A stretch of 64,000 nucleotides of DNA, taken from NCBI GenBank assembly GCA_028278505.1, contig JANQEG010000062.1, positions 1-64,000 on the forward strand. Reading direction: 5' to 3'. Numbering within the stretch: position 1 is the stretch's first letter; every line of letters begins with the position of its first letter. The notes beneath the pieces are model-generated. The model did no database searches and was not told where the DNA came from. It saw nothing but the letters and a program-made list of their open reading frames with translations. Of the stretch, positions 1 through 64,000 are shown piece by piece. Source of the stretch: Rhodobiaceae bacterium. Lineage in GTDB: Bacteria > Pseudomonadota > Alphaproteobacteria > Rhizobiales > JAKPQE01. A program made the translations under genes and the position numbers.

Positions 1-45
1 GGTCCACACTCTTTCCAGGGCATTCGGGCCTCCCCAAATGCCGAA

Positions 46-110
46 GGTGTAAACCATGTGTCCCGAATAAACTGTCAGCCATCTCTCAGGAAGGACATCT
101 CGCGGCTGTT
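46..110. mobile_element. Possible IS terminal-end remnant (IS481/IS21-like 'TGTAAACCATGT..CCG...CTGTCAGCCATCTCTC' layout), window-edge fragment
   Basis: gtgtaaaccatgtgtcccgaataaactgtcagccatctctcagg resembles recurrent terminal motifs of IS481/IS21-type elements as recalled; no transposase ORF in window. Confidence 0.3.
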
Positions 111-354
111 CCTCGCTTCGCTCGGGCCTGCGATGGCGCGCCCTGACCGGGCGGCGCGCGGTCGCGCTTGCGAACCCTGCGGGTTCGAGGTTTCTCTCTC
201 AAGGCGCGCCACTTTTTCGCGGGTCCGTTCCGGAGACATGGGTAACACCCTCGTGCCGGCCGCCGCCCGCTCCCTTAACAATCTATGAACCTTGTTGGCC
301 GAGGCTCATCGGCACGGGCGCCGGCGCGCAGTGCCGTCCGGCGCAATTCCATAA

Positions 355-1206
355 ATGAGCCCCTCCATGACCGCTCCCGACGAATTCGACGACCGCACGT
401 TCGCTTCTGCAAAAGAGGATCTGGAGCGCTGGGAGCGGGCGCCGGAGACCCCGCAGACCCTTTCGCCGGCCTACCGGCTCGCTTTCGACGACCGCGATCT
501 GCTGCTTCGCGACGAACTGCGCGGCGTCCGCCTGCAGCTCGAAATGACAAAACCCGAACTGGTGCTCGGCGAGCGTCAGATTCACTCGACCGTCGTCATC
601 TTCGGGGGCTCGCGCATCCCCGAGCCCGGGGTCACGCCGAAAGACGTCTCGGCGGCGGTCGCAAAGCGGCTGGTCGCCAAGGCAAAACACTACGACGAGG
701 CACGGAAATTCGCGCGCCTCGCCTCGACCGAGGCGATGAAGCAATACGGCCACGAATTCGTCGTCGTCTCCGGCGGCGGACCCGGCATCATGGAGGCGGC
801 CAATCGCGGCGCCCACGACGTCGGCGCGCCCTCGATCGGGCTCAATATCGTGCTGCCGCACGAGCAGGGGCCCAACGCCTACATCACCCCGGAACTCTGT
901 TTCCAGTTCCACTATTTCGCCATCCGCAAGATGCATTTTCTGATGCGGGCGCGCGCGCTCGCCTTCTTCCCCGGCGGCTTCGGCACGCTCGACGAGCTTT
1001 TCGAAGTGCTGTGCCTGATCCAGACCGGCAAGATCGATCCGGTCCCGGTGCTGCTTTTCGGCAAGGCGTTCTGGGACCGGCTGATCGATTTCAACGTGCT
1101 GGTCGAGGAAGGCACGATCTCGCCGGAGGATTTGGAGCTCTTGACGTTCGTCGAGACCGCGGAAGACGGCTGGGCGGAAATTGTCCGGGCCTATCGGGAT
1201 CGGTGA
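355..1206 (+). CDS. LOG family / TIGR00730-type Rossmann-fold protein (lysine-decarboxylase-like)
   Basis: 283 aa; GGSRIPEPG, VVSGGGPGIMEAANRGA, FPGGFGTLDELFE motifs (PGGxGTxxE). Confidence 0.88.
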   Translation: MSPSMTAPDEFDDRTFASAKEDLERWERAPETPQTLSPAYRLAFDDRDLLLRDELRGVRLQLEMTKPELVLGERQIHSTVVIFGGSRIPEPGVTPKDVSAAVAKRLVAKAKHYDEARKFARLASTEAMKQYGHEFVVVSGGGPGIMEAANRGAHDVGAPSIGLNIVLPHEQGPNAYITPELCFQFHYFAIRKMHFLMRARALAFFPGGFGTLDELFEVLCLIQTGKIDPVPVLLFGKAFWDRLIDFNVLVEEGTISPEDLELLTFVETAEDGWAEIVRAYRDR

Positions 1207-1313
1207 GACCGGCCGCAGCGTTTTCGGGATTTGAGCGATCGGATTATCAAATCACTGTTAGCCGCGCTCCTTGAACGACGTAAATTCCTCAGATCAAAGG
1301 GAAATTAGCATAC

Positions 1314-1405
1314 GTCATTGCGACCCCGGCGAAGGCCGGGGGAAGCAATCCAAAGCGGCTTGCTCTGATCTGATTGCCGCGTCGCCTTCGGCTCCTCGCA
1401 ATGAC
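1314..1405. repeat. Palindromic intergenic repeat family A (GTCATTGCGA...TCGCAATGAC ends, internal GCAATCC/GATTGC)
   Basis: Terminal 10-bp inverted repeat GTCATTGCGA (1314-1323)/TCGCAATGAC (1396-1405); similar copies at 3188, 16724, 20872. Confidence 0.8.
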
Positions 1406-1480
1406 GACGGTCACTGATACCGACTATTAAAGCGGTGGGTCAGTAATTACTGCATTTGGTATCAGACGGACGCACTCGAC

Positions 1481-2173
1481 CTACCGCCGCGCGACTTTCT
1501 CCAAAAATCTCGCCAGATCGTCGGTGACGTATTCAACATGGAGGTCGGCGTCGCCGGCGAGCTCCCAGTCCTCGCGGAACACTTCGCGGGTGCCGCGCGG
1601 CACCACGAGCACGGTGCGCATGCCAAGCTCATGCGGAACCTCAAGATTGCGCGGCAAATCCTCGAACATCGCCGATTTGGCCGGATCGATACCGAAACGG
1701 TCGATGAATTTGCGATAGGTCGCATTGAACGGCTTCGGCAGGTGCTCGGCCGCGACGATGTCGAAGATGTCATCGAAATGATCGACGATACCGAGCCGCC
1801 GGGCGACCGCTTCGGCGTGGCTGACCGAGCCGTTGGTGAAAATGTATTTTTCGCCGGGAAGCGCCGATATTGCCGTGCCGAGCGCCGGGTCCGGCTGCAC
1901 CGGCGAATGATCGATGTCGTGGACATATTCCAGGAACGCGTCCGGCGAAATCTCGTGCTCGATCATCAGCCCGCGCAGCGTCGTGCCGTAGCGCCGGTAA
2001 TAGTCCTTCTGGATGCGGTGCGCCTCGTCGGGCTGAACGTCGAGCAGCCGCCCGACATAGGCGCGCATGCGTTCGTCGACCTGTTTGAAGAGATTGACGT
2101 GCTCGGGATAGAGCGTGTTGTCGAGATCGAAGATCCAGGCGCTGACCTCAGCGAAACCGGCCGCTGCGCTCAT
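1481..2173 (-). CDS. Pyrimidine 5'-nucleotidase, HAD superfamily
   Basis: 230 aa; WIFDLDNTLYPEHVNLF motif, KYIFTNGS, MFEDLPRNLEVPHELGM. Confidence 0.88.
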   Translation of the reverse strand: MSAAAGFAEVSAWIFDLDNTLYPEHVNLFKQVDERMRAYVGRLLDVQPDEAHRIQKDYYRRYGTTLRGLMIEHEISPDAFLEYVHDIDHSPVQPDPALGTAISALPGEKYIFTNGSVSHAEAVARRLGIVDHFDDIFDIVAAEHLPKPFNATYRKFIDRFGIDPAKSAMFEDLPRNLEVPHELGMRTVLVVPRGTREVFREDWELAGDADLHVEYVTDDLARFLEKVARR

Positions 2174-2180
2174 CGCCGCC

Positions 2181-3086
2181 TCAATGGGTGATCAGCGTGC
2201 CGGCGCCGTGCTCGGTATAGAGCTCGAGCAGCACGGCGTGGGGAATGCGGCCGTCGATGATGACGACGCCCTCGACCCCCTGGCGCAGCGCCGCAATGCA
2301 GGTTTCGACCTTCGGGATCATGCCGCCGGAAATCGTGCCGTTGTCGATCAGCGCCTTGGCCTCCTTGATCTTCAATTGCCGGATCAGTTCGCCGTTTTTA
2401 TCGAGTACACCGTGGACGTCGGTGAGAAACAGCAGGCGCCTGGCGCCGAGCGCCCCGGCGATCGCTCCGGCGAACGTGTCGGCATTGACGTTATATGTAT
2501 TGCCCTCGGCGTCCGGCGCCACCGGCGCGATCACCGGCAGCAGATCGGAATGGGCGACAAGGTCGAGCACGGTGCGGTTGACATAGTCGGGCTCGCCGAC
2601 GAAGCCGAGGTCGACGACCTTCTCGATGTTGGAATCCGGATCGACCACGGTCCGGGTCAGTTTCTTCACCCGCACCATGTTGCCGTCCTTGCCGCAAAGC
2701 CCCATGGCGCGGCCGCCCTCATTGTTGATGGCGGTGACGATCTGCTTGTTGATGAGGCCGGCGAGCACCATTTCGACGATCTCCACGGTCGCCTTGTCGG
2801 TCACCCGCAGGCCGTTGCGGAACTCGCTTTCGATCCCGAGCCGGCCGAGCATCGATCCGATCTGCGGCCCGCCGCCATGGATGACGACGGGATTGACGCC
2901 GGACTGCTTCAACAGCGTGATGTCGCGGGCGAAGGATTTGTAAAGACCGTCATCGACCATGGCGTTGCCGCCGAATTTGACGACCACGGTCTGGCTGTCA
3001 TAGCGCTGCATATAGGGCAGCGCCTTGGCCAGGATTCGCGCCTCGGCGATATAGTCGTCCGGTGCTTCGGTGCCGTTTTCGGCCAT
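2181..3086 (-). CDS. argB: Acetylglutamate kinase
   Basis: 301 aa; [62 protein letters not shown]. Confidence 0.96.
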
Positions 3087-3187
3087 GGGTGACGCCCTGT
3101 GTGGTGATCCCGGTCGGGATCGGTCGCGCCTGCTATAGCCGGTTTCCGGAAGACGGACAATTCGCCGGCGGCGGGGCCCTTATCGTC

Positions 3188-3278
3188 GTCATTGCGAGGA
3201 GCGAAGCGACGACGCAATCCAGAGAGCGGCAAGCTCAGTATTGGATTGCCGCGCGGGCTTAAGCCCGCTCGCAATGAC
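3188..3278. repeat. Palindromic intergenic repeat family A
   Basis: GTCATTGCGA...TCGCAATGAC ends with internal GCAATCC...GGATTGC and hairpin GCGGGCTTAAGCCCGC. Confidence 0.85.
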
Positions 3279-3336
3279 GATGCCGATGTCATCGGCCTTC
3301 AAAGCCGCCGCTTGGCAAAAAACCGCACCCCGCGCC

Positions 3337-4986
3337 CTACCCGACCGTCACCAGGCTCGGCGTATAGTCGTCGGGCGGCACGAAGCCGAGCAGCGTCAGG
3401 CAGGTTGCCGCCAGATTGGCGATCCCGGGATCTTCGACGCCGGCCAGGCGGGCATTGGACGTGTTGGCCGGATCGTAGACGATCGCCGGCACCGGATTGA
3501 GCGAATGGGCGGTCTTGGGCAGATAATTGCCGTTGCCGTCCCGTTTCAGTTCGCCGGTCTTCTTGTCGACCTCATACATGTCGTCGGAATTGCCGTGGTC
3601 GGCCGAAATGACGACGATGCCGCCGGCCTTTTTCACCGCCTCCACGATCCGTCCGACGCCCTCATCCACCGCCTCGATCGCCAGCTTCACGGCATCGGTC
3701 ACGCCGGTGTGGCCGACCATGTCGCCGTTCGGGTAGTTCAGCCGGATGAATTCGTGCTCGCCGCGCTCAATCGCCTCGACCACCGCGTCGGTGATCTCGT
3801 CGGCCTTCATGCGCGGCGCCTCCTCGAACGGGCAGATGTCGGACGGGATCTCGGCCCAGGTCTCGGTCGCGAACTTGCCGGAATTGTTGCCGTTGAAGAA
3901 ATAGGTGACGTGGCCGAATTTCTGGGTCTCGGAAATGGCGAACTGTTCTACGCCGGCCTTCGACAGATATTCGCTCATGGTGCGATCGATTGCCGGCGGA
4001 GAAACCAGATATTTTTCAGGCACTTGGAGATCGCCGTCATACTGCATCATGCCGGCATAGAAGACATCCGGTCTCGGCCCGCGATCGAATTTGGCGAGCT
4101 CCTCGGCCTCGAACGCCTTGGTGATTTCCAGGGCGCGGTCGCCGCGGAAGTTGAAGAAGACGACGCTGTCGCCGTCGACAATTGGACCTATTGGGGCGCC
4201 GCCGCGTTCGATAACGAAAGCGGGCAGGTTCTGGTCGAGAATCCCCGGATTCTCGTCGCGGAACGTCGCGATCGCCTGGCGCATGGTCGCAAAGCGCCGG
4301 CCCTCGCCAAGGACATGGGTCTGCCAGCCGCGTTCGACCATGGCCCAGTCGGCATTGTAGCGGTCCATGGTGATGTGCATGCGCCCGCCGCCCGAGGCGA
4401 CGCAATAGTCGACCGAGCCATCCGCGTTGATGCCGTCGAGAAATTTTTCGAAGCGATCCACATAGTCGAGCGCGGAGGTCGGCGGCACGTCGCGGCCGTC
4501 GATAAGGGGATGGATGCGGACCCTGGCGACGCCCTCCGATTTTGCACGCGCCAGCATCGCCTCCAGATGATTGAGGTTGGAGTGGACGTTGCCGTCAGAA
4601 AAGAGGCCGATGAAATGCAGGCACGACTGGTTGTTTTGGACATTCGCCACCAGCTCTTTCCACACCGCGCCTTCGAACATGGAACCGGAGGCGATCGCAC
4701 CGTCGATTAGCGTCGCCCCTTGTGCGAACACCCGCCCGCAGCCGATGGCGTTGTGGCCGACCTCGGAGTTGCCCATGTCGGAATCGTCGGGCAGCCCGAC
4801 CGCTTTGCCGTGGGCCTTGATCTCGGTGTAGACGGCATTGGCGCGCAGCCAGTCCAGATTGGGCGTATCGGCGATCCTGACGAAATCGCTTTCGGGATAT
4901 TTGCCGATGCCGACGCCGTCCATGATCACCAGCACCACCGGACCTTGCGGCCCCGTGAAGGCGGGATTTTTTTCAAGCTCGTCCAA
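3337..4986 (-). CDS. gpmI: 2,3-bisphosphoglycerate-independent phosphoglycerate mutase
   Basis: 549 aa; VVLVIMDGVGIGKYPESDF, SDMGNSEVGHNAIGCGRV, ISADHGNSDDMYE. Confidence 0.93.
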   Translation of the reverse strand: MDELEKNPAFTGPQGPVVLVIMDGVGIGKYPESDFVRIADTPNLDWLRANAVYTEIKAHGKAVGLPDDSDMGNSEVGHNAIGCGRVFAQGATLIDGAIASGSMFEGAVWKELVANVQNNQSCLHFIGLFSDGNVHSNLNHLEAMLARAKSEGVARVRIHPLIDGRDVPPTSALDYVDRFEKFLDGINADGSVDYCVASGGGRMHITMDRYNADWAMVERGWQTHVLGEGRRFATMRQAIATFRDENPGILDQNLPAFVIERGGAPIGPIVDGDSVVFFNFRGDRALEITKAFEAEELAKFDRGPRPDVFYAGMMQYDGDLQVPEKYLVSPPAIDRTMSEYLSKAGVEQFAISETQKFGHVTYFFNGNNSGKFATETWAEIPSDICPFEEAPRMKADEITDAVVEAIERGEHEFIRLNYPNGDMVGHTGVTDAVKLAIEAVDEGVGRIVEAVKKAGGIVVISADHGNSDDMYEVDKKTGELKRDGNGNYLPKTAHSLNPVPAIVYDPANTSNARLAGVEDPGIANLAATCLTLLGFVPPDDYTPSLVTVG

Positions 4987-5110
4987 AGCGGTTCATCGCT
5001 CCCGGTCGTAAAAAGAGGGCTCGAAACAAGGCCGATCGATCATATCACCCGGCAGGGCTCAGACGGCTGCTGAAATATGCGTCAATGATCGTCGAACAAG
5101 CGCCATCGGC

Positions 5111-5926
5111 TCATGCCTCGGTCAGGCCGAGCACGTCGGCCATCCCATAAAGGCCGGGCCTGCGGCCGCGCGCCCAAAGCGCGGCTTTCACCGCGCCGCG
5201 CGCAAAAATCGAACGGTCCTGGGCCTTGTGGGTCAGCTCGATGCGCTCGCCCTCGCCGGCAAAGACCACGCTGTGCTCGCCGACGACCGAACCGCCGCGC
5301 AGCGTCGCAAAGCCGATATCGCCGACCGGCCGCGCGCCGGTATGGCCGACGCGGCTCATTATCGCGCGATCATTAAGCGCGATGTCGCGGGCTTCCGCTG
5401 CTGCTTGGCCGAGCAAGAGTGCCGTTCCCGATGGCGCGTCGACCTTGTGGCGGTGATGCATTTCGACGATTTCGATGTCGAAATCCTCCGCCAGCGCCCG
5501 CGCCGCCTGGCCGACGAGCGCTGCAAGCAGATTGACGCCGAGGCTCATATTGCCGGACTTGATCACCGGCGAATGGCGGCCGCAGGCGCCGATCTTCTCC
5601 TCGTCCTCGGCGCTGAAGCCGGTGGTGCCGATCACATGCACGATGCGCGCCTGGGCGGCGAGTTCGGCAAAGCGCAGGGTCGCCGCCGGGGTGGTGAAGT
5701 TCAAAACGCCGTCGGCGGCGGCAAAAAGCGGCAGCGGATCAGAGGTCACCTCGATGCCGAGCGGGTTGAGCCCGGCGGCAAGGCCGATATCGATGCCGAG
5801 CTCGGGCGCGTCGTCACGTTCGACCGCGCCGACCAGCGTCACCCCCGGCATTTCGGCAACGCTGCGTACCAGCGCCAGGCCCATGCGCCCGAGCGCGCCG
5901 ACCACGACAAGCCGCATGTCCGACAT
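5111..5926 (-). CDS. dapB: 4-hydroxy-tetrahydrodipicolinate reductase
   Basis: 271 aa; [62 protein letters not shown]. Confidence 0.95.
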
Positions 5927-6099
5927 GAGGAATCCCCTCTAAAGGAGTTTTCGGGAATATGCTCTACCGCCGCCTTGCGATATAGCAGCCGAACGGGGCG
6001 CTGAAAAGAAAATGCCCACACACCACGACGCTTCTGGGACCATGGTGATTACCGCTTGATTTGCGGCCAAACACAGAGTGCGCCGGCAACCGCCCCGCC

Positions 6100-6212
6100 C
6101 CCTCACCCGGCCCTTCGGGCCGACCTCTCCCCAGAGGGGAGAGGTGATGTTCTTCAATGCGTTGCAGCTATCGTGCCCTCTCCCCGGCGGGGAGAGGGAC
6201 AGGGTGAGGGGT
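6100..6212. repeat. Intergenic inverted-repeat element (CCCTCACCC...GGGTGAGGG, with CCTCTCCCC/GGGGAGAGG stems)
   Basis: ccctcacccggcccttcgggccgacctctccccagaggggagaggtg ... tgccctctccccggcggggagagggacagggtgagggg; arms complementary. Confidence 0.75.
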
Positions 6213-6304
6213 TGAGATCGCCGTCTTGATCGGAACGTCCGATATGGTGATGACGCCTGTGTCGGGTGGTGTGGAAAATGCCACCCGAGCACCGGCCGCA
6301 CGCG

Positions 6305-7024
6305 TCAGCGCCGCGAGACTGCTTCAGCGATCTCCGCGATAATCGCTTCGGCCGCCGCTTTCGGATCGGCGGCAGCAACAACCGGCCGGCCGACGACGAG
6401 ATGGTCGGCGCCGGCGGCAATCGCGTCTGCCGGGGTGGCGACACGCTTCTGGTCGCCACTCGCCCCGCCGGCCGGGCGTACGCCGGGGGTGACGAGAATG
6501 AGGTCGTTGCCGACATTGTCGCGTACGGCGCCGACTTCGATCGGCGAGCAGACCAGACCGTCCATGCCGATCTCGGCCGCCTGCGCCGCGCGCTTCGCGA
6601 CGAGCGCCTCGACGCCGAGGCCATAGCCCGCGGCCTCAAGATCGGCCTCGTCATAGGAAGTCAGCACGGTGACGCCGAGCAGTTTCAGCGCCGCATCGCC
6701 GCGGCCCTCGACCGCCGCCTTCATGGTCTGCGGATAGGCGTGCACGGTGACGAAGGTCACGCCCAGTTCGGCTATGTTGGTGATGGCGTGGGCGACCGTA
6801 TTGCCGATGTCGTGCAGCTTGACGTCGAGAAAGACCTTCTTGCCCGCCCCGACAAGGCGCCCGGCGAGCGCAAGGCCGCCGGAAAAGACGAGCTGGTAGC
6901 CGATCTTGTAAAAGCTCGCCGCATCGCCGAGCGTGGCCACGAGGCGATCGGCATCGGCGACGCTCGGCACGTCGAGCGCCACGATCAGCCGGTCGCGAAG
7001 GGTTTCGAGATCGTCGGTCATCAC
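6305..7024 (-). CDS. pyrF: Orotidine 5'-phosphate decarboxylase
   Basis: 239 aa; [45 protein letters not shown]. Confidence 0.94.
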
Positions 7025-7608
7025 CGGCTCCGATCGGCGAAATTCTCCACCGCCTCGACCAGTCGCCCGGCGATGCTACGCATCAGCCCGCGCAGCCGCA
7101 CATCGGCAAGTTCGCCGTGATCGTCGAAGGCTTTTGCCGCGTGCGGTACCGAGATCTGTTCCGCCAGCACCAGCGCGCCGAGGCCGACAGCGAGCACCTG
7201 GCGCAGGGCGATCAGCCCGCGCATGCCGCCGTACCGGCCGGGCGAGGCCGATCCGATCGCAAACACCGGCCGCTTGAACACCGCCGCCGACGGTTCATCG
7301 CCGAGCCTGGCGCGGGAAATCCAGTCGAGCGCGTTCTTCAGCAGCGGCGTGATCGAGGCGTTATATTCCGGGCTGGCGATGAAGACGCCGTCATGGGCGG
7401 CGATGAGACGGGCCAGCAGAAGCGCGTTTTCCGGCACGCCGCGCTCGGCCTCCAGATCGGCATCGTAGATCGGCAGCGGAGTGTCGACGAGCGATATCCG
7501 CTTCACCGCGGCCCCGGCAACGGCGAACTCTTTTGCTGCGACCGCCGCAAGGCGGCTGTTATAGGAGCCGCTGCGATTGGAGCCGGCAAGGACGAGTATC
7601 GGTCGCAT
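7021..7608 (-). CDS. NADPH-dependent FMN reductase family protein
   Basis: 195 aa; [36 protein letters not shown]; stop overlaps pyrF start. Confidence 0.88.
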
Positions 7609-7651
7609 TCGGGGCCTTGTGAGCGTCGCCGGCCGGTCATCGGCCTTTGAG

Positions 7652-8776
7652 CTATGCCCGGCGATAACACCATACCCGGGCCGGTGGCAAGTTGCGCCAC
7701 ACCCGCTTGCTGCCGGTCACCGACCAGCGGCCGCGCCGGCCGGGGACCGGCGGCGTCAGCGCGTAGCAGAACTGGATGAAGGGCGCGCCGTCGGGCATCA
7801 GATCGAGGCTCTGGTCGATCAGCGCGGTGCGCTGCGGCATCGGCTGCGTCAACAGCGGCAGGCTCGAGACGACCGAGGCAACCGGCTCATCGACGCCGTT
7901 GCCGCGCAGCGTCCGCTGCAAATCGTAGGCATCGCCCTCGATCACCGTGATGCCGGGAAACCGCGTCTGCAGCAGCGCGCAGAAGGCGCCGTCATACTCG
8001 ATGGCGACGATCCGCTCCGGCGCGATCCCGTGATCGATCAGCGCCGCGGTCACCGCGCCGGTTCCGGGACCGAGCTCGATAACGATGCCGGCCCGGTCGA
8101 TGTCGACGAATTCGGCCATGATCTGGCCGAGCACCGGGCTCGACGGGCTGACGGCGCCGACGGTCAGCGGATTGTCGGTCCAGCTTCGCAGGAACCGCAA
8201 TTCATCCTCAAACTGGCCGAGCAGCGTGTTCGGGATCTGCGCGATGCGACCGCCCCGGCGTTCCGGGTTTTCCCGAAGCAGGCGCCGGAACGCGTCGACT
8301 TCCTGATCGAAACGCGCGGTAAAGGCATCGACCTGCGCCGAAAAGGCATCGAGCCGGGTGGTGATCGCCTGCGGCAATTGCTGCGGGCGGCGGCCGTTCA
8401 CCAGCACCCAGCGGTCGACGAAATTGCGCTTGAGGCCGCGCATCTCGTCATGAATCCGCGCCGACAAGAGATCGGCGCGATCGCTCAGCTCGTCGATCTG
8501 TTCGAGGATCGACCGGCGCAGCCGTTTCGGATCGAGCGCGCGCCCCGCCCGTTTCCGCTCCGGGAATTCCGGCGGGCGGTCACCCGCGGTCAAGGCGTCG
8601 GGATGTGCGAACGCATCGGCGAGCGCCGCCATTTCGTCGACGAAACGCCCGAGCCGGCGGCGCAGCGTCCGCACATTGGCGCGCTCATTGGCCCGGCCGG
8701 TCTTGGATCCGCCGTTGGCCGGGCGGCCGGCATGGCGCCGCCGCCGCATTCGGTCGCGAATCTCCTCAATCACCAT
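7652..8776 (-). CDS. PmtA-like SAM-dependent phospholipid/rRNA-dimethylase-type methyltransferase with about 180-aa N-terminal helical extension
   Basis: C-terminal VIELGPGTGAVTAALIDHGI, VVSSLPLLTQP, PFIQFCYALTPPVP; N-terminal residues charged/heptad-like without recognised family. Confidence 0.7.
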   Translation of the reverse strand: MVIEEIRDRMRRRRHAGRPANGGSKTGRANERANVRTLRRRLGRFVDEMAALADAFAHPDALTAGDRPPEFPERKRAGRALDPKRLRRSILEQIDELSDRADLLSARIHDEMRGLKRNFVDRWVLVNGRRPQQLPQAITTRLDAFSAQVDAFTARFDQEVDAFRRLLRENPERRGGRIAQIPNTLLGQFEDELRFLRSWTDNPLTVGAVSPSSPVLGQIMAEFVDIDRAGIVIELGPGTGAVTAALIDHGIAPERIVAIEYDGAFCALLQTRFPGITVIEGDAYDLQRTLRGNGVDEPVASVVSSLPLLTQPMPQRTALIDQSLDLMPDGAPFIQFCYALTPPVPGRRGRWSVTGSKRVWRNLPPARVWCYRRA

Positions 8777-8876
8777 GAAATTCCCCTGGTCGCGAATCCG
8801 CCCGTCTGCCTGGTCGTTCTTGTCCGCCGATCATGTCCCGGATATCGGGCGGGAATAAGCCGGCGCCGCTTCGCAG

Positions 8877-10022
8877 TCATCCCGAATCCCCGAACCCGTC
8901 AAAAAAATCCTTAACACGGGCAAAAAAACCGGTCGATTCGGGATGGGTCTTCTCCGAGGAGACCTTTTCGAACTCCTCCAGCAGTTCGCGCTGTCGGCGC
9001 GACAGGCTGCGCGGCGTCTCGACCACGACCTGGATGTACATGTCGCCATATTGATGGGTGCGCAGGATCGGCATGCCCTTGCCGCGCAGGCGGAACTGCT
9101 TGCCGGTCTGGGTCCCTTCCGGCACCTTGACCCGGGTCTTGCCGTCGTCGAGCGTCGGCACTTCGATCTCGCCGCCGAGCGCCGCCTTGGTCATCGACAG
9201 CGGCACCCGGCAGAAGATGTCGGCGCCGTCGCGCTGGAAGAATTCGTGCGGCTTGATCGCCAGAAAGATATAGAGGTCGCCGGCCGGCGCCCCCTGCATG
9301 CCCGCCTCGCCCTCGCCGGCGAGCCGGATGCGGGTCGCGTCCTCGACGCCGGCGGGGATGTTCACCGACAGGGTGCGCTCCTGGGTGACGCGGCCGCTGC
9401 CGTGGCATTTCTCGCACGGGGTCTCGATCGTCTCGCCGCGGCCGCCGCAGCTCGGACAGGTCCGCTCAATGGTGAAAAAGCCCTGGCTCGCCCGCACCTT
9501 GCCGGCGCCACCGCAGCCCTTGCAGACAGTCGGCGAGGTCCCGGCCCGGGCCCCCGAACCCGAGCACGACTCGCAGATCACCGAGGTCGGCACCCGGATC
9601 TGCGCGGTCTTGCCGTAATAGGCATCGGCCAGCGCAATTTCCATGTTGTAGCGCAGATCGGCGCCGCGCTGGCGTCCGCCGCGCCGTCCGCGCCGCCCGC
9701 CCATGAAATCGCCGAACAGATCGTCGAACATGTCGGACATGGACGAGGCGAAATCGGGCCGGAACCCGCCGCCGCCGAAGCCGCCGCTCTGGTCGAACGC
9801 GGCATGGCCGAAATGATTGTAGGCGGCGCGCTTTTCGGGGTCCTTCAGCGCGTCATAGGCCTCGTTGATTTCCTTGAATTTGTGCTCGGCCTGGGTATCG
9901 CCCGGATTGCGGTCCGGGTGGTATTTCATGGCGAGTTTGCGAAAGGCGCTCTTGATGTCGGTATCGGCGGCGTCGCGCGAGACGCCGAGGACTTCGTAAT
10001 AGTCGCGCTTGGCCATGTTCAC
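8877..10022 (-). CDS. dnaJ: Chaperone DnaJ
   Basis: 381 aa; [23 protein letters not shown], four CxxCxGxG zinc repeats, C-terminal substrate-binding domain. Confidence 0.97.
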
Positions 10023-10201
10023 TCACCCCGCCGCGACACCGCTGCCGCGGCAGGCTCTTGTCGATTGCGGCCGCTTCCGGCCTGCAGCGCGCCGACGATC
10101 CCATCACTGGCGATGAAACGCATGCCGCTGCTGCTCCCTGGGCGCCCCGAAAAACCGGACCCCGGCGGCCGGCCGGGGTCCTTACAAAGCTTTCATAACG
10201 A

Positions 10202-12118
<1,917 letters not shown>

Positions 12119-12253
12119 TAAACTTCTCCTCGACTGGCAGGCCGTCCGGACCCTTGGCAAAAGGCGTCTCGGAAGTACCGGGCAAAGCCGGCCGGCCCCC
12201 TCATGCATGGACTGACCGGCGCGCACGCGGCGCACCGATCGAGATTCCGGACG

Positions 12254-12282
12254 TATATAAGAAGGTCTTTTTTTCACCGCAA
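12254..12282 (-). promoter_or_regulatory. Candidate dnaK promoter: TTGCGG-N17-TATATA
   Basis: On minus strand ttgcgg(12282-12277)...tatata(12259-12254), spacer 17; about 135 nt upstream of dnaK ATG. Confidence 0.5.
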
Positions 12283-12429
12283 CCGGTTGGCGGCAGCGAA
12301 TCTCGTGGTTTTCAAAGAGAATTGCCTTTGCAAAAGGTGATAACCGGGATTTGTTTATGAAACTTTGGTGACGCCGCCGTCGAACCGCTATGGTCCGGCG
12401 CAAACACAACGGGCCAGGAGTGCAGGCAG

Positions 12430-13278
12430 GTGGATTTGGGGTTTTCCGAAACGGCCGTGCGGCTTGCCGCCTTTATCGGCGTGTTCGCGGTGATGGCGTC
12501 GTTAGAAATGCGGGCGCCCCGCCGCCCCCGCCGCTTCGGCCGTGAACGCCGCTGGCCGACCAATCTCGGCATCGTCGTCCTCGACAGCCTGTTCGTGCGC
12601 CTCGTGTTTCCGATCGTCGCCGTCGGCGCGGCAATCGATGCCGAGGCCCGCAATGTCGGCCTGTTTGCGCTGACCGAACTGCCGCGCTGGCTGGAGGGGT
12701 TGATCGCGGTCGTCGTCCTCGATCTGGCGATCTACGCCCAGCACGTGGTGTTCCACAAGGTTCCGGTGCTGTGGCGGCTGCACCTGGTCCACCACGCCGA
12801 TCCGGATTTCGACGTCTCGACGGCGCTGCGCTTTCACCCGATCGAAATCGGGCTTTCCATGGTCTTCAAGATCGTCCTCGTCTACGCGCTCGGCGCGCCG
12901 GTGCTCGCCGTCTTCATCTTCGAAGTGGTGCTGAACGCCATGGCGATGTTCAATCACGCCAATGTCTTCCTGCCGCTGAAGCTCGACGGCGTGCTGCGCC
13001 GCTTGGTGGTGACGCCGGACATGCACCGCGTCCACCATTCGACGATCCCGGTCGAGACCGATTCCAATTACGGCTTCAATTTGTCGCTCTGGGACCGGCT
13101 GTTCGGCACCTATCGGGCGGCGCCGCGCGGCGGCCACGCCGAGATGGCGATCGGGCTCCTCGATTATCCGGGCACCGCGCCGACCCGGCTCGACTGGGCG
13201 CTGCTCGTGCCGTTCCGGCTGAAGACCGGACGCGCCCCGGCACCACAAAGGGTTGGCGGCCCGCCGAAGCGACGATAG
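12430..13278 (+). CDS. Sterol desaturase / fatty acid hydroxylase family protein
   Basis: 282 aa; His-box motifs [41 protein letters not shown]. Confidence 0.9.
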
Positions 13279-13282
13279 GACC

Positions 13283-13579
13283 TTATTCCTCGCCGAAGCG
13301 GCCGGAGACCAGCGCATCGAGCGAATCGAGCGCATCCGCCGCCTGCGGGCCGCTGGCGCTGACCTCGATCGAGCAGCCGCACATGGCGGCCAGCATCAGC
13401 AGCCCCATGATCGAATTTCCGCCGACGGTGATGTTGTCCTTGGTCACCGCGATGTCGGCGTCGAAGGTCTCGACGCATTGCACGAATTTGCGGGCGGCGC
13501 GGGCGTGCAGGCCGCGCTTGTTGGTGATCTGCAGTTCCCGGGAAAGCGCGTCGCCGGGGGGTTGCCCGAACGCCTTCAT
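13283..13579 (-). CDS. ptsH: HPr family phosphocarrier protein
   Basis: 98 aa; ITNKRGLHARAARKFVQ (His-active site), GNSIMGLLMLAA. Confidence 0.9.
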   Translation of the reverse strand: MKAFGQPPGDALSRELQITNKRGLHARAARKFVQCVETFDADIAVTKDNITVGGNSIMGLLMLAAMCGCSIEVSASGPQAADALDSLDALVSGRFGEE

Positions 13580-13980
13580 TTACCGGTCAGGACCTGGCTG
13601 GCCACAGTGATGTATTTGCGCCCGGCATCGCGCGCCTCGACCACGGCGCCGGCGATATCCTTCTCGCCGCGCAGGCTCGCCAGCTTGATCAGCATGGGGA
13701 GATTGACGCCGGCGACCACCTCGACCCGGCCCGCATCCATCACCGATATGGCGAGGTTTGACGGGGTGCCGCCGAACATGTCGGTGAGAACGACGACGCC
13801 GTCGCCATGGTCGACGGTCTCGACTGCGGCGACGATATCCTCGCGCCGCTGCTCCATATCGTCCTCCGGGCCGATCGACACGGTTTCGATCGCCTCCTGC
13901 GGCCCCACCACGTGTTCGAGCGCCGCGAGGAATTCGGCGGCAAGGCTACCATGGCTGACGAGCACCAGGCCGATCATCAT
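13576..13980 (-). CDS. PTS mannose-type EIIA component
   Basis: 134 aa; IGLVLVSHGSLAAEFLAALEHVVG, VVLTDMFGGTPSNLA; overlaps HPr gene. Confidence 0.9.
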   Translation of the reverse strand: MMIGLVLVSHGSLAAEFLAALEHVVGPQEAIETVSIGPEDDMEQRREDIVAAVETVDHGDGVVVLTDMFGGTPSNLAISVMDAGRVEVVAGVNLPMLIKLASLRGEKDIAGAVVEARDAGRKYITVASQVLTGK

Positions 13981-14016
13981 CTTGTCCGTTGTCGTCGTCG
14001 CGGCCGTCGGCCGATG

Positions 14017-14532
14017 TCACCGGCCGCTGGGGCCTATACTTTCGAGGTCGCCATCCCGGTGCAAGCGCAAATCATCCCGCAAGCCCCGGCCATCGTCATG
14101 CTGCAGCGCAAAAAGGGCGATGTCAACGCGGTGCAGCTTTTCCGGGTCACCGACGCCAACCGTCACCCGCGGCAGCACGATCCCGGCGATCGCCGCCGTC
14201 GCCGCTTCGTCCCCGGCGAGCGCGTCGACGAGGTCGATCACCAGGCCGATTCGGGCGAGCCCCTCATGCGGGCAGGATACGATGCCGCAGCCGCGCACCT
14301 CGATCAGCCCGGCAATGGTCTCCGGGGTCCGGGCGATCAGCGCGCCGCCAGCCGCGGTGACGAACACCTGGTCGTCGGCGGCGAGGCGGACGAGCCGCCC
14401 GTCTCGGTCTCCTCGCCGGATCAGCGCCAGCGCCAGCGACGACTTGCCGCTGCCGGCCGCACCGCGGATCAGCACCGCCTTACGCCCGACGAGCACGGCG
14501 GTTGCGTGGATATTCTGCCAATCCAGCGTCAT
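14017..14532 (-). CDS. hprK: HPr kinase/phosphorylase (short alphaproteobacterial form)
   Basis: 171 aa; ATAVLVGRKAVLIRGAAGSGKSSLALALIRRG (Walker A), LIEVRGCGIV. Confidence 0.9.
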   Translation of the reverse strand: MTLDWQNIHATAVLVGRKAVLIRGAAGSGKSSLALALIRRGDRDGRLVRLAADDQVFVTAAGGALIARTPETIAGLIEVRGCGIVSCPHEGLARIGLVIDLVDALAGDEAATAAIAGIVLPRVTVGVGDPEKLHRVDIALFALQHDDGRGLRDDLRLHRDGDLESIGPSGR

Positions 14533-16325
14533 TCGGCCGGCAGCCGGATGCGGAACCGGGCGCCGGCTATGCGCGGCGGCGCCCCCGCTTCTTCGGGATC
14601 GGGTTCGACGCGGTTTTCCGCAGTGATGCGGCCGCCATGGGCCTCGATGATCTGCTTGGAGATCGACAGGCCGAGACCGGAATTGTTGCCGAAGCCCTCC
14701 CGGTCCGGGCGATCGGTGTAGAACCGGTCGAAGATCCGTTCGATCCGCTCGGCGCGGATGCCCGGCCCGTCATCGTCGACGAGGATCTCGATCTCATTGC
14801 CGACATGGCGGGCCGAGATGCGGACGACGCTGCCGGGCGGCGAAAACGACCGGCCGTTGTCGATGAGGTTGGTGATGACCTGGGCGATGCGGCTGTCATG
14901 TCCGGTGATCATGTAGCGCTTGCGCGACCCGGAGGCCGGCGCGATTTCGAGCTCGACGCTGCGGTCGCCGCCGCGCGACACGTCATTGGCGATCATCGCC
15001 ACGCCGGTCAGCAGCTTGGCGATGTCGACGGGCTTGGCGTCTTCGCGGGCCAGTTCCGCATCGAGCCGCGAGGCGTCGGAAATGTCGCTGATCAGCCGGT
15101 CGAGCCGGCGCACGTCGTGCTGGATGATATCGATCAGCCGGCGATGGGCGCTTTCCGACTTCGCCAGCGGCAGCGTTTCGACGGCGCTGCGCAGCGAGGT
15201 CAGCGGGTTCTTCAGTTCATGGGCGACGTCGGCGGCGAAGCTCTCGATCGCCTCGATGCGCCGGTAGAGCGCGCTGGTCATGTCGCGGAGCGCCTGCGAC
15301 AGATGCCCGATCTCGTCCGGCCGCTGGCCGAAATCCGGGATTTCCGCCCGCGCCCGGACCGAGCGGCGGACCCGTTCGGCGGCGGCAGCAAGGCGCCGCA
15401 CCGGGCCGGCAATCGTGCTGGCCAAAAGGATCGACAAGACGAGCGTGACCGCGACCGCGACCATGAACACGCGCAAAATGTCGGCGCGTTCTTCGGCGAT
15501 GATCGCATCGATGTCGCCGCCCTGGGTCGATAAGAGCAGCGCGCCGACGATCGCCCGGAACCGCTGGATCGGCACGGCGACGCTGACGATCAGCTCGCCC
15601 TTGTCGTTGACCCGGACGATCGATTTGGCCTCGCCGTCGAGCGCCTCGACCACTTCGGGGTAGCCACGGCCGTTGGCGCCGCCGAGCTCCCGGTAGAGCG
15701 GCATGTCGCTGCGCCGCAGCCAGAGCTGCAGCATCTGCCAGCCGCGCTCCCAGATCGTCGGTCCCGGCGCGTCCGGCGGCGGCAGGTCGAAACGCAGGAT
15801 CTGGCCGCGCGAATAGAGATGGCGGGAATCGACGATCAGCACGCCCTCGCGGTCATAGAGCCGGGCGCGGGTCTTGGTCGGCGAGATCAGCCGCCGCAGG
15901 ATACGCGCCACCCGTTCCGGATTGATCGGGAAATCCAGCGATTGCAGCTGCTCCTCGAACGGCGCGATGCTCTCGCCGGCCTCCATTTCCAGGAGCCGGC
16001 CCGGATCGATGGTGATCACGTCGGTTTCCACCGTCGCCGAGGCGGCGATCGCGCCGGCGATGATTTCGCCCTGGGTCATCAGGCTTTCGACCCGGGCATC
16101 GATCAGCCCGGCGCGGAACTGGTTGAGATAGAGGATGCCGGACAAAAGCACGACCAGCGCGGCGAGGTTGAGGACGATGATCCGCCGGGTCAGGCTGGAA
16201 AAGATGTAGACGGCAAAGAAGCGGCGGACCCGCCCGGTGAAGCGCCATATCGCGCGAGAGACCGAACGCCGGCGCGTCGGCGCCTCCGATCGGCTGGCAT
16301 TCTCCGGGCGGGTTTCGGCGACCAT
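14529..16325 (-). CDS. ChvG/ExoS-type stimulus-sensing sensor histidine kinase
   Basis: 598 aa; two TM segments, HAMP, SFAADVAHELKNPLTSLRSAVETL H-box, HATPase; 4-bp overlap with hprK. Confidence 0.88.
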   Translation of the reverse strand: MVAETRPENASRSEAPTRRRSVSRAIWRFTGRVRRFFAVYIFSSLTRRIIVLNLAALVVLLSGILYLNQFRAGLIDARVESLMTQGEIIAGAIAASATVETDVITIDPGRLLEMEAGESIAPFEEQLQSLDFPINPERVARILRRLISPTKTRARLYDREGVLIVDSRHLYSRGQILRFDLPPPDAPGPTIWERGWQMLQLWLRRSDMPLYRELGGANGRGYPEVVEALDGEAKSIVRVNDKGELIVSVAVPIQRFRAIVGALLLSTQGGDIDAIIAEERADILRVFMVAVAVTLVLSILLASTIAGPVRRLAAAAERVRRSVRARAEIPDFGQRPDEIGHLSQALRDMTSALYRRIEAIESFAADVAHELKNPLTSLRSAVETLPLAKSESAHRRLIDIIQHDVRRLDRLISDISDASRLDAELAREDAKPVDIAKLLTGVAMIANDVSRGGDRSVELEIAPASGSRKRYMITGHDSRIAQVITNLIDNGRSFSPPGSVVRISARHVGNEIEILVDDDGPGIRAERIERIFDRFYTDRPDREGFGNNSGLGLSISKQIIEAHGGRITAENRVEPDPEEAGAPPRIAGARFRIRLPAE

Positions 16326-16459
16326 TGGCTTCGTTCAGTCAGCCCTCATTGTCCGGTGATCTCACGGGCGCTGCCGCGGCGTTATACCAACCGTCGTGGG
16401 ATTTGACCCCTCTGACCGGGATGATTTTCCGTCGTGGCACGAAGCGTCCAAGCGCAGTG

Positions 16460-16680
16460 ATGCCCGCAAACCAGATATATCCGGTTTGCTCTTCTCATAT
16501 GAACGAGCAACGGCGATATATCGCCGTTGCGGGCATCATAAGCGAGGCGCGACAAAACCACGACGGAAAAGCACCCGGCCGCCTGAAACCGGATGTTTCC
16601 GGTTTCAGCCCTTTCAATGCCCAAGTCGGGAACACCCGACTTGGGTGGTGGGCCAAACCTGTCCCCGACCCCGGATCGGG
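16460..16680. repeat. Cluster of perfect hairpins/palindromes upstream of chvG-like gene
   Basis: 24-bp palindrome GCAACGGCGATATATCGCCGTTGC (16507-16530); CTGAAACCGGA-4-TCCGGTTTCAG (16583-16608); CCCAAGTCGGG-4-CCCGACTTGGG (16620-16645); outer ATGCCCGCAA/TTGCGGGCAT (16460-16469/16527-16536). Confidence 0.85.
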
Positions 16681-16723
16681 GATCGCTCCATCGGGTGCGT
16701 TAGGCGATGGACCAAAGAAGGAC

Positions 16724-16825
16724 GTCATCGCGAGGCCACGAAGTGGCCGTGGCGGTCCAGTCTGCAGATGAAGGAGGGTTCGGCCCTGGATTGCTTCCCC
16801 CGGCTTCCGCCGGGGTCGCAATGAC
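16724..16825. repeat. Palindromic intergenic repeat family A (diverged copy)
   Basis: GTCATCGCGA...TCGCAATGAC, internal GGATTGC. Confidence 0.7.
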
Positions 16826-16856
16826 GGGGATGGTCTTGGCGGTGGTGTCGTGTGGC

Positions 16857-17168
16857 CTATTCTTCGGCGCGACCGTGTCCGCACAACGCCTCGGCGATTT
16901 CGCGCCATTCGTCGTCGGTTGAACTTTTTGCGTGCGGCCGGCCGGCGCGGCGGTACCAGTAGCCGGCGTTCCATTCGTCGCCCTCGATGCGGTGGAGGAG
17001 GGCGTGCACCCAGGCGGCGTCGTGGCCGTCATCGTCCTGGGCGATACGGTGCGCCCGGTCCCAGTCGTTGCGGGCGAGATACCAGAGCGCTTCCAATGCC
17101 GGCGACAGCCCGGCCGGGGGTGCTGCGTCGTCAAGGCTCGACAGGAAGCGTTCCCTATCCGGCGTCAT
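16857..17168 (-). CDS. Small conserved hypothetical protein
   Basis: 103 aa; ALEALWYLARNDWDRAHRIAQDDDGHDAAWVHALLHRIEGDEWNAGYWYRRAGRP, soluble, low-complexity-free. Confidence 0.7.
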   Translation of the reverse strand: MTPDRERFLSSLDDAAPPAGLSPALEALWYLARNDWDRAHRIAQDDDGHDAAWVHALLHRIEGDEWNAGYWYRRAGRPHAKSSTDDEWREIAEALCGHGRAEE

Positions 17169-17330
17169 ATTATATATATCTCATATACAGTTAGGGTTTC
17201 GGACACTGCCGCTATCGACGTTTGGCGGTTTTGACGCACTGCAAAAACCGCGCTAGAACCGGATTGCCTTTCCGGCGCGCGGCGATAGCTTACCTTATGT
17301 CGCTGCAGTACAGCAAAGGGCTCCAATGCC

Positions 17331-17732
17331 ATGTCCAAGGTCGACCCGAAAGCCGATCGGCCGCTTTCCCCCCACCTGCAGATTTATAAGCCGGCGCTGA
17401 CCATGGTGATGTCGGCGTTTCATCGCATCACCGGCGCGGCGCTCTATTTCGGCACCATTCTGCTCGCCTGGTGGCTGATGGCGGCTGCCGCCGGCCCGGA
17501 CTATTTCGAGTTCACGCAGGAACTTTTCGGCTCGTTCATCGGCCGGCTGGTGCTGCTCGGCTACACCTGGGCGCTGATGCACCACCTGCTCGGCGGCATT
17601 CGCCATTTCATCTGGGATACGGGCATCGGCTTCGAGCCGGCGACGCGAATTTGGCTCGCCCGCGCCACCATCGCCGGATCGGTGTCGCTGACCCTTGTCA
17701 TCTGGCTGATCGGCTACGCGTTCAGGGTGTGA
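17331..17732 (+). CDS. sdhC: Succinate dehydrogenase cytochrome b556 subunit
   Basis: 133 aa; [43 protein letters not shown]. Confidence 0.95.
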
Positions 17733-17745
17733 GGAGGCGCTTGCG

Positions 17746-18126
17746 ATGACGATGAAGACTCCGCTTCGCGAGGTTCGCGGCCTCGGCACGGCCAAGGACG
17801 GCACCGAGCATTTCTGGACCCAGCGGATCACCGCATTCGCGCTGGTGCCGCTGACGCTGCTGTTCATCTTCCTCATTGTCCAGCTGACGCTTGCGCCGCG
17901 GGCCGATGTGATCCGGACGCTCGGCGCGCCGCTGCCGGCGATCCTGATCCTCTCTTATGTGCTCGTCGGCGCCTATCACATGAAACTCGGCATGCAGGTC
18001 ATCATCGAGGACTACGTCCACTCGGGCGCGGCAAAGGTGCTCTTGCTTGCCGCCAATATCTTCTTCTCCGGCTTCATCGGCATGGCCTCGGTCTTCGCCG
18101 TCCTGAAGCTCGCCTTTGGAGCATGA
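17746..18126 (+). CDS. sdhD: Succinate dehydrogenase membrane anchor subunit
   Basis: 126 aa; [35 protein letters not shown]. Confidence 0.95.
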
Positions 18127-18130
18127 TGTG

Positions 18131-19960
18131 ATGAGTCCGATCACCGGCAATGGCGCTCCCAACTACCAGCGCGGCGCCTTCGAGATCGTCGAGCACACCT
18201 TCGACGTCGTGATCGTCGGCGCCGGCGGTGCCGGGCTCAGGGCGACGCTCGGCGCCGCCGAGGCCGGGCTCAAGACCGCCTGCATCACCAAGGTGTTTCC
18301 GACCCGCTCGCACACGGTCGCAGCCCAGGGCGGGATCGCCGCCTCGCTCGGCAATATGGGACCGGACGACTGGCGCTGGCATATGTACGACACGGTCAAG
18401 GGCTCCGACTGGCTCGGCGACCAGGACGCGATCGAATATCTGTGCCGCGAGGCGCCGGCCGCGGTCTACGAGCTCGACCATTACGGGGTGCCGTTCTCGC
18501 GCACCGGCGACGGGCGCATCTATCAACGTCCGTTCGGCGGCCATATGCAGAATTTCGGCGACGGCCCGCCGGTGCAGCGCACCTGCGCCGCCGCCGACCG
18601 CACCGGCCACGCCATACTGCACACGCTCTACGGTCAGTCGCTCAACCATTCGGCCGAGTTCTTCATCGAATATTTCGCCATCGACCTGATCATGGACGAC
18701 GGCGCCTGCCGCGGCGTCATCGCCATGTGCATGGAAGACGGTTTGATCCACCGCTTCCGCGCCCACAAGACGGTGCTGGCGACCGGCGGTTACGGCCGCG
18801 CCTATTTCTCCTGTACCTCGGCCCACACCTGCACCGGCGACGGCAACGCCATGGTGCTGCGCGCCGGCCTGCCGCTGCAGGATATGGAGTTCGTCCAGTT
18901 CCACCCGACCGGGATCTACGGCGCCGGGGTGCTGATCACCGAAGGCGCCCGCGGCGAGGGCGGATACATCACCAATTCCGAAGGCGAGCGCTTCATGGAG
19001 CGCTATGCGCCGTCGGCCAAGGACCTGGCCTCGCGCGACGTCGTTTCCCGCTCCATGACGATCGAGATCCGCGAAGGCCGCGGCGTCGGCAAGAACGGCG
19101 ATCACATCTATCTGCATCTGGAGCATCTCGACCCGATGGTGCTCGCCGAGCGCCTGCCCGGCATCACCGAATCGGCGAAGGTCTTCGCCGGCGTCGACCT
19201 CACCCGGGAGCCGATACCGGTGCTGCCGACGGTGCACTACAATATGGGCGGCATCCCGACCAATTATCACGGTGAAGTGGTGACGATCGGGGAGGGCGAC
19301 CCGGACGCGATCGTGCCCGGGCTGATGGCGGTCGGCGAGGCGGCGTGCGCCTCGGTGCACGGGGCCAACCGGCTCGGGTCGAATTCGCTGATCGACCTTG
19401 TCGTGTTCGGCCGCGCCGCCGGCCTGCGCTGCGCCGACACCATCAAGCCCGGCGAGAAGCACCGGGATCTGCCCAAAAATGCCGGCGATGAAGCGCTCGA
19501 CCGGGTCGACCGCCTGCGCAACGCCAATGGCGGCACGCCGACGGCGCAATTGCGGCTCGCCATGCAAAGAGCGATGCAGTCGAACTGCGCCGTGTTCCGC
19601 ACCGGCGAAGTGATGGCCGAAGGCAAGGCGCTGATCGAAGAGGTCTGGGCGGCGCGCGACGACATCAAGGTCGTCGACAAATCGCTCGTTTGGAACACCG
19701 ACCTGATCGAGACGCTCGAATTCGACAATCTCATCACCCAGTCGGCGGTCACCGTGGAGGGGGCGCTCAACCGCACCGAAAGCCGCGGCGCGCACGCCCG
19801 CGAGGATTTCAAGGAGCGCGACGACAGGAACTGGATGAAGCACACACTCGCCTGGATCGATGACGTTCGCCGCGAGGTCCGGCTCGATTACCGGCCGGTG
19901 CATTCCTATACGATGTCCAACGACATCGCCTATATCGAGCCGAAAGCGCGGGTGTATTGA
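18131..19960 (+). CDS. sdhA: Succinate dehydrogenase flavoprotein subunit
   Basis: [43 protein letters not shown]; start ATG at 18131 just after sdhD stop. Confidence 0.97.
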
Positions 19961-19972
19961 GGATCTGAACGC

Positions 19973-20752
19973 ATGGTCCAATTCAGTCTTCCGAAGAATT
20001 CACGCCTGGTCGAGGGCAAGACCTGGCCGAAACCGGACGGGGCGACGAACTTACGCGAATTCCGGGTCTATCGCTGGAATCCGGATGACGGCAAGAATCC
20101 GCGCCTCGACACCTATTTCGTCGATCTCGACGATTGCGGGCCGATGGTTCTCGACGGGCTTTTATGGATCAAGAACACCATCGATCCGACGCTGACCCTG
20201 CGCCGCTCCTGCCGCGAAGGGGTGTGCGGCTCGTGTTCGATGAACATTGACGGCCTCAACACCCTCGCCTGCACCAAGGGCATGGAGGACATCAAAGGGC
20301 CGATCAAGATCTACCCGCTGCCGCACATGCCGGTGGTCAAGGATCTCGTCCCCGACCTCACCAATTTCTATGCCCAGCACCGCTCGATCGAGCCGTGGCT
20401 GCAGACGACGACGCCGACGCCGCAGAAGGAATGGCGCCAGAGCTACGAAGACCGCGCCAAGCTGGACGGCCTTTACGAATGCATATTGTGTGCCTCGTGC
20501 TCGGCCTCGTGCCCGAGCTATTGGTGGAATGCGGACCGCTATCTCGGCCCGGCCGTGCTGTTGCAGGCCTATCGCTGGCTCGTCGACAGCCGCGACGAGG
20601 CGACCGGCGACCGGCTCGATGCGCTCGAGGACCCGTTCCGGCTCTATCGCTGCCACACGATCATGAACTGCGCCAATACCTGTCCGAAAAACCTCAATCC
20701 GGCCAAGGCGATCGTCGAAATCAAGAAGATGTTGGTGGAGCGCCGGATTTAG
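19973..20752 (+). CDS. sdhB: Succinate dehydrogenase iron-sulfur subunit
   Basis: 259 aa; [62 protein letters not shown]. Confidence 0.97.
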
Positions 20753-20754
20753 GA

Positions 20755-20810
20755 CGTGTTCGGAAAGGTGTGAACCGGGATGGGAACCGGCTTTTTGGAT
20801 AAGAACACGC
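20755..20810. repeat. Palindromic repeat family B copy (CGTGTTC...GGGAACCGG...GGATAAGAACACG)
   Basis: gatgggaaccggctttttggataagaacacgc matches reverse complement of the 28.2-kb element ggtgggaaccggttttcggataagaatacgc. Confidence 0.7.
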
Positions 20811-20871
20811 ACCATACCGAGCGGAATTGACCGCGACTCATGATCGGGCACACGAAGGGTCATTGTCGTTT

Positions 20872-20954
20872 GTCATTGCGAACGGAGCGAAGCAATCCAG
20901 GGCGGCAAACTCGACACAGGATTGCCGCGCCGGCTGACGCCGGCTCGCAATGAC
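20872..20954. repeat. Palindromic intergenic repeat family A
   Basis: GTCATTGCGA...GCAATCC...GGATTGC...TCGCAATGAC. Confidence 0.85.
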
Positions 20955-21023
20955 GGTGGCGAGATCGTCAGCAATGGCATCGGTCCGGTTTGGGTTTTTG
21001 GATGGTTTCCACACCTCCGCGTC

Positions 21024-21051
21024 GTCATTGCCCGCTTCATGCGGGCAATCC
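21024..21051. repeat. Half/solo stem of repeat family A
   Basis: GTCATTGCCCGCTTCATGCGGGCAATCC. Confidence 0.6.
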
Positions 21052-21121
21052 AATGGCCGTCCGGCACTCAGAAGCGTCTGAATATCTCCACGACCGTATT
21101 GGCAAGCCGACGGGCCAAAGG

Positions 21122-21144
21122 ACCGCCCGGACAAACCGGGCGGT
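21122..21144. terminator. Strong GC hairpin, possible bidirectional terminator or repeat stem
   Basis: ACCGCCCGG-acaaa-CCGGGCGGT; perfect 9-bp stem, no T-run. Confidence 0.4.
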
Positions 21145-21391
21145 GACGAGGGAGGGGCTGGGTGGTGACGTCCAGACGAGAGGCTGGCTACTTGTCCAAG
21201 GCCCCTTTCAATCGAAAAAATGCCATCACTACAATAGGCTATGGCGACCTGGACCTACAGGACGGCATTAGGGCAAGCCCGGCAATGACAGTGGAGAATT
21301 TTCCCCCAGCCGGAAACTTCTCACCTTTCCCGCGCAAGCGAGTCCATTTTGGCATTGGTGGCAGGCGACTTTATTCGCGACTAGGCTTTTT

Positions 21392-21438
21392 GGATTCCCG
21401 CTTTCGCGGGAAGGACGACCGCCTTCGCGGGAATGACG
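21392..21438. repeat. ATTCCCGC(N)GCGGGAA-type intergenic repeat pair
   Basis: ggattcccgctttcgcgggaaggacgaccgccttcgcgggaatgacg. Confidence 0.7.
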
Positions 21439-21695
21439 AACGGAGGAGGGGCAGCGCACCCTCGAAAACCGCTTAATCGCACAGCACGGACATGAAGGCC
21501 GCCAGACGACGGCAGGACGCGGTTTCTGGATCGCAATGTCGCAGACGCCCTTAATTCCGGCATAATTATCGTTTCCTTGTCCCGAAATCCGAACTAGTTT
21601 CGATCGCAATTCCGCCGCAGCAATCGGCCGCCGGGCCACGAGACGACGAAATGCGGCGCCGTGGCCCGATGCCCCTTTCGCGCAATGGAGGACCG

Positions 21696-22682
21696 ATGAG
21701 CGAGACGACGACCGAATTCACCGACTTGCCGGACATGAAGATCTCCGTCCGCCAGGTGTTCGGAATCGACAGCGACATCGAATGCCCGGCCTATTCGGAG
21801 CCCGACGAGCACGTGCCCGATCTCGATCCGGACTATCTGTTCGACCACGACACCACGCTGGCCATCCTCGCCGGCTTCTCCAAGAACCGCCGGGTGCTGA
21901 TCCAGGGCTATCACGGCACCGGCAAGTCGACCCATATCGAGCAGGTCGCCGCGCGCCTCAACTGGCCGTGCGTGCGCATCAATCTCGACAGCCACATCTC
22001 CCGCATCGACCTGATCGGCAAGGACGCGATCGTCATCCGCGACGGCCAGCAGGTCACCGAGTTCCGCGACGGCATCCTGCCCTGGGCGCTGAAGACCAAC
22101 ACAGCGCTCGTCTTCGACGAATACGACGCCGGCCGGCCCGACGTCATGTTCGTCATCCAGCGCGTGCTCGAAGTGTCCGGCCGGCTGACGCTGCTCGACC
22201 AGAACAAGGTGATCCGGCCGCATCCGGGGTTCCGGCTTTTTGCCACCACCAATACGATCGGCCTCGGCGACACCTCCGGCCTCTATCACGGCACCCAGCA
22301 GATCAATCAGGGCCAGATGGACCGCTGGTCGATCGTCACCACCCTCAACTATCTGCCGCACGATGCCGAAGTGGAGATCATCCTCGCCAAGGCCAAGCAC
22401 TACCGCGGCGACGAGGGCCGCGATATCGTCAACAAGATGGTGCGGGTCGCCGATTTGACCCGCAACGCCTTCATCAACGGCGATCTGTCGACGGTGATGA
22501 GCCCGCGCACGGTGATCACCTGGGCCGAGAACGCCGACATCTTCGACGATGTCGGTTTCGCCTTCCGCGTCACCTTCTTGAACAAGTGCGACGAGTTGGA
22601 GCGGCCGCTGGTGGCCGAGTTCTATCAGCGCAGCTTCAACAAGGACCTGCCGGAATCGGCGGTCAACGTCGCCCTGTCGTGA
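21696..22682 (+). CDS. cobS: Cobaltochelatase subunit CobS (AAA+ ATPase)
   Basis: [68 protein letters not shown]; start at 21696. Confidence 0.95.
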
Positions 22683-22697
22683 TCTGCCGCGCCGCTG

Positions 22698-24608
22698 ATG
22701 ACGCCCTCGAACCGCCCCTCGGAAACCAGGCGCGCCGCGCCGACCGAACCGTTCAAGCGGGCGGTGGCGACGACCATGCGGGCGATCGCCAGCCACGCGG
22801 AGCTTGAGGTCACCTTTGCCGCCGACCGGCCGAGCCTGACCGGCGAACGGGCGCGGATGCCCGAGCCGCCGCGCAAGCTGACGGCAAAGGATGCCGCGAT
22901 CACCCGCGGCATCGGCGATTCCATGGCGCTCCGGCTCGCCTGCCACGACAACCGGCTGCACCGGCTGTTTCTGCCCGAGGGCGGCAATGCCCGCGCCGTC
23001 TTCGATGCCGCCGAGCAGGCGCGGGTCGAATCGATCGGCGCCCGCCGCATGTTCGGGGTCGCCGGCAATATCGGCGCCATGCTCGAAGACCGCTACGCCC
23101 GCGGCAATTACAGCGAGATCACCGACCGCGCCGACGCGCCGCTGGAGGACGCGGTGGCGATGATGGTGCGCGAGCGCCTGTGCGGGCTCAAGCCGCCGCA
23201 AAGCGCGGAGAAGATCGTCGAATTGTGGCGCGGCTGGATCGAGGAGCGGGCCGGCGCCGATCTCGATCACCTGACGCAAGTGATCGACGACCAGCGCGAT
23301 TTCGCCAACGCCATGCGCGATTTGATCTCGTCGCTGGAGATGGCCGACGAACTCGGCGGCGACCCGGAGGAGGACGAAGCCGAGGAGGGCGAGGGCGAGG
23401 GCACCAGCGAGGCGAGCGACGAGGCCGAGAGCGAAGGCGCGGAGACCGCTGAGGATGCCGACGCCGACGAGGGCGAGGCGGCGGCCGATGATTTCGACAC
23501 CGTCGAGGTCGAGGCGAGCGAAAATCCAGCCGACCAGCTTGGCGACGAGGGCGATGCCCTCGACCTTCCTGATGACGGCAAGCCGTGGCGGCCCGACTTC
23601 GCCGGCCACAACCAGCCGCCGCAATTCGACTACCGGGTGTTCACCACAAGGTTCGACGAGACCGTCAAGGCCGAAGAGCTGTGCGACATGGCCGAACTCG
23701 ACCGGCTGCGCGCCCTGCTCGACCGGCAGCTCGAAAGCCTGTCCGGCGTCGTCGCCCGGCTCGCCAACCGGCTGCAGCGGCGGCTGCTCGCGCAGCAGAA
23801 CCGGGCCTGGGATTTCGACCTCGACGAAGGCCTGCTCGACACCGCCCGGCTGACCCGGGTGGTCATCGACCCGATGCACCCGCTCTCCTTCAAGATGGAG
23901 CGCGACACCGATTTCCGCGACACCGTGGTCACCCTGCTGCTCGACAATTCCGGCTCCATGCGCGGCCGGCCGATCACGGTCGCCGCCACCTGCGCCGACA
24001 TCCTCGCCCGCACGCTCGAGCGCTGCGGCGTCAAGGTCGAGATCCTCGGCTTCACCACCCGCGCCTGGAAGGGCGGCCAGGCGCGCGAGGCCTGGCTGCA
24101 GGCCGAGAAGCCGGCCGGCCCCGGCCGCCTCAACGATCTCAGGCACATCGTCTACAAATCCGCCGACACGCCCTGGCGCCGCGCCCGGCGTAATCTCGGC
24201 CTGATGATGCGCGAGGGGCTGCTGAAGGAGAACATCGATGGCGAGGCGCTGGCCTGGGCCCATCAGCGCCTGCTCGCCCGCGCCGAACAGCGCCGCATCC
24301 TGATGATGATCTCCGACGGCGCGCCGGTCGACGACTCGACGCTGTCGGTCAATCCGGGCAATTACCTGGAACGCCATCTGCGCCAGGTCATCGAGGAGAT
24401 CGAGACACGCTCGCCGGTGCAGCTTCTGGCGATCGGCATCGGCCACGACGTCACCCGCTACTACCGGCGCGCGGTGACCATCGTCGATGCCGAGGAACTG
24501 GCCGGGGCGATCACCGACGAGCTCGCCGAGCTGTTCGAGGAGGACAACCTCAATGGCGGCCGCGGCCCGGCCGCGGATATCCGCAGAAATCGGGCGCGGG
24601 CGGGCTGA
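22698..24608 (+). CDS. cobT: Cobaltochelatase subunit CobT
   Basis: 636 aa; acidic linker, [50 protein letters not shown] (VWA/MIDAS). Confidence 0.95.
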
Positions 24609-25678
24609 TGGGACGGGCCGCGCCCCTCATCGCGGCCGTTATCGCGGCCGGCCTTGCCACCAGCGCCGACGCCGACGAGAAAATCCCGCTCGACCCGGTC
24701 CCGGTCGAACTCGACACCTATCCGATCACCACGTTTAAGATCGGCGCGCCGCAGGCAACCCGTTTCGGCGCGCTCGAATGGCGCGGCGGCATCGAGATCG
24801 AATCCGATCTCGACCATTTCGGCGGGCTTTCCGCGCTGGTCTTTCTCGACGATGACGGCCGCTTCGCCACCGTTTCCGACACCGGCGTCTGGGTGGTCTC
24901 AAAGATCATCGAGGACGAAGCCGGCCGCCTCAGCGGTCTCGGCGCAACGACGCTGCAATCGCTGCCGGGGCCCGACGGCAGGCCGCTGCTCGGCAAGGAA
25001 TTGTCGGACGCCGAATCGCTGGCGCTGCGCAATGAGGCGGGCCGCGTCGTCGCCTATGTCGGGTTCGAACGCCGCAACCGCGTGCTCGCCTTCCCGCTCG
25101 ACGCCGCGGCCCGGCCGGAGCGGCCGCGCACTGTCCGCCTGCCCTTTGCCACCGGCCGGCTGCGCTATTCGAAGGGCCTGGAGACGCTCGCGTTTGCGCC
25201 GCCGCAAAGCCCGCATGCGGGCGCGCTAATCGCGATCGCCGAGCGCAGCCTCGATAAGCGCGGCAATGTTCTCGGCTGGATCATCGGCGGGCCGCAGCCG
25301 GGGCGGTTTTCGGTTCGCCGCCGCGACGAGTTCGACATCACCGACGGCACCTTCCTCGACAATGGCGACCTGTTGCTGCTGGAGCGCCGGTTCCGCCCCT
25401 CCGACGGGGTGGCGATGCGGATCAGGCGGATTGCCGGCGATGCGCTGAAGCCCGGCCGGACGATCGACGGCGAGCATTTGATCGACACCGACATGGCCTA
25501 TGCGATCGACAATATGGAAGGCCTGGCCGTGCGCCGGAACGGCGGCGGCGAAATCGAGATCACACTCATTTCCGACGACAATTTCTCCATTTTGCAGCGG
25601 ACGCTGATGCTGCGCTTCGTGCTGGTCGAAGCGCCGGCAAAAGCCGTGGAAGGATCGTCGGAATGGCAGCTACGATGA
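24608..25678 (+). CDS. Esterase-like activity of phytase family protein, secreted
   Basis: 356 aa; signal peptide, FGGLSALVFLDDDGRFATVSDTG, NRGTFLDNGDLLLLERRF-like repeats, AYAIDNMEGLAVRR. Confidence 0.8.
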   Translation: MGRAAPLIAAVIAAGLATSADADEKIPLDPVPVELDTYPITTFKIGAPQATRFGALEWRGGIEIESDLDHFGGLSALVFLDDDGRFATVSDTGVWVVSKIIEDEAGRLSGLGATTLQSLPGPDGRPLLGKELSDAESLALRNEAGRVVAYVGFERRNRVLAFPLDAAARPERPRTVRLPFATGRLRYSKGLETLAFAPPQSPHAGALIAIAERSLDKRGNVLGWIIGGPQPGRFSVRRRDEFDITDGTFLDNGDLLLLERRFRPSDGVAMRIRRIAGDALKPGRTIDGEHLIDTDMAYAIDNMEGLAVRRNGGGEIEITLISDDNFSILQRTLMLRFVLVEAPAKAVEGSSEWQLR

Positions 25679-26290
25679 AACCGCGGCGGCGGCCGGCCGG
25701 AAAAGCTGCATGAGCGCCCGGTAGGGAAGGAGCGCGAACCCGGCAAGCCCGATCTTGACCAGGAAGTCTGAGACCGCCCAGCCGACCCAGACCGGCGCCG
25801 TGAGCGTCGTGAATCCGAGCGGATAATCGACCACCGGCAGCCCCGGATCGCCGGCAAAGGCGAGCGAAAAGAACAGCGCGGTGTCGAGCGCCGAGGCGAT
25901 CAGCGACGAGATCAGCGGCGCCTGCCACCATGTCGCCCGGCGCAGGCGGTCGAAGACGCCGACATCGACGAACTGGGCGATCAGGAACGCGGTGCCGGAG
26001 GCGAGCGCGATGCGGACGCTGGACAGCCATAAAGAGAGCGCGATCCCGACGGCGAAGCCGATGAGCACCACGAGCCGCGCCCGGTTCGCGCCGAAACGGC
26101 GGTTGGTCAAATCGGTGACCAGGAAGGCGAACGGATAGGAAAAGGCGCCCCAGGTCAGGTAATCCTCAAGCCCGAGGGGCGTGAACGGGTGCTGGACGAG
26201 GAAATTCGACGCCGCGACGACGGCGCCCATCGCCGCGATCGCGACAACGATACGGAAATCAACTCGGTGTGTCGAAAACGTCCCGGCCAC
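25670..26290 (-). CDS. VUT family queuosine precursor transporter
   Basis: 206 aa; TWGAFSYPFAFLVTDLTNRRFGANRARLVV, ASGTAFLIAQFVDVGVFDRLRR. Confidence 0.85.
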   Translation of the reverse strand: MAGTFSTHRVDFRIVVAIAAMGAVVAASNFLVQHPFTPLGLEDYLTWGAFSYPFAFLVTDLTNRRFGANRARLVVLIGFAVGIALSLWLSSVRIALASGTAFLIAQFVDVGVFDRLRRATWWQAPLISSLIASALDTALFFSLAFAGDPGLPVVDYPLGFTTLTAPVWVGWAVSDFLVKIGLAGFALLPYRALMQLFRPAAAAVSS

Positions 26291-26308
26291 GGCGAGAGGG
26301 CCGCGCCG

Positions 26309-26596
26309 TTACCCGGCGGCCGCGGCCTTGACGACGCGGCGGCGCAGATCGCGCATGCGCGGCGAAAGCTCGTTGTCGCGCGCCTTGATCAGGAAGGCGT
26401 CGAGGCCGCCGCGATGTTCGACGGAACGCAGCGCGTGGGCGCTGATGCGCATCCGGACCGAACGGCCGAGCGCCTCGCTCATCAGCGTCACATTGCACAG
26501 ATTGGGCAGAAAGCGCCGCCGCGACTTGTTGTTGGCGTGGCTGACATTGTTTCCCGACAAGACCGCCTTACCGGTCAGTTCGCAGCGGCGTGCCAT
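26309..26596 (-). CDS. rpmB: 50S ribosomal protein L28
   Basis: [41 protein letters not shown]; start 26596. Confidence 0.97.
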
Positions 26597-26866
26597 GGCG
26601 AATTCCTCGTTGCCTGCCGGCCGCGCGCGGGGCCGGATCGATACCGTCACATTCCTGCTGGAAAGCCGCACTGGTAATAGTCAGGCCGGCCGCTGTCGTC
26701 AAGTGTGAGACAAGACAAGCTTGGCATGAATTAAGCTTTTCGTTGAATGAAACGAAAGGTCGATTTTTGACCTCCAGTTTGTGCAGTGAAGCATTGGAGA
26801 TTTAGATCGCAATGAAACCGACCGAATCGCTATAGTGTCGTGAGAGTGCTTACACGTAACGCGCAA

Positions 26867-26878
26867 GTGATTAATCAC
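26867..26878. promoter_or_regulatory. 12-bp perfect palindrome GTGATTAATCAC upstream of candidate ATG 26882
   Basis: Read directly in sequence; possible operator. Confidence 0.5.
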
Positions 26879-26881
26879 GGT

Positions 26882-27274
26882 ATGTCTTTAGAACACTCCC
26901 AGTTGATAAATTTGCTATCTGGCCGAAACGACCCTCTATGGATCGCAAGCTTGCCGGAGCTGGCAAGGCGGCACCTTAATTGCTCCAGCGGCGCTATATA
27001 TTTATCACGTAGCTCAGCATCTCATATTCTTACAAAGCACACTGACATAGACACATTCTCACTTCTGCTTCTTCCTATAGCAATAGAACTCGGGACGCTA
27101 TATACAGATAGTCGCCGAAAGAAAATGTTGTACAGTATATATAAGGAAGAAAAACGCAATTACTTCATTGCAATGAAAACAGCCCAAAATGGTCATGAAC
27201 TTTGGGTTTCATCTATGTATAAAATTCGAGATTCTGACCTTCGCAAGAAAATGCGCTATCTTGTCACAATTTGA
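26882..27274 (+). CDS. Putative BECR-fold (PBECR-type, barnase-EndoU-ColicinE5-RelE-like) nuclease domain protein; GTG at 26840 is an alternative start
   Basis: GAIYLSRSSASHILTKHTDID...LLLPIAIELGTLYTDS...YSIYKEEKRNYFIAMKTAQNGHELWVSSMYKIRDSDLRKKMRY; AT-rich relative to flanks. Confidence 0.55.
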   Translation: MSLEHSQLINLLSGRNDPLWIASLPELARRHLNCSSGAIYLSRSSASHILTKHTDIDTFSLLLLPIAIELGTLYTDSRRKKMLYSIYKEEKRNYFIAMKTAQNGHELWVSSMYKIRDSDLRKKMRYLVTI

Positions 27275-27432
27275 GGGGGAACAGCCTGGGCGTGGCCGTT
27301 CCCCCGATTCCAAGGGTGGTAGGGCCTGCTGGAACCCTACAATGCGCTCCCATCGCCCAGATGGTGCTACGGCAAGCAGATTTTCACCGTGTCACACCCT
27401 TAGCACCCCGAAGGTCGTTCGAAAGCACGGGG
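27275..27432. ncRNA. Highly structured non-coding block (candidate RNA or 3' UTR structure)
   Basis: GGGGGAAC-a-GCC-tgggcgt-GGC-c-GTTCCCCC (27275-27305); GTAGGG/CCCTAC (27319-27340); CCATC/GATGG (27350-27364); CCCCG/CGGGG (27406-27432). Confidence 0.35.
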
Positions 27433-27624
27433 CGAATCAATGTAACATATTGAGATTCACAACGGAATCATGGAGGGCGCACAAAAAATCAACAGCCGGT
27501 AAACAGCCAACAGTGCTCGTTCTGCATCAATTCCAATACCTTCGCCCATCAACAAAAAAAAGTGGACAACAGGGCCATATCTCCGCCGTCCGCCTGCCTG
27601 TTCCCGAATGATTTAGCGGGTCTG

Positions 27625-28131
27625 CTACTCGGGCAAGGCCATTGTTCGAAACGCCTCCACCACCTGATCATAGACTTTGCGCTTGAACGGGATGATCAGT
27701 TCGGGCACCCGCTCCAGACGTTCCCAGCGCCAGGCGGAGAATTCGGCCTTGTGGCCGCCGCCCGGATGGGCAACGTCGATTTCGTCGTCTTCGCCCTCGA
27801 AGCGAAAGGCGAACCATTTTTGCTTCTGGCCGCGATATTTGCCCTTCCAGGCCCTGCCGACGACCTCGCGCGGAATATCGTAGCTGAGCCAGTCGGGCGC
27901 CTCGCCGATCACCCGGACCGAGCGGATCGAGGTCTCCTCGTAGAGCTCCCGTATCGCCGCAGTCAGCGGATCCTCGCCCTTGTCGATGCCGCCCTGGGGC
28001 ATCTGCCAGGCATGATTATCGTCGGTGTGCTCCTCATCGGCGAAACGGCGGCCGATGAAGACATGGCCGGTGGCGTTGAACACGGCCGCGCCGACGCAAG
28101 GGCGGTAGGGAAGCTTTTCGATGTCGACCAT
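27625..28131 (-). CDS. rppH: RNA pyrophosphohydrolase (Nudix)
   Basis: 168 aa; [49 protein letters not shown]. Confidence 0.92.
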
Positions 28132-28151
28132 TATCGCCCCTTCAGGCCGTC

Positions 28152-28280
28152 TAGAGCGCTTTTCGTTCGAACTGAATCACTCAAAGCGCTCTATCTGTTT
28201 TTTTGTCGCGTATTCTTATCCGAAAACCGGTTCCCACCCCGGTTCAGGTCCGGGGCAGGCTTTTTCGGGAATACGCTCTA
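28152..28280. repeat. Palindromic repeat family B (TAGAGCGCTTT...AAAGCGCTCTA ... TTCGGGAATACGCTCTA), RIME-like alphaproteobacterial intergenic element
   Basis: 11-bp stem TAGAGCGCTTT (28152-28162)/AAAGCGCTCTA (28183-28193), then tattcttatccgaaaaccggttcccacc and terminal acgctcta. Confidence 0.8.
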
Positions 28281-29453
28281 ATTCCCGCGGCCGGTGAGCG
28301 TGCTCGCAGGCGTCAGGATGAAGCCGCGGCTTTCGGCCGTTTTCGCCCATTCGGCGATGCGTTCGACGACGACCGGCAGGGCGGCGGCGACGCCGACGGC
28401 GCGTCCGCGGGAGACGGCCATGGTTTCCAATTGCAGCAGACGGGCGTCGATTTCGTCCTTCGCCGGCGTGGTGTCGAGGGCGAGATCGCCGCTGACGAAG
28501 GAGAGGCCGACGGACTCGGCGATCGTCATCGACAGGCTGCGCGGCGAGGCGCCGTCATCGATGAAGTAGAGGCCTCTTTCGGTCAGTTCCCGGGCCAGCG
28601 GTTCGAGCGCCTGGCGCGAGGCGGTGAACCGTGCGCCCATATGGTTCATGACCCCGGCATAGCCGGACATCCGCGCCATCAGCCAGTGCAGGCGCTCGCT
28701 GTTTTCCTCAGCCGAAAGCGTCGTCAACAGCGTGTGCGGGCCGGGATCGTTGTTGGGATAGTCGAACGGCTCAAGCGGCACCTGCAGCACCGTCTCGTGG
28801 CCCTCCTGGCGGGCCCGCGAAACCCAGCGTCCGAGGCTGTTGCCATAGGGAGCGAACGCAAGGGTCACTTCCGGCGGCAGCAGCCGGATCGCTTCTTGCG
28901 TCCCGGTCTGGCTCAGCCCCAGGCCCGACACGATGATGGCGATGCGCGGGGTGCGCGAATCGGCCTCCGGCGCAGGACCGCCATAGACATCCATGGGGCG
29001 GCGGCCATCGGCGGCTATGCGCGGCAGCGGACCGTAGCGCGACGCCTCGGTCATCCCCGTTTCCGGGCCGACCGGGATGACCCGGCCGGCGCCGGCGGTC
29101 GGGTCGCGGATGACGATGTCGCCATCCGTCGGCGGCGGCGCCGGCGTGCCGGGATTGAGCGCAATGATCTTCGGGCCGCCGGTGGTGGCCGGCTTGTCGG
29201 CGGACTGGTCCGGTGCCGCCGGTTGCGGATCGTCGCTTGCGCCAGCAGCGTCTTCTGCCGACGGCGCCACGGCGACGACGGCGACGGGCTCGCCGCCGTG
29301 CGGATCGTCGACGACAATGATCCACGCCACCGCCAGCAGGCCGATGATCAGCAGGAAGCCGCCGAGGGCCGGCACGATGGGTATCCGGCTCAGACGCCGG
29401 CCTTGCTCGGGCGCATCTGCACCGAGCGGAGCTGAAAAATCGTCTTCGGCCAC
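28278..29453 (-). CDS. Divergent polysaccharide deacetylase family protein
   Basis: 391 aa; N-terminal TM, RIAIIVSGLGLSQTGTQEAIRLLPPEVTLAFAPYGNSL, HETVLQVPLEPFDYPNNDPGPHTLLT. Confidence 0.9.
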   Translation of the reverse strand: MAEDDFSAPLGADAPEQGRRLSRIPIVPALGGFLLIIGLLAVAWIIVVDDPHGGEPVAVVAVAPSAEDAAGASDDPQPAAPDQSADKPATTGGPKIIALNPGTPAPPPTDGDIVIRDPTAGAGRVIPVGPETGMTEASRYGPLPRIAADGRRPMDVYGGPAPEADSRTPRIAIIVSGLGLSQTGTQEAIRLLPPEVTLAFAPYGNSLGRWVSRARQEGHETVLQVPLEPFDYPNNDPGPHTLLTTLSAEENSERLHWLMARMSGYAGVMNHMGARFTASRQALEPLARELTERGLYFIDDGASPRSLSMTIAESVGLSFVSGDLALDTTPAKDEIDARLLQLETMAVSRGRAVGVAAALPVVVERIAEWAKTAESRGFILTPASTLTGRGN

Positions 29454-29506
29454 GATCGCCCGCCGCTATCGATCACCGGAGACGGCCGGGGGTCCGGTCC
29501 GTCGGA

Positions 29507-30859
29507 TCAGTTGGGAACCGCCTGATTCGAACCCGGCGGAAACGCGTTGTTGACCTGGATACCGCGCAGCAAATCATAGGCGTAGTTGAGCTGCGCATCG
29601 TCCTTGGGATCGGGCGGCACATAGGCCGACGAGGCCGAAACCTCGTCCTTTTCGTCGTCCTTGTCCTCGCCCTTGCCTTCAGCCTTCAAATGCCCGCGCA
29701 GCGCCGCTTCGCCGCGGCTCTTGTCCTTGCCCTTCAAATCGTCGGGGACATCCTGGATGACGACGATATCGGGCTCGATGCCCTTGGCCTGGATGGAGCG
29801 GCCGGCGGGCGTGTAATAGCGTGCCGTGGTCAGCCGGATTGCGCCGTTGGGCCCGAGCGGGATGATCGTCTGCACCGACCCCTTGCCGAAGCTGCGGCTG
29901 CCGAGAACGGTCGCCCGCTGGTGGTCCTGCAGGGCGCCGGCGACGATTTCGGAGGCCGAGGCCGAGCCGCCATTGACCAGCACGATCACCGGCTTGCCCT
30001 TGGCGATGTCGCCGGGCCGGGCGTTGTAGCGCTGGCCCTCCGCCTTCTTGCGGCCGCGGGTGGAGACGATCTCGCCGCGGTCGAGGAAGGCATCGGATAC
30101 GGCAATGGCCTGGTCGAGCAGTCCGCCCGGATTGTTGCGCAGATCGACAACGAAGCCCTTCATCTCGTCGGCCGGGATTTCCTTGGTCAGCTTGTGGACC
30201 GCGGATTTGAGGCCTTCATAGGTCTGCTCGTTGAACTGGGTGATGCGGATATAGCCGATATCCTCCTCGCGCCGTTCGCGCACCGAGCGGATGCGGATGA
30301 CGTCGCGGATGATCTTGATTTCGAGCGGCTCGTCGGCGCCTTTGCGCACCACCGTCAGCGTGATCGCCGAATTCACCGGTCCGCGCATCCTGTCGACGGC
30401 CTGGGACAGGGTGAGGCCCTGGATCTGCTCGCCGTCGAGATGGGTGATGAGGTCGCCGGCCAGGACGCCTGCGCGCGCCGCCGGCGTGTCATCGATCGGC
30501 GAGACCACCTTGACGACGCCGTCCTCCATCGTCACTTCGATGCCGAGCCCGCCGAATTCGCCGCGGGTCTGCACCTGCATATCGCGGAAATTCTTCGGAT
30601 TGAGGTAGCTCGAATGGGGATCGAGGCCGCTCAGCATGCCGTTGATCGCCGATTCGATCAGATCGGCCTCGTTCGGCTTGTCGATGTAGTCGCTGCGCAC
30701 CCGCTCGAACACATCGCCGAACAAATTGAGCTGCCGATAGGTCTCGGTATCTGCGGCAACCGCCGCGCCGCCATAGAACACCTGGCTCTGAGACGCGAGC
30801 GCAGCCGCTGCCGCGCCGGCAATGGCGCCGATCAGGAGGAGTGGAATTTTTCTCGTCAT
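29507..30859 (-). CDS. ctpA: S41 family C-terminal processing peptidase
   Basis: 450 aa; PDZ domain, VLVNGGSASASEIVAGALQDHQRATVLGSRSFGKGSVQT. Confidence 0.94.
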   Translation of the reverse strand: MTRKIPLLLIGAIAGAAAAALASQSQVFYGGAAVAADTETYRQLNLFGDVFERVRSDYIDKPNEADLIESAINGMLSGLDPHSSYLNPKNFRDMQVQTRGEFGGLGIEVTMEDGVVKVVSPIDDTPAARAGVLAGDLITHLDGEQIQGLTLSQAVDRMRGPVNSAITLTVVRKGADEPLEIKIIRDVIRIRSVRERREEDIGYIRITQFNEQTYEGLKSAVHKLTKEIPADEMKGFVVDLRNNPGGLLDQAIAVSDAFLDRGEIVSTRGRKKAEGQRYNARPGDIAKGKPVIVLVNGGSASASEIVAGALQDHQRATVLGSRSFGKGSVQTIIPLGPNGAIRLTTARYYTPAGRSIQAKGIEPDIVVIQDVPDDLKGKDKSRGEAALRGHLKAEGKGEDKDDEKDEVSASSAYVPPDPKDDAQLNYAYDLLRGIQVNNAFPPGSNQAVPN

Positions 30860-32427
30860 CCGCGGACTTTCTCCTCAGTCGAACTTGCCCACCAGGGCGA
30901 CGGATCGATCGATGTCCCGTCTTTCTTGAATTCTACATAAAGCACCGGCTGTCGCGATAGTATATTCAGCGCGCCCGCCTGTGCCAGTTTTCGATCTCCC
31001 ATCGCGGCAACGGGCTCTCCGGCAAGAACGAACTGGCCCAATTGGACGTCGATTCGATCCATGCCCGCCAGCACGATATGATATCCGCTGCCGGCATTCA
31101 GGATCAATAGCTGCCCGTAGGAGCGGAACGGACCGGCATAAACGACCCAGCCGTCGCTCGGCGCAACGACGCGGGCACCGGCCCGGGTCGCAATTGAAAC
31201 CCCCTTGGTCTCGCCGCCGATCCCGTCATCGGCGCCGAACTCCCGCAACATTACGCCCCGCGCCGGCATAGACAACAGCCCTTTGGCGTTGGCAAAGGGG
31301 ATCGCCGGCGAAAACCGGCCGGTGTCCTGCAGCGCCGCCACCGAGGCTTGCGTGCTGCCTTCGGTCGCAGCCGCCGCGGCCGCCTCATCCGCCTTCCTGG
31401 CCGCCTCGGCGGCTTCTCTCGCCGCATCGATCTCGGTTTCGAGCCGGGCGATCAAATCTTTGAGATTGCCGCTCTTCTCCGCCAGAAGCGCTGCCTTGCG
31501 GCGTTCTTCGTCGAGCGAGGCGGTGGTGTCCTCCGCGCCTTTGCGCTTTTCGACGATCAGCCGTTCCAGCCGCACCCGCTCTTCCGCCAGCGCGCCGATT
31601 TCGGCCCGCTGCCGGTCGCGCTCCTCGGTCATCTGGCGTTCAAGCGAGACGAGTTCGGCGAGATCGGCGGCGAGCGCTTCCGCTTCGGCGCGCATTTCCG
31701 GCAGCACCGCGTTCAGGAGGATGGCGCTGCGCACCGCGGCAAGGGCATCGTCCGGCCGGGTGACGAGCGCCGGCGGCGGCTTGCGGCCGATGCGCTGGAG
31801 CGCGGCAAGCAGTTCGGCGAGCACGCCGCGCCGGGCGGCGAGCGAGGCGCGGATCCGCGCTTCGTTCTCGCTCAGCGTATCCAGCCGCCTTTCGGTCGCG
31901 CTCGCCTGCTCCTCCAGCATCTGGGTCCGCAGCGCCGTCGTGATCAGCGCCGCATTGATGCGGGCGCGGTCGTTTTCAAGCGCCTCGATTTCCGCCTCCA
32001 GCGCCGCCAGCCGGTCGGCCGAGCGGGCGATATCGTCGACGATCGCCTCAAGTTCGGCCTCGCGCGCCGCCTTGACCGCGGATATCGCATCGGCGTCGGG
32101 CGCCGCCTCGCCGGCCGGCGGGGTGATCGGCGGCGGCACCGATGGCTGCTCGGCCTGAGCGGTCAGGACCGCGGCAAGAGCGAGGATCAGCGGGACCGTT
32201 GTCTTTACGGCGTATCGGAGCACGGGCGGAACCTGCCGGGAAATTCGCGCGAATCGGATAGCGGAGCCTATGTCGGCTGCGCTTAACGAAGCGTCAACCA
32301 TTCGATCGGCGGATTTTTTGCCTAGGATTTCGGCGATTGTAAGGAATTCAAACGCTTCTGAACCCGGGTGGACAAAGGCAAGGTCGCGCGATCTAACCAT
32401 CGCATCACCAATGGAACCGATCCGCAT
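30856..32427 (-). CDS. Murein hydrolase activator EnvC-type protein (coiled coil plus M23/LytM); start likely internal
   Basis: Long coiled coil, VVAPSDGWVVYAGPFRSYGQLLILNAGSGYHIVLAGMDRIDVQLGQFVLAGEPVAAMG; 4-bp overlap with ctpA. Confidence 0.85.
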   Translation of the reverse strand: MRIGSIGDAMVRSRDLAFVHPGSEAFEFLTIAEILGKKSADRMVDASLSAADIGSAIRFARISRQVPPVLRYAVKTTVPLILALAAVLTAQAEQPSVPPPITPPAGEAAPDADAISAVKAAREAELEAIVDDIARSADRLAALEAEIEALENDRARINAALITTALRTQMLEEQASATERRLDTLSENEARIRASLAARRGVLAELLAALQRIGRKPPPALVTRPDDALAAVRSAILLNAVLPEMRAEAEALAADLAELVSLERQMTEERDRQRAEIGALAEERVRLERLIVEKRKGAEDTTASLDEERRKAALLAEKSGNLKDLIARLETEIDAAREAAEAARKADEAAAAAATEGSTQASVAALQDTGRFSPAIPFANAKGLLSMPARGVMLREFGADDGIGGETKGVSIATRAGARVVAPSDGWVVYAGPFRSYGQLLILNAGSGYHIVLAGMDRIDVQLGQFVLAGEPVAAMGDRKLAQAGALNILSRQPVLYVEFKKDGTSIDPSPWWASSTEEKVRG

Positions 32428-32571
32428 TCCGCCGACCGCCCCGCGGTAATCCGATTGCCGTCGGCGTTTTCGTGTTGCGTCATTGCTGCAGCTTGGCCAT
32501 AACCGCCGGCAGTGCGCACCGGTCGCGACCGTTTAAGGGGCGGGGGCCCCGCGCCATTCGGAGGGAAAACC

Positions 32572-33765
32572 ATGTTCGAACAGCTGAGCCCGGCCGCGCC
32601 GGACAAGATCCTGGCCCTGATGGCGGAATTCCGCCAGGACGAGCGCAGCGACAAGGTCGACCTCGGCGTCGGCATCTATCGCGACGCCGACGGCCGCACG
32701 CCTGTGCTGTCGGCCGTCCGCAAAGCCGAGCAGCGTCTCTATGACGCTCAGGACACCAAGGCCTATGTCGGCATTGCCGGCGATGTCGGTTTCAATGCGG
32801 CGATGATCGATCTGGCGCTCGGCGACGCGCTGCCGCGCGAGCGGGTGCGCGGCGCCCAGACGCCGGGCGGCTGCGGCGCATTGCGGATCATCGCCGAACT
32901 GCTGAACCGCGCCCGCGCCGGCGCCAATGTCTGGCTTTCCGATCCGACCTGGCCCAACCATAAGCCGATCCTCGCCGCGGCCGGGCTCGCCACCCGCGAT
33001 TATCCCTATTTCGATGCGGCGACCGGCAAGGTGAAGTTCGACGAGATGATCGCGGCGCTGTCGGCGGCACCGGCCGGCGACATCGTGCTCTTGCACGGCT
33101 GCTGCCACAACCCGACCGGCGCCAATCTGACCCTTGACGAGTGGCGGGCGCTCGGCGAGGTGCTCGTCGCGCGCGGCCTCTTTCCCTTCATCGACATGGC
33201 CTATCAGGGCTTCGGCGACGGCCTTATTGCCGATGCCGCCGGTGTTCGCCTGCTCGCCGGCATGGTGCCGGAGATGGCGGTGGCGGCGTCGTGCTCGAAG
33301 AATTTCGGCGTCTATCGCGACCGCGTCGGCTGCGCCATGCTGATCGGCGAGGATGCCGCCAGGGCCGATCTCGCTTTCGGCCAGATCCAGAGCGTGACCC
33401 GCGGCGCCTATTCGATGCCGCCCGATCACGGCGGCGCGGCGGTCCGCATCGTGCTCGAGGATGCTGCACTCAGGGCGGACTGGCAGGCCGAGCTTGAGGG
33501 CATGCGCACCCGCATGCTGCGCCTGCGCGAGGCGTTCGCCAAGGCGTTGCGCCAACAGACCAATAGCGACCGCTTCGACTTCCTCGCCGAGCATCGCGGC
33601 ATGTTCTCGCTGTTGGGCTTGAACGACGCCGAAGTGGCGCGGCTGAAGGCCGAGCACGGCATCTACGCCGTCGGGGGCAGCCGCATCAACGTCGCCGGCC
33701 TGCCCGAGGATGACCTCGACCGCATCGCCGCGGCGATCGTCGCGGTAACAAGCGCAGCGTCCTGA
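32572..33765 (+). CDS. Aromatic amino acid / aspartate aminotransferase (class I)
   Basis: MFEQLSPAAPDKILALMAEFRQDERSDKVDLGVGIYRD; HGCCHNPTGANLT; SCSKNFGVYRDRVG; start at 32572. Confidence 0.92.
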   Translation: MFEQLSPAAPDKILALMAEFRQDERSDKVDLGVGIYRDADGRTPVLSAVRKAEQRLYDAQDTKAYVGIAGDVGFNAAMIDLALGDALPRERVRGAQTPGGCGALRIIAELLNRARAGANVWLSDPTWPNHKPILAAAGLATRDYPYFDAATGKVKFDEMIAALSAAPAGDIVLLHGCCHNPTGANLTLDEWRALGEVLVARGLFPFIDMAYQGFGDGLIADAAGVRLLAGMVPEMAVAASCSKNFGVYRDRVGCAMLIGEDAARADLAFGQIQSVTRGAYSMPPDHGGAAVRIVLEDAALRADWQAELEGMRTRMLRLREAFAKALRQQTNSDRFDFLAEHRGMFSLLGLNDAEVARLKAEHGIYAVGGSRINVAGLPEDDLDRIAAAIVAVTSAAS

Positions 33766-33774
33766 CACCGCGCC

Positions 33775-34497
33775 TCAGATATACTGGCCGCAATCGACCG
33801 GCAGCACCTGGCCGGTGATCATGCGGCCGGCGTCCGACGCCAGGAACACGACTGCATTGGCGATGTCCTTAGGTTCGGCCAGATGCGGCAGCACCGCCTC
33901 GGCGAGCGCCTTGTCGCGGAATTCCGCCGGCAGCGCCAGCGCCATCTCGGTCAGCACCATGCCCGGCGCGACCGCGTTGACGCGCACGCCCTTGCGGCCG
34001 AGTTCGCGCGCCGCGGTCTTGGTCAGGCCGATCAGCCCGGCCTTGGAGGCGGCGTAATTGGCCTGGCCGAACTTGCCGCGCAGCCCGTTGATCGAGGTGA
34101 TGTTGATAATGGCGCCGCCGCCGGCCGCGATCATGCCCGGCGCCACCGCGCGGATCATGGTGAAGGCGCCGGTGAGGTTGACATTGAGCACGTCGGCCCA
34201 GTCCTCATCGGACATTTTCAACAACGAGCGGTCGCGGGTGATCCCGGCATTGTTGACGAGGATCGTCACCGGCTCGGCGATCGCCGCGACCGCCTCGGCG
34301 ACGGCGTCTGCTTCGGTAATGTTGACCTCGGCGAACGACCGGCAGCAGGCGGGCGCGGTGTCCGGCGCCTGCGCATCGAGCCCATGAACGGCGGCGCCGG
34401 CCGCGTTCAGCCGTTCGGCCACCGCCAGGCCGATGCCGCGGGCAGCGCCGGTGACGATCGCGGCGCGGCCGTCAAGACCAAAGGCATCGATGCGCAC
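33775..34497 (-). CDS. SDR family oxidoreductase (FabG/PhaB-like 3-ketoacyl or acetoacetyl-CoA reductase)
   Basis: 240 aa; VTGAARGIGLAVAERL, NNAGITRD, YAASKAGLIGLTKTAARE. Confidence 0.88.
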   Translation of the reverse strand: MRIDAFGLDGRAAIVTGAARGIGLAVAERLNAAGAAVHGLDAQAPDTAPACCRSFAEVNITEADAVAEAVAAIAEPVTILVNNAGITRDRSLLKMSDEDWADVLNVNLTGAFTMIRAVAPGMIAAGGGAIINITSINGLRGKFGQANYAASKAGLIGLTKTAARELGRKGVRVNAVAPGMVLTEMALALPAEFRDKALAEAVLPHLAEPKDIANAVVFLASDAGRMITGQVLPVDCGQYI

Positions 34498-34650
34498 GGC
34501 TCTTGCTCCCCGGTAAAATCAGTATTAAAGTACCGATTTAGGTATTTAGGCGCATGCGGTCCGGTCTGTCAATCTGGCCCGGCCGGCAAAGCGGCGCAAT
34601 TCACGATCATGGCCTGCCGGTCCGGCAGGCGGAGACGGGGACCGAAAGCC

Positions 34651-35658
34651 ATGACGAGCGCGAGCCGGGAGAGCACCGGAGAACTGACCGTGGGACCGCT
34701 GACGGCGGAGGATCTGGAACCGGTCGTCGACATCGACCGCAAGGTCACCGGATCGGCGCGGCGCGCCTTTTTCGAGAAACGGCTGGCCAATGCGCTCGCC
34801 GAGCCGAAGGGCTTCATCTACATCGCCGCCCGCAGCGATGACCGTCTCGTCGGCTATGCGCTGGCGCGGCTGCTCGTCGGCGAGTTCGGCCGCGACGAGA
34901 AGATCGTCATTCTCGACGCCATGGCCGTCGATCCCGATCTGCGCCATGGCGGCGTCGGCACCGCCCTGCTCGAGGCGGTCGATGAGGTGGCGCGACACAA
35001 GGGCGTGCGCGAAATGCAGACACAGGCGCGCTGGACCAATTCCTCGCTGCTGCGCTTCTTCAACGCCGCCGGTTTCGAGATCGCGCCGCGCATCGTGCTG
35101 TCGCGGCCGACCGATGCGCCGCTCGATCTGCCGCAGGTCGAAGATGACGATCTTGAGGCGGAACCGACCGAGCTCGACTTCTCCTCGCCCGCGGCGGACG
35201 ATTTCGATGCGCTCGCCCGCGACCGCGTGCCCGTCCGCTCGATGGCGGCGAGCGACCTCGATGCCATCGTCACCATTGATTCTCGTGTGACCGGCGGCGA
35301 ACGCCGCGACTATCTGCACGGAAAACTGACCGAAGCGCTGACCGAATCGAGCGTGCGCGTCTCGCTGATCGCCGAGATCGACGGCTATCCGGCCGGCTTC
35401 ATCATGGCCCGGGTCGATTTCGGCGAATTCGGCCGCACCGCGCCGAGCGCGGTGATGGACACGCTCGGCGTCGATCCCGAACAGCAGCATCAGGGCGTCG
35501 GCATCGCGCTGATGTCGCAACTGCTCGTCAACCTGTCGTCGCTGCGCGTCGAGACCGTGCGCACCGAGGTCGACTGGAACAATTTCGAACTGCTCGCCTA
35601 TTTCAGCCGCATCGGCTTTTCGCCGGCCCAGCACATCCCGCTACGGCGCAGCGTCTGA
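34651..35658 (+). CDS. Tandem GNAT-domain N-acetyltransferase
   Basis: MTSASRESTGELTVGPLTAEDLEPVVDIDRKVTG ... RSMAASDLDAIVTIDSRVTGGERRDYL; two copies of DP(D/E)xxHxGVGxAL acetyl-CoA motif. Confidence 0.82.
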   Translation: MTSASRESTGELTVGPLTAEDLEPVVDIDRKVTGSARRAFFEKRLANALAEPKGFIYIAARSDDRLVGYALARLLVGEFGRDEKIVILDAMAVDPDLRHGGVGTALLEAVDEVARHKGVREMQTQARWTNSSLLRFFNAAGFEIAPRIVLSRPTDAPLDLPQVEDDDLEAEPTELDFSSPAADDFDALARDRVPVRSMAASDLDAIVTIDSRVTGGERRDYLHGKLTEALTESSVRVSLIAEIDGYPAGFIMARVDFGEFGRTAPSAVMDTLGVDPEQQHQGVGIALMSQLLVNLSSLRVETVRTEVDWNNFELLAYFSRIGFSPAQHIPLRRSV

Positions 35659-36855
35659 GCCTTCGGCCACGCCTTTCTCGGCGCGGCGGCCGAGCCAGCG
35701 CATCAGCCGTTCGGCGGCGATCTCCAGGCCCTCGCGCTGGCGGCCGAAGCAGATGCGCATGAAACCGGCGCCGGCGGCGCCGAAGGTCGGCCCCGGGGCC
35801 AGGCCGATATTGGCCTCGTCGACGAGCTTGAGGCCGAGCCTGGCGGTGTCGGGCTCGCCGTCGATCCCGAAAAACAGGTAGAAGGCGCCCTCCGGCCAGG
35901 CGAAGCGCGCGGCGCCGCTCTTTTCCAGGACGCTGCAGAAGATCTCGCGGCCGGCGCGGGCGCGGGCGAGCTGTTCGGCCATGAACGGTTCGCCGTCGTC
36001 GAGCGCGGCGATCGCGCCGCGCTGCGTAAACACCGGCACGCCCGAGGTCGAATTCTGGATGAGGTTCTCGATTGTGTTGCCGATTTCCGGCGGCGCCCCC
36101 ATCCAGCCGACCCGCCATCCGGTCATCGCCCAGTTCTTCGAGAACGTGTTGACGTAAAGGATGCGGTCGTCATCGGCGGCGATGTCGAAGAAGGACGGCG
36201 CCCGTGCGCCCTTGTAGTAGAACCGGGCATAGACCTCATCGGCGATGATCCATAAGCCCCGCTCGCGGGCAAAGCGCAGGATTTCCGAAAGCTCGTCGGT
36301 CGTCGCCGTCCAGCCGGTCGGATTGCACGGCGTGTTGACGAAGATCGCCTTTGTCCGCGGCCCGCAGGCGGCGAAAACGTCGTCGAGGTCAAGCCGCCAG
36401 CCGTCATTGCCGAGCCGCATCCCGATCTCGACCGGCCGCGCCCCGCTGACGGTGAGCGCGGCCATGATGTTCGGCCAGGCCGGCGTCGGCACGACGACCT
36501 CGTCGCCGCTGCCCGCAACCAGTTGCACGGCGATCTGGATCGCCTGCATGCCGGACCCGGTGACGAAGAACTGGTCCGGCGAAAACGGCCGGTCGTAGAG
36601 GCGCCGATGATAGCGGACCAGCGCCTGGCGCAGTTCGGGAATGCCGCCCTGATGGGTGTAGAAGGTCTCGCCGGCGCGCAAGGACGCGATCGCCGGTTCG
36701 CAGATGAAGTCCGGTGTCGGCAGATCGCCCTCGCCGGCCCACAGCGCGATCAGGCCGTCGCGGCCGCGGCCGTATTCCATCACTTCGACGATGCCGGAAT
36801 TCGGCACTTCGCGGGCTTCGCGGCGCAGCGCGCCGATGAGGGTGTCAGGCATCAT
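35641..36855 (-). CDS. Pyridoxal-phosphate-dependent class I/II aminotransferase
   Basis: 404 aa; VNTPCNPTGW, ADEVYARFYYKG, NTFSKNWAMTGWRVGW. Confidence 0.9.
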   Translation of the reverse strand: MMPDTLIGALRREAREVPNSGIVEVMEYGRGRDGLIALWAGEGDLPTPDFICEPAIASLRAGETFYTHQGGIPELRQALVRYHRRLYDRPFSPDQFFVTGSGMQAIQIAVQLVAGSGDEVVVPTPAWPNIMAALTVSGARPVEIGMRLGNDGWRLDLDDVFAACGPRTKAIFVNTPCNPTGWTATTDELSEILRFARERGLWIIADEVYARFYYKGARAPSFFDIAADDDRILYVNTFSKNWAMTGWRVGWMGAPPEIGNTIENLIQNSTSGVPVFTQRGAIAALDDGEPFMAEQLARARAGREIFCSVLEKSGAARFAWPEGAFYLFFGIDGEPDTARLGLKLVDEANIGLAPGPTFGAAGAGFMRICFGRQREGLEIAAERLMRWLGRRAEKGVAEGSDAAP

Positions 36856-36899
36856 GTTCGAAAACCCCTCAAACTGCTTTGTCCGTTGGGGAAAAGACG

Positions 36900-39041
36900 C
36901 TAGCGGGAAAACAGCAGATCCCGGACCATATCGCTTGCGTGCGACAGTTTCGACAGCGCTTCGCGCAGCCGTTCCGCCTGCATCCGGTCGAGCTGCTTGA
37001 TCCGTATCGAATTGCCGAGCGGATGCCCCTCATGCAGATCTTCCACCTGCTGGCGCAGGATCAGTTCGAGCAGGAAGCCGTGGGTCTCCAGCATATGTGT
37101 GAGGTCGTTTTCACCGCCGATGCCGAGCGCGCGCACGCCCTCCAGCCGGTCCTTCGTCGCCCGGTGCACGATGTTGTGGCGGATCGCCAGCACTCGGGCG
37201 CTCTGGACGATGGGAAAGAGCCCGCCCCTCTTCAAGTCGATGCGTCCGCTCTCCGATCTGAAGCCGCCGAAGAAGCTCACCGGCGCCTGATATTCGTCGC
37301 CGAGCGCCGCCAGGAGCTTGGCGAAATCCGGCGCCCGATGGCCCATGGCGTAGGATTCCGTCAACAGCTTCTGGCCCAGCTTGATGTCGCCATGGACGAC
37401 GCGCAAATCGAAGAAGATGTCGACGTTGAGGAGGTCCTTCGGGTTGGAGCGGCGGATCCAGCTTTCGACCCGCTCGAGCCAGGTCGCGAGGCTGCCCCGC
37501 CATTGCGGGTTCTTCGCCATGACGCCGCCCTTGCACAACGGCAGGTGCACCGCATCGAGGATTTCGGCAATGTGCTCGCCGAGTTCGGCGAACCATTGAT
37601 CCTCCGGACCGTCCGCGTCGCCGGTCTCGAAGATGATCGCATTGTCCTGATCGGCGGCGAGCAGGCTTTCGCCGCGGCCGGCAGAGCCGAGGATCAGAAG
37701 CGCGTAGGGCACCGGCGGGCCGCCGCGACCGGCCTTGAGCATGCGCTCTTCGGCAATAATCGCCGCCTTGCGGGTGAGCGCGCCGATCTCGCGGCTGATC
37801 ACCTGGGCGATGTCGCGGGAATCGACATTCTCCACGACCAGGCTTTCGGCCACCATCGGCAGCTTGGCCCAGGCGGCGCCGAGCGCGCTGACATTGCCGG
37901 CCTCGTCGATCTCGTCGCCGAGCGAGATCGCCTCCTGGGCGCGCAGGCGCAACAGATCGCGCGCCGACAGGGCGCCGACGACGTCGCCGCTGTCGTCGAC
38001 GACGCCGAGATGGCGGATCTTCATCCGCGACATGCGGCCGACCGCGCGATAGATGAAGGCGTCCGCCCATATCGTCGCCAGCGGCTTCGACATGAATTCG
38101 CCGAGCGGCCGCTCAAGCGCCGCCGCGCCACCCGCCGCGATCGCCCGCAAGACGTCGCGCTCGGTGACGATACCGGTCTCGACCGCCCGCAAGGTCCCGT
38201 CCTCGTCCTGCGGCTCTGCGGTCACGAACGCCGAGCTGATGCGCCGTTCGACGACGTATTTCATCGCCTCAAGCAGCGGCGTCGTCGCCGGCAGCACGAC
38301 CGGCGGCGCGCTCATGACATCCTGCACCCGGTGGCGGTAGGGATAGCTGTCGATGCGCGCCAGCGTGCGCTCCGCGTCGGCGCGGCTCGCCGGCGCCACC
38401 GCCTCCAGCCAGCCGGCCCGATGGTGCGCGTCGAGCACCGCCGAAAGCTGCCGGCAGGCCTGTTCGGCGGCCGCGATCGTGCGGATTTCATCGCTGCGCA
38501 GATGCGGAATGAGGGCGTGGTAGAGCTTTGCCGTTGCCGTCGCATCGCCGAGCGCGGTGTGGCGGTCGGTGAGGTCGACGCCGAGCCACGATCCCATCAT
38601 TTCCATGGAGAAATCGGGAAGCTGCGGATTGGCGATCTGCGCCAGCAGGCGGGTGTCGAGCGTGCGCGGCGCTTCCCAGACGATATTGGCGAGCCGGCAT
38701 TCGCGGCGCAGGATCGCCAGATCGAAGCCGATCGAATGGCCGATGACGATGGCATTGCCGATGAAGGCGCTGAGCTTTCTCCACACTTCGGGGAATTTCG
38801 GCGCGCCGGCGACCATGGCGTCGTCGATATTGTGGATCTCCGTCGATGCCGGCGGGATCGGCTCGCCCGGATCGACCAGCAGGTCGAGGCTCTCTTCGGT
38901 CCGCAGTTCGCCGTGGCGGATGCGCACCGCACCGACCTGCAGCAGCCGCGCCTTGCTGGTGTCGAGGCCGCTCGTCTCGGTATCGAGAACGACGGCGTCG
39001 ATCGCAACGAGCGGCGTGGCGCTTCTGGCGGTGTGGTTCAT
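36900..39041 (-). CDS. Multidomain protein: DnaQ-like 3'-5' exonuclease + tandem CBS + DUF294/GlnD-like nucleotidyltransferase + DUF294 C-terminal
   Basis: VVLDTETSGLDTSKARLLQVGAVRI, VIGHSIGFDLAILRREC (exo); CBS repeats; LLILGSAGRGESLLAADQDNAIIFE (NTase). Confidence 0.85.
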   Translation of the reverse strand: MNHTARSATPLVAIDAVVLDTETSGLDTSKARLLQVGAVRIRHGELRTEESLDLLVDPGEPIPPASTEIHNIDDAMVAGAPKFPEVWRKLSAFIGNAIVIGHSIGFDLAILRRECRLANIVWEAPRTLDTRLLAQIANPQLPDFSMEMMGSWLGVDLTDRHTALGDATATAKLYHALIPHLRSDEIRTIAAAEQACRQLSAVLDAHHRAGWLEAVAPASRADAERTLARIDSYPYRHRVQDVMSAPPVVLPATTPLLEAMKYVVERRISSAFVTAEPQDEDGTLRAVETGIVTERDVLRAIAAGGAAALERPLGEFMSKPLATIWADAFIYRAVGRMSRMKIRHLGVVDDSGDVVGALSARDLLRLRAQEAISLGDEIDEAGNVSALGAAWAKLPMVAESLVVENVDSRDIAQVISREIGALTRKAAIIAEERMLKAGRGGPPVPYALLILGSAGRGESLLAADQDNAIIFETGDADGPEDQWFAELGEHIAEILDAVHLPLCKGGVMAKNPQWRGSLATWLERVESWIRRSNPKDLLNVDIFFDLRVVHGDIKLGQKLLTESYAMGHRAPDFAKLLAALGDEYQAPVSFFGGFRSESGRIDLKRGGLFPIVQSARVLAIRHNIVHRATKDRLEGVRALGIGGENDLTHMLETHGFLLELILRQQVEDLHEGHPLGNSIRIKQLDRMQAERLREALSKLSHASDMVRDLLFSR

Positions 39042-39105
39042 GTCTTCCCCTGCCCGGAGCCGTTGCGGCGTCTCTCGTTCTCTTTCTCGCGTGGCAACAG
39101 TGCCG

Positions 39106-39750
39106 TCAACTCCGGCCGACATGCGGCACGGCGACCGGGGGCGGTCCTTCGATAATGGTGTCGGCGATCGCGGGACAATCGGTGCGGGCGATGAACTCCT
39201 CATAGAGGCGGCAGAGATTGGAACTCAGATGGGCCTTGATCAGCGTATAGTCGTGGACGCGCAGCGATTCATGGATCGGCAGATTGTCAAAGAACATCTG
39301 CACGGTGTCGACCGGAATGTCCTTGATCGATTTCGGCGGCGCCAGCTGCGCCCGCGCCAAATGCTCGGCGATCTCGGTATGTGAAATCGCCCAGAAATCG
39401 TCGGCAAAACCTGACGGCACCGGATAGCGGCTCATCACCCCCCGCGAGGCGGCGAGCAGGCCGTTGGCGAGCGCGGCGGTGCGGTCGGCCGCGTCGGGCC
39501 GCAGCGTCGCCTCCACCATCTGCACGATGTAGCCGAGGCCGATCGGGAAGTTGCGCCAGCGGCACTCGTCAAGGGCGGCGATGAAGGCGGGTTCCTTGAA
39601 CAGCTTGCTCGACAGCACGCCGGAGCGGGCTCGGGCATATTCATAGACCGTCTTCTGCACCAGGAAGGCCGTGCGCGAATCGAGGAAATCCTCGACGTCG
39701 GCGAAGGTGGCGATCGGCGGTGGCCGGCGGAAGTAGTCGAGTAGTCCCAT
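39106..39750 (-). CDS. Conserved hypothetical protein
   Basis: 214 aa; MGLLDYFRRPPPIATFADVEDFLDSRTAFLVQKTVYEYARARSGVLSSKLFKEPAF. Confidence 0.75.
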   Translation of the reverse strand: MGLLDYFRRPPPIATFADVEDFLDSRTAFLVQKTVYEYARARSGVLSSKLFKEPAFIAALDECRWRNFPIGLGYIVQMVEATLRPDAADRTAALANGLLAASRGVMSRYPVPSGFADDFWAISHTEIAEHLARAQLAPPKSIKDIPVDTVQMFFDNLPIHESLRVHDYTLIKAHLSSNLCRLYEEFIARTDCPAIADTIIEGPPPVAVPHVGRS

Positions 39751-39894
39751 TTTACGCCCTGCAACGATTCCGATCGGGGCCTGCCAATCAGCGTCTGGGC
39801 CCCCTTTCTGGACATTCGCTATCTTATATGATCCGATTTCGCCGGCGCGTCATCAAGAGATGACAAAGCGTTTTACGGAATTCATGGATCCGCG

Positions 39895-42800
39895 ATGCTG
39901 CAGGGTTGGGCCGTCGTCGCCGCCGCGCTTGTCTATATCGGCATTCTGTTTGCCGTCGCAAGCTATGGCGACCGCAAATCCGCGCCGGCGATCAGCAAGC
40001 GCGGGCGGCCCAATATCTACGCCCTGTCGCTGGCCGTCTACTGCACTTCGTGGACGTTTTTCGGCTCGGTCGGCATGGCCACCAAGGCCGGCCTCGATTT
40101 CATCGCCATCTATATCGGACCGGCGCTGCTGATCGGTTTCGGCTATCCGCTGATGCGCCGGCTGGTCAGCCTCGCCAAGACCGAGAAGATCACCTCGATC
40201 GCCGACTTCCTGTCGTCGCGCTACGGCAAGAACCAATGGGTGGCGGGGGTCGCCTCGGTGATCGCCGTGGTCGGCGTCATTCCCTATATCGCCCTGCAGT
40301 TGAAGGCGGTGTCCGCCTCGGTGACGACGATATTGTCCGAACCGCATTTCGGTGCGGCCGCGAGCGGGCCGGTGCCGGTGTTCGGCGATATCGCGCTGCT
40401 CATTGCGATCATGATGGCGATGTTCGCGATCCTGTTCGGCACCCGCCATATCGACGCCACCGAACACCAGGAAGGGTTGATGCTGGCGATTGCGATGGAA
40501 TCGGTGGTCAAGCTGATCGCCTTCCTGATCGTCGGCATCTACGTGACGTTCTGGATGTTCGACGGCCCCGGCCATCTCGCCTCAGCGGCGGCGGCGGCGC
40601 CGGCGGCGGCCGGCATGTTCGCCCACGAGCCGAGCGGCGGCACCTGGATCACCATGACCCTGCTGTCGTTCTTCGCCGCCGTGCTCTTGCCGCGCCAGTT
40701 CCACGTCACCATCGTGGAAAACAACAGCGACAATGAACTGCGCCGCGCGGCATGGCTGTTTCCCACCTATCTGGTGGTGATCAATCTGTTCGTCGTGCCG
40801 ATCGCCCTGGCCGGCCTGATCACCTTCGGCACCAGCGTCGACGGCGACAATTTCGTGCTCAGCCTGCCGATCGCCGCGGGCAATCCCTTCGTCTCCTACT
40901 GCGCCTTCTTCGGCGGCCTGTCGGCGGCGACCGCAATGGTGATCGTCGCAACCGTCGCGCTCTCCATCATGATCTCGAATGAATTCGTCATGCCGGTGCT
41001 GCTGCGCCGCCAGCGCTTCGACGGTGTCGCGCCGCGCGACATGGGCCGGCTGCTGCTCAACATCCGGCGCAGCGCGATCTTCGTCATCCTGCTTCTGGCC
41101 TACGCCTATTACCGGGCCGCCGCCAACACCGCGGCGCTGGCCGCGATCGGGCTGTTGTCGTTTGCCGCGATCGCCCAGTTCGCGCCGGCCTTTTTCGGCG
41201 GCCTGATGTGGCGGCGCGCCACGGCGCGCGGCGCCATTGCCGGAATGATCGCCGGTTTCGCGGTGTGGGCCTATACGCTGCTTCTGCCTAATTTCGTCGC
41301 CGCCGGACTGGTGCCGGCCGGCATTCTCGAAAACGGCCCGTTCGGCATCGGCATGCTCCGCCCCGAGGCGCTGTTCAGCCTCGATTTCGATCCGCTGACC
41401 CATGGCGTGTTCTGGAGCCTTTCGGCCAATCTCGCCGCCTTCATCGGCTTCTCGCTGGCGCGCGCGCCGCAGCCGACCGAGCGGCTGCAGGCCAATATCT
41501 TCGTGCCGACCGAGTTCTCGCCGACCCCCTCGCTGCGTCTGTTCCGCACCTCGGTCACGGTCGGCGATCTGACCTCGACGGTGTCGCGCTATCTCGGCGA
41601 GGAACGGACCGAGCGCGCGTTTGCCGCCTTCGCCAGGAGCCGCGATCTGCCGCTTGAACCGCATCGCGAGGCCGATCCGCACCTGATCCGCCACAGCGAG
41701 CAATTGCTGGCCAGCGCCATCGGCGCCGCCTCGTCGCGGCTGGTTCTCTCTTTGTTGGTCAAGCGCCGCGATGCCGCCACCAAGGGCGCGCTGAAGCTGC
41801 TCGACGACGCCTCCGCGGCGATCCAGTACAATCGCGACCTGCTGCAGACCGCGCTCGATCAGGTGCGCCAGGGCATCGCCGTCTTCGACCGCGAATTGCG
41901 GCTGATCTGCTGGAACCGCCAGTTCCGCGAATTGCTGCAACTGCCCGTCGATTTCGGCCAGGTCGGCACGCCGCTCAACACCATCCTGCATTACAATGCC
42001 GATCGCGGCGCGCTCGGTCCGGGCGATCCGGACGCCCTCGTCGCCGAGCGCATCGACCGCTTCGTCACCCGCATGGAGACGGTCCAGGAAAAGCTGCATT
42101 CCAACGGCAGCGTGCTCGAAGTGCGCACCGCGCCGATGCCGGACGGCGGCATCGTCATGACCTATGCCGACATCACCGAGCAGGTGGCGGCGGCGGACGC
42201 GCTGGAGCGGTCGCGCGCGACGCTCGAGCAGCGGGTGCGCCAGCGCACCGAGGAACTGACCCGCCTCAACAGCGAGCTCGGCCGGGCCAAGGCCGCCGCC
42301 GAAGCTGCCAATATCGGCAAGACCCGCTTCGTTGCCGCGGCCGGGCACGACATCCTGCAGCCGCTCAACGCCGCGCGCCTCTACACCACGTCGCTGGTCG
42401 AGCGCCACGCCGGGAACGAGGACCGCGAACTGATCGACAATGTCGATGCGTCGCTCGAAGCCGTCGAGGAGATCATCGGCGCCGTGCTCGACATTTCCAG
42501 GCTCGACGCCGGGGCGTTGAAGCCGGAGGTCACGGTGTTCTGCCTCGACGATGTGCTGCGCCAGTTGCGGATCGAATTCGCGCCGCTGGCCGGCGACAAG
42601 AATATAGACTTCACCGTCGTTCCCACCACCGTCAGCGTCAGATCCGACCGGCGGCTGCTGCGCCGGGTCCTACAGAACCTGGTCTCCAACGCCATAAAAT
42701 ACACGCCGCCGTCCGGCCGCGTGCTGGTCGGCTGCCGGCGCAAGCGCGGCAGCGCCCTGATCAATGTCTACGACAACGGCGTCGGCATTCCCTTCAACCA

Positions 42801-43419
42801 GCAGGACCTGATTTTCGAGGAGTTCCGGCGCCTCAAGGCCGGCGCCGAGGCGGCGCGCGGCCTCGGTCTCGGCCTGTCGATCGTCGAGCGGATCGCGCGC
42901 GTGCTCGACCATCGGCTGACGCTCGTCTCGTCGCCCGGGCACGGAACCAATTTCGCCGTCGAAATCGAAACCGCCGCCGCCGTCGCCGAGCGGCCCAGCG
43001 AGGCGCCGCCGCGGGCCCTGCCGGCGATCCGGCTGACCGGGCTGACGGTGCTGTGCATCGACAATGAGCGCAAGATCCTGGAGGGGATGGCGGCGCTGCT
43101 CGGCGGCTGGGGCTGTGCGGTGGTGAGCGCCGGCGGCTTACGCGAGGCCACCCGGGAACTGGAGCGGACCGGCATCGTTCCCGATGTCGCCCTGGTCGAC
43201 TATCACCTCGACGACGACACCGGCATCAACGTCGTGCGGCGCCTGCGGCAGCGCTATGGCGAGGAACTGCCGGCCGTGCTGATCACCGCCGACCGCTCAC
43301 CTGCGGTGCGCGGCGAGGCCCGTGCCAACACCATCACCGTGCTCAACAAGCCGCTGAAACCGGCGGCGCTCCGGGCGGTGCTGGCGCAATGGCGCGTGCA
43401 GCGATCCGCGGCGGAGTGA
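39895..43419 (+). CDS. Hybrid sensor histidine kinase with N-terminal Na+/solute symporter-like module (CbrA-like), PAS, HK, REC
   Basis: 1174 aa; SSF-like TM region LAVYCTSWTFFGSVGMATKAG; FVAAAGHDILQPLNAARLYT H-box; C-terminal receiver VALVDYHLDDDTGINVVRRL. Confidence 0.9.
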   Translation: MLQGWAVVAAALVYIGILFAVASYGDRKSAPAISKRGRPNIYALSLAVYCTSWTFFGSVGMATKAGLDFIAIYIGPALLIGFGYPLMRRLVSLAKTEKITSIADFLSSRYGKNQWVAGVASVIAVVGVIPYIALQLKAVSASVTTILSEPHFGAAASGPVPVFGDIALLIAIMMAMFAILFGTRHIDATEHQEGLMLAIAMESVVKLIAFLIVGIYVTFWMFDGPGHLASAAAAAPAAAGMFAHEPSGGTWITMTLLSFFAAVLLPRQFHVTIVENNSDNELRRAAWLFPTYLVVINLFVVPIALAGLITFGTSVDGDNFVLSLPIAAGNPFVSYCAFFGGLSAATAMVIVATVALSIMISNEFVMPVLLRRQRFDGVAPRDMGRLLLNIRRSAIFVILLLAYAYYRAAANTAALAAIGLLSFAAIAQFAPAFFGGLMWRRATARGAIAGMIAGFAVWAYTLLLPNFVAAGLVPAGILENGPFGIGMLRPEALFSLDFDPLTHGVFWSLSANLAAFIGFSLARAPQPTERLQANIFVPTEFSPTPSLRLFRTSVTVGDLTSTVSRYLGEERTERAFAAFARSRDLPLEPHREADPHLIRHSEQLLASAIGAASSRLVLSLLVKRRDAATKGALKLLDDASAAIQYNRDLLQTALDQVRQGIAVFDRELRLICWNRQFRELLQLPVDFGQVGTPLNTILHYNADRGALGPGDPDALVAERIDRFVTRMETVQEKLHSNGSVLEVRTAPMPDGGIVMTYADITEQVAAADALERSRATLEQRVRQRTEELTRLNSELGRAKAAAEAANIGKTRFVAAAGHDILQPLNAARLYTTSLVERHAGNEDRELIDNVDASLEAVEEIIGAVLDISRLDAGALKPEVTVFCLDDVLRQLRIEFAPLAGDKNIDFTVVPTTVSVRSDRRLLRRVLQNLVSNAIKYTPPSGRVLVGCRRKRGSALINVYDNGVGIPFNQQDLIFEEFRRLKAGAEAARGLGLGLSIVERIARVLDHRLTLVSSPGHGTNFAVEIETAAAVAERPSEAPPRALPAIRLTGLTVLCIDNERKILEGMAALLGGWGCAVVSAGGLREATRELERTGIVPDVALVDYHLDDDTGINVVRRLRQRYGEELPAVLITADRSPAVRGEARANTITVLNKPLKPAALRAVLAQWRVQRSAAE

Positions 43420-43437
43420 GCCGCGTTCCCAAGAAAC

Positions 43438-43926
43438 TTAGTTCTTGGTCATCGAGGCCGGCGCGTTCTGGCCTTCCATCACCTTCTGGCGGAAAAGCGC
43501 GGCGAAATCGATCGGATCGATCAGCAGCGGCGGAAACCCGCCGTTTCGGGTCGCCTCGGCGATGATCTGGCGGGCGAACGGAAACAGCATTCGCGGTCCC
43601 TCGATCATGACCACCGGCTGCAGATGCTCGTCCGGGATGTTCTGCACCCGGATGATGCCGCCATAATGCACCTCGACATTGAACAGCACCTCCTTGCCGA
43701 TGGTGCCGCGGGATTCGATCTTCAGGTCGATTTCGTAGTCGGTCTCGGACTTCTTGTGGGCATCGACGTTGACTCCGATCTCGATCTTCGGCGGCTCGTT
43801 GCGCGGCTGCAGCGTGCTCGGGGCGCCGGGATTCTCGAAGGACAGATCCTTCAGATACTGCGCCAGAATATTGAGCTGCGGCGGCAGTTCGCCGGCGGCT
43901 TCAGCACCTTGGTTTTCGTCGGCCAT
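43438..43926 (-). CDS. secB: Protein-export chaperone SecB
   Basis: 162 aa; [67 protein letters not shown]-like. Confidence 0.95.
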
Positions 43927-44035
43927 ATCGTCTGTTTCGCGCCGTTAAGGCGCGCCCTTGCTGATGAGAACGGGAGTAACGTAAGTCCCGGCGCTGCTAA
44001 CACGTTGCCGCACGGGTGGCAAGGCTTGGCGGCGG

Positions 44036-44995
44036 TTAGTGGCCACCGAGGAAGCGGCGATAGCTGGCGCCGAGCAGGGCCGGCGTCATCAGCATCGGAA
44101 TCTGGTAGCAGCCGATGAACACCATCATCGGATCGGTGAGCACCGGCGGCAGGGCGGTGAGGAAGAGCGCGATATTGCGGTTGCCGGCGACCAGCCCGAT
44201 GGCGCCGGCCGCCGGCCGGTCGTCGATGCCGCCGGCCCCGATCAGCAGCGCCGCGATGCGCCGGCCGGCAAGCTGTAGCCCGAAATTGGCGATTGTGGCC
44301 AAAAGCAGCACCCCGATCAGCGCGATCGGATCGCCGAACAGCAGCGGCTGGATGGCGTCCATCAGCGCCAGCACGAAGACGGCGAGCACGATCGCCGACA
44401 GCCCGTCGATGACCTGCAGCCCGGGCAGGTCGATCTGCCGAATGAGGAGACGGCGCAGCGCCAGGCCGGAGCCGGCGGCAATGGCGATCAGTCCCGCCAG
44501 CCGCGCCGCCGCCTCGGCGACCGAGGCGCCCTCCAGGCCGGCAAAGACCAGATAAAGCGGCAGCAGCGATGTTAGCGGCAAGAGCAGGGTGCCCCAGATG
44601 AGGAGCCGCAATGCGGTAAAGCCGTCGAGGCCGCACATTACCGCGATTGCCGGGCTCGAGGCGATCGGCGCCGCCGCCGCCATAATCACCAGCACGTTGG
44701 CGAGCGTTCCGGTGAAGCCGGCCGCTGAAAAGGTAAGGGCCGCGGCGACCGGCAGCGCCAATTGCAGCACCAGGATGACGAGGATGTCGCGATGCGCGTC
44801 GCCAATCGCCGAATTCAGCCGCTCCGGGGGAATGCGTAAGGCGGAGAGGAACAGGAGAATGCCGATCAGCAGCGGCAGCAGCGGGCGCAGGGTCGCGGCC
44901 GCTGCCGGAAACGCGATGCCGGCGGCAAGTCCAAGCGCCAGGAGCCAGCGCGCCTGAGCGGCGCAGAGCCGAAGCAGGCCGCCGGCGCCGGCCAT
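44036..44995 (-). CDS. BASS-type Na+-dependent / bile-acid symporter-like transporter
   Basis: MAGAGGLLRLCAAQARWLLALGLAAG...; about 9 TM; ORF track over-extends; start 44995 overlaps upstream stop. Confidence 0.7.
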   Translation of the reverse strand: MAGAGGLLRLCAAQARWLLALGLAAGIAFPAAAATLRPLLPLLIGILLFLSALRIPPERLNSAIGDAHRDILVILVLQLALPVAAALTFSAAGFTGTLANVLVIMAAAAPIASSPAIAVMCGLDGFTALRLLIWGTLLLPLTSLLPLYLVFAGLEGASVAEAAARLAGLIAIAAGSGLALRRLLIRQIDLPGLQVIDGLSAIVLAVFVLALMDAIQPLLFGDPIALIGVLLLATIANFGLQLAGRRIAALLIGAGGIDDRPAAGAIGLVAGNRNIALFLTALPPVLTDPMMVFIGCYQIPMLMTPALLGASYRRFLGGH

Positions 44996-45720
44996 CAGGA
45001 AAGCGCCCTGATCAGAAGCGTGATTGCGGCGAATGCGGAAAGCCCGAGTATGACCGGCCGGTAGCGGCGGTCGACGATGGCGGTAAAACGCGGCGCCAGC
45101 CGCGACGTTACCAGCATGACGGGGAGAAAGAGCGCGATCGCGATCAGATCGCTTTGGCCGACCCGGCCGATCAGCGCCAGCGCGGCGAGCGAAAGGGCGG
45201 CGGCGATCGCGAAGAAGGCGTTCAGCGTCGCCCGCGCCCGCGCCGGTTCGACGCGCTGGTAGATCAATCCCATCGGCGGCGCGCCGACGCTTGAGATCGT
45301 GCCCATCAGCCCGGACACCGTGCCCATGGCGACCAGCGTGCCGCGGCTGAGCGGGATCAGCACGCCGACCAGGCTCATGGCGACCGCGACCAGGATGGCG
45401 ACCGAAAACAGTAGCATGAAGGTTTCCCGCTCCGGCATCAGCGCCAGCAGGCCGACGGCGCCGAAGGTGCCGGCGATGCGGCCGCCGAGCGCCCAGCCGA
45501 TCTCCGGCGCCACGACCTCGCGGCGATGGCTCCAGGCGGCGATGATCGCCGTCAGCGCGCCGAGCGCGATCACCGGCACCGGCACCAGGCGAATGTCGAT
45601 CATCGCCAGTATCGGCGCGGTTGCGAGGCCGAAGCCCATGCCCGTGGTCGACTGGACGATGACGCCGCAGGCGACCACCAGCGCCGCCAGGGCGAGCAGC
45701 AGCGGCGGAATATCTAGCAT
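44995..45720 (-). CDS. TauE/SafE family sulfite exporter-like permease
   Basis: 241 aa; GVIVQSTTGMGFGLATAPILAMIDIRLVPVPVIAL, GLMGTISSVGAPPMGLIYQ. Confidence 0.88.
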   Translation of the reverse strand: MLDIPPLLLALAALVVACGVIVQSTTGMGFGLATAPILAMIDIRLVPVPVIALGALTAIIAAWSHRREVVAPEIGWALGGRIAGTFGAVGLLALMPERETFMLLFSVAILVAVAMSLVGVLIPLSRGTLVAMGTVSGLMGTISSVGAPPMGLIYQRVEPARARATLNAFFAIAAALSLAALALIGRVGQSDLIAIALFLPVMLVTSRLAPRFTAIVDRRYRPVILGLSAFAAITLLIRALS

Positions 45721-45726
45721 GTCCGG

Positions 45727-47070
45727 CTAACCGCCGGCGGCGGCGGCCGCCGACCGCATGTTCTCCGGCAGCCAGGTGGCGATTTCCGGAAAGCCGATCA
45801 GCACGAACACCATCAGCACCATGATCATGAACATCGGCAGCGCCGCATAGGCGATGTAGTTCATCTGGTGCTGGGTCATGCCCTGCAGGACGAACAGATT
45901 GAAGCCGATCGGCGGCGTGATCTGGGCCATCTCGACGACGACGACGATGAAGATTCCGAACCAGATGACGTCGATGCCGGCCTGTCGGATCATCGGCTCG
46001 ACGACGGCCATGGTCAGCACCACCGAGGAGATGCCGTCGAGGAAGCAGCCGATGATGATGTAGAAGACGAGCAGCGCCAGGAGCAGTTCGAAGCGCGACA
46101 GTTCGAGCGTGGCGATCCACTCGGCGAGCGCGCGCGGCAGGCCGGTGAAGCCCATCGACAGCGACAGGAAGGCGGCGCCGGCCAGGATCAGCGCGATCAT
46201 CGCCGAGGTCCGGGTCGCCCCCATCAGCGCCTGCAACCAGTTGCTGCCTATGGTGGCAAATGATTCACCGGTCAGCCGGCCCTGCACGCCGGACAGGATG
46301 AAGGCGCCGACGACGCCGATCGAGGCGGCCTCCGTCGCCGTCGCCGCACCGGTATACATGGTTCCGATGACAATCAGGACGAGACAGATCACCGGGATCA
46401 GAAACCGCGAGTTCCACAGCTTGTCGAAGAAACTCATCCTCGGTTCCGGCGTCGGATGGTAGCCCTTGGAGATCTGCGACCAGATCGCCACATAGCCCAT
46501 GAACATGCCGGCGAGGATCAGGCCCGGCAGGATGCCGGCGATGAACAGCTTGGATATGGATTCGTTGATGGTGACGCCGTAGACGATCAGCGTCAGCGAG
46601 GGCGGGATCATCAGACCCAGCGTCGCCGCCCCGGCGAGCGTGCCGATCACCAGCCTTTCGGGATAGTCGCGCCGACGCAATTCCGGGATCGACATCTTGC
46701 CGACCGTGGTGAGCGTCGCCGCCGAGGAGCCGGAGACGGCGGCGAACACCGTGCAGCCGACGATATTGGTGTGCAACAGCCCGCCCGGCAGCCGCGCCAG
46801 CCACGGCGACAGACCCTTGAACATGTCCTCCGACAGCCGCGTCCGATAGAGGATCTCGCCCATCCAGATGAACAGCGGCAGCGCCGTCAGCGACCAGGAC
46901 GACGACGACGTCCAGATCGTCGTGATCATGGCGTCGCCGGCCGGCCGGCTGGTGAACAGTTCCATGCCGACAAAGGCGACGCCGAGCAGCGCCAGCCCGA
47001 CCCAGACGCCGGAGCCGAGCAGCAGGAACAGGACGAAGAGGAAAATTCCGATCAGTTGAAGCTCACCCAT
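45727..47070 (-). CDS. dctM: TRAP transporter large permease (DctM)
   Basis: 447 aa; LFIWMGEILYRT, GSSAATLTTVGKMSIPELRRRDYPERLVIGTLAGAATLGLMIPPSL. Confidence 0.93.
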   Translation of the reverse strand: MGELQLIGIFLFVLFLLLGSGVWVGLALLGVAFVGMELFTSRPAGDAMITTIWTSSSSWSLTALPLFIWMGEILYRTRLSEDMFKGLSPWLARLPGGLLHTNIVGCTVFAAVSGSSAATLTTVGKMSIPELRRRDYPERLVIGTLAGAATLGLMIPPSLTLIVYGVTINESISKLFIAGILPGLILAGMFMGYVAIWSQISKGYHPTPEPRMSFFDKLWNSRFLIPVICLVLIVIGTMYTGAATATEAASIGVVGAFILSGVQGRLTGESFATIGSNWLQALMGATRTSAMIALILAGAAFLSLSMGFTGLPRALAEWIATLELSRFELLLALLVFYIIIGCFLDGISSVVLTMAVVEPMIRQAGIDVIWFGIFIVVVVEMAQITPPIGFNLFVLQGMTQHQMNYIAYAALPMFMIMVLMVFVLIGFPEIATWLPENMRSAAAAAGG

Positions 47071-47079
47071 GACGCGCCC

Positions 47080-47616
47080 CTAGTCGCTGTGCTCGCCAAC
47101 GGTCTCGGCCTCGATATTGTGGCGACCTTGAACGATGAGCCTGATCAGATTGTCGATGAAGGCGATCGCCAGCATGATCGTGCCGACGGCCATCACCGAT
47201 TGCGGAATCCACAAAGGTGTCGCGTCCTGGCCCTGGCTGACATCCTTCAGCTTGTGCGACCAGTAGACCGCCTTGACCGCGTACCAGGCGAAATAGCACG
47301 ACAGAGCGGAGGCGATCGTGAAACACCACAATTCGGCCCAGCGCCGGTATTTCCCGAGCGCGTGCAGCACCAGGCTGACGCGGATATGGGCGCCGTGGTT
47401 GAGCGCGTAGGCAAACGCGAAGAACGATGCCGCGGCCATGCAGTATCCGGCGTAAGCCGTGGCGCCGGGAAACACCGCGCCGGTCCACCGCGCCACCATT
47501 TGCGAGACGATGAGCGCCAGGATCGCGATCAGAAACAGCGCCGCGATAACGCCGCCGGCGAAGTAGAGTGCATCGAGAATGCGTCGGAGTGTCCGTCCAA
47601 GTGCCGCCACGGCCAT
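47080..47616 (-). CDS. dctQ: TRAP transporter small permease (DctQ)
   Basis: 178 aa, 4 TM; FFAFAYALNHGAHIRVSLVLHAL. Confidence 0.9.
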   Translation of the reverse strand: MAVAALGRTLRRILDALYFAGGVIAALFLIAILALIVSQMVARWTGAVFPGATAYAGYCMAAASFFAFAYALNHGAHIRVSLVLHALGKYRRWAELWCFTIASALSCYFAWYAVKAVYWSHKLKDVSQGQDATPLWIPQSVMAVGTIMLAIAFIDNLIRLIVQGRHNIEAETVGEHSD

Positions 47617-47731
47617 TCCCCCCGGTCGAGGGCGCGATTGTGCGCCTGTTATTTCAATGTACCGGCAGCGGGAGGGACCCCCGCTGCCGCGAACCGTTTA
47701 AGGGGCGTTTCAGCCAATGCCCCGTCCGGCG

Positions 47732-48706
47732 TCACATCGCCTTGAATGCGTCGACGATCGCCTTGCCGGACGCGCCGGCGGCGTCGAGCCATTCATTGGT
47801 CATGGTGTCGCCGATCGCCTTCAAATCGTTGGTGAGCTGGTCGCCGGCGCGCTGCACCGTCATGCCGTTGTCGGCGAGCCCCTTCAGCGTGAACTTGGTG
47901 TATTCGACGGCGCGCCAGGTGCCAGCATATTCGGCCAGTTCGCCGCAGCCGCGGATGACGTTCCTGTTGGCGTCGTTGAGGCCGTTCCAGGCGTCCTTGT
48001 TGACCATGATGTAGTTGCGCGGCAGCCAGGCATCGACCTCATAGAAATGGGTGAGGCTCTCCCAGACCTTGCGGTCATAGCCGGTCGAGCCGGACGAGAT
48101 CATCGACTCGGCGACGCCGGTGGCAAAGGCTTGCGAAATCTCCGCCGCCTCGATCTGCACCGGCAGCATGCCGGTCAGTTCGGCAAGCCGCGCCGTCGCC
48201 GTATTGTAGGCGCGGAACTTGATGCCCTTCATGTCGGCGACCGAATTGACTTCCCTTTTGAAATAGAGGCCCTGGGGCGGCCACGGCACCGAATAGACCA
48301 GCACCAGATTCTGCTCGTCGAGCACCTTCTCCAGTTCCGGCTTGGCCGCCTTCCACAGCTTGGCGGCGTCTTCGAACGAGGTCGCCAGGAACGGGATCGA
48401 GTCGATGCCGAACAGGGCGTTCTCGTTCTGGTGCGCCGACAGCAGCCGCTCGCCGATCGGCGCCTGGCCGGTCTGCACCGCGCGCTTGATGTCGGCGCCG
48501 TTGAACAGCGATCCGGACGGGTGGGTCACGATCTCGATTTCACCGCCGGTGCCGGTGGTCACGCATTTGGCGAATTCGGCGCCGGTGGCGGAGTGGAAAT
48601 TGGTCGCCGAATAGGCCATCGGCATGTCCCATTTCTCCGCCGCGGCCGGCGCGGCCGCGAGCCCGAGCAGGGCGGCGCCGGCCAGCAAGGTTTTGACGTG
48701 CTGCAT
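47732..48706 (-). CDS. dctP: TRAP transporter substrate-binding protein (DctP)
   Basis: Signal peptide MQHVKTLLAGAALLGLAAAPAAAEKWDMPMAYS; MKGIKFRAYNTATARLAELTGMLPVQIEAAEISQAFATGV. Confidence 0.92.
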   Translation of the reverse strand: MQHVKTLLAGAALLGLAAAPAAAEKWDMPMAYSATNFHSATGAEFAKCVTTGTGGEIEIVTHPSGSLFNGADIKRAVQTGQAPIGERLLSAHQNENALFGIDSIPFLATSFEDAAKLWKAAKPELEKVLDEQNLVLVYSVPWPPQGLYFKREVNSVADMKGIKFRAYNTATARLAELTGMLPVQIEAAEISQAFATGVAESMISSGSTGYDRKVWESLTHFYEVDAWLPRNYIMVNKDAWNGLNDANRNVIRGCGELAEYAGTWRAVEYTKFTLKGLADNGMTVQRAGDQLTNDLKAIGDTMTNEWLDAAGASGKAIVDAFKAM

Positions 48707-48748
48707 TTCATCCTCCATGTGTGCGACCCGGATCGGGTCAGTCGTTGA

Positions 48749-48782
48749 ATACCGCCCTCATGAAAAACGTTCCGGGCGGTAT
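48749..48782. repeat. Inverted repeat spanning the stop codon of the FAD oxidoreductase gene
   Basis: ATACCGCCC (48749-48757)...GGGCGGTAT (48774-48782), 16-nt loop. Confidence 0.7.
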
Positions 48783-50020
48783 GGTGCAAGATCAATATTT
48801 GCGGTGCGTCCTGAAATCATGTCGGTGATGAGCCGTCCCGTTCGCGGACCGGCGGTGAGGCCGATGTGATGATGGCCGAAGGCGAGGTAGGCGCCGCTGA
48901 CGCCCGGCACCGGGCCGATCAACGGGATCGAATCGCTCGGCGCCGGCCGGTGGCCGAGCCAGTGCCGGGTCTCGGCCCAGCTCACGCCGGGCAGCGCCTT
49001 CCTCGCGTGGCTGAGGAGCAGATCGACCGGCTTGGCGGCGGGCGGCGCCTCGAGGCCGCCGAACTCGACGATGCCGGCAAGCCGGATGCGGCCCTCCAAC
49101 GGGGTGACGACGAACTTGCCGGCGGCGATCATCGCCGGCGCCTTCGGCATCGCGCTCGGCGCGATCAGTTCGACGTGATAGCCGCGCTCGGTTTCCAGCG
49201 GCACGCTGAGGCCGAGCCTTTTTGCAAGCGGCCCCGACCAGACGCCGGCGGCGATCACCGCGGCACCGCAAGGCACCGGCCCGGCCGAGGTTTGCAGCGC
49301 CGTGACCCGGCCGCCCTCGCGCGCAATGTCGGCGACGTCTGCAGTGATCAGCCGACCGCCCTCGGCGACGAATTCCGCCGCCAGATCGGCGACATAGGCG
49401 CCCGGATCGGTGATGTAGCCGTGATCGGCGAGATTGGCGGCGAAGCCGCACTCCGCGCCATAGATCGGATCATAGGCTTCGATGTCGCTGCGGGTCATCT
49501 CGCGCCAGGTGAAGCCGTGGTGCCGGCGCAGGCCCCAGCCGAAACCGTCGGCTTCGAATGCGGCGCGATCCCGGTAGATAAAGAGATAGTCGGAGGCAAC
49601 GATGTGGCGCGCGGCCCGGGTGCCGGCGGCAAGCGCCTGGTGCTCCGACAGGCTGTCGGTGACGATGCCGGCGAGTGCGGCGGCAATGCGCGCGGTCTCA
49701 GTCGACCGGCAATGGCTGAGATAGCGCAGCAGCCACGGCATCATCCGCGGCAGGTAAGACCAGTTGACAAAGAGCGGGCTCTGCGGATCGAAGATCATCT
49801 TCGGCGCGTTGAAGATGAGGCTCGGCACGGTGACCGGCACCACCGAGCACGACGCAAGCACGCCGCCATTGCCGAAACTGGTGCCCTCGCCGGGGCCGGC
49901 GCGATCGACCAGCACCACGTCGTGGCCGTCGCGCTGCAGCCACAGCGCTGCGGCCACGCCGACAATGCCGGCGCCGATGACGGCGACCGTTTTGCGGTTG
50001 TCGTTTCCCCCCTGCGCCAT
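48758..50020 (-). CDS. FAD-dependent oxidoreductase, DadA-like D-amino-acid dehydrogenase family
   Basis: MAQGGNDNRKTVAVIGAGIVGVAAALWLQRDGHDVVLVDRAGPGEGTSFGNGG; start 50020. Confidence 0.88.
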   Translation of the reverse strand: MAQGGNDNRKTVAVIGAGIVGVAAALWLQRDGHDVVLVDRAGPGEGTSFGNGGVLASCSVVPVTVPSLIFNAPKMIFDPQSPLFVNWSYLPRMMPWLLRYLSHCRSTETARIAAALAGIVTDSLSEHQALAAGTRAARHIVASDYLFIYRDRAAFEADGFGWGLRRHHGFTWREMTRSDIEAYDPIYGAECGFAANLADHGYITDPGAYVADLAAEFVAEGGRLITADVADIAREGGRVTALQTSAGPVPCGAAVIAAGVWSGPLAKRLGLSVPLETERGYHVELIAPSAMPKAPAMIAAGKFVVTPLEGRIRLAGIVEFGGLEAPPAAKPVDLLLSHARKALPGVSWAETRHWLGHRPAPSDSIPLIGPVPGVSGAYLAFGHHHIGLTAGPRTGRLITDMISGRTANIDLAPYRPERFS

Positions 50021-50024
50021 CGCT

Positions 50025-51188
50025 TTAGCCTCGCGCCTCGACGGTGAACCGGTCAAGCGCCGCGGTATCGACGGCAATGCCGAGGCCCGGCGCGGTCGGC
50101 ACCATAACGGCACCGTTTTCGACCGGGAACGGTTCGGTGAGGATGTCGGCCTCCAGATAGTAGCGGGCCTGATAGAACTCGCAGCCGAGCGTGATCGCCG
50201 GGGTCGCGGCGACCAGATGGGTTCCGGCGAGATGGCCGAGCCCGGATTCGAACATGTCGCCGCCATAGGCGCCGAGACCCGCGGCGGCGGCGATCTCGGC
50301 GATGGTCTGTGCCGGACGGAGGCCGCCAGACTTCATGATCTTGATGGAAAAGCCGTCGGCAATGCGGTCGCTGACGGCGGCGAGCGCGTCGGACGGCGTA
50401 AACACGCTTTCATCGGCGAGGATCGGCGTGTCGAGGGCCGCCGTGATCGCCGCCATCGCGGCGCGGTTCGCGGCCGCCACCGGCTGCTCGATGAAGCTCG
50501 GCCGGAACGCCTCGATATCGCGTAAGGATCGAACGGCGTCGAACGGCTCAAGGCCCTGATTATAGTCCACGCGCAGATCGATATCGTCGTAGCGCTCGCG
50601 CAAAGCCGCCAGCCGGTCGAGATCGAAGCGGTGCCCGGCAAAGCCGGTCTTCAGCTTGTAGAGGCGAATGCCGTCCTCATGGAGTTCGGCGACCTTGTCG
50701 AGATCGGCAGCGAAGTCGGGATTGGCGATCGAGAAGCTGAGCGGGATCGTGTCGCGGCAGCGGCCGCCGATCAGTTCGGCGACCGCCAGCCCGGCGCGCT
50801 TCCCGGCAATGTCGAGAAGCGCGGCCTCGAGCGCCGCCTTGGCCTCGGGATGGCCGGCGATGAGGCGGCCGGCATCGGCCATGATTGCCGCCACGCGGCT
50901 CGGATCGGCGCCGATCACCAATGGGCGAAGATAGCGGTCGAGCGCGGCGGCGGTCGCTTCCGCCGTGCCGCTGAACGCCGGCCAGGGTGCGGCCTCGCCC
51001 CAGCCGACGACGCCGTCGCTTGTGTCCAGGCGCAGCACCACATTGTCGACCGCCCCGGCGACGGCGCCGATGCCGTGATCGCGCCGGCCGGTGACCGGCA
51101 GCCGCACCAGATGGACCGACATCCGCGCGACGCTGTCCGCAGCAATTCTGCCGTCCGGGGCGTCTGCCGGCGTTGCGGCGATCTTCAT
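50025..51188 (-). CDS. Enolase superfamily (mandelate racemase/muconate lactonizing) enzyme, possibly cis-3-hydroxy-L-proline dehydratase-like
   Basis: YKLKTGFAG (KxK), RVDYNQGL, SFIEQPV, ILADESVF, IKIMKSGGL. Confidence 0.85.
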   Translation of the reverse strand: MKIAATPADAPDGRIAADSVARMSVHLVRLPVTGRRDHGIGAVAGAVDNVVLRLDTSDGVVGWGEAAPWPAFSGTAEATAAALDRYLRPLVIGADPSRVAAIMADAGRLIAGHPEAKAALEAALLDIAGKRAGLAVAELIGGRCRDTIPLSFSIANPDFAADLDKVAELHEDGIRLYKLKTGFAGHRFDLDRLAALRERYDDIDLRVDYNQGLEPFDAVRSLRDIEAFRPSFIEQPVAAANRAAMAAITAALDTPILADESVFTPSDALAAVSDRIADGFSIKIMKSGGLRPAQTIAEIAAAAGLGAYGGDMFESGLGHLAGTHLVAATPAITLGCEFYQARYYLEADILTEPFPVENGAVMVPTAPGLGIAVDTAALDRFTVEARG

Positions 51189-51283
51189 TGCGACCACTCC
51201 TCCCTGCGGCCCATTCATCCACAATGAAGTTATTCTTATAAAATGTCAATAAAGTATCGATATATTATCCCGGTATATCTCCC

Positions 51284-52981
51284 TCAGGCGATCCATTCGC
51301 TCACCGGCGCCATCGCCGCGTCGAGCGGCTGGGCGATGATGTCGATGAGGCTCGGCCGGCCGCTGTCCAGCGCGCGCTTCAGCACCTTGTCCAGGTCTTC
51401 CGGATCGTCGACCCGCCAGCTTTCGATGCCGAAGGCGGCGGCGACGGCGGCGTGGTCGGTGCGGCCGAAATCCACATTGTAGAACCGCTTGTCGAAGCCG
51501 GCGCGCTGGCCCGCCTTGATCCAGCCATAGGAGGCGTTGGAAAAGACGATTGCGGTGATCGGCATCCTGTAGCGGGTGATCGTCTCCAACTCGCCGCAGC
51601 AGAACCCGAACGAGCCGTCGCCCATCAGCGCCACGATCTGCGCCTCGGGGCGGCCGACATGGGCGCCCATGGCGGCGGCCAGCGAGTAGCCGAGCGCGCC
51701 GTGGGCGCGATTGGTGATGAAGCGGCGGCCGGGCGTCTGCTGCCGCCAGAACGCCGCGACATAGGGGCAGGGCGTTCCCGGATCGGCGCAGATGATGGCG
51801 TCGCGGTCGAGCGTCCGTTGCAGCGCGGCGATGACCCGCTCCGGCCGGATCGGGCGTTCATTCGAGGCGGCCAGGGCGGTGAACGCCTCCGTTTTCGCTG
51901 CGCGCGCGGCACCGGCGCGCTCGGCGCCGCGATTGCCGCCGTTCAGGCGCCGCGCCTCGAGATGTGCGGTGATCGCCTGCAGCGCCAGTCTTGCGTCGCC
52001 GGCGACCGCCGCCGCGGTCGGGTAGTTGGCACCGATCACCTGCGGATCGGCATCGATGTGGACGATGCGGGCGTCGGGTCCGGGCACGCGCCAGCGCTCC
52101 GTCGTCACCGAACCGGCGCGGCAGCCGACAAAGAGCACCACATCCGCCGCCTCGACGACCGCGCGCGTTGCCGGCACGCCGCCGTTCGAGCCGACGACCC
52201 CGACCGAAAGCGGATGGGTCTCGGCAATCGCCCCCTTGCCCGAGACCGTGGTGGCCACCGCCATGTCGAGGCGCTCGGCGAGATCCAGAAGCTCGGCCTC
52301 CGCGCCGGCGAGAATGACGCCGCCGCCGCAGATCGCGACCGCGGAATTCGCGCCTGCAAGGATCTCGGCGGCCGCCTCAATCGCGTCGCTGTCGGGCGCG
52401 GTCCTGAGGCGCGGAAATTGGCCGACGTCCGCATCGGCCCAGATTTCCGCGCCCGGAACCGGGCCGCGCTGGGTATCGATCGGAAAAACCAGATGCGCCG
52501 CGCCGGGCCGGCCGGTGGTCATCGCCCGGAACGCCGCCCTGACGGTCGCCGGCAGCCGCGCCGCATCGTCGAGCGACGCGTTCCATTTGGTCAGCGGGCG
52601 AAAAAGCGCCTTCTGGTCGAGTTCGGTGAGCGGGTAGCGTCCGCGCGCCGAGGTCGCCACGTCGGAGGTGATCGCCAGCACCGGCACCGAGCTCTCATTG
52701 GCTTCGACGACGCCCGGCACGATATAGGTGGCGCCGCCGCCGGACGGGCCCTCGCAGACGCCGACGCGGCCGGTGACGCGCGCATAGGCGTCGGCCATGT
52801 AACCGGCGTGGCGCTCGTCGCGGGTCAGCAAATGCGTGATGCCGTGATCGAGCCGGTAGAGCGCGTCATAGAAAGGCAGGGTGGTGTCGCCGCAGAGCCC
52901 GAAGAGGTGGCGCACCCCGTGCAGTTCGAGCATGCGCACCATGGCTTCCGCACCGGTCGGCTCGTTTGCGCCTGCGACCAC
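51284..52981 (-). CDS. Thiamine-diphosphate-dependent enzyme (acetolactate synthase/decarboxylase-like)
   Basis: 565 aa; HGVRHLFGLCGDTTLPFYDAL, DERHAGYMADAYARVTGRVGVCEGPSGGGATY, ALMGDGSFGFCCGELETITRYRMPITAIVFSNASYGWIK (GDG...N). Confidence 0.88.
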   Translation of the reverse strand: MVAGANEPTGAEAMVRMLELHGVRHLFGLCGDTTLPFYDALYRLDHGITHLLTRDERHAGYMADAYARVTGRVGVCEGPSGGGATYIVPGVVEANESSVPVLAITSDVATSARGRYPLTELDQKALFRPLTKWNASLDDAARLPATVRAAFRAMTTGRPGAAHLVFPIDTQRGPVPGAEIWADADVGQFPRLRTAPDSDAIEAAAEILAGANSAVAICGGGVILAGAEAELLDLAERLDMAVATTVSGKGAIAETHPLSVGVVGSNGGVPATRAVVEAADVVLFVGCRAGSVTTERWRVPGPDARIVHIDADPQVIGANYPTAAAVAGDARLALQAITAHLEARRLNGGNRGAERAGAARAAKTEAFTALAASNERPIRPERVIAALQRTLDRDAIICADPGTPCPYVAAFWRQQTPGRRFITNRAHGALGYSLAAAMGAHVGRPEAQIVALMGDGSFGFCCGELETITRYRMPITAIVFSNASYGWIKAGQRAGFDKRFYNVDFGRTDHAAVAAAFGIESWRVDDPEDLDKVLKRALDSGRPSLIDIIAQPLDAAMAPVSEWIA

Positions 52982-53114
52982 GGCCCTGTCCTTCTCTAAC
53001 GTTTACGCCCGCCGCCGCATGGACCGGTCAACATAGATCGGTCTATGCTCGATGGATCGCCGACCGCCGAGGCCGGCATTGCCGTAATTTGGCGTTCGGG
53101 CTTGCCGATATCTT

Positions 53115-53133
53115 ATACAACGCTGTATACAGC
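53115..53133. promoter_or_regulatory. Candidate FCD-GntR operator in divergent promoter region
   Basis: ATACA-N4-TGTAT (53115-53128) overlapping perfect 12-bp palindrome GCTGTATACAGC (53122-53133), about 65 bp upstream of gntR ATG. Confidence 0.6.
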
Positions 53134-53197
53134 ACAGTATATTGCATGGACCGAGTCAAGCCGGCAATTGCCGCGGTGAAACTTTTGGGAGCGATCG

Positions 53198-53911
53198 ATG
53201 GCCAAGGATGACGGCAAGGCCTCCAATGCCGAGCGCCTCTACGAGGCGGTCCGCGACATGGCGATCGCCTTTGAATTGAAGCCCGGCGAGCGGATCGTCG
53301 AGGGCGCGCTCGCCGAACGGCTCGGCGCCAGCCGGACGCCGCTGCGCGAGGCGCTCAACCGGCTGGTGGCCGAGAACTATGTGGTGTTCCGGCCCGGCGT
53401 CGGCTTCTTCTGCCGCGACCTCGACCCCAAGGAGATCTTCGACCTTTACGAATTGCGCCTGATCATCGAGGCCGCCGCCGCCGATCTCGCCTGCACGAGG
53501 GCGAGCGATGTCGAGATCGCCGAATTGATCGCCAGGCACCGGAGCTGGACCACCGGCTATGCCGAGTGCACGTCCCGGGAACTGGTCGCCAATGACGAGG
53601 CCTTCCACGAGGACATCGCCGCGCTCTCCGGCAATCGCGAACTGGTGCTGCGCTTACGCAATATCAACGGGCGGATACGCTTCGTGCGCTGGATCGATGC
53701 CGACGCCCACCTCGCCACCACCCGCGGCGAGCACGCCACACTGCTTGACGCACTTTCTAGGCGCGACAAGGAGGCCTGCCGCAACACGCTGTTCACCCAT
53801 ATCGCCAAGCGCCAGGATCAGATCATGGATGCGGTCCGCACCAGCCTGTCGCGCATCTATATGCCCGAGCCCCTGACCGAACCGGCCCGCAAGCGGGGCG
53901 CAGCCCGATGA
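53198..53911 (+). CDS. GntR family transcriptional regulator (FCD domain)
   Basis: 237 aa; LKPGERIVEGALAERLGASRTPLREALNRLVAENYVVFRPGVGFFCRDL; FCD His motifs. Confidence 0.93.
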   Translation: MAKDDGKASNAERLYEAVRDMAIAFELKPGERIVEGALAERLGASRTPLREALNRLVAENYVVFRPGVGFFCRDLDPKEIFDLYELRLIIEAAAADLACTRASDVEIAELIARHRSWTTGYAECTSRELVANDEAFHEDIAALSGNRELVLRLRNINGRIRFVRWIDADAHLATTRGEHATLLDALSRRDKEACRNTLFTHIAKRQDQIMDAVRTSLSRIYMPEPLTEPARKRGAAR

Positions 53912-54663
53912 AGGCGGCGGGCGGCAAGGCGGTTTACGGTGCTGCGGTCGGCATTTTGATGCTCGACGCGCGATTTCCGCGCATTGCGGGCGATATCGGC
54001 AACGCGACGACGTGGCCGTTTCCAGTGCTCTACCGGGTCGTGCGCAGCGCCTCCCCGGACCGCGTCGTCCGCCGCCGGGCGGAAGGGCTGCGCGACGCTT
54101 TTTTAGCGGCCGGCCGCGACCTCGTCGCCGACGGCGCCGACGGCATCACCACCAATTGCGGCTTCCTCTCGCTCTACCAGGCCGAACTCGCCGCAGAACT
54201 CGGTGTGCCCGTTGCCACATCATCGCTGATGCAGGTGCCGATGGTCGCGCGGCTTTTGCCGCCGGGCCGCAGGGTCGGCATTTTGACGATCTCGGCGGCG
54301 ACCCTGACCGGCGAACATCTCGCCTGCGCCGGCGTCGATCCCGACACGCCGATCGTCGGCACCGATACCGGCGGCGAATTCAGCCGCGTCATCCTCGACG
54401 ACGCGGCCGAGCTCGATGTCGAGCGCGCCCGCCGCGACAATATCGAGGCCGCGGAAGCGCTTGTCGCCGCCCATCCGGACATCGGCGCGATCGTGCTCGA
54501 ATGCACCAATATGGTGCCCTATGCCGCCGATATCCGCCGCGCCACCGGCCGGCCGACCTTCTCGGCCTATGATTTCATCTGCTGGTTCCAGGGCGGGCTC
54601 ATGCCGCGACGGTTCGACGATCGCCGACCACCGGCCATTGGCTTTGGACCGGACAGCCATTGA
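53908..54663 (+). CDS. Aspartate/glutamate racemase family protein
   Basis: 251 aa; catalytic-Cys contexts GITTNCGFLSLY and IVLECTNMVPYA; ATGA overlap with gntR. Confidence 0.85.
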   Translation: MKAAGGKAVYGAAVGILMLDARFPRIAGDIGNATTWPFPVLYRVVRSASPDRVVRRRAEGLRDAFLAAGRDLVADGADGITTNCGFLSLYQAELAAELGVPVATSSLMQVPMVARLLPPGRRVGILTISAATLTGEHLACAGVDPDTPIVGTDTGGEFSRVILDDAAELDVERARRDNIEAAEALVAAHPDIGAIVLECTNMVPYAADIRRATGRPTFSAYDFICWFQGGLMPRRFDDRRPPAIGFGPDSH

Positions 54664-54701
54664 AACAATATGATTTAGTCACGGACCCGAAACGATCCTC
54701 A

Positions 54702-55250
54702 TCAACCCGAAAATCCACCGGAGTCAAGGAAGTCCGCCTCGTCGCGCGTGGTGTCGCGGCCGAGCACCGCGTTGCGGTGGGGAAAGCGGCCGAAACGGCG
54801 GATCACGTCGAGATGGACGAGGGCGTAGTATTCGCCGTCCTTGTCGCCGCTCAGCCGGAAAAGATCGACGCCGCGCTGCTGCGCATCGATGTCTTCGGCG
54901 TGCATGAAGGGCATGTAGAAGAACGACTTGGCCGGCAGCGGAAAGGCCCGGTCGAAGCCTTTGTCGATCGCCGACTTTGCCAGCGCGAGCGCCGCATCGT
55001 CCTGGGCGAAGGCGCGGGGGTCGTCGCGAAAGAGATTGCGCGAGAACTGGTCAAGCACGAGGATCAGGGCCAGCGTTCCGCTCGGCGAAAAAATCCAATC
55101 TTGGAGCTTTCCCGCCACGGCCTCGCCGTGCAGCGGGGCGAACCGGGCGGCGATCTCGGCATCGAAACCGTCGTCGCGGACGAACCATTTCTGCGGCCCG
55201 GCGGTCCACCAGAAATCGAGGACATCGAGTGCACCGGCGTCCGTCGACAT
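54702..55250 (-). CDS. DUF924 family protein
   Basis: MSTDAGALDVLDFWWTAGPQKWFVRDDGFDAEIAARF, LILVLDQFSRNLFRDDPRAFAQD, FFYMPFMHAED. Confidence 0.9.
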   Translation of the reverse strand: MSTDAGALDVLDFWWTAGPQKWFVRDDGFDAEIAARFAPLHGEAVAGKLQDWIFSPSGTLALILVLDQFSRNLFRDDPRAFAQDDAALALAKSAIDKGFDRAFPLPAKSFFYMPFMHAEDIDAQQRGVDLFRLSGDKDGEYYALVHLDVIRRFGRFPHRNAVLGRDTTRDEADFLDSGGFSG

Positions 55251-55284
55251 GCCCGTCTCCTTTTCTTTCGTCGTTGGCCGGGGC

Positions 55285-57087
55285 TCAGAACCGCAGCGAT
55301 CCGGACTGGATCGCGGCATAGAGGTCGGCGGTGACCGGCTCGAAACAGCCGCTCTCGGGATGATCGAAATAGAGCGTGTCGGCGATCATGGCCGGATTGA
55401 ACCCTTCCTCGACCAGCGTCACCTTGCGCTGCTTGAAGGTTCCGGTGACCTCCAGCTCGTGACGGAGACGCAAGAAGAGCGGCCGTGCATAGGGCGGGAG
55501 CTGCCGGCGCAGATGGTCGCGGAAGGCGGCGAGGTCGAATTCGGTGGCGTCGTCGACGACGAGGGCGGCCATGCCGGCGCGGCCCTCGTGCTTTTCGACC
55601 TGCACGCCGTAGACGGTCGATTCCTTGACGCCGGGAAACACGGTGATGATCTCGGAGACCTCGGAGGTGGCGACGTTCTCGCCCTTCCAGCGGAAGGTGT
55701 CGCCGACGCGGTCGACGAAAAAGTAATAGCCGAGCGCGTCCCTGCGCAGCAAATCACCGGTGCGGAACCAGCGGTCGCCGGGCGCAAAGACGTCGCGCAA
55801 TATCTTCTTTTCGGTCGCTTCGGGATCGGTATAGCCGTCGAAGCGCTGGCTCGGCTTGGACGGGTCATCGACGATTTCGGAGATCATTTCGCCGGCTTCC
55901 ATCAGCGGGCTTTCGATGCAATAGCCGTCGTCGCCGCGCACCTCTCTTTCGGTTTCGATGTCGTAGTCGATGATCTTGAACAGGAAACGCCGTTCGAGCC
56001 ATTTCGGCACGCGGCCGACGGAGCCGGGCATGCCGTCGAAATTGAACAGCACCGCATTGCCTTCGGTGGCGGCGTAGAATTCGAGAATCTTCGGTATCCG
56101 GAACCGGGTCTTGAAATCGACCCAGATGTCGGGCCTCAGGCCATTGCCGCAGCAAAGCCTTATCTTGTGCTCGGCCTCGCGGGGATGGGTCGGGCTGTTG
56201 AGGAGATAGCGGCAGAGCTCCCCGACATATTGAAACAGGGTGCAGTCATAGCTGACGACGTCGTCCCAGAACTGCTGGCTGGAAAACCGTTCGCGAATGA
56301 CGACCGAGCCGCCGACGGTGAGCACCGCGCCGATGGCGATGAGGCCGCCGGTCGAGTGATAGAGCGGCAGACAGACATACATGCGGTCATCGGCGGTCGC
56401 GTCCATCGCCCCGGAAAACCCGTTCATGATCGCCTGGGTGCGGTAGTGATTGATGTTGGCCGCCTTGGGCAGTCCGGTGGTGCCGCTGGTGTAGATATAG
56501 AGGCACGGATCGCTGGTGGTCAGCGCGGTGCGCTCGTCGGGGTCGAGCGGCTCGGGCGAATAGTCCTCGATCTCCTGGTCGATACGGCGCCGGTCGCCGG
56601 CGGCGCCGTGCAGCCAGATCCCGGGCGTGCCGGTCAGCTCGGCCTCGGCGGTCTCGAAACTGCCGTAGAGGTCGGCGTCGACGATGACGTGGCGCGGATG
56701 GGAAAGATTGATGCAGTGGGCGAGCGGGGTGCCGGTGAGATTGGTGTTGAGCAGTCCGACGACACCGCCGGCACGCGCGATGCCGAGCCAGATGACCAGG
56801 AATTCCGGCCGGTTGGGCATCAGCAGCGCCACCGAATCGCCCTTTTTCACGCCATGGGCGCGGGCCCAGCGCGCGTAGCGGTTGGCGCGGGCATTGTAGG
56901 CGCGGTAGGTCAGCGTCTCGTGGTCGCTGATCAGCGCCGGCCGGTCGCCGTAGCGTTCGGCCAGATCCTCGGCGGCATCGGGATAGGTGCGGGTCTTGTC
57001 CTTGGCGATCGGTATCGTTCGGCGCAAGGCGCGCAGCGCGCCGGTGAGGTATGCGTACTCGCTGCGAAGGCGCTGCAGAATTCCCAT
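55285..57087 (-). CDS. Long-chain acyl-CoA synthetase (FadD6/FATP-like)
   Basis: 600 aa; YIYTSGTTGLPKAANINHYR, GKGENVATSEVSE-like RWKGENVATSEVSEII. Confidence 0.9.
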   Translation of the reverse strand: MGILQRLRSEYAYLTGALRALRRTIPIAKDKTRTYPDAAEDLAERYGDRPALISDHETLTYRAYNARANRYARWARAHGVKKGDSVALLMPNRPEFLVIWLGIARAGGVVGLLNTNLTGTPLAHCINLSHPRHVIVDADLYGSFETAEAELTGTPGIWLHGAAGDRRRIDQEIEDYSPEPLDPDERTALTTSDPCLYIYTSGTTGLPKAANINHYRTQAIMNGFSGAMDATADDRMYVCLPLYHSTGGLIAIGAVLTVGGSVVIRERFSSQQFWDDVVSYDCTLFQYVGELCRYLLNSPTHPREAEHKIRLCCGNGLRPDIWVDFKTRFRIPKILEFYAATEGNAVLFNFDGMPGSVGRVPKWLERRFLFKIIDYDIETEREVRGDDGYCIESPLMEAGEMISEIVDDPSKPSQRFDGYTDPEATEKKILRDVFAPGDRWFRTGDLLRRDALGYYFFVDRVGDTFRWKGENVATSEVSEIITVFPGVKESTVYGVQVEKHEGRAGMAALVVDDATEFDLAAFRDHLRRQLPPYARPLFLRLRHELEVTGTFKQRKVTLVEEGFNPAMIADTLYFDHPESGCFEPVTADLYAAIQSGSLRF

Positions 57088-57263
57088 AGTCCACCCTAGC
57101 TTCGTCGTCCCCCGATCCGGTCCGCCTTGTGACGGCTTTTACGAATCGACGACGACATTCTTGTTCTTATTAGCCGAAAGTAGCAGCAGACCCGGGCGAT
57201 GGCGAGGGGCGCGGCGCGAAAACGACGCGCACGCAGCGGACAATTCGACGCGATCGGTTCGGG

Positions 57264-58406
57264 TTATTTGCCCGGATAACCCGGTATCGCCAGCGGATTG
57301 TCGGTGAGCGCGGCGGCGTCCGGCGTGTCGGGCCGCGGCGCGTCGGAAAACGCATCGAACAGGCGCCGCACATAGCCTTCCTGGAGGTCGCGGCCGATGA
57401 TGACGACCCGCGTGCTGCGGTCGTCGTCGGGCCAGGCCGGCAGCACCGCCGGCGGGTGGAAGACATGCTGCACGCCGTGCAGCACCAGCGGCCGGTCCGG
57501 GTGTTCGGCCGTGCGCACGATCGCCTTCAGCCGCAACAGCGATGCGCCCTGCGTCGAGCGCAGCAGATCGACGAACATTTCCAACGCCGCCGCCGATATC
57601 GCCCGGTCGGCGGAAAAGCTGAAGGCGCGGATGTGATCGTCGTGGCGGTTGACGTCGTGATGGTGATGATGGCCGTCAACGGCAAAGGCCTCCGCATTCA
57701 GCCAGCGCCGCACGTCCGGGGTCTTGGTTTCGGGATCGTAGAGGCCGCAATTGACGAGCAGCGCCGGATCGGTGTTGCCCTGGATTGCCGCAAGCACAGG
57801 CGCGCCGGGGTTGAGCGCGGCGATCCGGGCGCCCAGATCGGCCGGGATCCCCCGGCCTTCGATCAGATCGGTCTTGGTGACGACGATGCGGTCGGCGACG
57901 GCGACCTGCTTGACCGCCTCGGCATGGGTGTCGAGGGTCGCCATGCCGTTCACCGCATCGACGAGGGTGACGACGCCGTCGAGGCGGAAGCGCTGGACCA
58001 GATAGGGGTGCATCATCACGGTGTGGAGCACGGGCGCCGGATCGGCGAGCCCGGTGGTCTCGACGACGACGCGGTTGAGCGCCGAAATCCGGCCATTGTC
58101 GAGGCGGCGCAGCAATCGCTCCAGCGTCTCGACGAGGGCGCCGCGCACGGTGCAGCACAGGCAGCCGGACGACAATTCGACGATGCCCTCATCGGCCTCC
58201 TCGACCAGCAGGTGATCGAGACCGATATCGCCGAATTCGTTGATGATCACCGCGGTGCCGGCAAAGCTTGGATCGTTGAGCAGGCGGTTGAGCAGCGTCG
58301 TCTTGCCGGCGCCCAGAAACCCGGTGACGATCGACAGCGGGATCGGCGGCGGCGGCATTCTCTCGGCGGGCGTCATCGCGTTCGAAACCAGGGATGCGCC
58401 GGTCAC
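57264..58406 (-). CDS. COG0523 (CobW/ZNG1-like) GTP-binding metallochaperone
   Basis: 380 aa; SIVTGFLGAGKTTLLNRLL, SSGCLCCTVRGALVETL (CxCC), VTKTDL, His-rich DGHHHHHDVNRHDDH. Confidence 0.92.
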   Translation of the reverse strand: MTGASLVSNAMTPAERMPPPPIPLSIVTGFLGAGKTTLLNRLLNDPSFAGTAVIINEFGDIGLDHLLVEEADEGIVELSSGCLCCTVRGALVETLERLLRRLDNGRISALNRVVVETTGLADPAPVLHTVMMHPYLVQRFRLDGVVTLVDAVNGMATLDTHAEAVKQVAVADRIVVTKTDLIEGRGIPADLGARIAALNPGAPVLAAIQGNTDPALLVNCGLYDPETKTPDVRRWLNAEAFAVDGHHHHHDVNRHDDHIRAFSFSADRAISAAALEMFVDLLRSTQGASLLRLKAIVRTAEHPDRPLVLHGVQHVFHPPAVLPAWPDDDRSTRVVIIGRDLQEGYVRRLFDAFSDAPRPDTPDAAALTDNPLAIPGYPGK

Positions 58407-59773
58407 CGCGCCGGCTTCGGTCTCGGCACGGCCAGGTCCTTGGCGGCGGCCACTGCGGATTCCGAGGCGACGGGCACGTCGCCGTCGATGGTCAGTGTCG
58501 GACGCATCTTCGGCAACGGCGTCTCGCCGGGCGCCGACGTTTTCACCCCGGGTTCGAGCGCCACCAGCGGCGACGGACGCCGGCCCTGCGGCGCCGCCGG
58601 ATCGACGCCGCCGAGAGCGACCGCGGCGGGCGCGGTGGTGCGAATGACCGGGCCGACGATCAGCGTATACGGATCCTGCTTTTTCTTCTTGCCGTTCTTC
58701 TTGCTCGTCTTCCCCGTGTCGGGGGCGGGATAGATGCGGACGAGGTCGCGATCGCCGGTCCGGCTTGCCTGGAAGGCGCTTGCCACGCCGAAACGGGGCT
58801 TTGTCCTGGTCTCGGCAATCAGGCTCTCAATGCTCGGCTTGGGTCCGTTCTTCCGGCACACATTTCGCGCCGGGCCGACACCGGCCGGGCGCCGGATGGT
58901 GTTGATCGTGGTGCGGGGACCGGCGAAAAGACCCTTCGAACCGAAACCCCGATCGAGCAGTTTCTTGGCCAGATGGGCGCGTTCGTGACCGGACCGCGCG
59001 CCGAAGACGATGGCGACCACAGTTCGGCCGTTTCGCGTCGCGGTGGCGGCGACATTCAATCCGGAGGCGCAGATATAGCCGGTCTTCATGCCGTCGGCGC
59101 CGCGATATCGCTCCAGCAGCGGCCGGTTCGCCGAGCGGAGCGTGCGTCCGTGCAGCTTGATCGCGGAGTACTGGAACAACCCCCTGTATTCGGGGAATTC
59201 GGTTCTGATCGCCCGGACCAGAATACCGATATCCAGCGCCGTCGTAATCTGGCGATCATCGGGCATGCCATTGGGATTGGTCCAGCGCGTGTTGCGCATG
59301 CCGAGCTGCCGCGACACCAGATTCATTTCGGCAACGAAGGCGGGCTCGCTGCCGGAAACCGCCTCGCCGATCGCCACCGCGATGTCGTTTGCCGAGCGGA
59401 CGATCATCATCTTCAAGGCGTTGTCGAGCGTAATCACGGTGCCGGCCGGGAGCCCGATCTTGCGGCCCCCTTCCGCGAGCGCATTCTTCGAGACGACGAC
59501 CGGGGATTTGAGGCTGATGCGGCCTTCGCGGATGGCGCGGAACACAACATAGGCGGTCATCAGCTTGGTGACCGAGGCCGGGTGCCAGGATTTCGTCGCG
59601 TCTTTCTGGTAGTAGACGCGGCCGCTTTTGAGGTCGAAGGAAAGCTGCGGTCCGGCGATCGCCGGCACGCTCGCCGCGACGGCGACCAGGAGAACCAGAA
59701 GGACGGCGAGCCCGCCGCGAACGGCGCGGCTCCCCAACCCCTGTCCGGGCACTCTGGTCGCTGCTGAAGGCAT
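58403..59773 (-). CDS. D-alanyl-D-alanine carboxypeptidase (S11 family) with long basic C-terminal extension
   Basis: SWHPASVTKLMTAYVVF (SxxK), RSANDIAVAIGEAV (SxN), GADGMKTGYICASGLN (KTG); start 59773. Confidence 0.92.
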   Translation of the reverse strand: MPSAATRVPGQGLGSRAVRGGLAVLLVLLVAVAASVPAIAGPQLSFDLKSGRVYYQKDATKSWHPASVTKLMTAYVVFRAIREGRISLKSPVVVSKNALAEGGRKIGLPAGTVITLDNALKMMIVRSANDIAVAIGEAVSGSEPAFVAEMNLVSRQLGMRNTRWTNPNGMPDDRQITTALDIGILVRAIRTEFPEYRGLFQYSAIKLHGRTLRSANRPLLERYRGADGMKTGYICASGLNVAATATRNGRTVVAIVFGARSGHERAHLAKKLLDRGFGSKGLFAGPRTTINTIRRPAGVGPARNVCRKNGPKPSIESLIAETRTKPRFGVASAFQASRTGDRDLVRIYPAPDTGKTSKKNGKKKKQDPYTLIVGPVIRTTAPAAVALGGVDPAAPQGRRPSPLVALEPGVKTSAPGETPLPKMRPTLTIDGDVPVASESAVAAAKDLAVPRPKPAR

Positions 59774-60115
59774 GTTCTGGGGACCGCTCCCGCCGGAGTG
59801 ATGTTGCCGTTCGCGCTTCCGTCCCGGCAGCCGGCCGAGTGACCGATACGGTTCGGCCTCGATGCTGCGCGGCGCCGACCGTCTCCTCAATAACGGTTTT
59901 CCCGAGGATTGGCAAAACCTGTTTGTGAACTATGGTTTCCAGGGTGCACAAGGCGCGGTCGGCGGCTCTCGCGTGATCGGGCGGCTTCGGCCGAACCCAT
60001 GTCGCAGAAAGACGCTTCAACGGCGCAGCGAAAACGGCGATCGCCACGGTGCTTGCCTAAAACCGACAAAATCCGAGGGGTTGCGCAAATGCCCGTCGAT
60101 CAAGGGGAAAGTGAA

Positions 60116-61576
60116 ATGCCAGGAACGGCCGCGATGACGGTTGCCGCGGACGAACGGGAGGACCTCCAGGGCGGGGCCTATCGGGCGCCGGTCGACGTCA
60201 ATCTCAGCGTGACCGACATCTTCACCATCGGCATCGGGCCGTCGAGTTCGCATACGGTCGGGCCAATGCGCGCCGCGCACCGCTTCGTCAACGCGCTCGA
60301 CGCCGACGACAGGCTGCAGGCGACGGCGCGGGTCACCGTCGATCTGTTCGGCTCGCTGGCGCTGACCGGCAAGGGCCACGCGACCGACATCGCCATCCTG
60401 CTCGGGCTCAGCGGCGAGCGGCCGAGCCAGGTCGATCCGGACGCGGTCGCCGGCATCGTCGCCGCGATCCGCGACAGCCAGAAGATCGCGCTCAACGGAC
60501 GCCATGAAATCCGGTTCGTCGAATCCCGCGATCTCACCTTCCGCTACGACGAATTCCTGCCGGAACATTCCAACGGCATGACGATCAATGCCTTCGACAA
60601 GGCCGGAGAAGAACTCTTCAGCGAGAGCTTCTTTTCGGTCGGCGGCGGCTATGTGGTGACCAAGAGCGAACGCGACCGGTCCGAGAGCCCGCGCGACAAC
60701 ATCGCGCTGCCGTTCGGCTTTTCCTCCGGCGACGAGATGCTGGAGGTCGGCCGCAAGTCGAAGAAGACGATCGCCGAAATGATGATGGCCAATGAGGCGG
60801 CGTGGCGCGACGAGGCCGAGACCACCGGCTTCCTCGATGCGGTGCACGCGGCGATGGCCGACAGCATCAAGCGCGGCTGCCGCGAAAAGGGCATCCTGCC
60901 GGGCGGGCTCAACGTGCCGCGGCGGGCGCGCAAGCTCTATCTGGAGCTAAAAGCGCGGCCCGAAGCCGGCTTCAGCGATCCGATGACGGTGCTCGACTGG
61001 GTCAATCTCTTCGCCCTTGCGGTCAACGAGGAGAACGCCGCCGGCGGCCGCGTCGTCACCGCGCCGACCAATGGCGCGGCCGGCGTCATTCCCGCCGTGC
61101 TGACCTATTACGAACGGTTCATTCCGGGCGCCAACCGGGCCGGCATCCACACCTTCTTGCTGACGGCTGCGGCGATCGGCACGCTCTACAAGAAGCGCGC
61201 CTCGATCTCGGCCGCCGAGGTCGGCTGCCAGGGCGAGGTCGGGGTCGCCTGTTCGATGGCGGCGGCCGGGCTGACCGCGGTGCTCGGCGGCAGCAATGCG
61301 CAGATCGAAAATGCCGCTGAGATCGGCATGGAGCACAATCTCGGCCTGACCTGCGATCCGATCGGCGGGCTGGTGCAGATTCCCTGCATCGAGCGCAACA
61401 CCATGGGCGCGACCAAGGCGATCAACGCCGCGCGGCTGGCGCTGCGCGGCGACGGCACCCATCACGTGTCGCTCGACAAGGTGATCGAGACGATGCGCCA
61501 GACCGGCTATGACATGCAGTCGAAATACAAGGAAACCAGTCAGGGCGGCCTCGCCGTCAACGTCGTGGAGTGTTGA
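60116..61576 (+). CDS. sdaA: L-serine ammonia-lyase
   Basis: [68 protein letters not shown]; start chosen with upstream AGGGGA. Confidence 0.93.
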
Positions 61577-61705
61577 GGGCGAAGCGTTGCGGCATGACGG
61601 AGGGGCCGAGACCGGAGCACATCGACCGGCTCGGAAACGCAGCGCCTTCTTTTATAGAGGAAGCACCTACCGGTCCGGCACCGGCGTCAGTCAGAGGGAA
61701 AAATC

Positions 61706-63385
61706 ATGGCGGCTGTAAAGAGTGATATCGAAATTGCCCGGGCAGCAAAAATGGCGCCGATCACCGAGATTGGCGCCAAGCTCGGAATTCCCGAGGCGGC
61801 ACTGGAACCCTATGGCAAGAGCAAGGCAAAGCTCGATTACGACTTCATCGAGGGCCTGCGCGATCACCCGGACGGCAAGCTGATCCTGGTGACGGCGATC
61901 AGCCCGACACCGGCCGGGGAGGGCAAGACGACGACCACGGTCGGCCTCGGCGATGCGCTCAACCGGATCGGCAAGAAGACGGCGATGTGCCTGCGCGAGC
62001 CCTCGCTCGGCCCCTGTTTCGGCGTCAAGGGCGGGGCGGCGGGCGGCGGCCATGCCCAGGTGGTGCCGATGGAGGACATCAACCTCCATTTTACCGGCGA
62101 TTTCCACGCCATCTCGGCGGCGCACAATCTGCTCTCGGCAATGGTCGACAACCACGTCTACTGGGAAAACAAGCTCGGCGTCGATCCGCGCCGCATCACC
62201 TGGCGGCGGGTCGTCGACATGAACGACCGGGCGCTGCGCGAGATCGTCTGCTCGCTCGGCGGCGTCACCAACGGCTTCCCGCGCGAGGCCGGCTTCGACA
62301 TCACGGTCGCCTCCGAGGTGATGGCGATCCTGTGCCTGTCGACGGATGTCAATGATCTGCGCCGCCGGCTCGGCAAGATCATCGTCGGCTATCGCCGCGA
62401 CAGGACGCCGATTACCGCCGCCGACCTCAAGGCCGACGGCGCCATGACGGTGCTCCTGAAGGACGCGATCAAGCCGAATCTGGTGCAGACGCTGGAAAAC
62501 AATCCGGCCTTCATCCATGGCGGGCCGTTCGCCAATATCGCCCATGGCTGCAATTCGGTGGTGGCGACGACGACGGCGCTGAAGCTCGCCGACTATGTGG
62601 TGACCGAGGCCGGTTTCGGCGCCGATCTGGGGGCGGAAAAATTCTTCGACATCAAGTGCCGCAAGGCCGGGCTGTCACCGGCGGTTGCCGTGCTGGTGGC
62701 GACCGTACGGGCGCTGAAGAGCCATGGTGGGGTCGAGAAGGCGGACCTGTCCAAGCCGAACCTGGAGGCGGTGGAGCGCGGGCTCGACAATCTCGGCCGG
62801 CATTTGCGCAACATCGCCCAGTTCGGCGTTCCGGTCGTGGTCGGCATCAATCATTTTCTCACCGACACGGACGAGGAAATGGCGGCGATCAAGGCCTATT
62901 GCGAGGAATACGGCGTCAACGCCCATGTCTGCCGCCACTGGGCCGAGGGCGGCGCCGGCGCCGAGGATCTGGCGCACGAGGTGGCGCGGCTCGCCGATGA
63001 GGGCCACGCCCAGTTCCGCACGCTCTATGACGACCGGGTGACGCTGTGGGACAAGGTGCGGATGATCGCCCGCAACATCTACTGGGCCGACGACATCATC
63101 GCCGACAAGGCGGTCCGCAACCAGTTCGCGGAATTCCAGAAGGCCGGTTTCGGCAGTTTCCCGGTGTGCATGGCCAAGACGCAATACTCGTTCTCGACCG
63201 ACCCGAACCTGAAGGGCGCGCCGACCGGGCATGTGGTGCCGATCCGCGAGATCCGGCTTTCGGCGGGAGCCGAATTCCTGGTCGTCATCTGCGGCGAGAT
63301 CATGACCATGCCGGGCCTGCCGCGGGTGCCGTCGGCCGAGGCGATCCACATCGATGCGAACGGGCTGACCCAGGGGTTGTTCTAA
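61706..63385 (+). CDS. fhs: Formate--tetrahydrofolate ligase
   Basis: 559 aa; [49 protein letters not shown]-type C-terminal region, [16 protein letters not shown]. Confidence 0.97.
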
Positions 63386-63482
63386 GCGGCGGCAAATTGC
63401 GCGATACTGGATGGATGATGGGCCGGAACGGAAGGGGGCTCCGTCCGGTTCCCCGTGCCCGGTTGCCATGGAGGATCGCAAG

Positions 63483-64000
63483 ATGTCCGATCGCACCACC
63501 GGTCGCAGCGCCGGTTTCGCCACCCGTGCCATTCACCACGGCTACGATCCGACGGAGGCCGAGGGCGCCGTGACGCCGCCGCTGCACCTGACCTCGACCT
63601 TTGCCTTTGAAAGCGCCGAGGCCGGCGGCGAAATCTTCGCCGGCGAGCGCAAGGGCAATGTCTATTCCCGCGTCACCAATCCGACCGTCGATCTCCTGGA
63701 ACGACGGGTCGCCGATCTCGAAGGCGCCGAGGCGGCGCTCGCCAATGCGTCGGGCATGGGATCGATCAGCGCGCTCATGTGGACGCTGCTTTCGCCCGGC
63801 GACGAGGTGATCGCCGACCAGACGCTCTATGGCTGCACCTTTGCCTTCCTCAATCACGGGCTCGGCAAGTTCGGGGTAAAAATCACCCATGTCGATCTGA
63901 CCGATCCGGCCAATCTGGAGCGGGCGATCGGCGACAGCACCCGCGTTGTCTTCTTCGAGACGCCGGCCAATCCCAATATGCGGCTGATCGATATCGCGGC
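63483..64000 (+). CDS. Methionine gamma-lyase / Cys-Met metabolism PLP enzyme, truncated by window end
   Basis: MSDRTTGRSAGFATRAIHHGYDPTEAEGAVTPPLHLTSTFAFESAEAGGEIFAGERKGNVYSRVTNPTVDLLERRVADLEGAEAALANASGMGSI; no stop before 64000. Confidence 0.9.
   Translation, partial: MSDRTTGRSAGFATRAIHHGYDPTEAEGAVTPPLHLTSTFAFESAEAGGEIFAGERKGNVYSRVTNPTVDLLERRVADLEGAEAALANASGMGSISALMWTLLSPGDEVIADQTLYGCTFAFLNHGLGKFGVKITHVDLTDPANLERAIGDSTRVVFFETPANPNMRLIDIA

Follow-up and report, generated by a model that had tools for sequence, protein, structure and literature searches.

The DNA analysed here, a stretch of 64,000 nt that we call the window, contains an islet of AT-rich sequence with a single convincing gene. 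Two questions arise: what does this gene encode, and does it act alone? The answer proposed below is that it encodes a phage-type ribonuclease (RNase) which would be held inactive by a small structured RNA encoded just behind it.

An AT-rich islet and its gene

The islet occupies 26700-27611 (no strand assigned), between rpmB (26309-26593, minus strand) and rppH (27625-28131, minus strand). Its 912 nt have a GC content of 0.465, against 0.655 for the whole 64-kb window, and this is essentially the minimum among 1262 tiled 912-nt windows, which bears out the composition reported in a preliminary description of the locus. The rpmB-rppH setting given there holds for the window, where both genes flank the islet, but not for relatives: the adjacency is absent in a same-family relative and in the other genomes where it could be judged. 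Orthologues of the gene in two other genera are also AT-rich (GC 0.42 in surroundings of 0.65-0.66), and the gene-RNA module described below was found at many unrelated chromosomal sites. In two genera that share a homologous flank (G1002/G977), the position of gene and RNA is kept, so there the two have been inherited. Searching the islet against a phage collection with blastn gave no match. A plasmid origin of the islet was rejected (no plasmid match), as was an integron cassette (no attC-like core seen). In two families, the module lies near cobT, an esterase gene and rpmB (window 22698-27274; L035), with differing orientation and distance; this is either chance or an insertion hotspot.

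The islet's one convincing open reading frame is on the plus strand, ends at 27274 and has two candidate starts, ATG at 26882 and GTG at 26840. The orthologues begin with MTLEH.., which favours ATG 26882 and gives a protein of 130 aa (26882-27274). The frame is coding and conserved, i.e., the gene proposed in the preliminary description is real, and the resemblance to PBECR families suggested there holds as well. PBECR3 (PF18812) is the only credible Pfam match (E 7.2e-6), although its 26.3 bits fall below the curated cut-off of 30 bits. A profile-profile comparison (hhalign) of the protein's family with an independent set of PBECR3 domains gave a probability of 96.2% and an E-value of 2.7e-9. 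By these profile comparisons, the protein is a PBECR3-like relative and not a formal member of PF18812. NCBIfam, PHROGs, PADLOC and PDB sequences yielded nothing credible for it, and an AlphaFold2 model built from one sequence had a pLDDT of only 39, too low to judge the putative BECR fold. PBECR3 was present in just 11 of 387 genomes. As a separate observation, the open reading frame of one guaA (GMP synthase) gene seems to carry an in-frame insertion of a PBECR3 domain in its middle part (L003 364-2541).

Proteins packaged by phages often carry PBECR domains. The homologues of the window's protein are either solo genes or domains at the C-terminus of Mu-F-type capsid proteins (400-440 aa) of phages and prophages, which supports the phage link suggested earlier. 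The MuF domain is present in relatives L015, L016, L055 and L057 and absent from the solo gene. Solo PBECR versions have already been mentioned by Iyer et al. 2017 (PMC5512222), who describe the active site of these domains as a His plus a Ser or Thr. The protein's His53 and the second Ser of its WVSS motif align with these conserved residues. His53 and Lys99 are kept in 14/14 aligned members and the Ser/Thr in all but one. The protein is predicted to be a metal-independent endoribonuclease. Three solo orthologues are 49-55% identical, and the saturated dS between them, at a dN of 0.40-0.50, indicates that purifying selection acts on the gene. Given this selection and the gene's presence in several genera, the suggestion that it might be a phage remnant does not stand, at least for a remnant in decay.

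A cloverleaf RNA behind the gene

The preliminary description called the gene solitary, which is misleading, since it missed the structured RNA with which the gene forms a conserved pair. When the islets were compared with blastn, every solo gene proved to have a non-coding element just on its 3' side, with up to 97% identity over 32 nt even against one of the most diverged loci. In the window, this element (model R1, 90 nt) is present in a single copy at 27312-27401 on the plus strand, 37 nt past the stop. Its predicted fold is a cloverleaf: a closing stem, P0 (27312-27318/27395-27401), encloses P1 (27319-27324/27335-27340), P2 (27350-27354/27360-27364) and P3 (27369-27372/27387-27390), and a loop-loop kissing interaction of five pairs (27326-27330/27375-27379) joins the loops of P1 and P3.

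Covariation argues strongly for this fold. The sequence of P0 differs in nearly every copy yet is complementary in each, P2 is variable, and P3 is invariant. Unaided, RNAalifold recovered P0 to P3, with compensatory changes in 16 of 25 pairs; adding the kissing pair brings this to 18 of 29, with 91.3% of cells paired. None of 500 shuffled controls reached any of five measures, and controls made by sliding the structure paired in only 30-51%. The kissing pair itself covaries (CTGC:GCAG becomes CTCC:GGAG) and is paired in 11/11 copies. The comparative evidence therefore points to a pseudoknotted fold, as is expected of the RNA partner in a type III toxin-antitoxin system.

R1 has no relevant match among the 4227 covariance models of Rfam 15, searched with the window stretch at E<=1 and with ten related loci at E<=0.5. 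A search for known non-coding RNA, tRNA or tmRNA at this position found none, and blastn of R1 against the phage collection gave no match. We found no description of R1 in the open-licence literature; an earlier description elsewhere is possible. Between the stop and R1 sits a GC-rich hairpin (27275-27305, plus strand) that starts directly after the stop codon; it has a perfect or near-perfect stem of differing sequence at 7/7 solo loci in the order. On the other side of R1 is a triad of GANTC sites (GAATC, GATTC and GAATC; 27434-27469, plus strand), GANTC being the CcrM methylation motif. The triad has nearly constant spacing (20-21 and 11 nt) 3' of R1 in four solo loci (the window, L036, L037 and L040).

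We looked at the linkage of R1 to PBECR genes from both directions. Starting from the protein, all seven solo genes in 398 genomes of the order have R1 on the same strand, 33-44 nt past the stop; these seven loci are also the set in which R1 was discovered. Among Mu-F-PBECR genes, R1 follows four of the nine that could be tested (G478, G693, G316 and G021), at a gap of 1-30 nt. Further protein-first searching for linkage outside the sample gave no usable new gene. Starting from the RNA, we ran the R1 covariance model on 338 genomes of the class and 239 of the phylum (577 in all, a sample of each), with E-values that are rough because calibration was short. This found 16 places, 13 of them outside the model set. 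At four of the 13, despite the rarity of PBECR3 noted above, R1 is directly behind a PBECR gene: the partner is of Mu-F type or a Mu-F fragment in G228, G110 and a second copy in G316, and solo in G350. No PBECR gene was nearby at the other nine, several of which follow unrelated genes. Where R1 is linked, it is on the gene's strand in 15/15 cases. On these comparisons, both the RNA and its linkage to PBECR genes are strongly supported.

The presence of R1 also tracks the state of the active site. The predicted catalytic His and Lys are kept in every R1-linked PBECR domain. Both residues are lost in the Mu-F gene of G723 (N, R, L) and in gpF of phage Mu (A, R, S); neither has R1, and in each the next gene abuts. 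Mu's PBECR domain is called inactive in PMC5512222. Four further Mu-F-PBECR genes (G1066, G1088, G1070 and G760) have no R1 on their 3' side, and in G760 an Arg replaces the His. In two Helicobacter Mu-F genes, the active residues are intact but R1 is absent, which counts against a strict rule tying activity to the RNA.

Other RNAs may take the place of R1 in some of these genes. Stem-loops with long closing stems come right after the stops of R1-lacking Mu-F-PBECR genes (L024, L032, L033 and L034); those after the G1066, G1088, G1070 and G760 genes have fold z-scores of -1.3 to -2.5, which are modest, so we treat them as leads. Without R1 but with a different conserved 3' non-coding motif in common (82.5% identity over 40 nt, E 1e-7) are two solo PBECR genes of more distant kinship (G164 and G094). 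The motif is within about 250 nt of the stop (L042 and L043) and may represent another RNA family, closed by a stem of its own (GTGAGAAC/GTTCTCAC). Different PBECR lineages may each be paired with their own structured RNA.

What the RNA may do

Our preferred reading, to which we give a probability of roughly 55%, is that a phage-type RNase and an inhibitory 3' RNA form a type III-like toxin-antitoxin or immunity module. To the homology, catalytic residues, covarying fold, and strict linkage and orientation seen in the sequences, this reading adds RNase activity, RNA-protein binding, inhibition, a trigger and a biological role, all of which we infer. The pseudoknotted cloverleaf would bind and silence the solo PBECR/BECR endoribonuclease. 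The solo pair would derive from, or be common to, the C-terminal toxin region of Mu-F in Mu-like prophages, where R1 would occupy the position of the immunity gene. That gene usually lies immediately downstream of Mu-F toxins (PMC5576092). Type III toxin-antitoxin systems are an established case of RNases inhibited by pseudoknotted RNAs (PMC5086642), and an RNA antitoxin exists for the phage-encoded AbiF (PMC12373285). In the phage setting, where the RNase would be packaged and injected, R1 would shield the cell that produces it; in the chromosomal solo pair, a falling RNA pool would free the RNase to cut cellular or phage RNA. We consider an RNase held inactive by R1 to be the best-supported explanation because of the immunity-gene position, the tracking of intact active sites, the resemblance to type III antitoxins and the occurrence of orphan copies, i.e., R1 without a PBECR gene. 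Points against it are the single R1 copy on the 3' rather than the 5' side, the lack of a PBECR gene at nine of the 13 new R1 places, and the Mu-F-PBECR genes that have no R1, including those of Helicobacter with intact residues.

Under the preferred reading, the orphans would represent acquired immunity. Two of them, found with the covariance model, adjoin CRISPR arrays (L053 9499-9591, minus strand; L054 14896-14990, plus strand). In G101, the orphan adjoins one end of the array, and Cas9 is in the vicinity; in G378, it has RdrA/RdrB (RADAR) on one side and, on the other, an array whose repeats are type I-E-like. G101 belongs to the same genus as G228, which carries a Mu-F-PBECR prophage with R1. 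No spacer of the two arrays matched the Mu-like loci analysed here. Elsewhere, an orphan adjoins HepT (G467), and that in G499 is a weak match. These contexts are few and were judged after the fact. A fuller version of the preferred reading, in which the new RNA family provides the immunity against phage RNases delivered with the capsid, the pair serves chromosomal defence or addiction, and the orphans beside CRISPR arrays and RADAR are acquired immunity, is tentative, and we hold it to be doubtful as a whole.

DUF3800 genes are known for linked structured RNAs, and about 340 nt separate one such gene (L070 5846-6688) from an orphan R1.

An alternative is that R1 is a control element in the 3' UTR: the RNase would bind or cut the cloverleaf with which its mRNA ends, thereby limiting its own production, with no antidote acting in trans. 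We think this unlikely. In its favour, R1 is always 3', on the same strand and at a short, nearly fixed distance, and some orphans likewise directly follow the stops of other genes (fdr, for ferredoxin reductase, in G589 and G448; a Mor-like gene in G452, where DUF3800 is also near; AntA in G560). Against it stand the R1 copies without a PBECR gene, two of them, beside CRISPR arrays, having no clear upstream gene on their strand, and a conservation of R1 that exceeds what a cleavage hairpin needs.

Less probable again is that R1 serves Mu-like phages in some general way (in packaging, as a ribozyme or otherwise), merely has its place beside F and was carried along with the nuclease domain. Several orphans are indeed in Mu-like or mobile contexts (Mor/AntA-type phage genes in G560, the Mor-like gene in G452, integrase/AlpA in G547), but phage Mu has no room for R1 between F and G, chromosomal solo pairs outside prophages keep R1 under strong constraint, and Rfam gave no ribozyme or other match even at lenient thresholds. 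We would be surprised if the element were instead a folded single-stranded DNA site (cassette or recombination) that mobilises the gene. The many unrelated chromosomal sites and the order of gene then folded site, which resembles an integron cassette, fit that idea; the solo loci show no attC core or integrase, gene and RNA were inherited in place across two genera (G1002/G977), and invariant loop residues plus a kissing pair suit a functional RNA better. Finally, that the solo gene is a decayed end piece of a Mu-F capsid gene otherwise lost is scarcely credible despite its homology to Mu-F C-termini, as its orthologues have a common solo-specific N-terminus, frames are intact in several families, and dS is saturated at a dN of 0.4-0.5.

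The tie between a conserved R1 and an intact nuclease offers a testable answer to what PBECR domains target and how producing cells survive them. R1 also adds an apparently undescribed structured RNA family. If the preferred reading is true, inhibition of RNases by RNA would also apply to an unrelated toxin family and to effectors delivered by virions.

Comparison with known systems

The closest protein relatives are PBECR3 and the PBECR domains fused to Mu-F as described in PMC5512222, with which the solo protein shares homology, the His of the first helix, a Ser/Thr near the C-terminus and a phage capsid context. Compared with PF18812 and the Mu-F fusions, the solo gene is below the Pfam cut-off and is stand-alone and chromosomal. 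A structured RNA partner is not among the PBECR features described in the relevant part of Iyer et al. 2017 (PMC5512222).

In organisation, the pair is like type III toxin-antitoxin systems (ToxIN, CptIN and TenpIN; PMC5086642) and like AbiF/RCd22 (PMC12373285): a small predicted RNase, or RNA-targeting toxin, goes with a compact non-coding RNA that is pseudoknotted or structured, often with a link to phages. It differs from both in that its toxin family is unrelated, its RNA is a cloverleaf of about 90 nt with kissing loops, and its inhibition by R1 is a prediction. Pfam finds only PBECR3 in the solo protein and no toxin of the ToxN/AbiQ/CptN type. Moreover, type III antitoxins are encoded 5' of their toxin and separated from it by a terminator, and they mostly consist of tandem repeats, whereas R1 is a single copy on the 3' side.

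As in the DUF3800-linked RNA motifs known from comparative genomics, an unexplained structured RNA is consistently beside one protein family; here, however, the RNA is a different one (no Rfam match) and its partner has predicted RNase catalytic residues. The arrangement also resembles that of MuF polymorphic toxins (PMC5576092), which have a toxin domain on a capsid protein and for which a protective partner is expected immediately 3'. The differences are that no MuF domain is present in the solo gene and that the putative partner is an RNA, not a protein.
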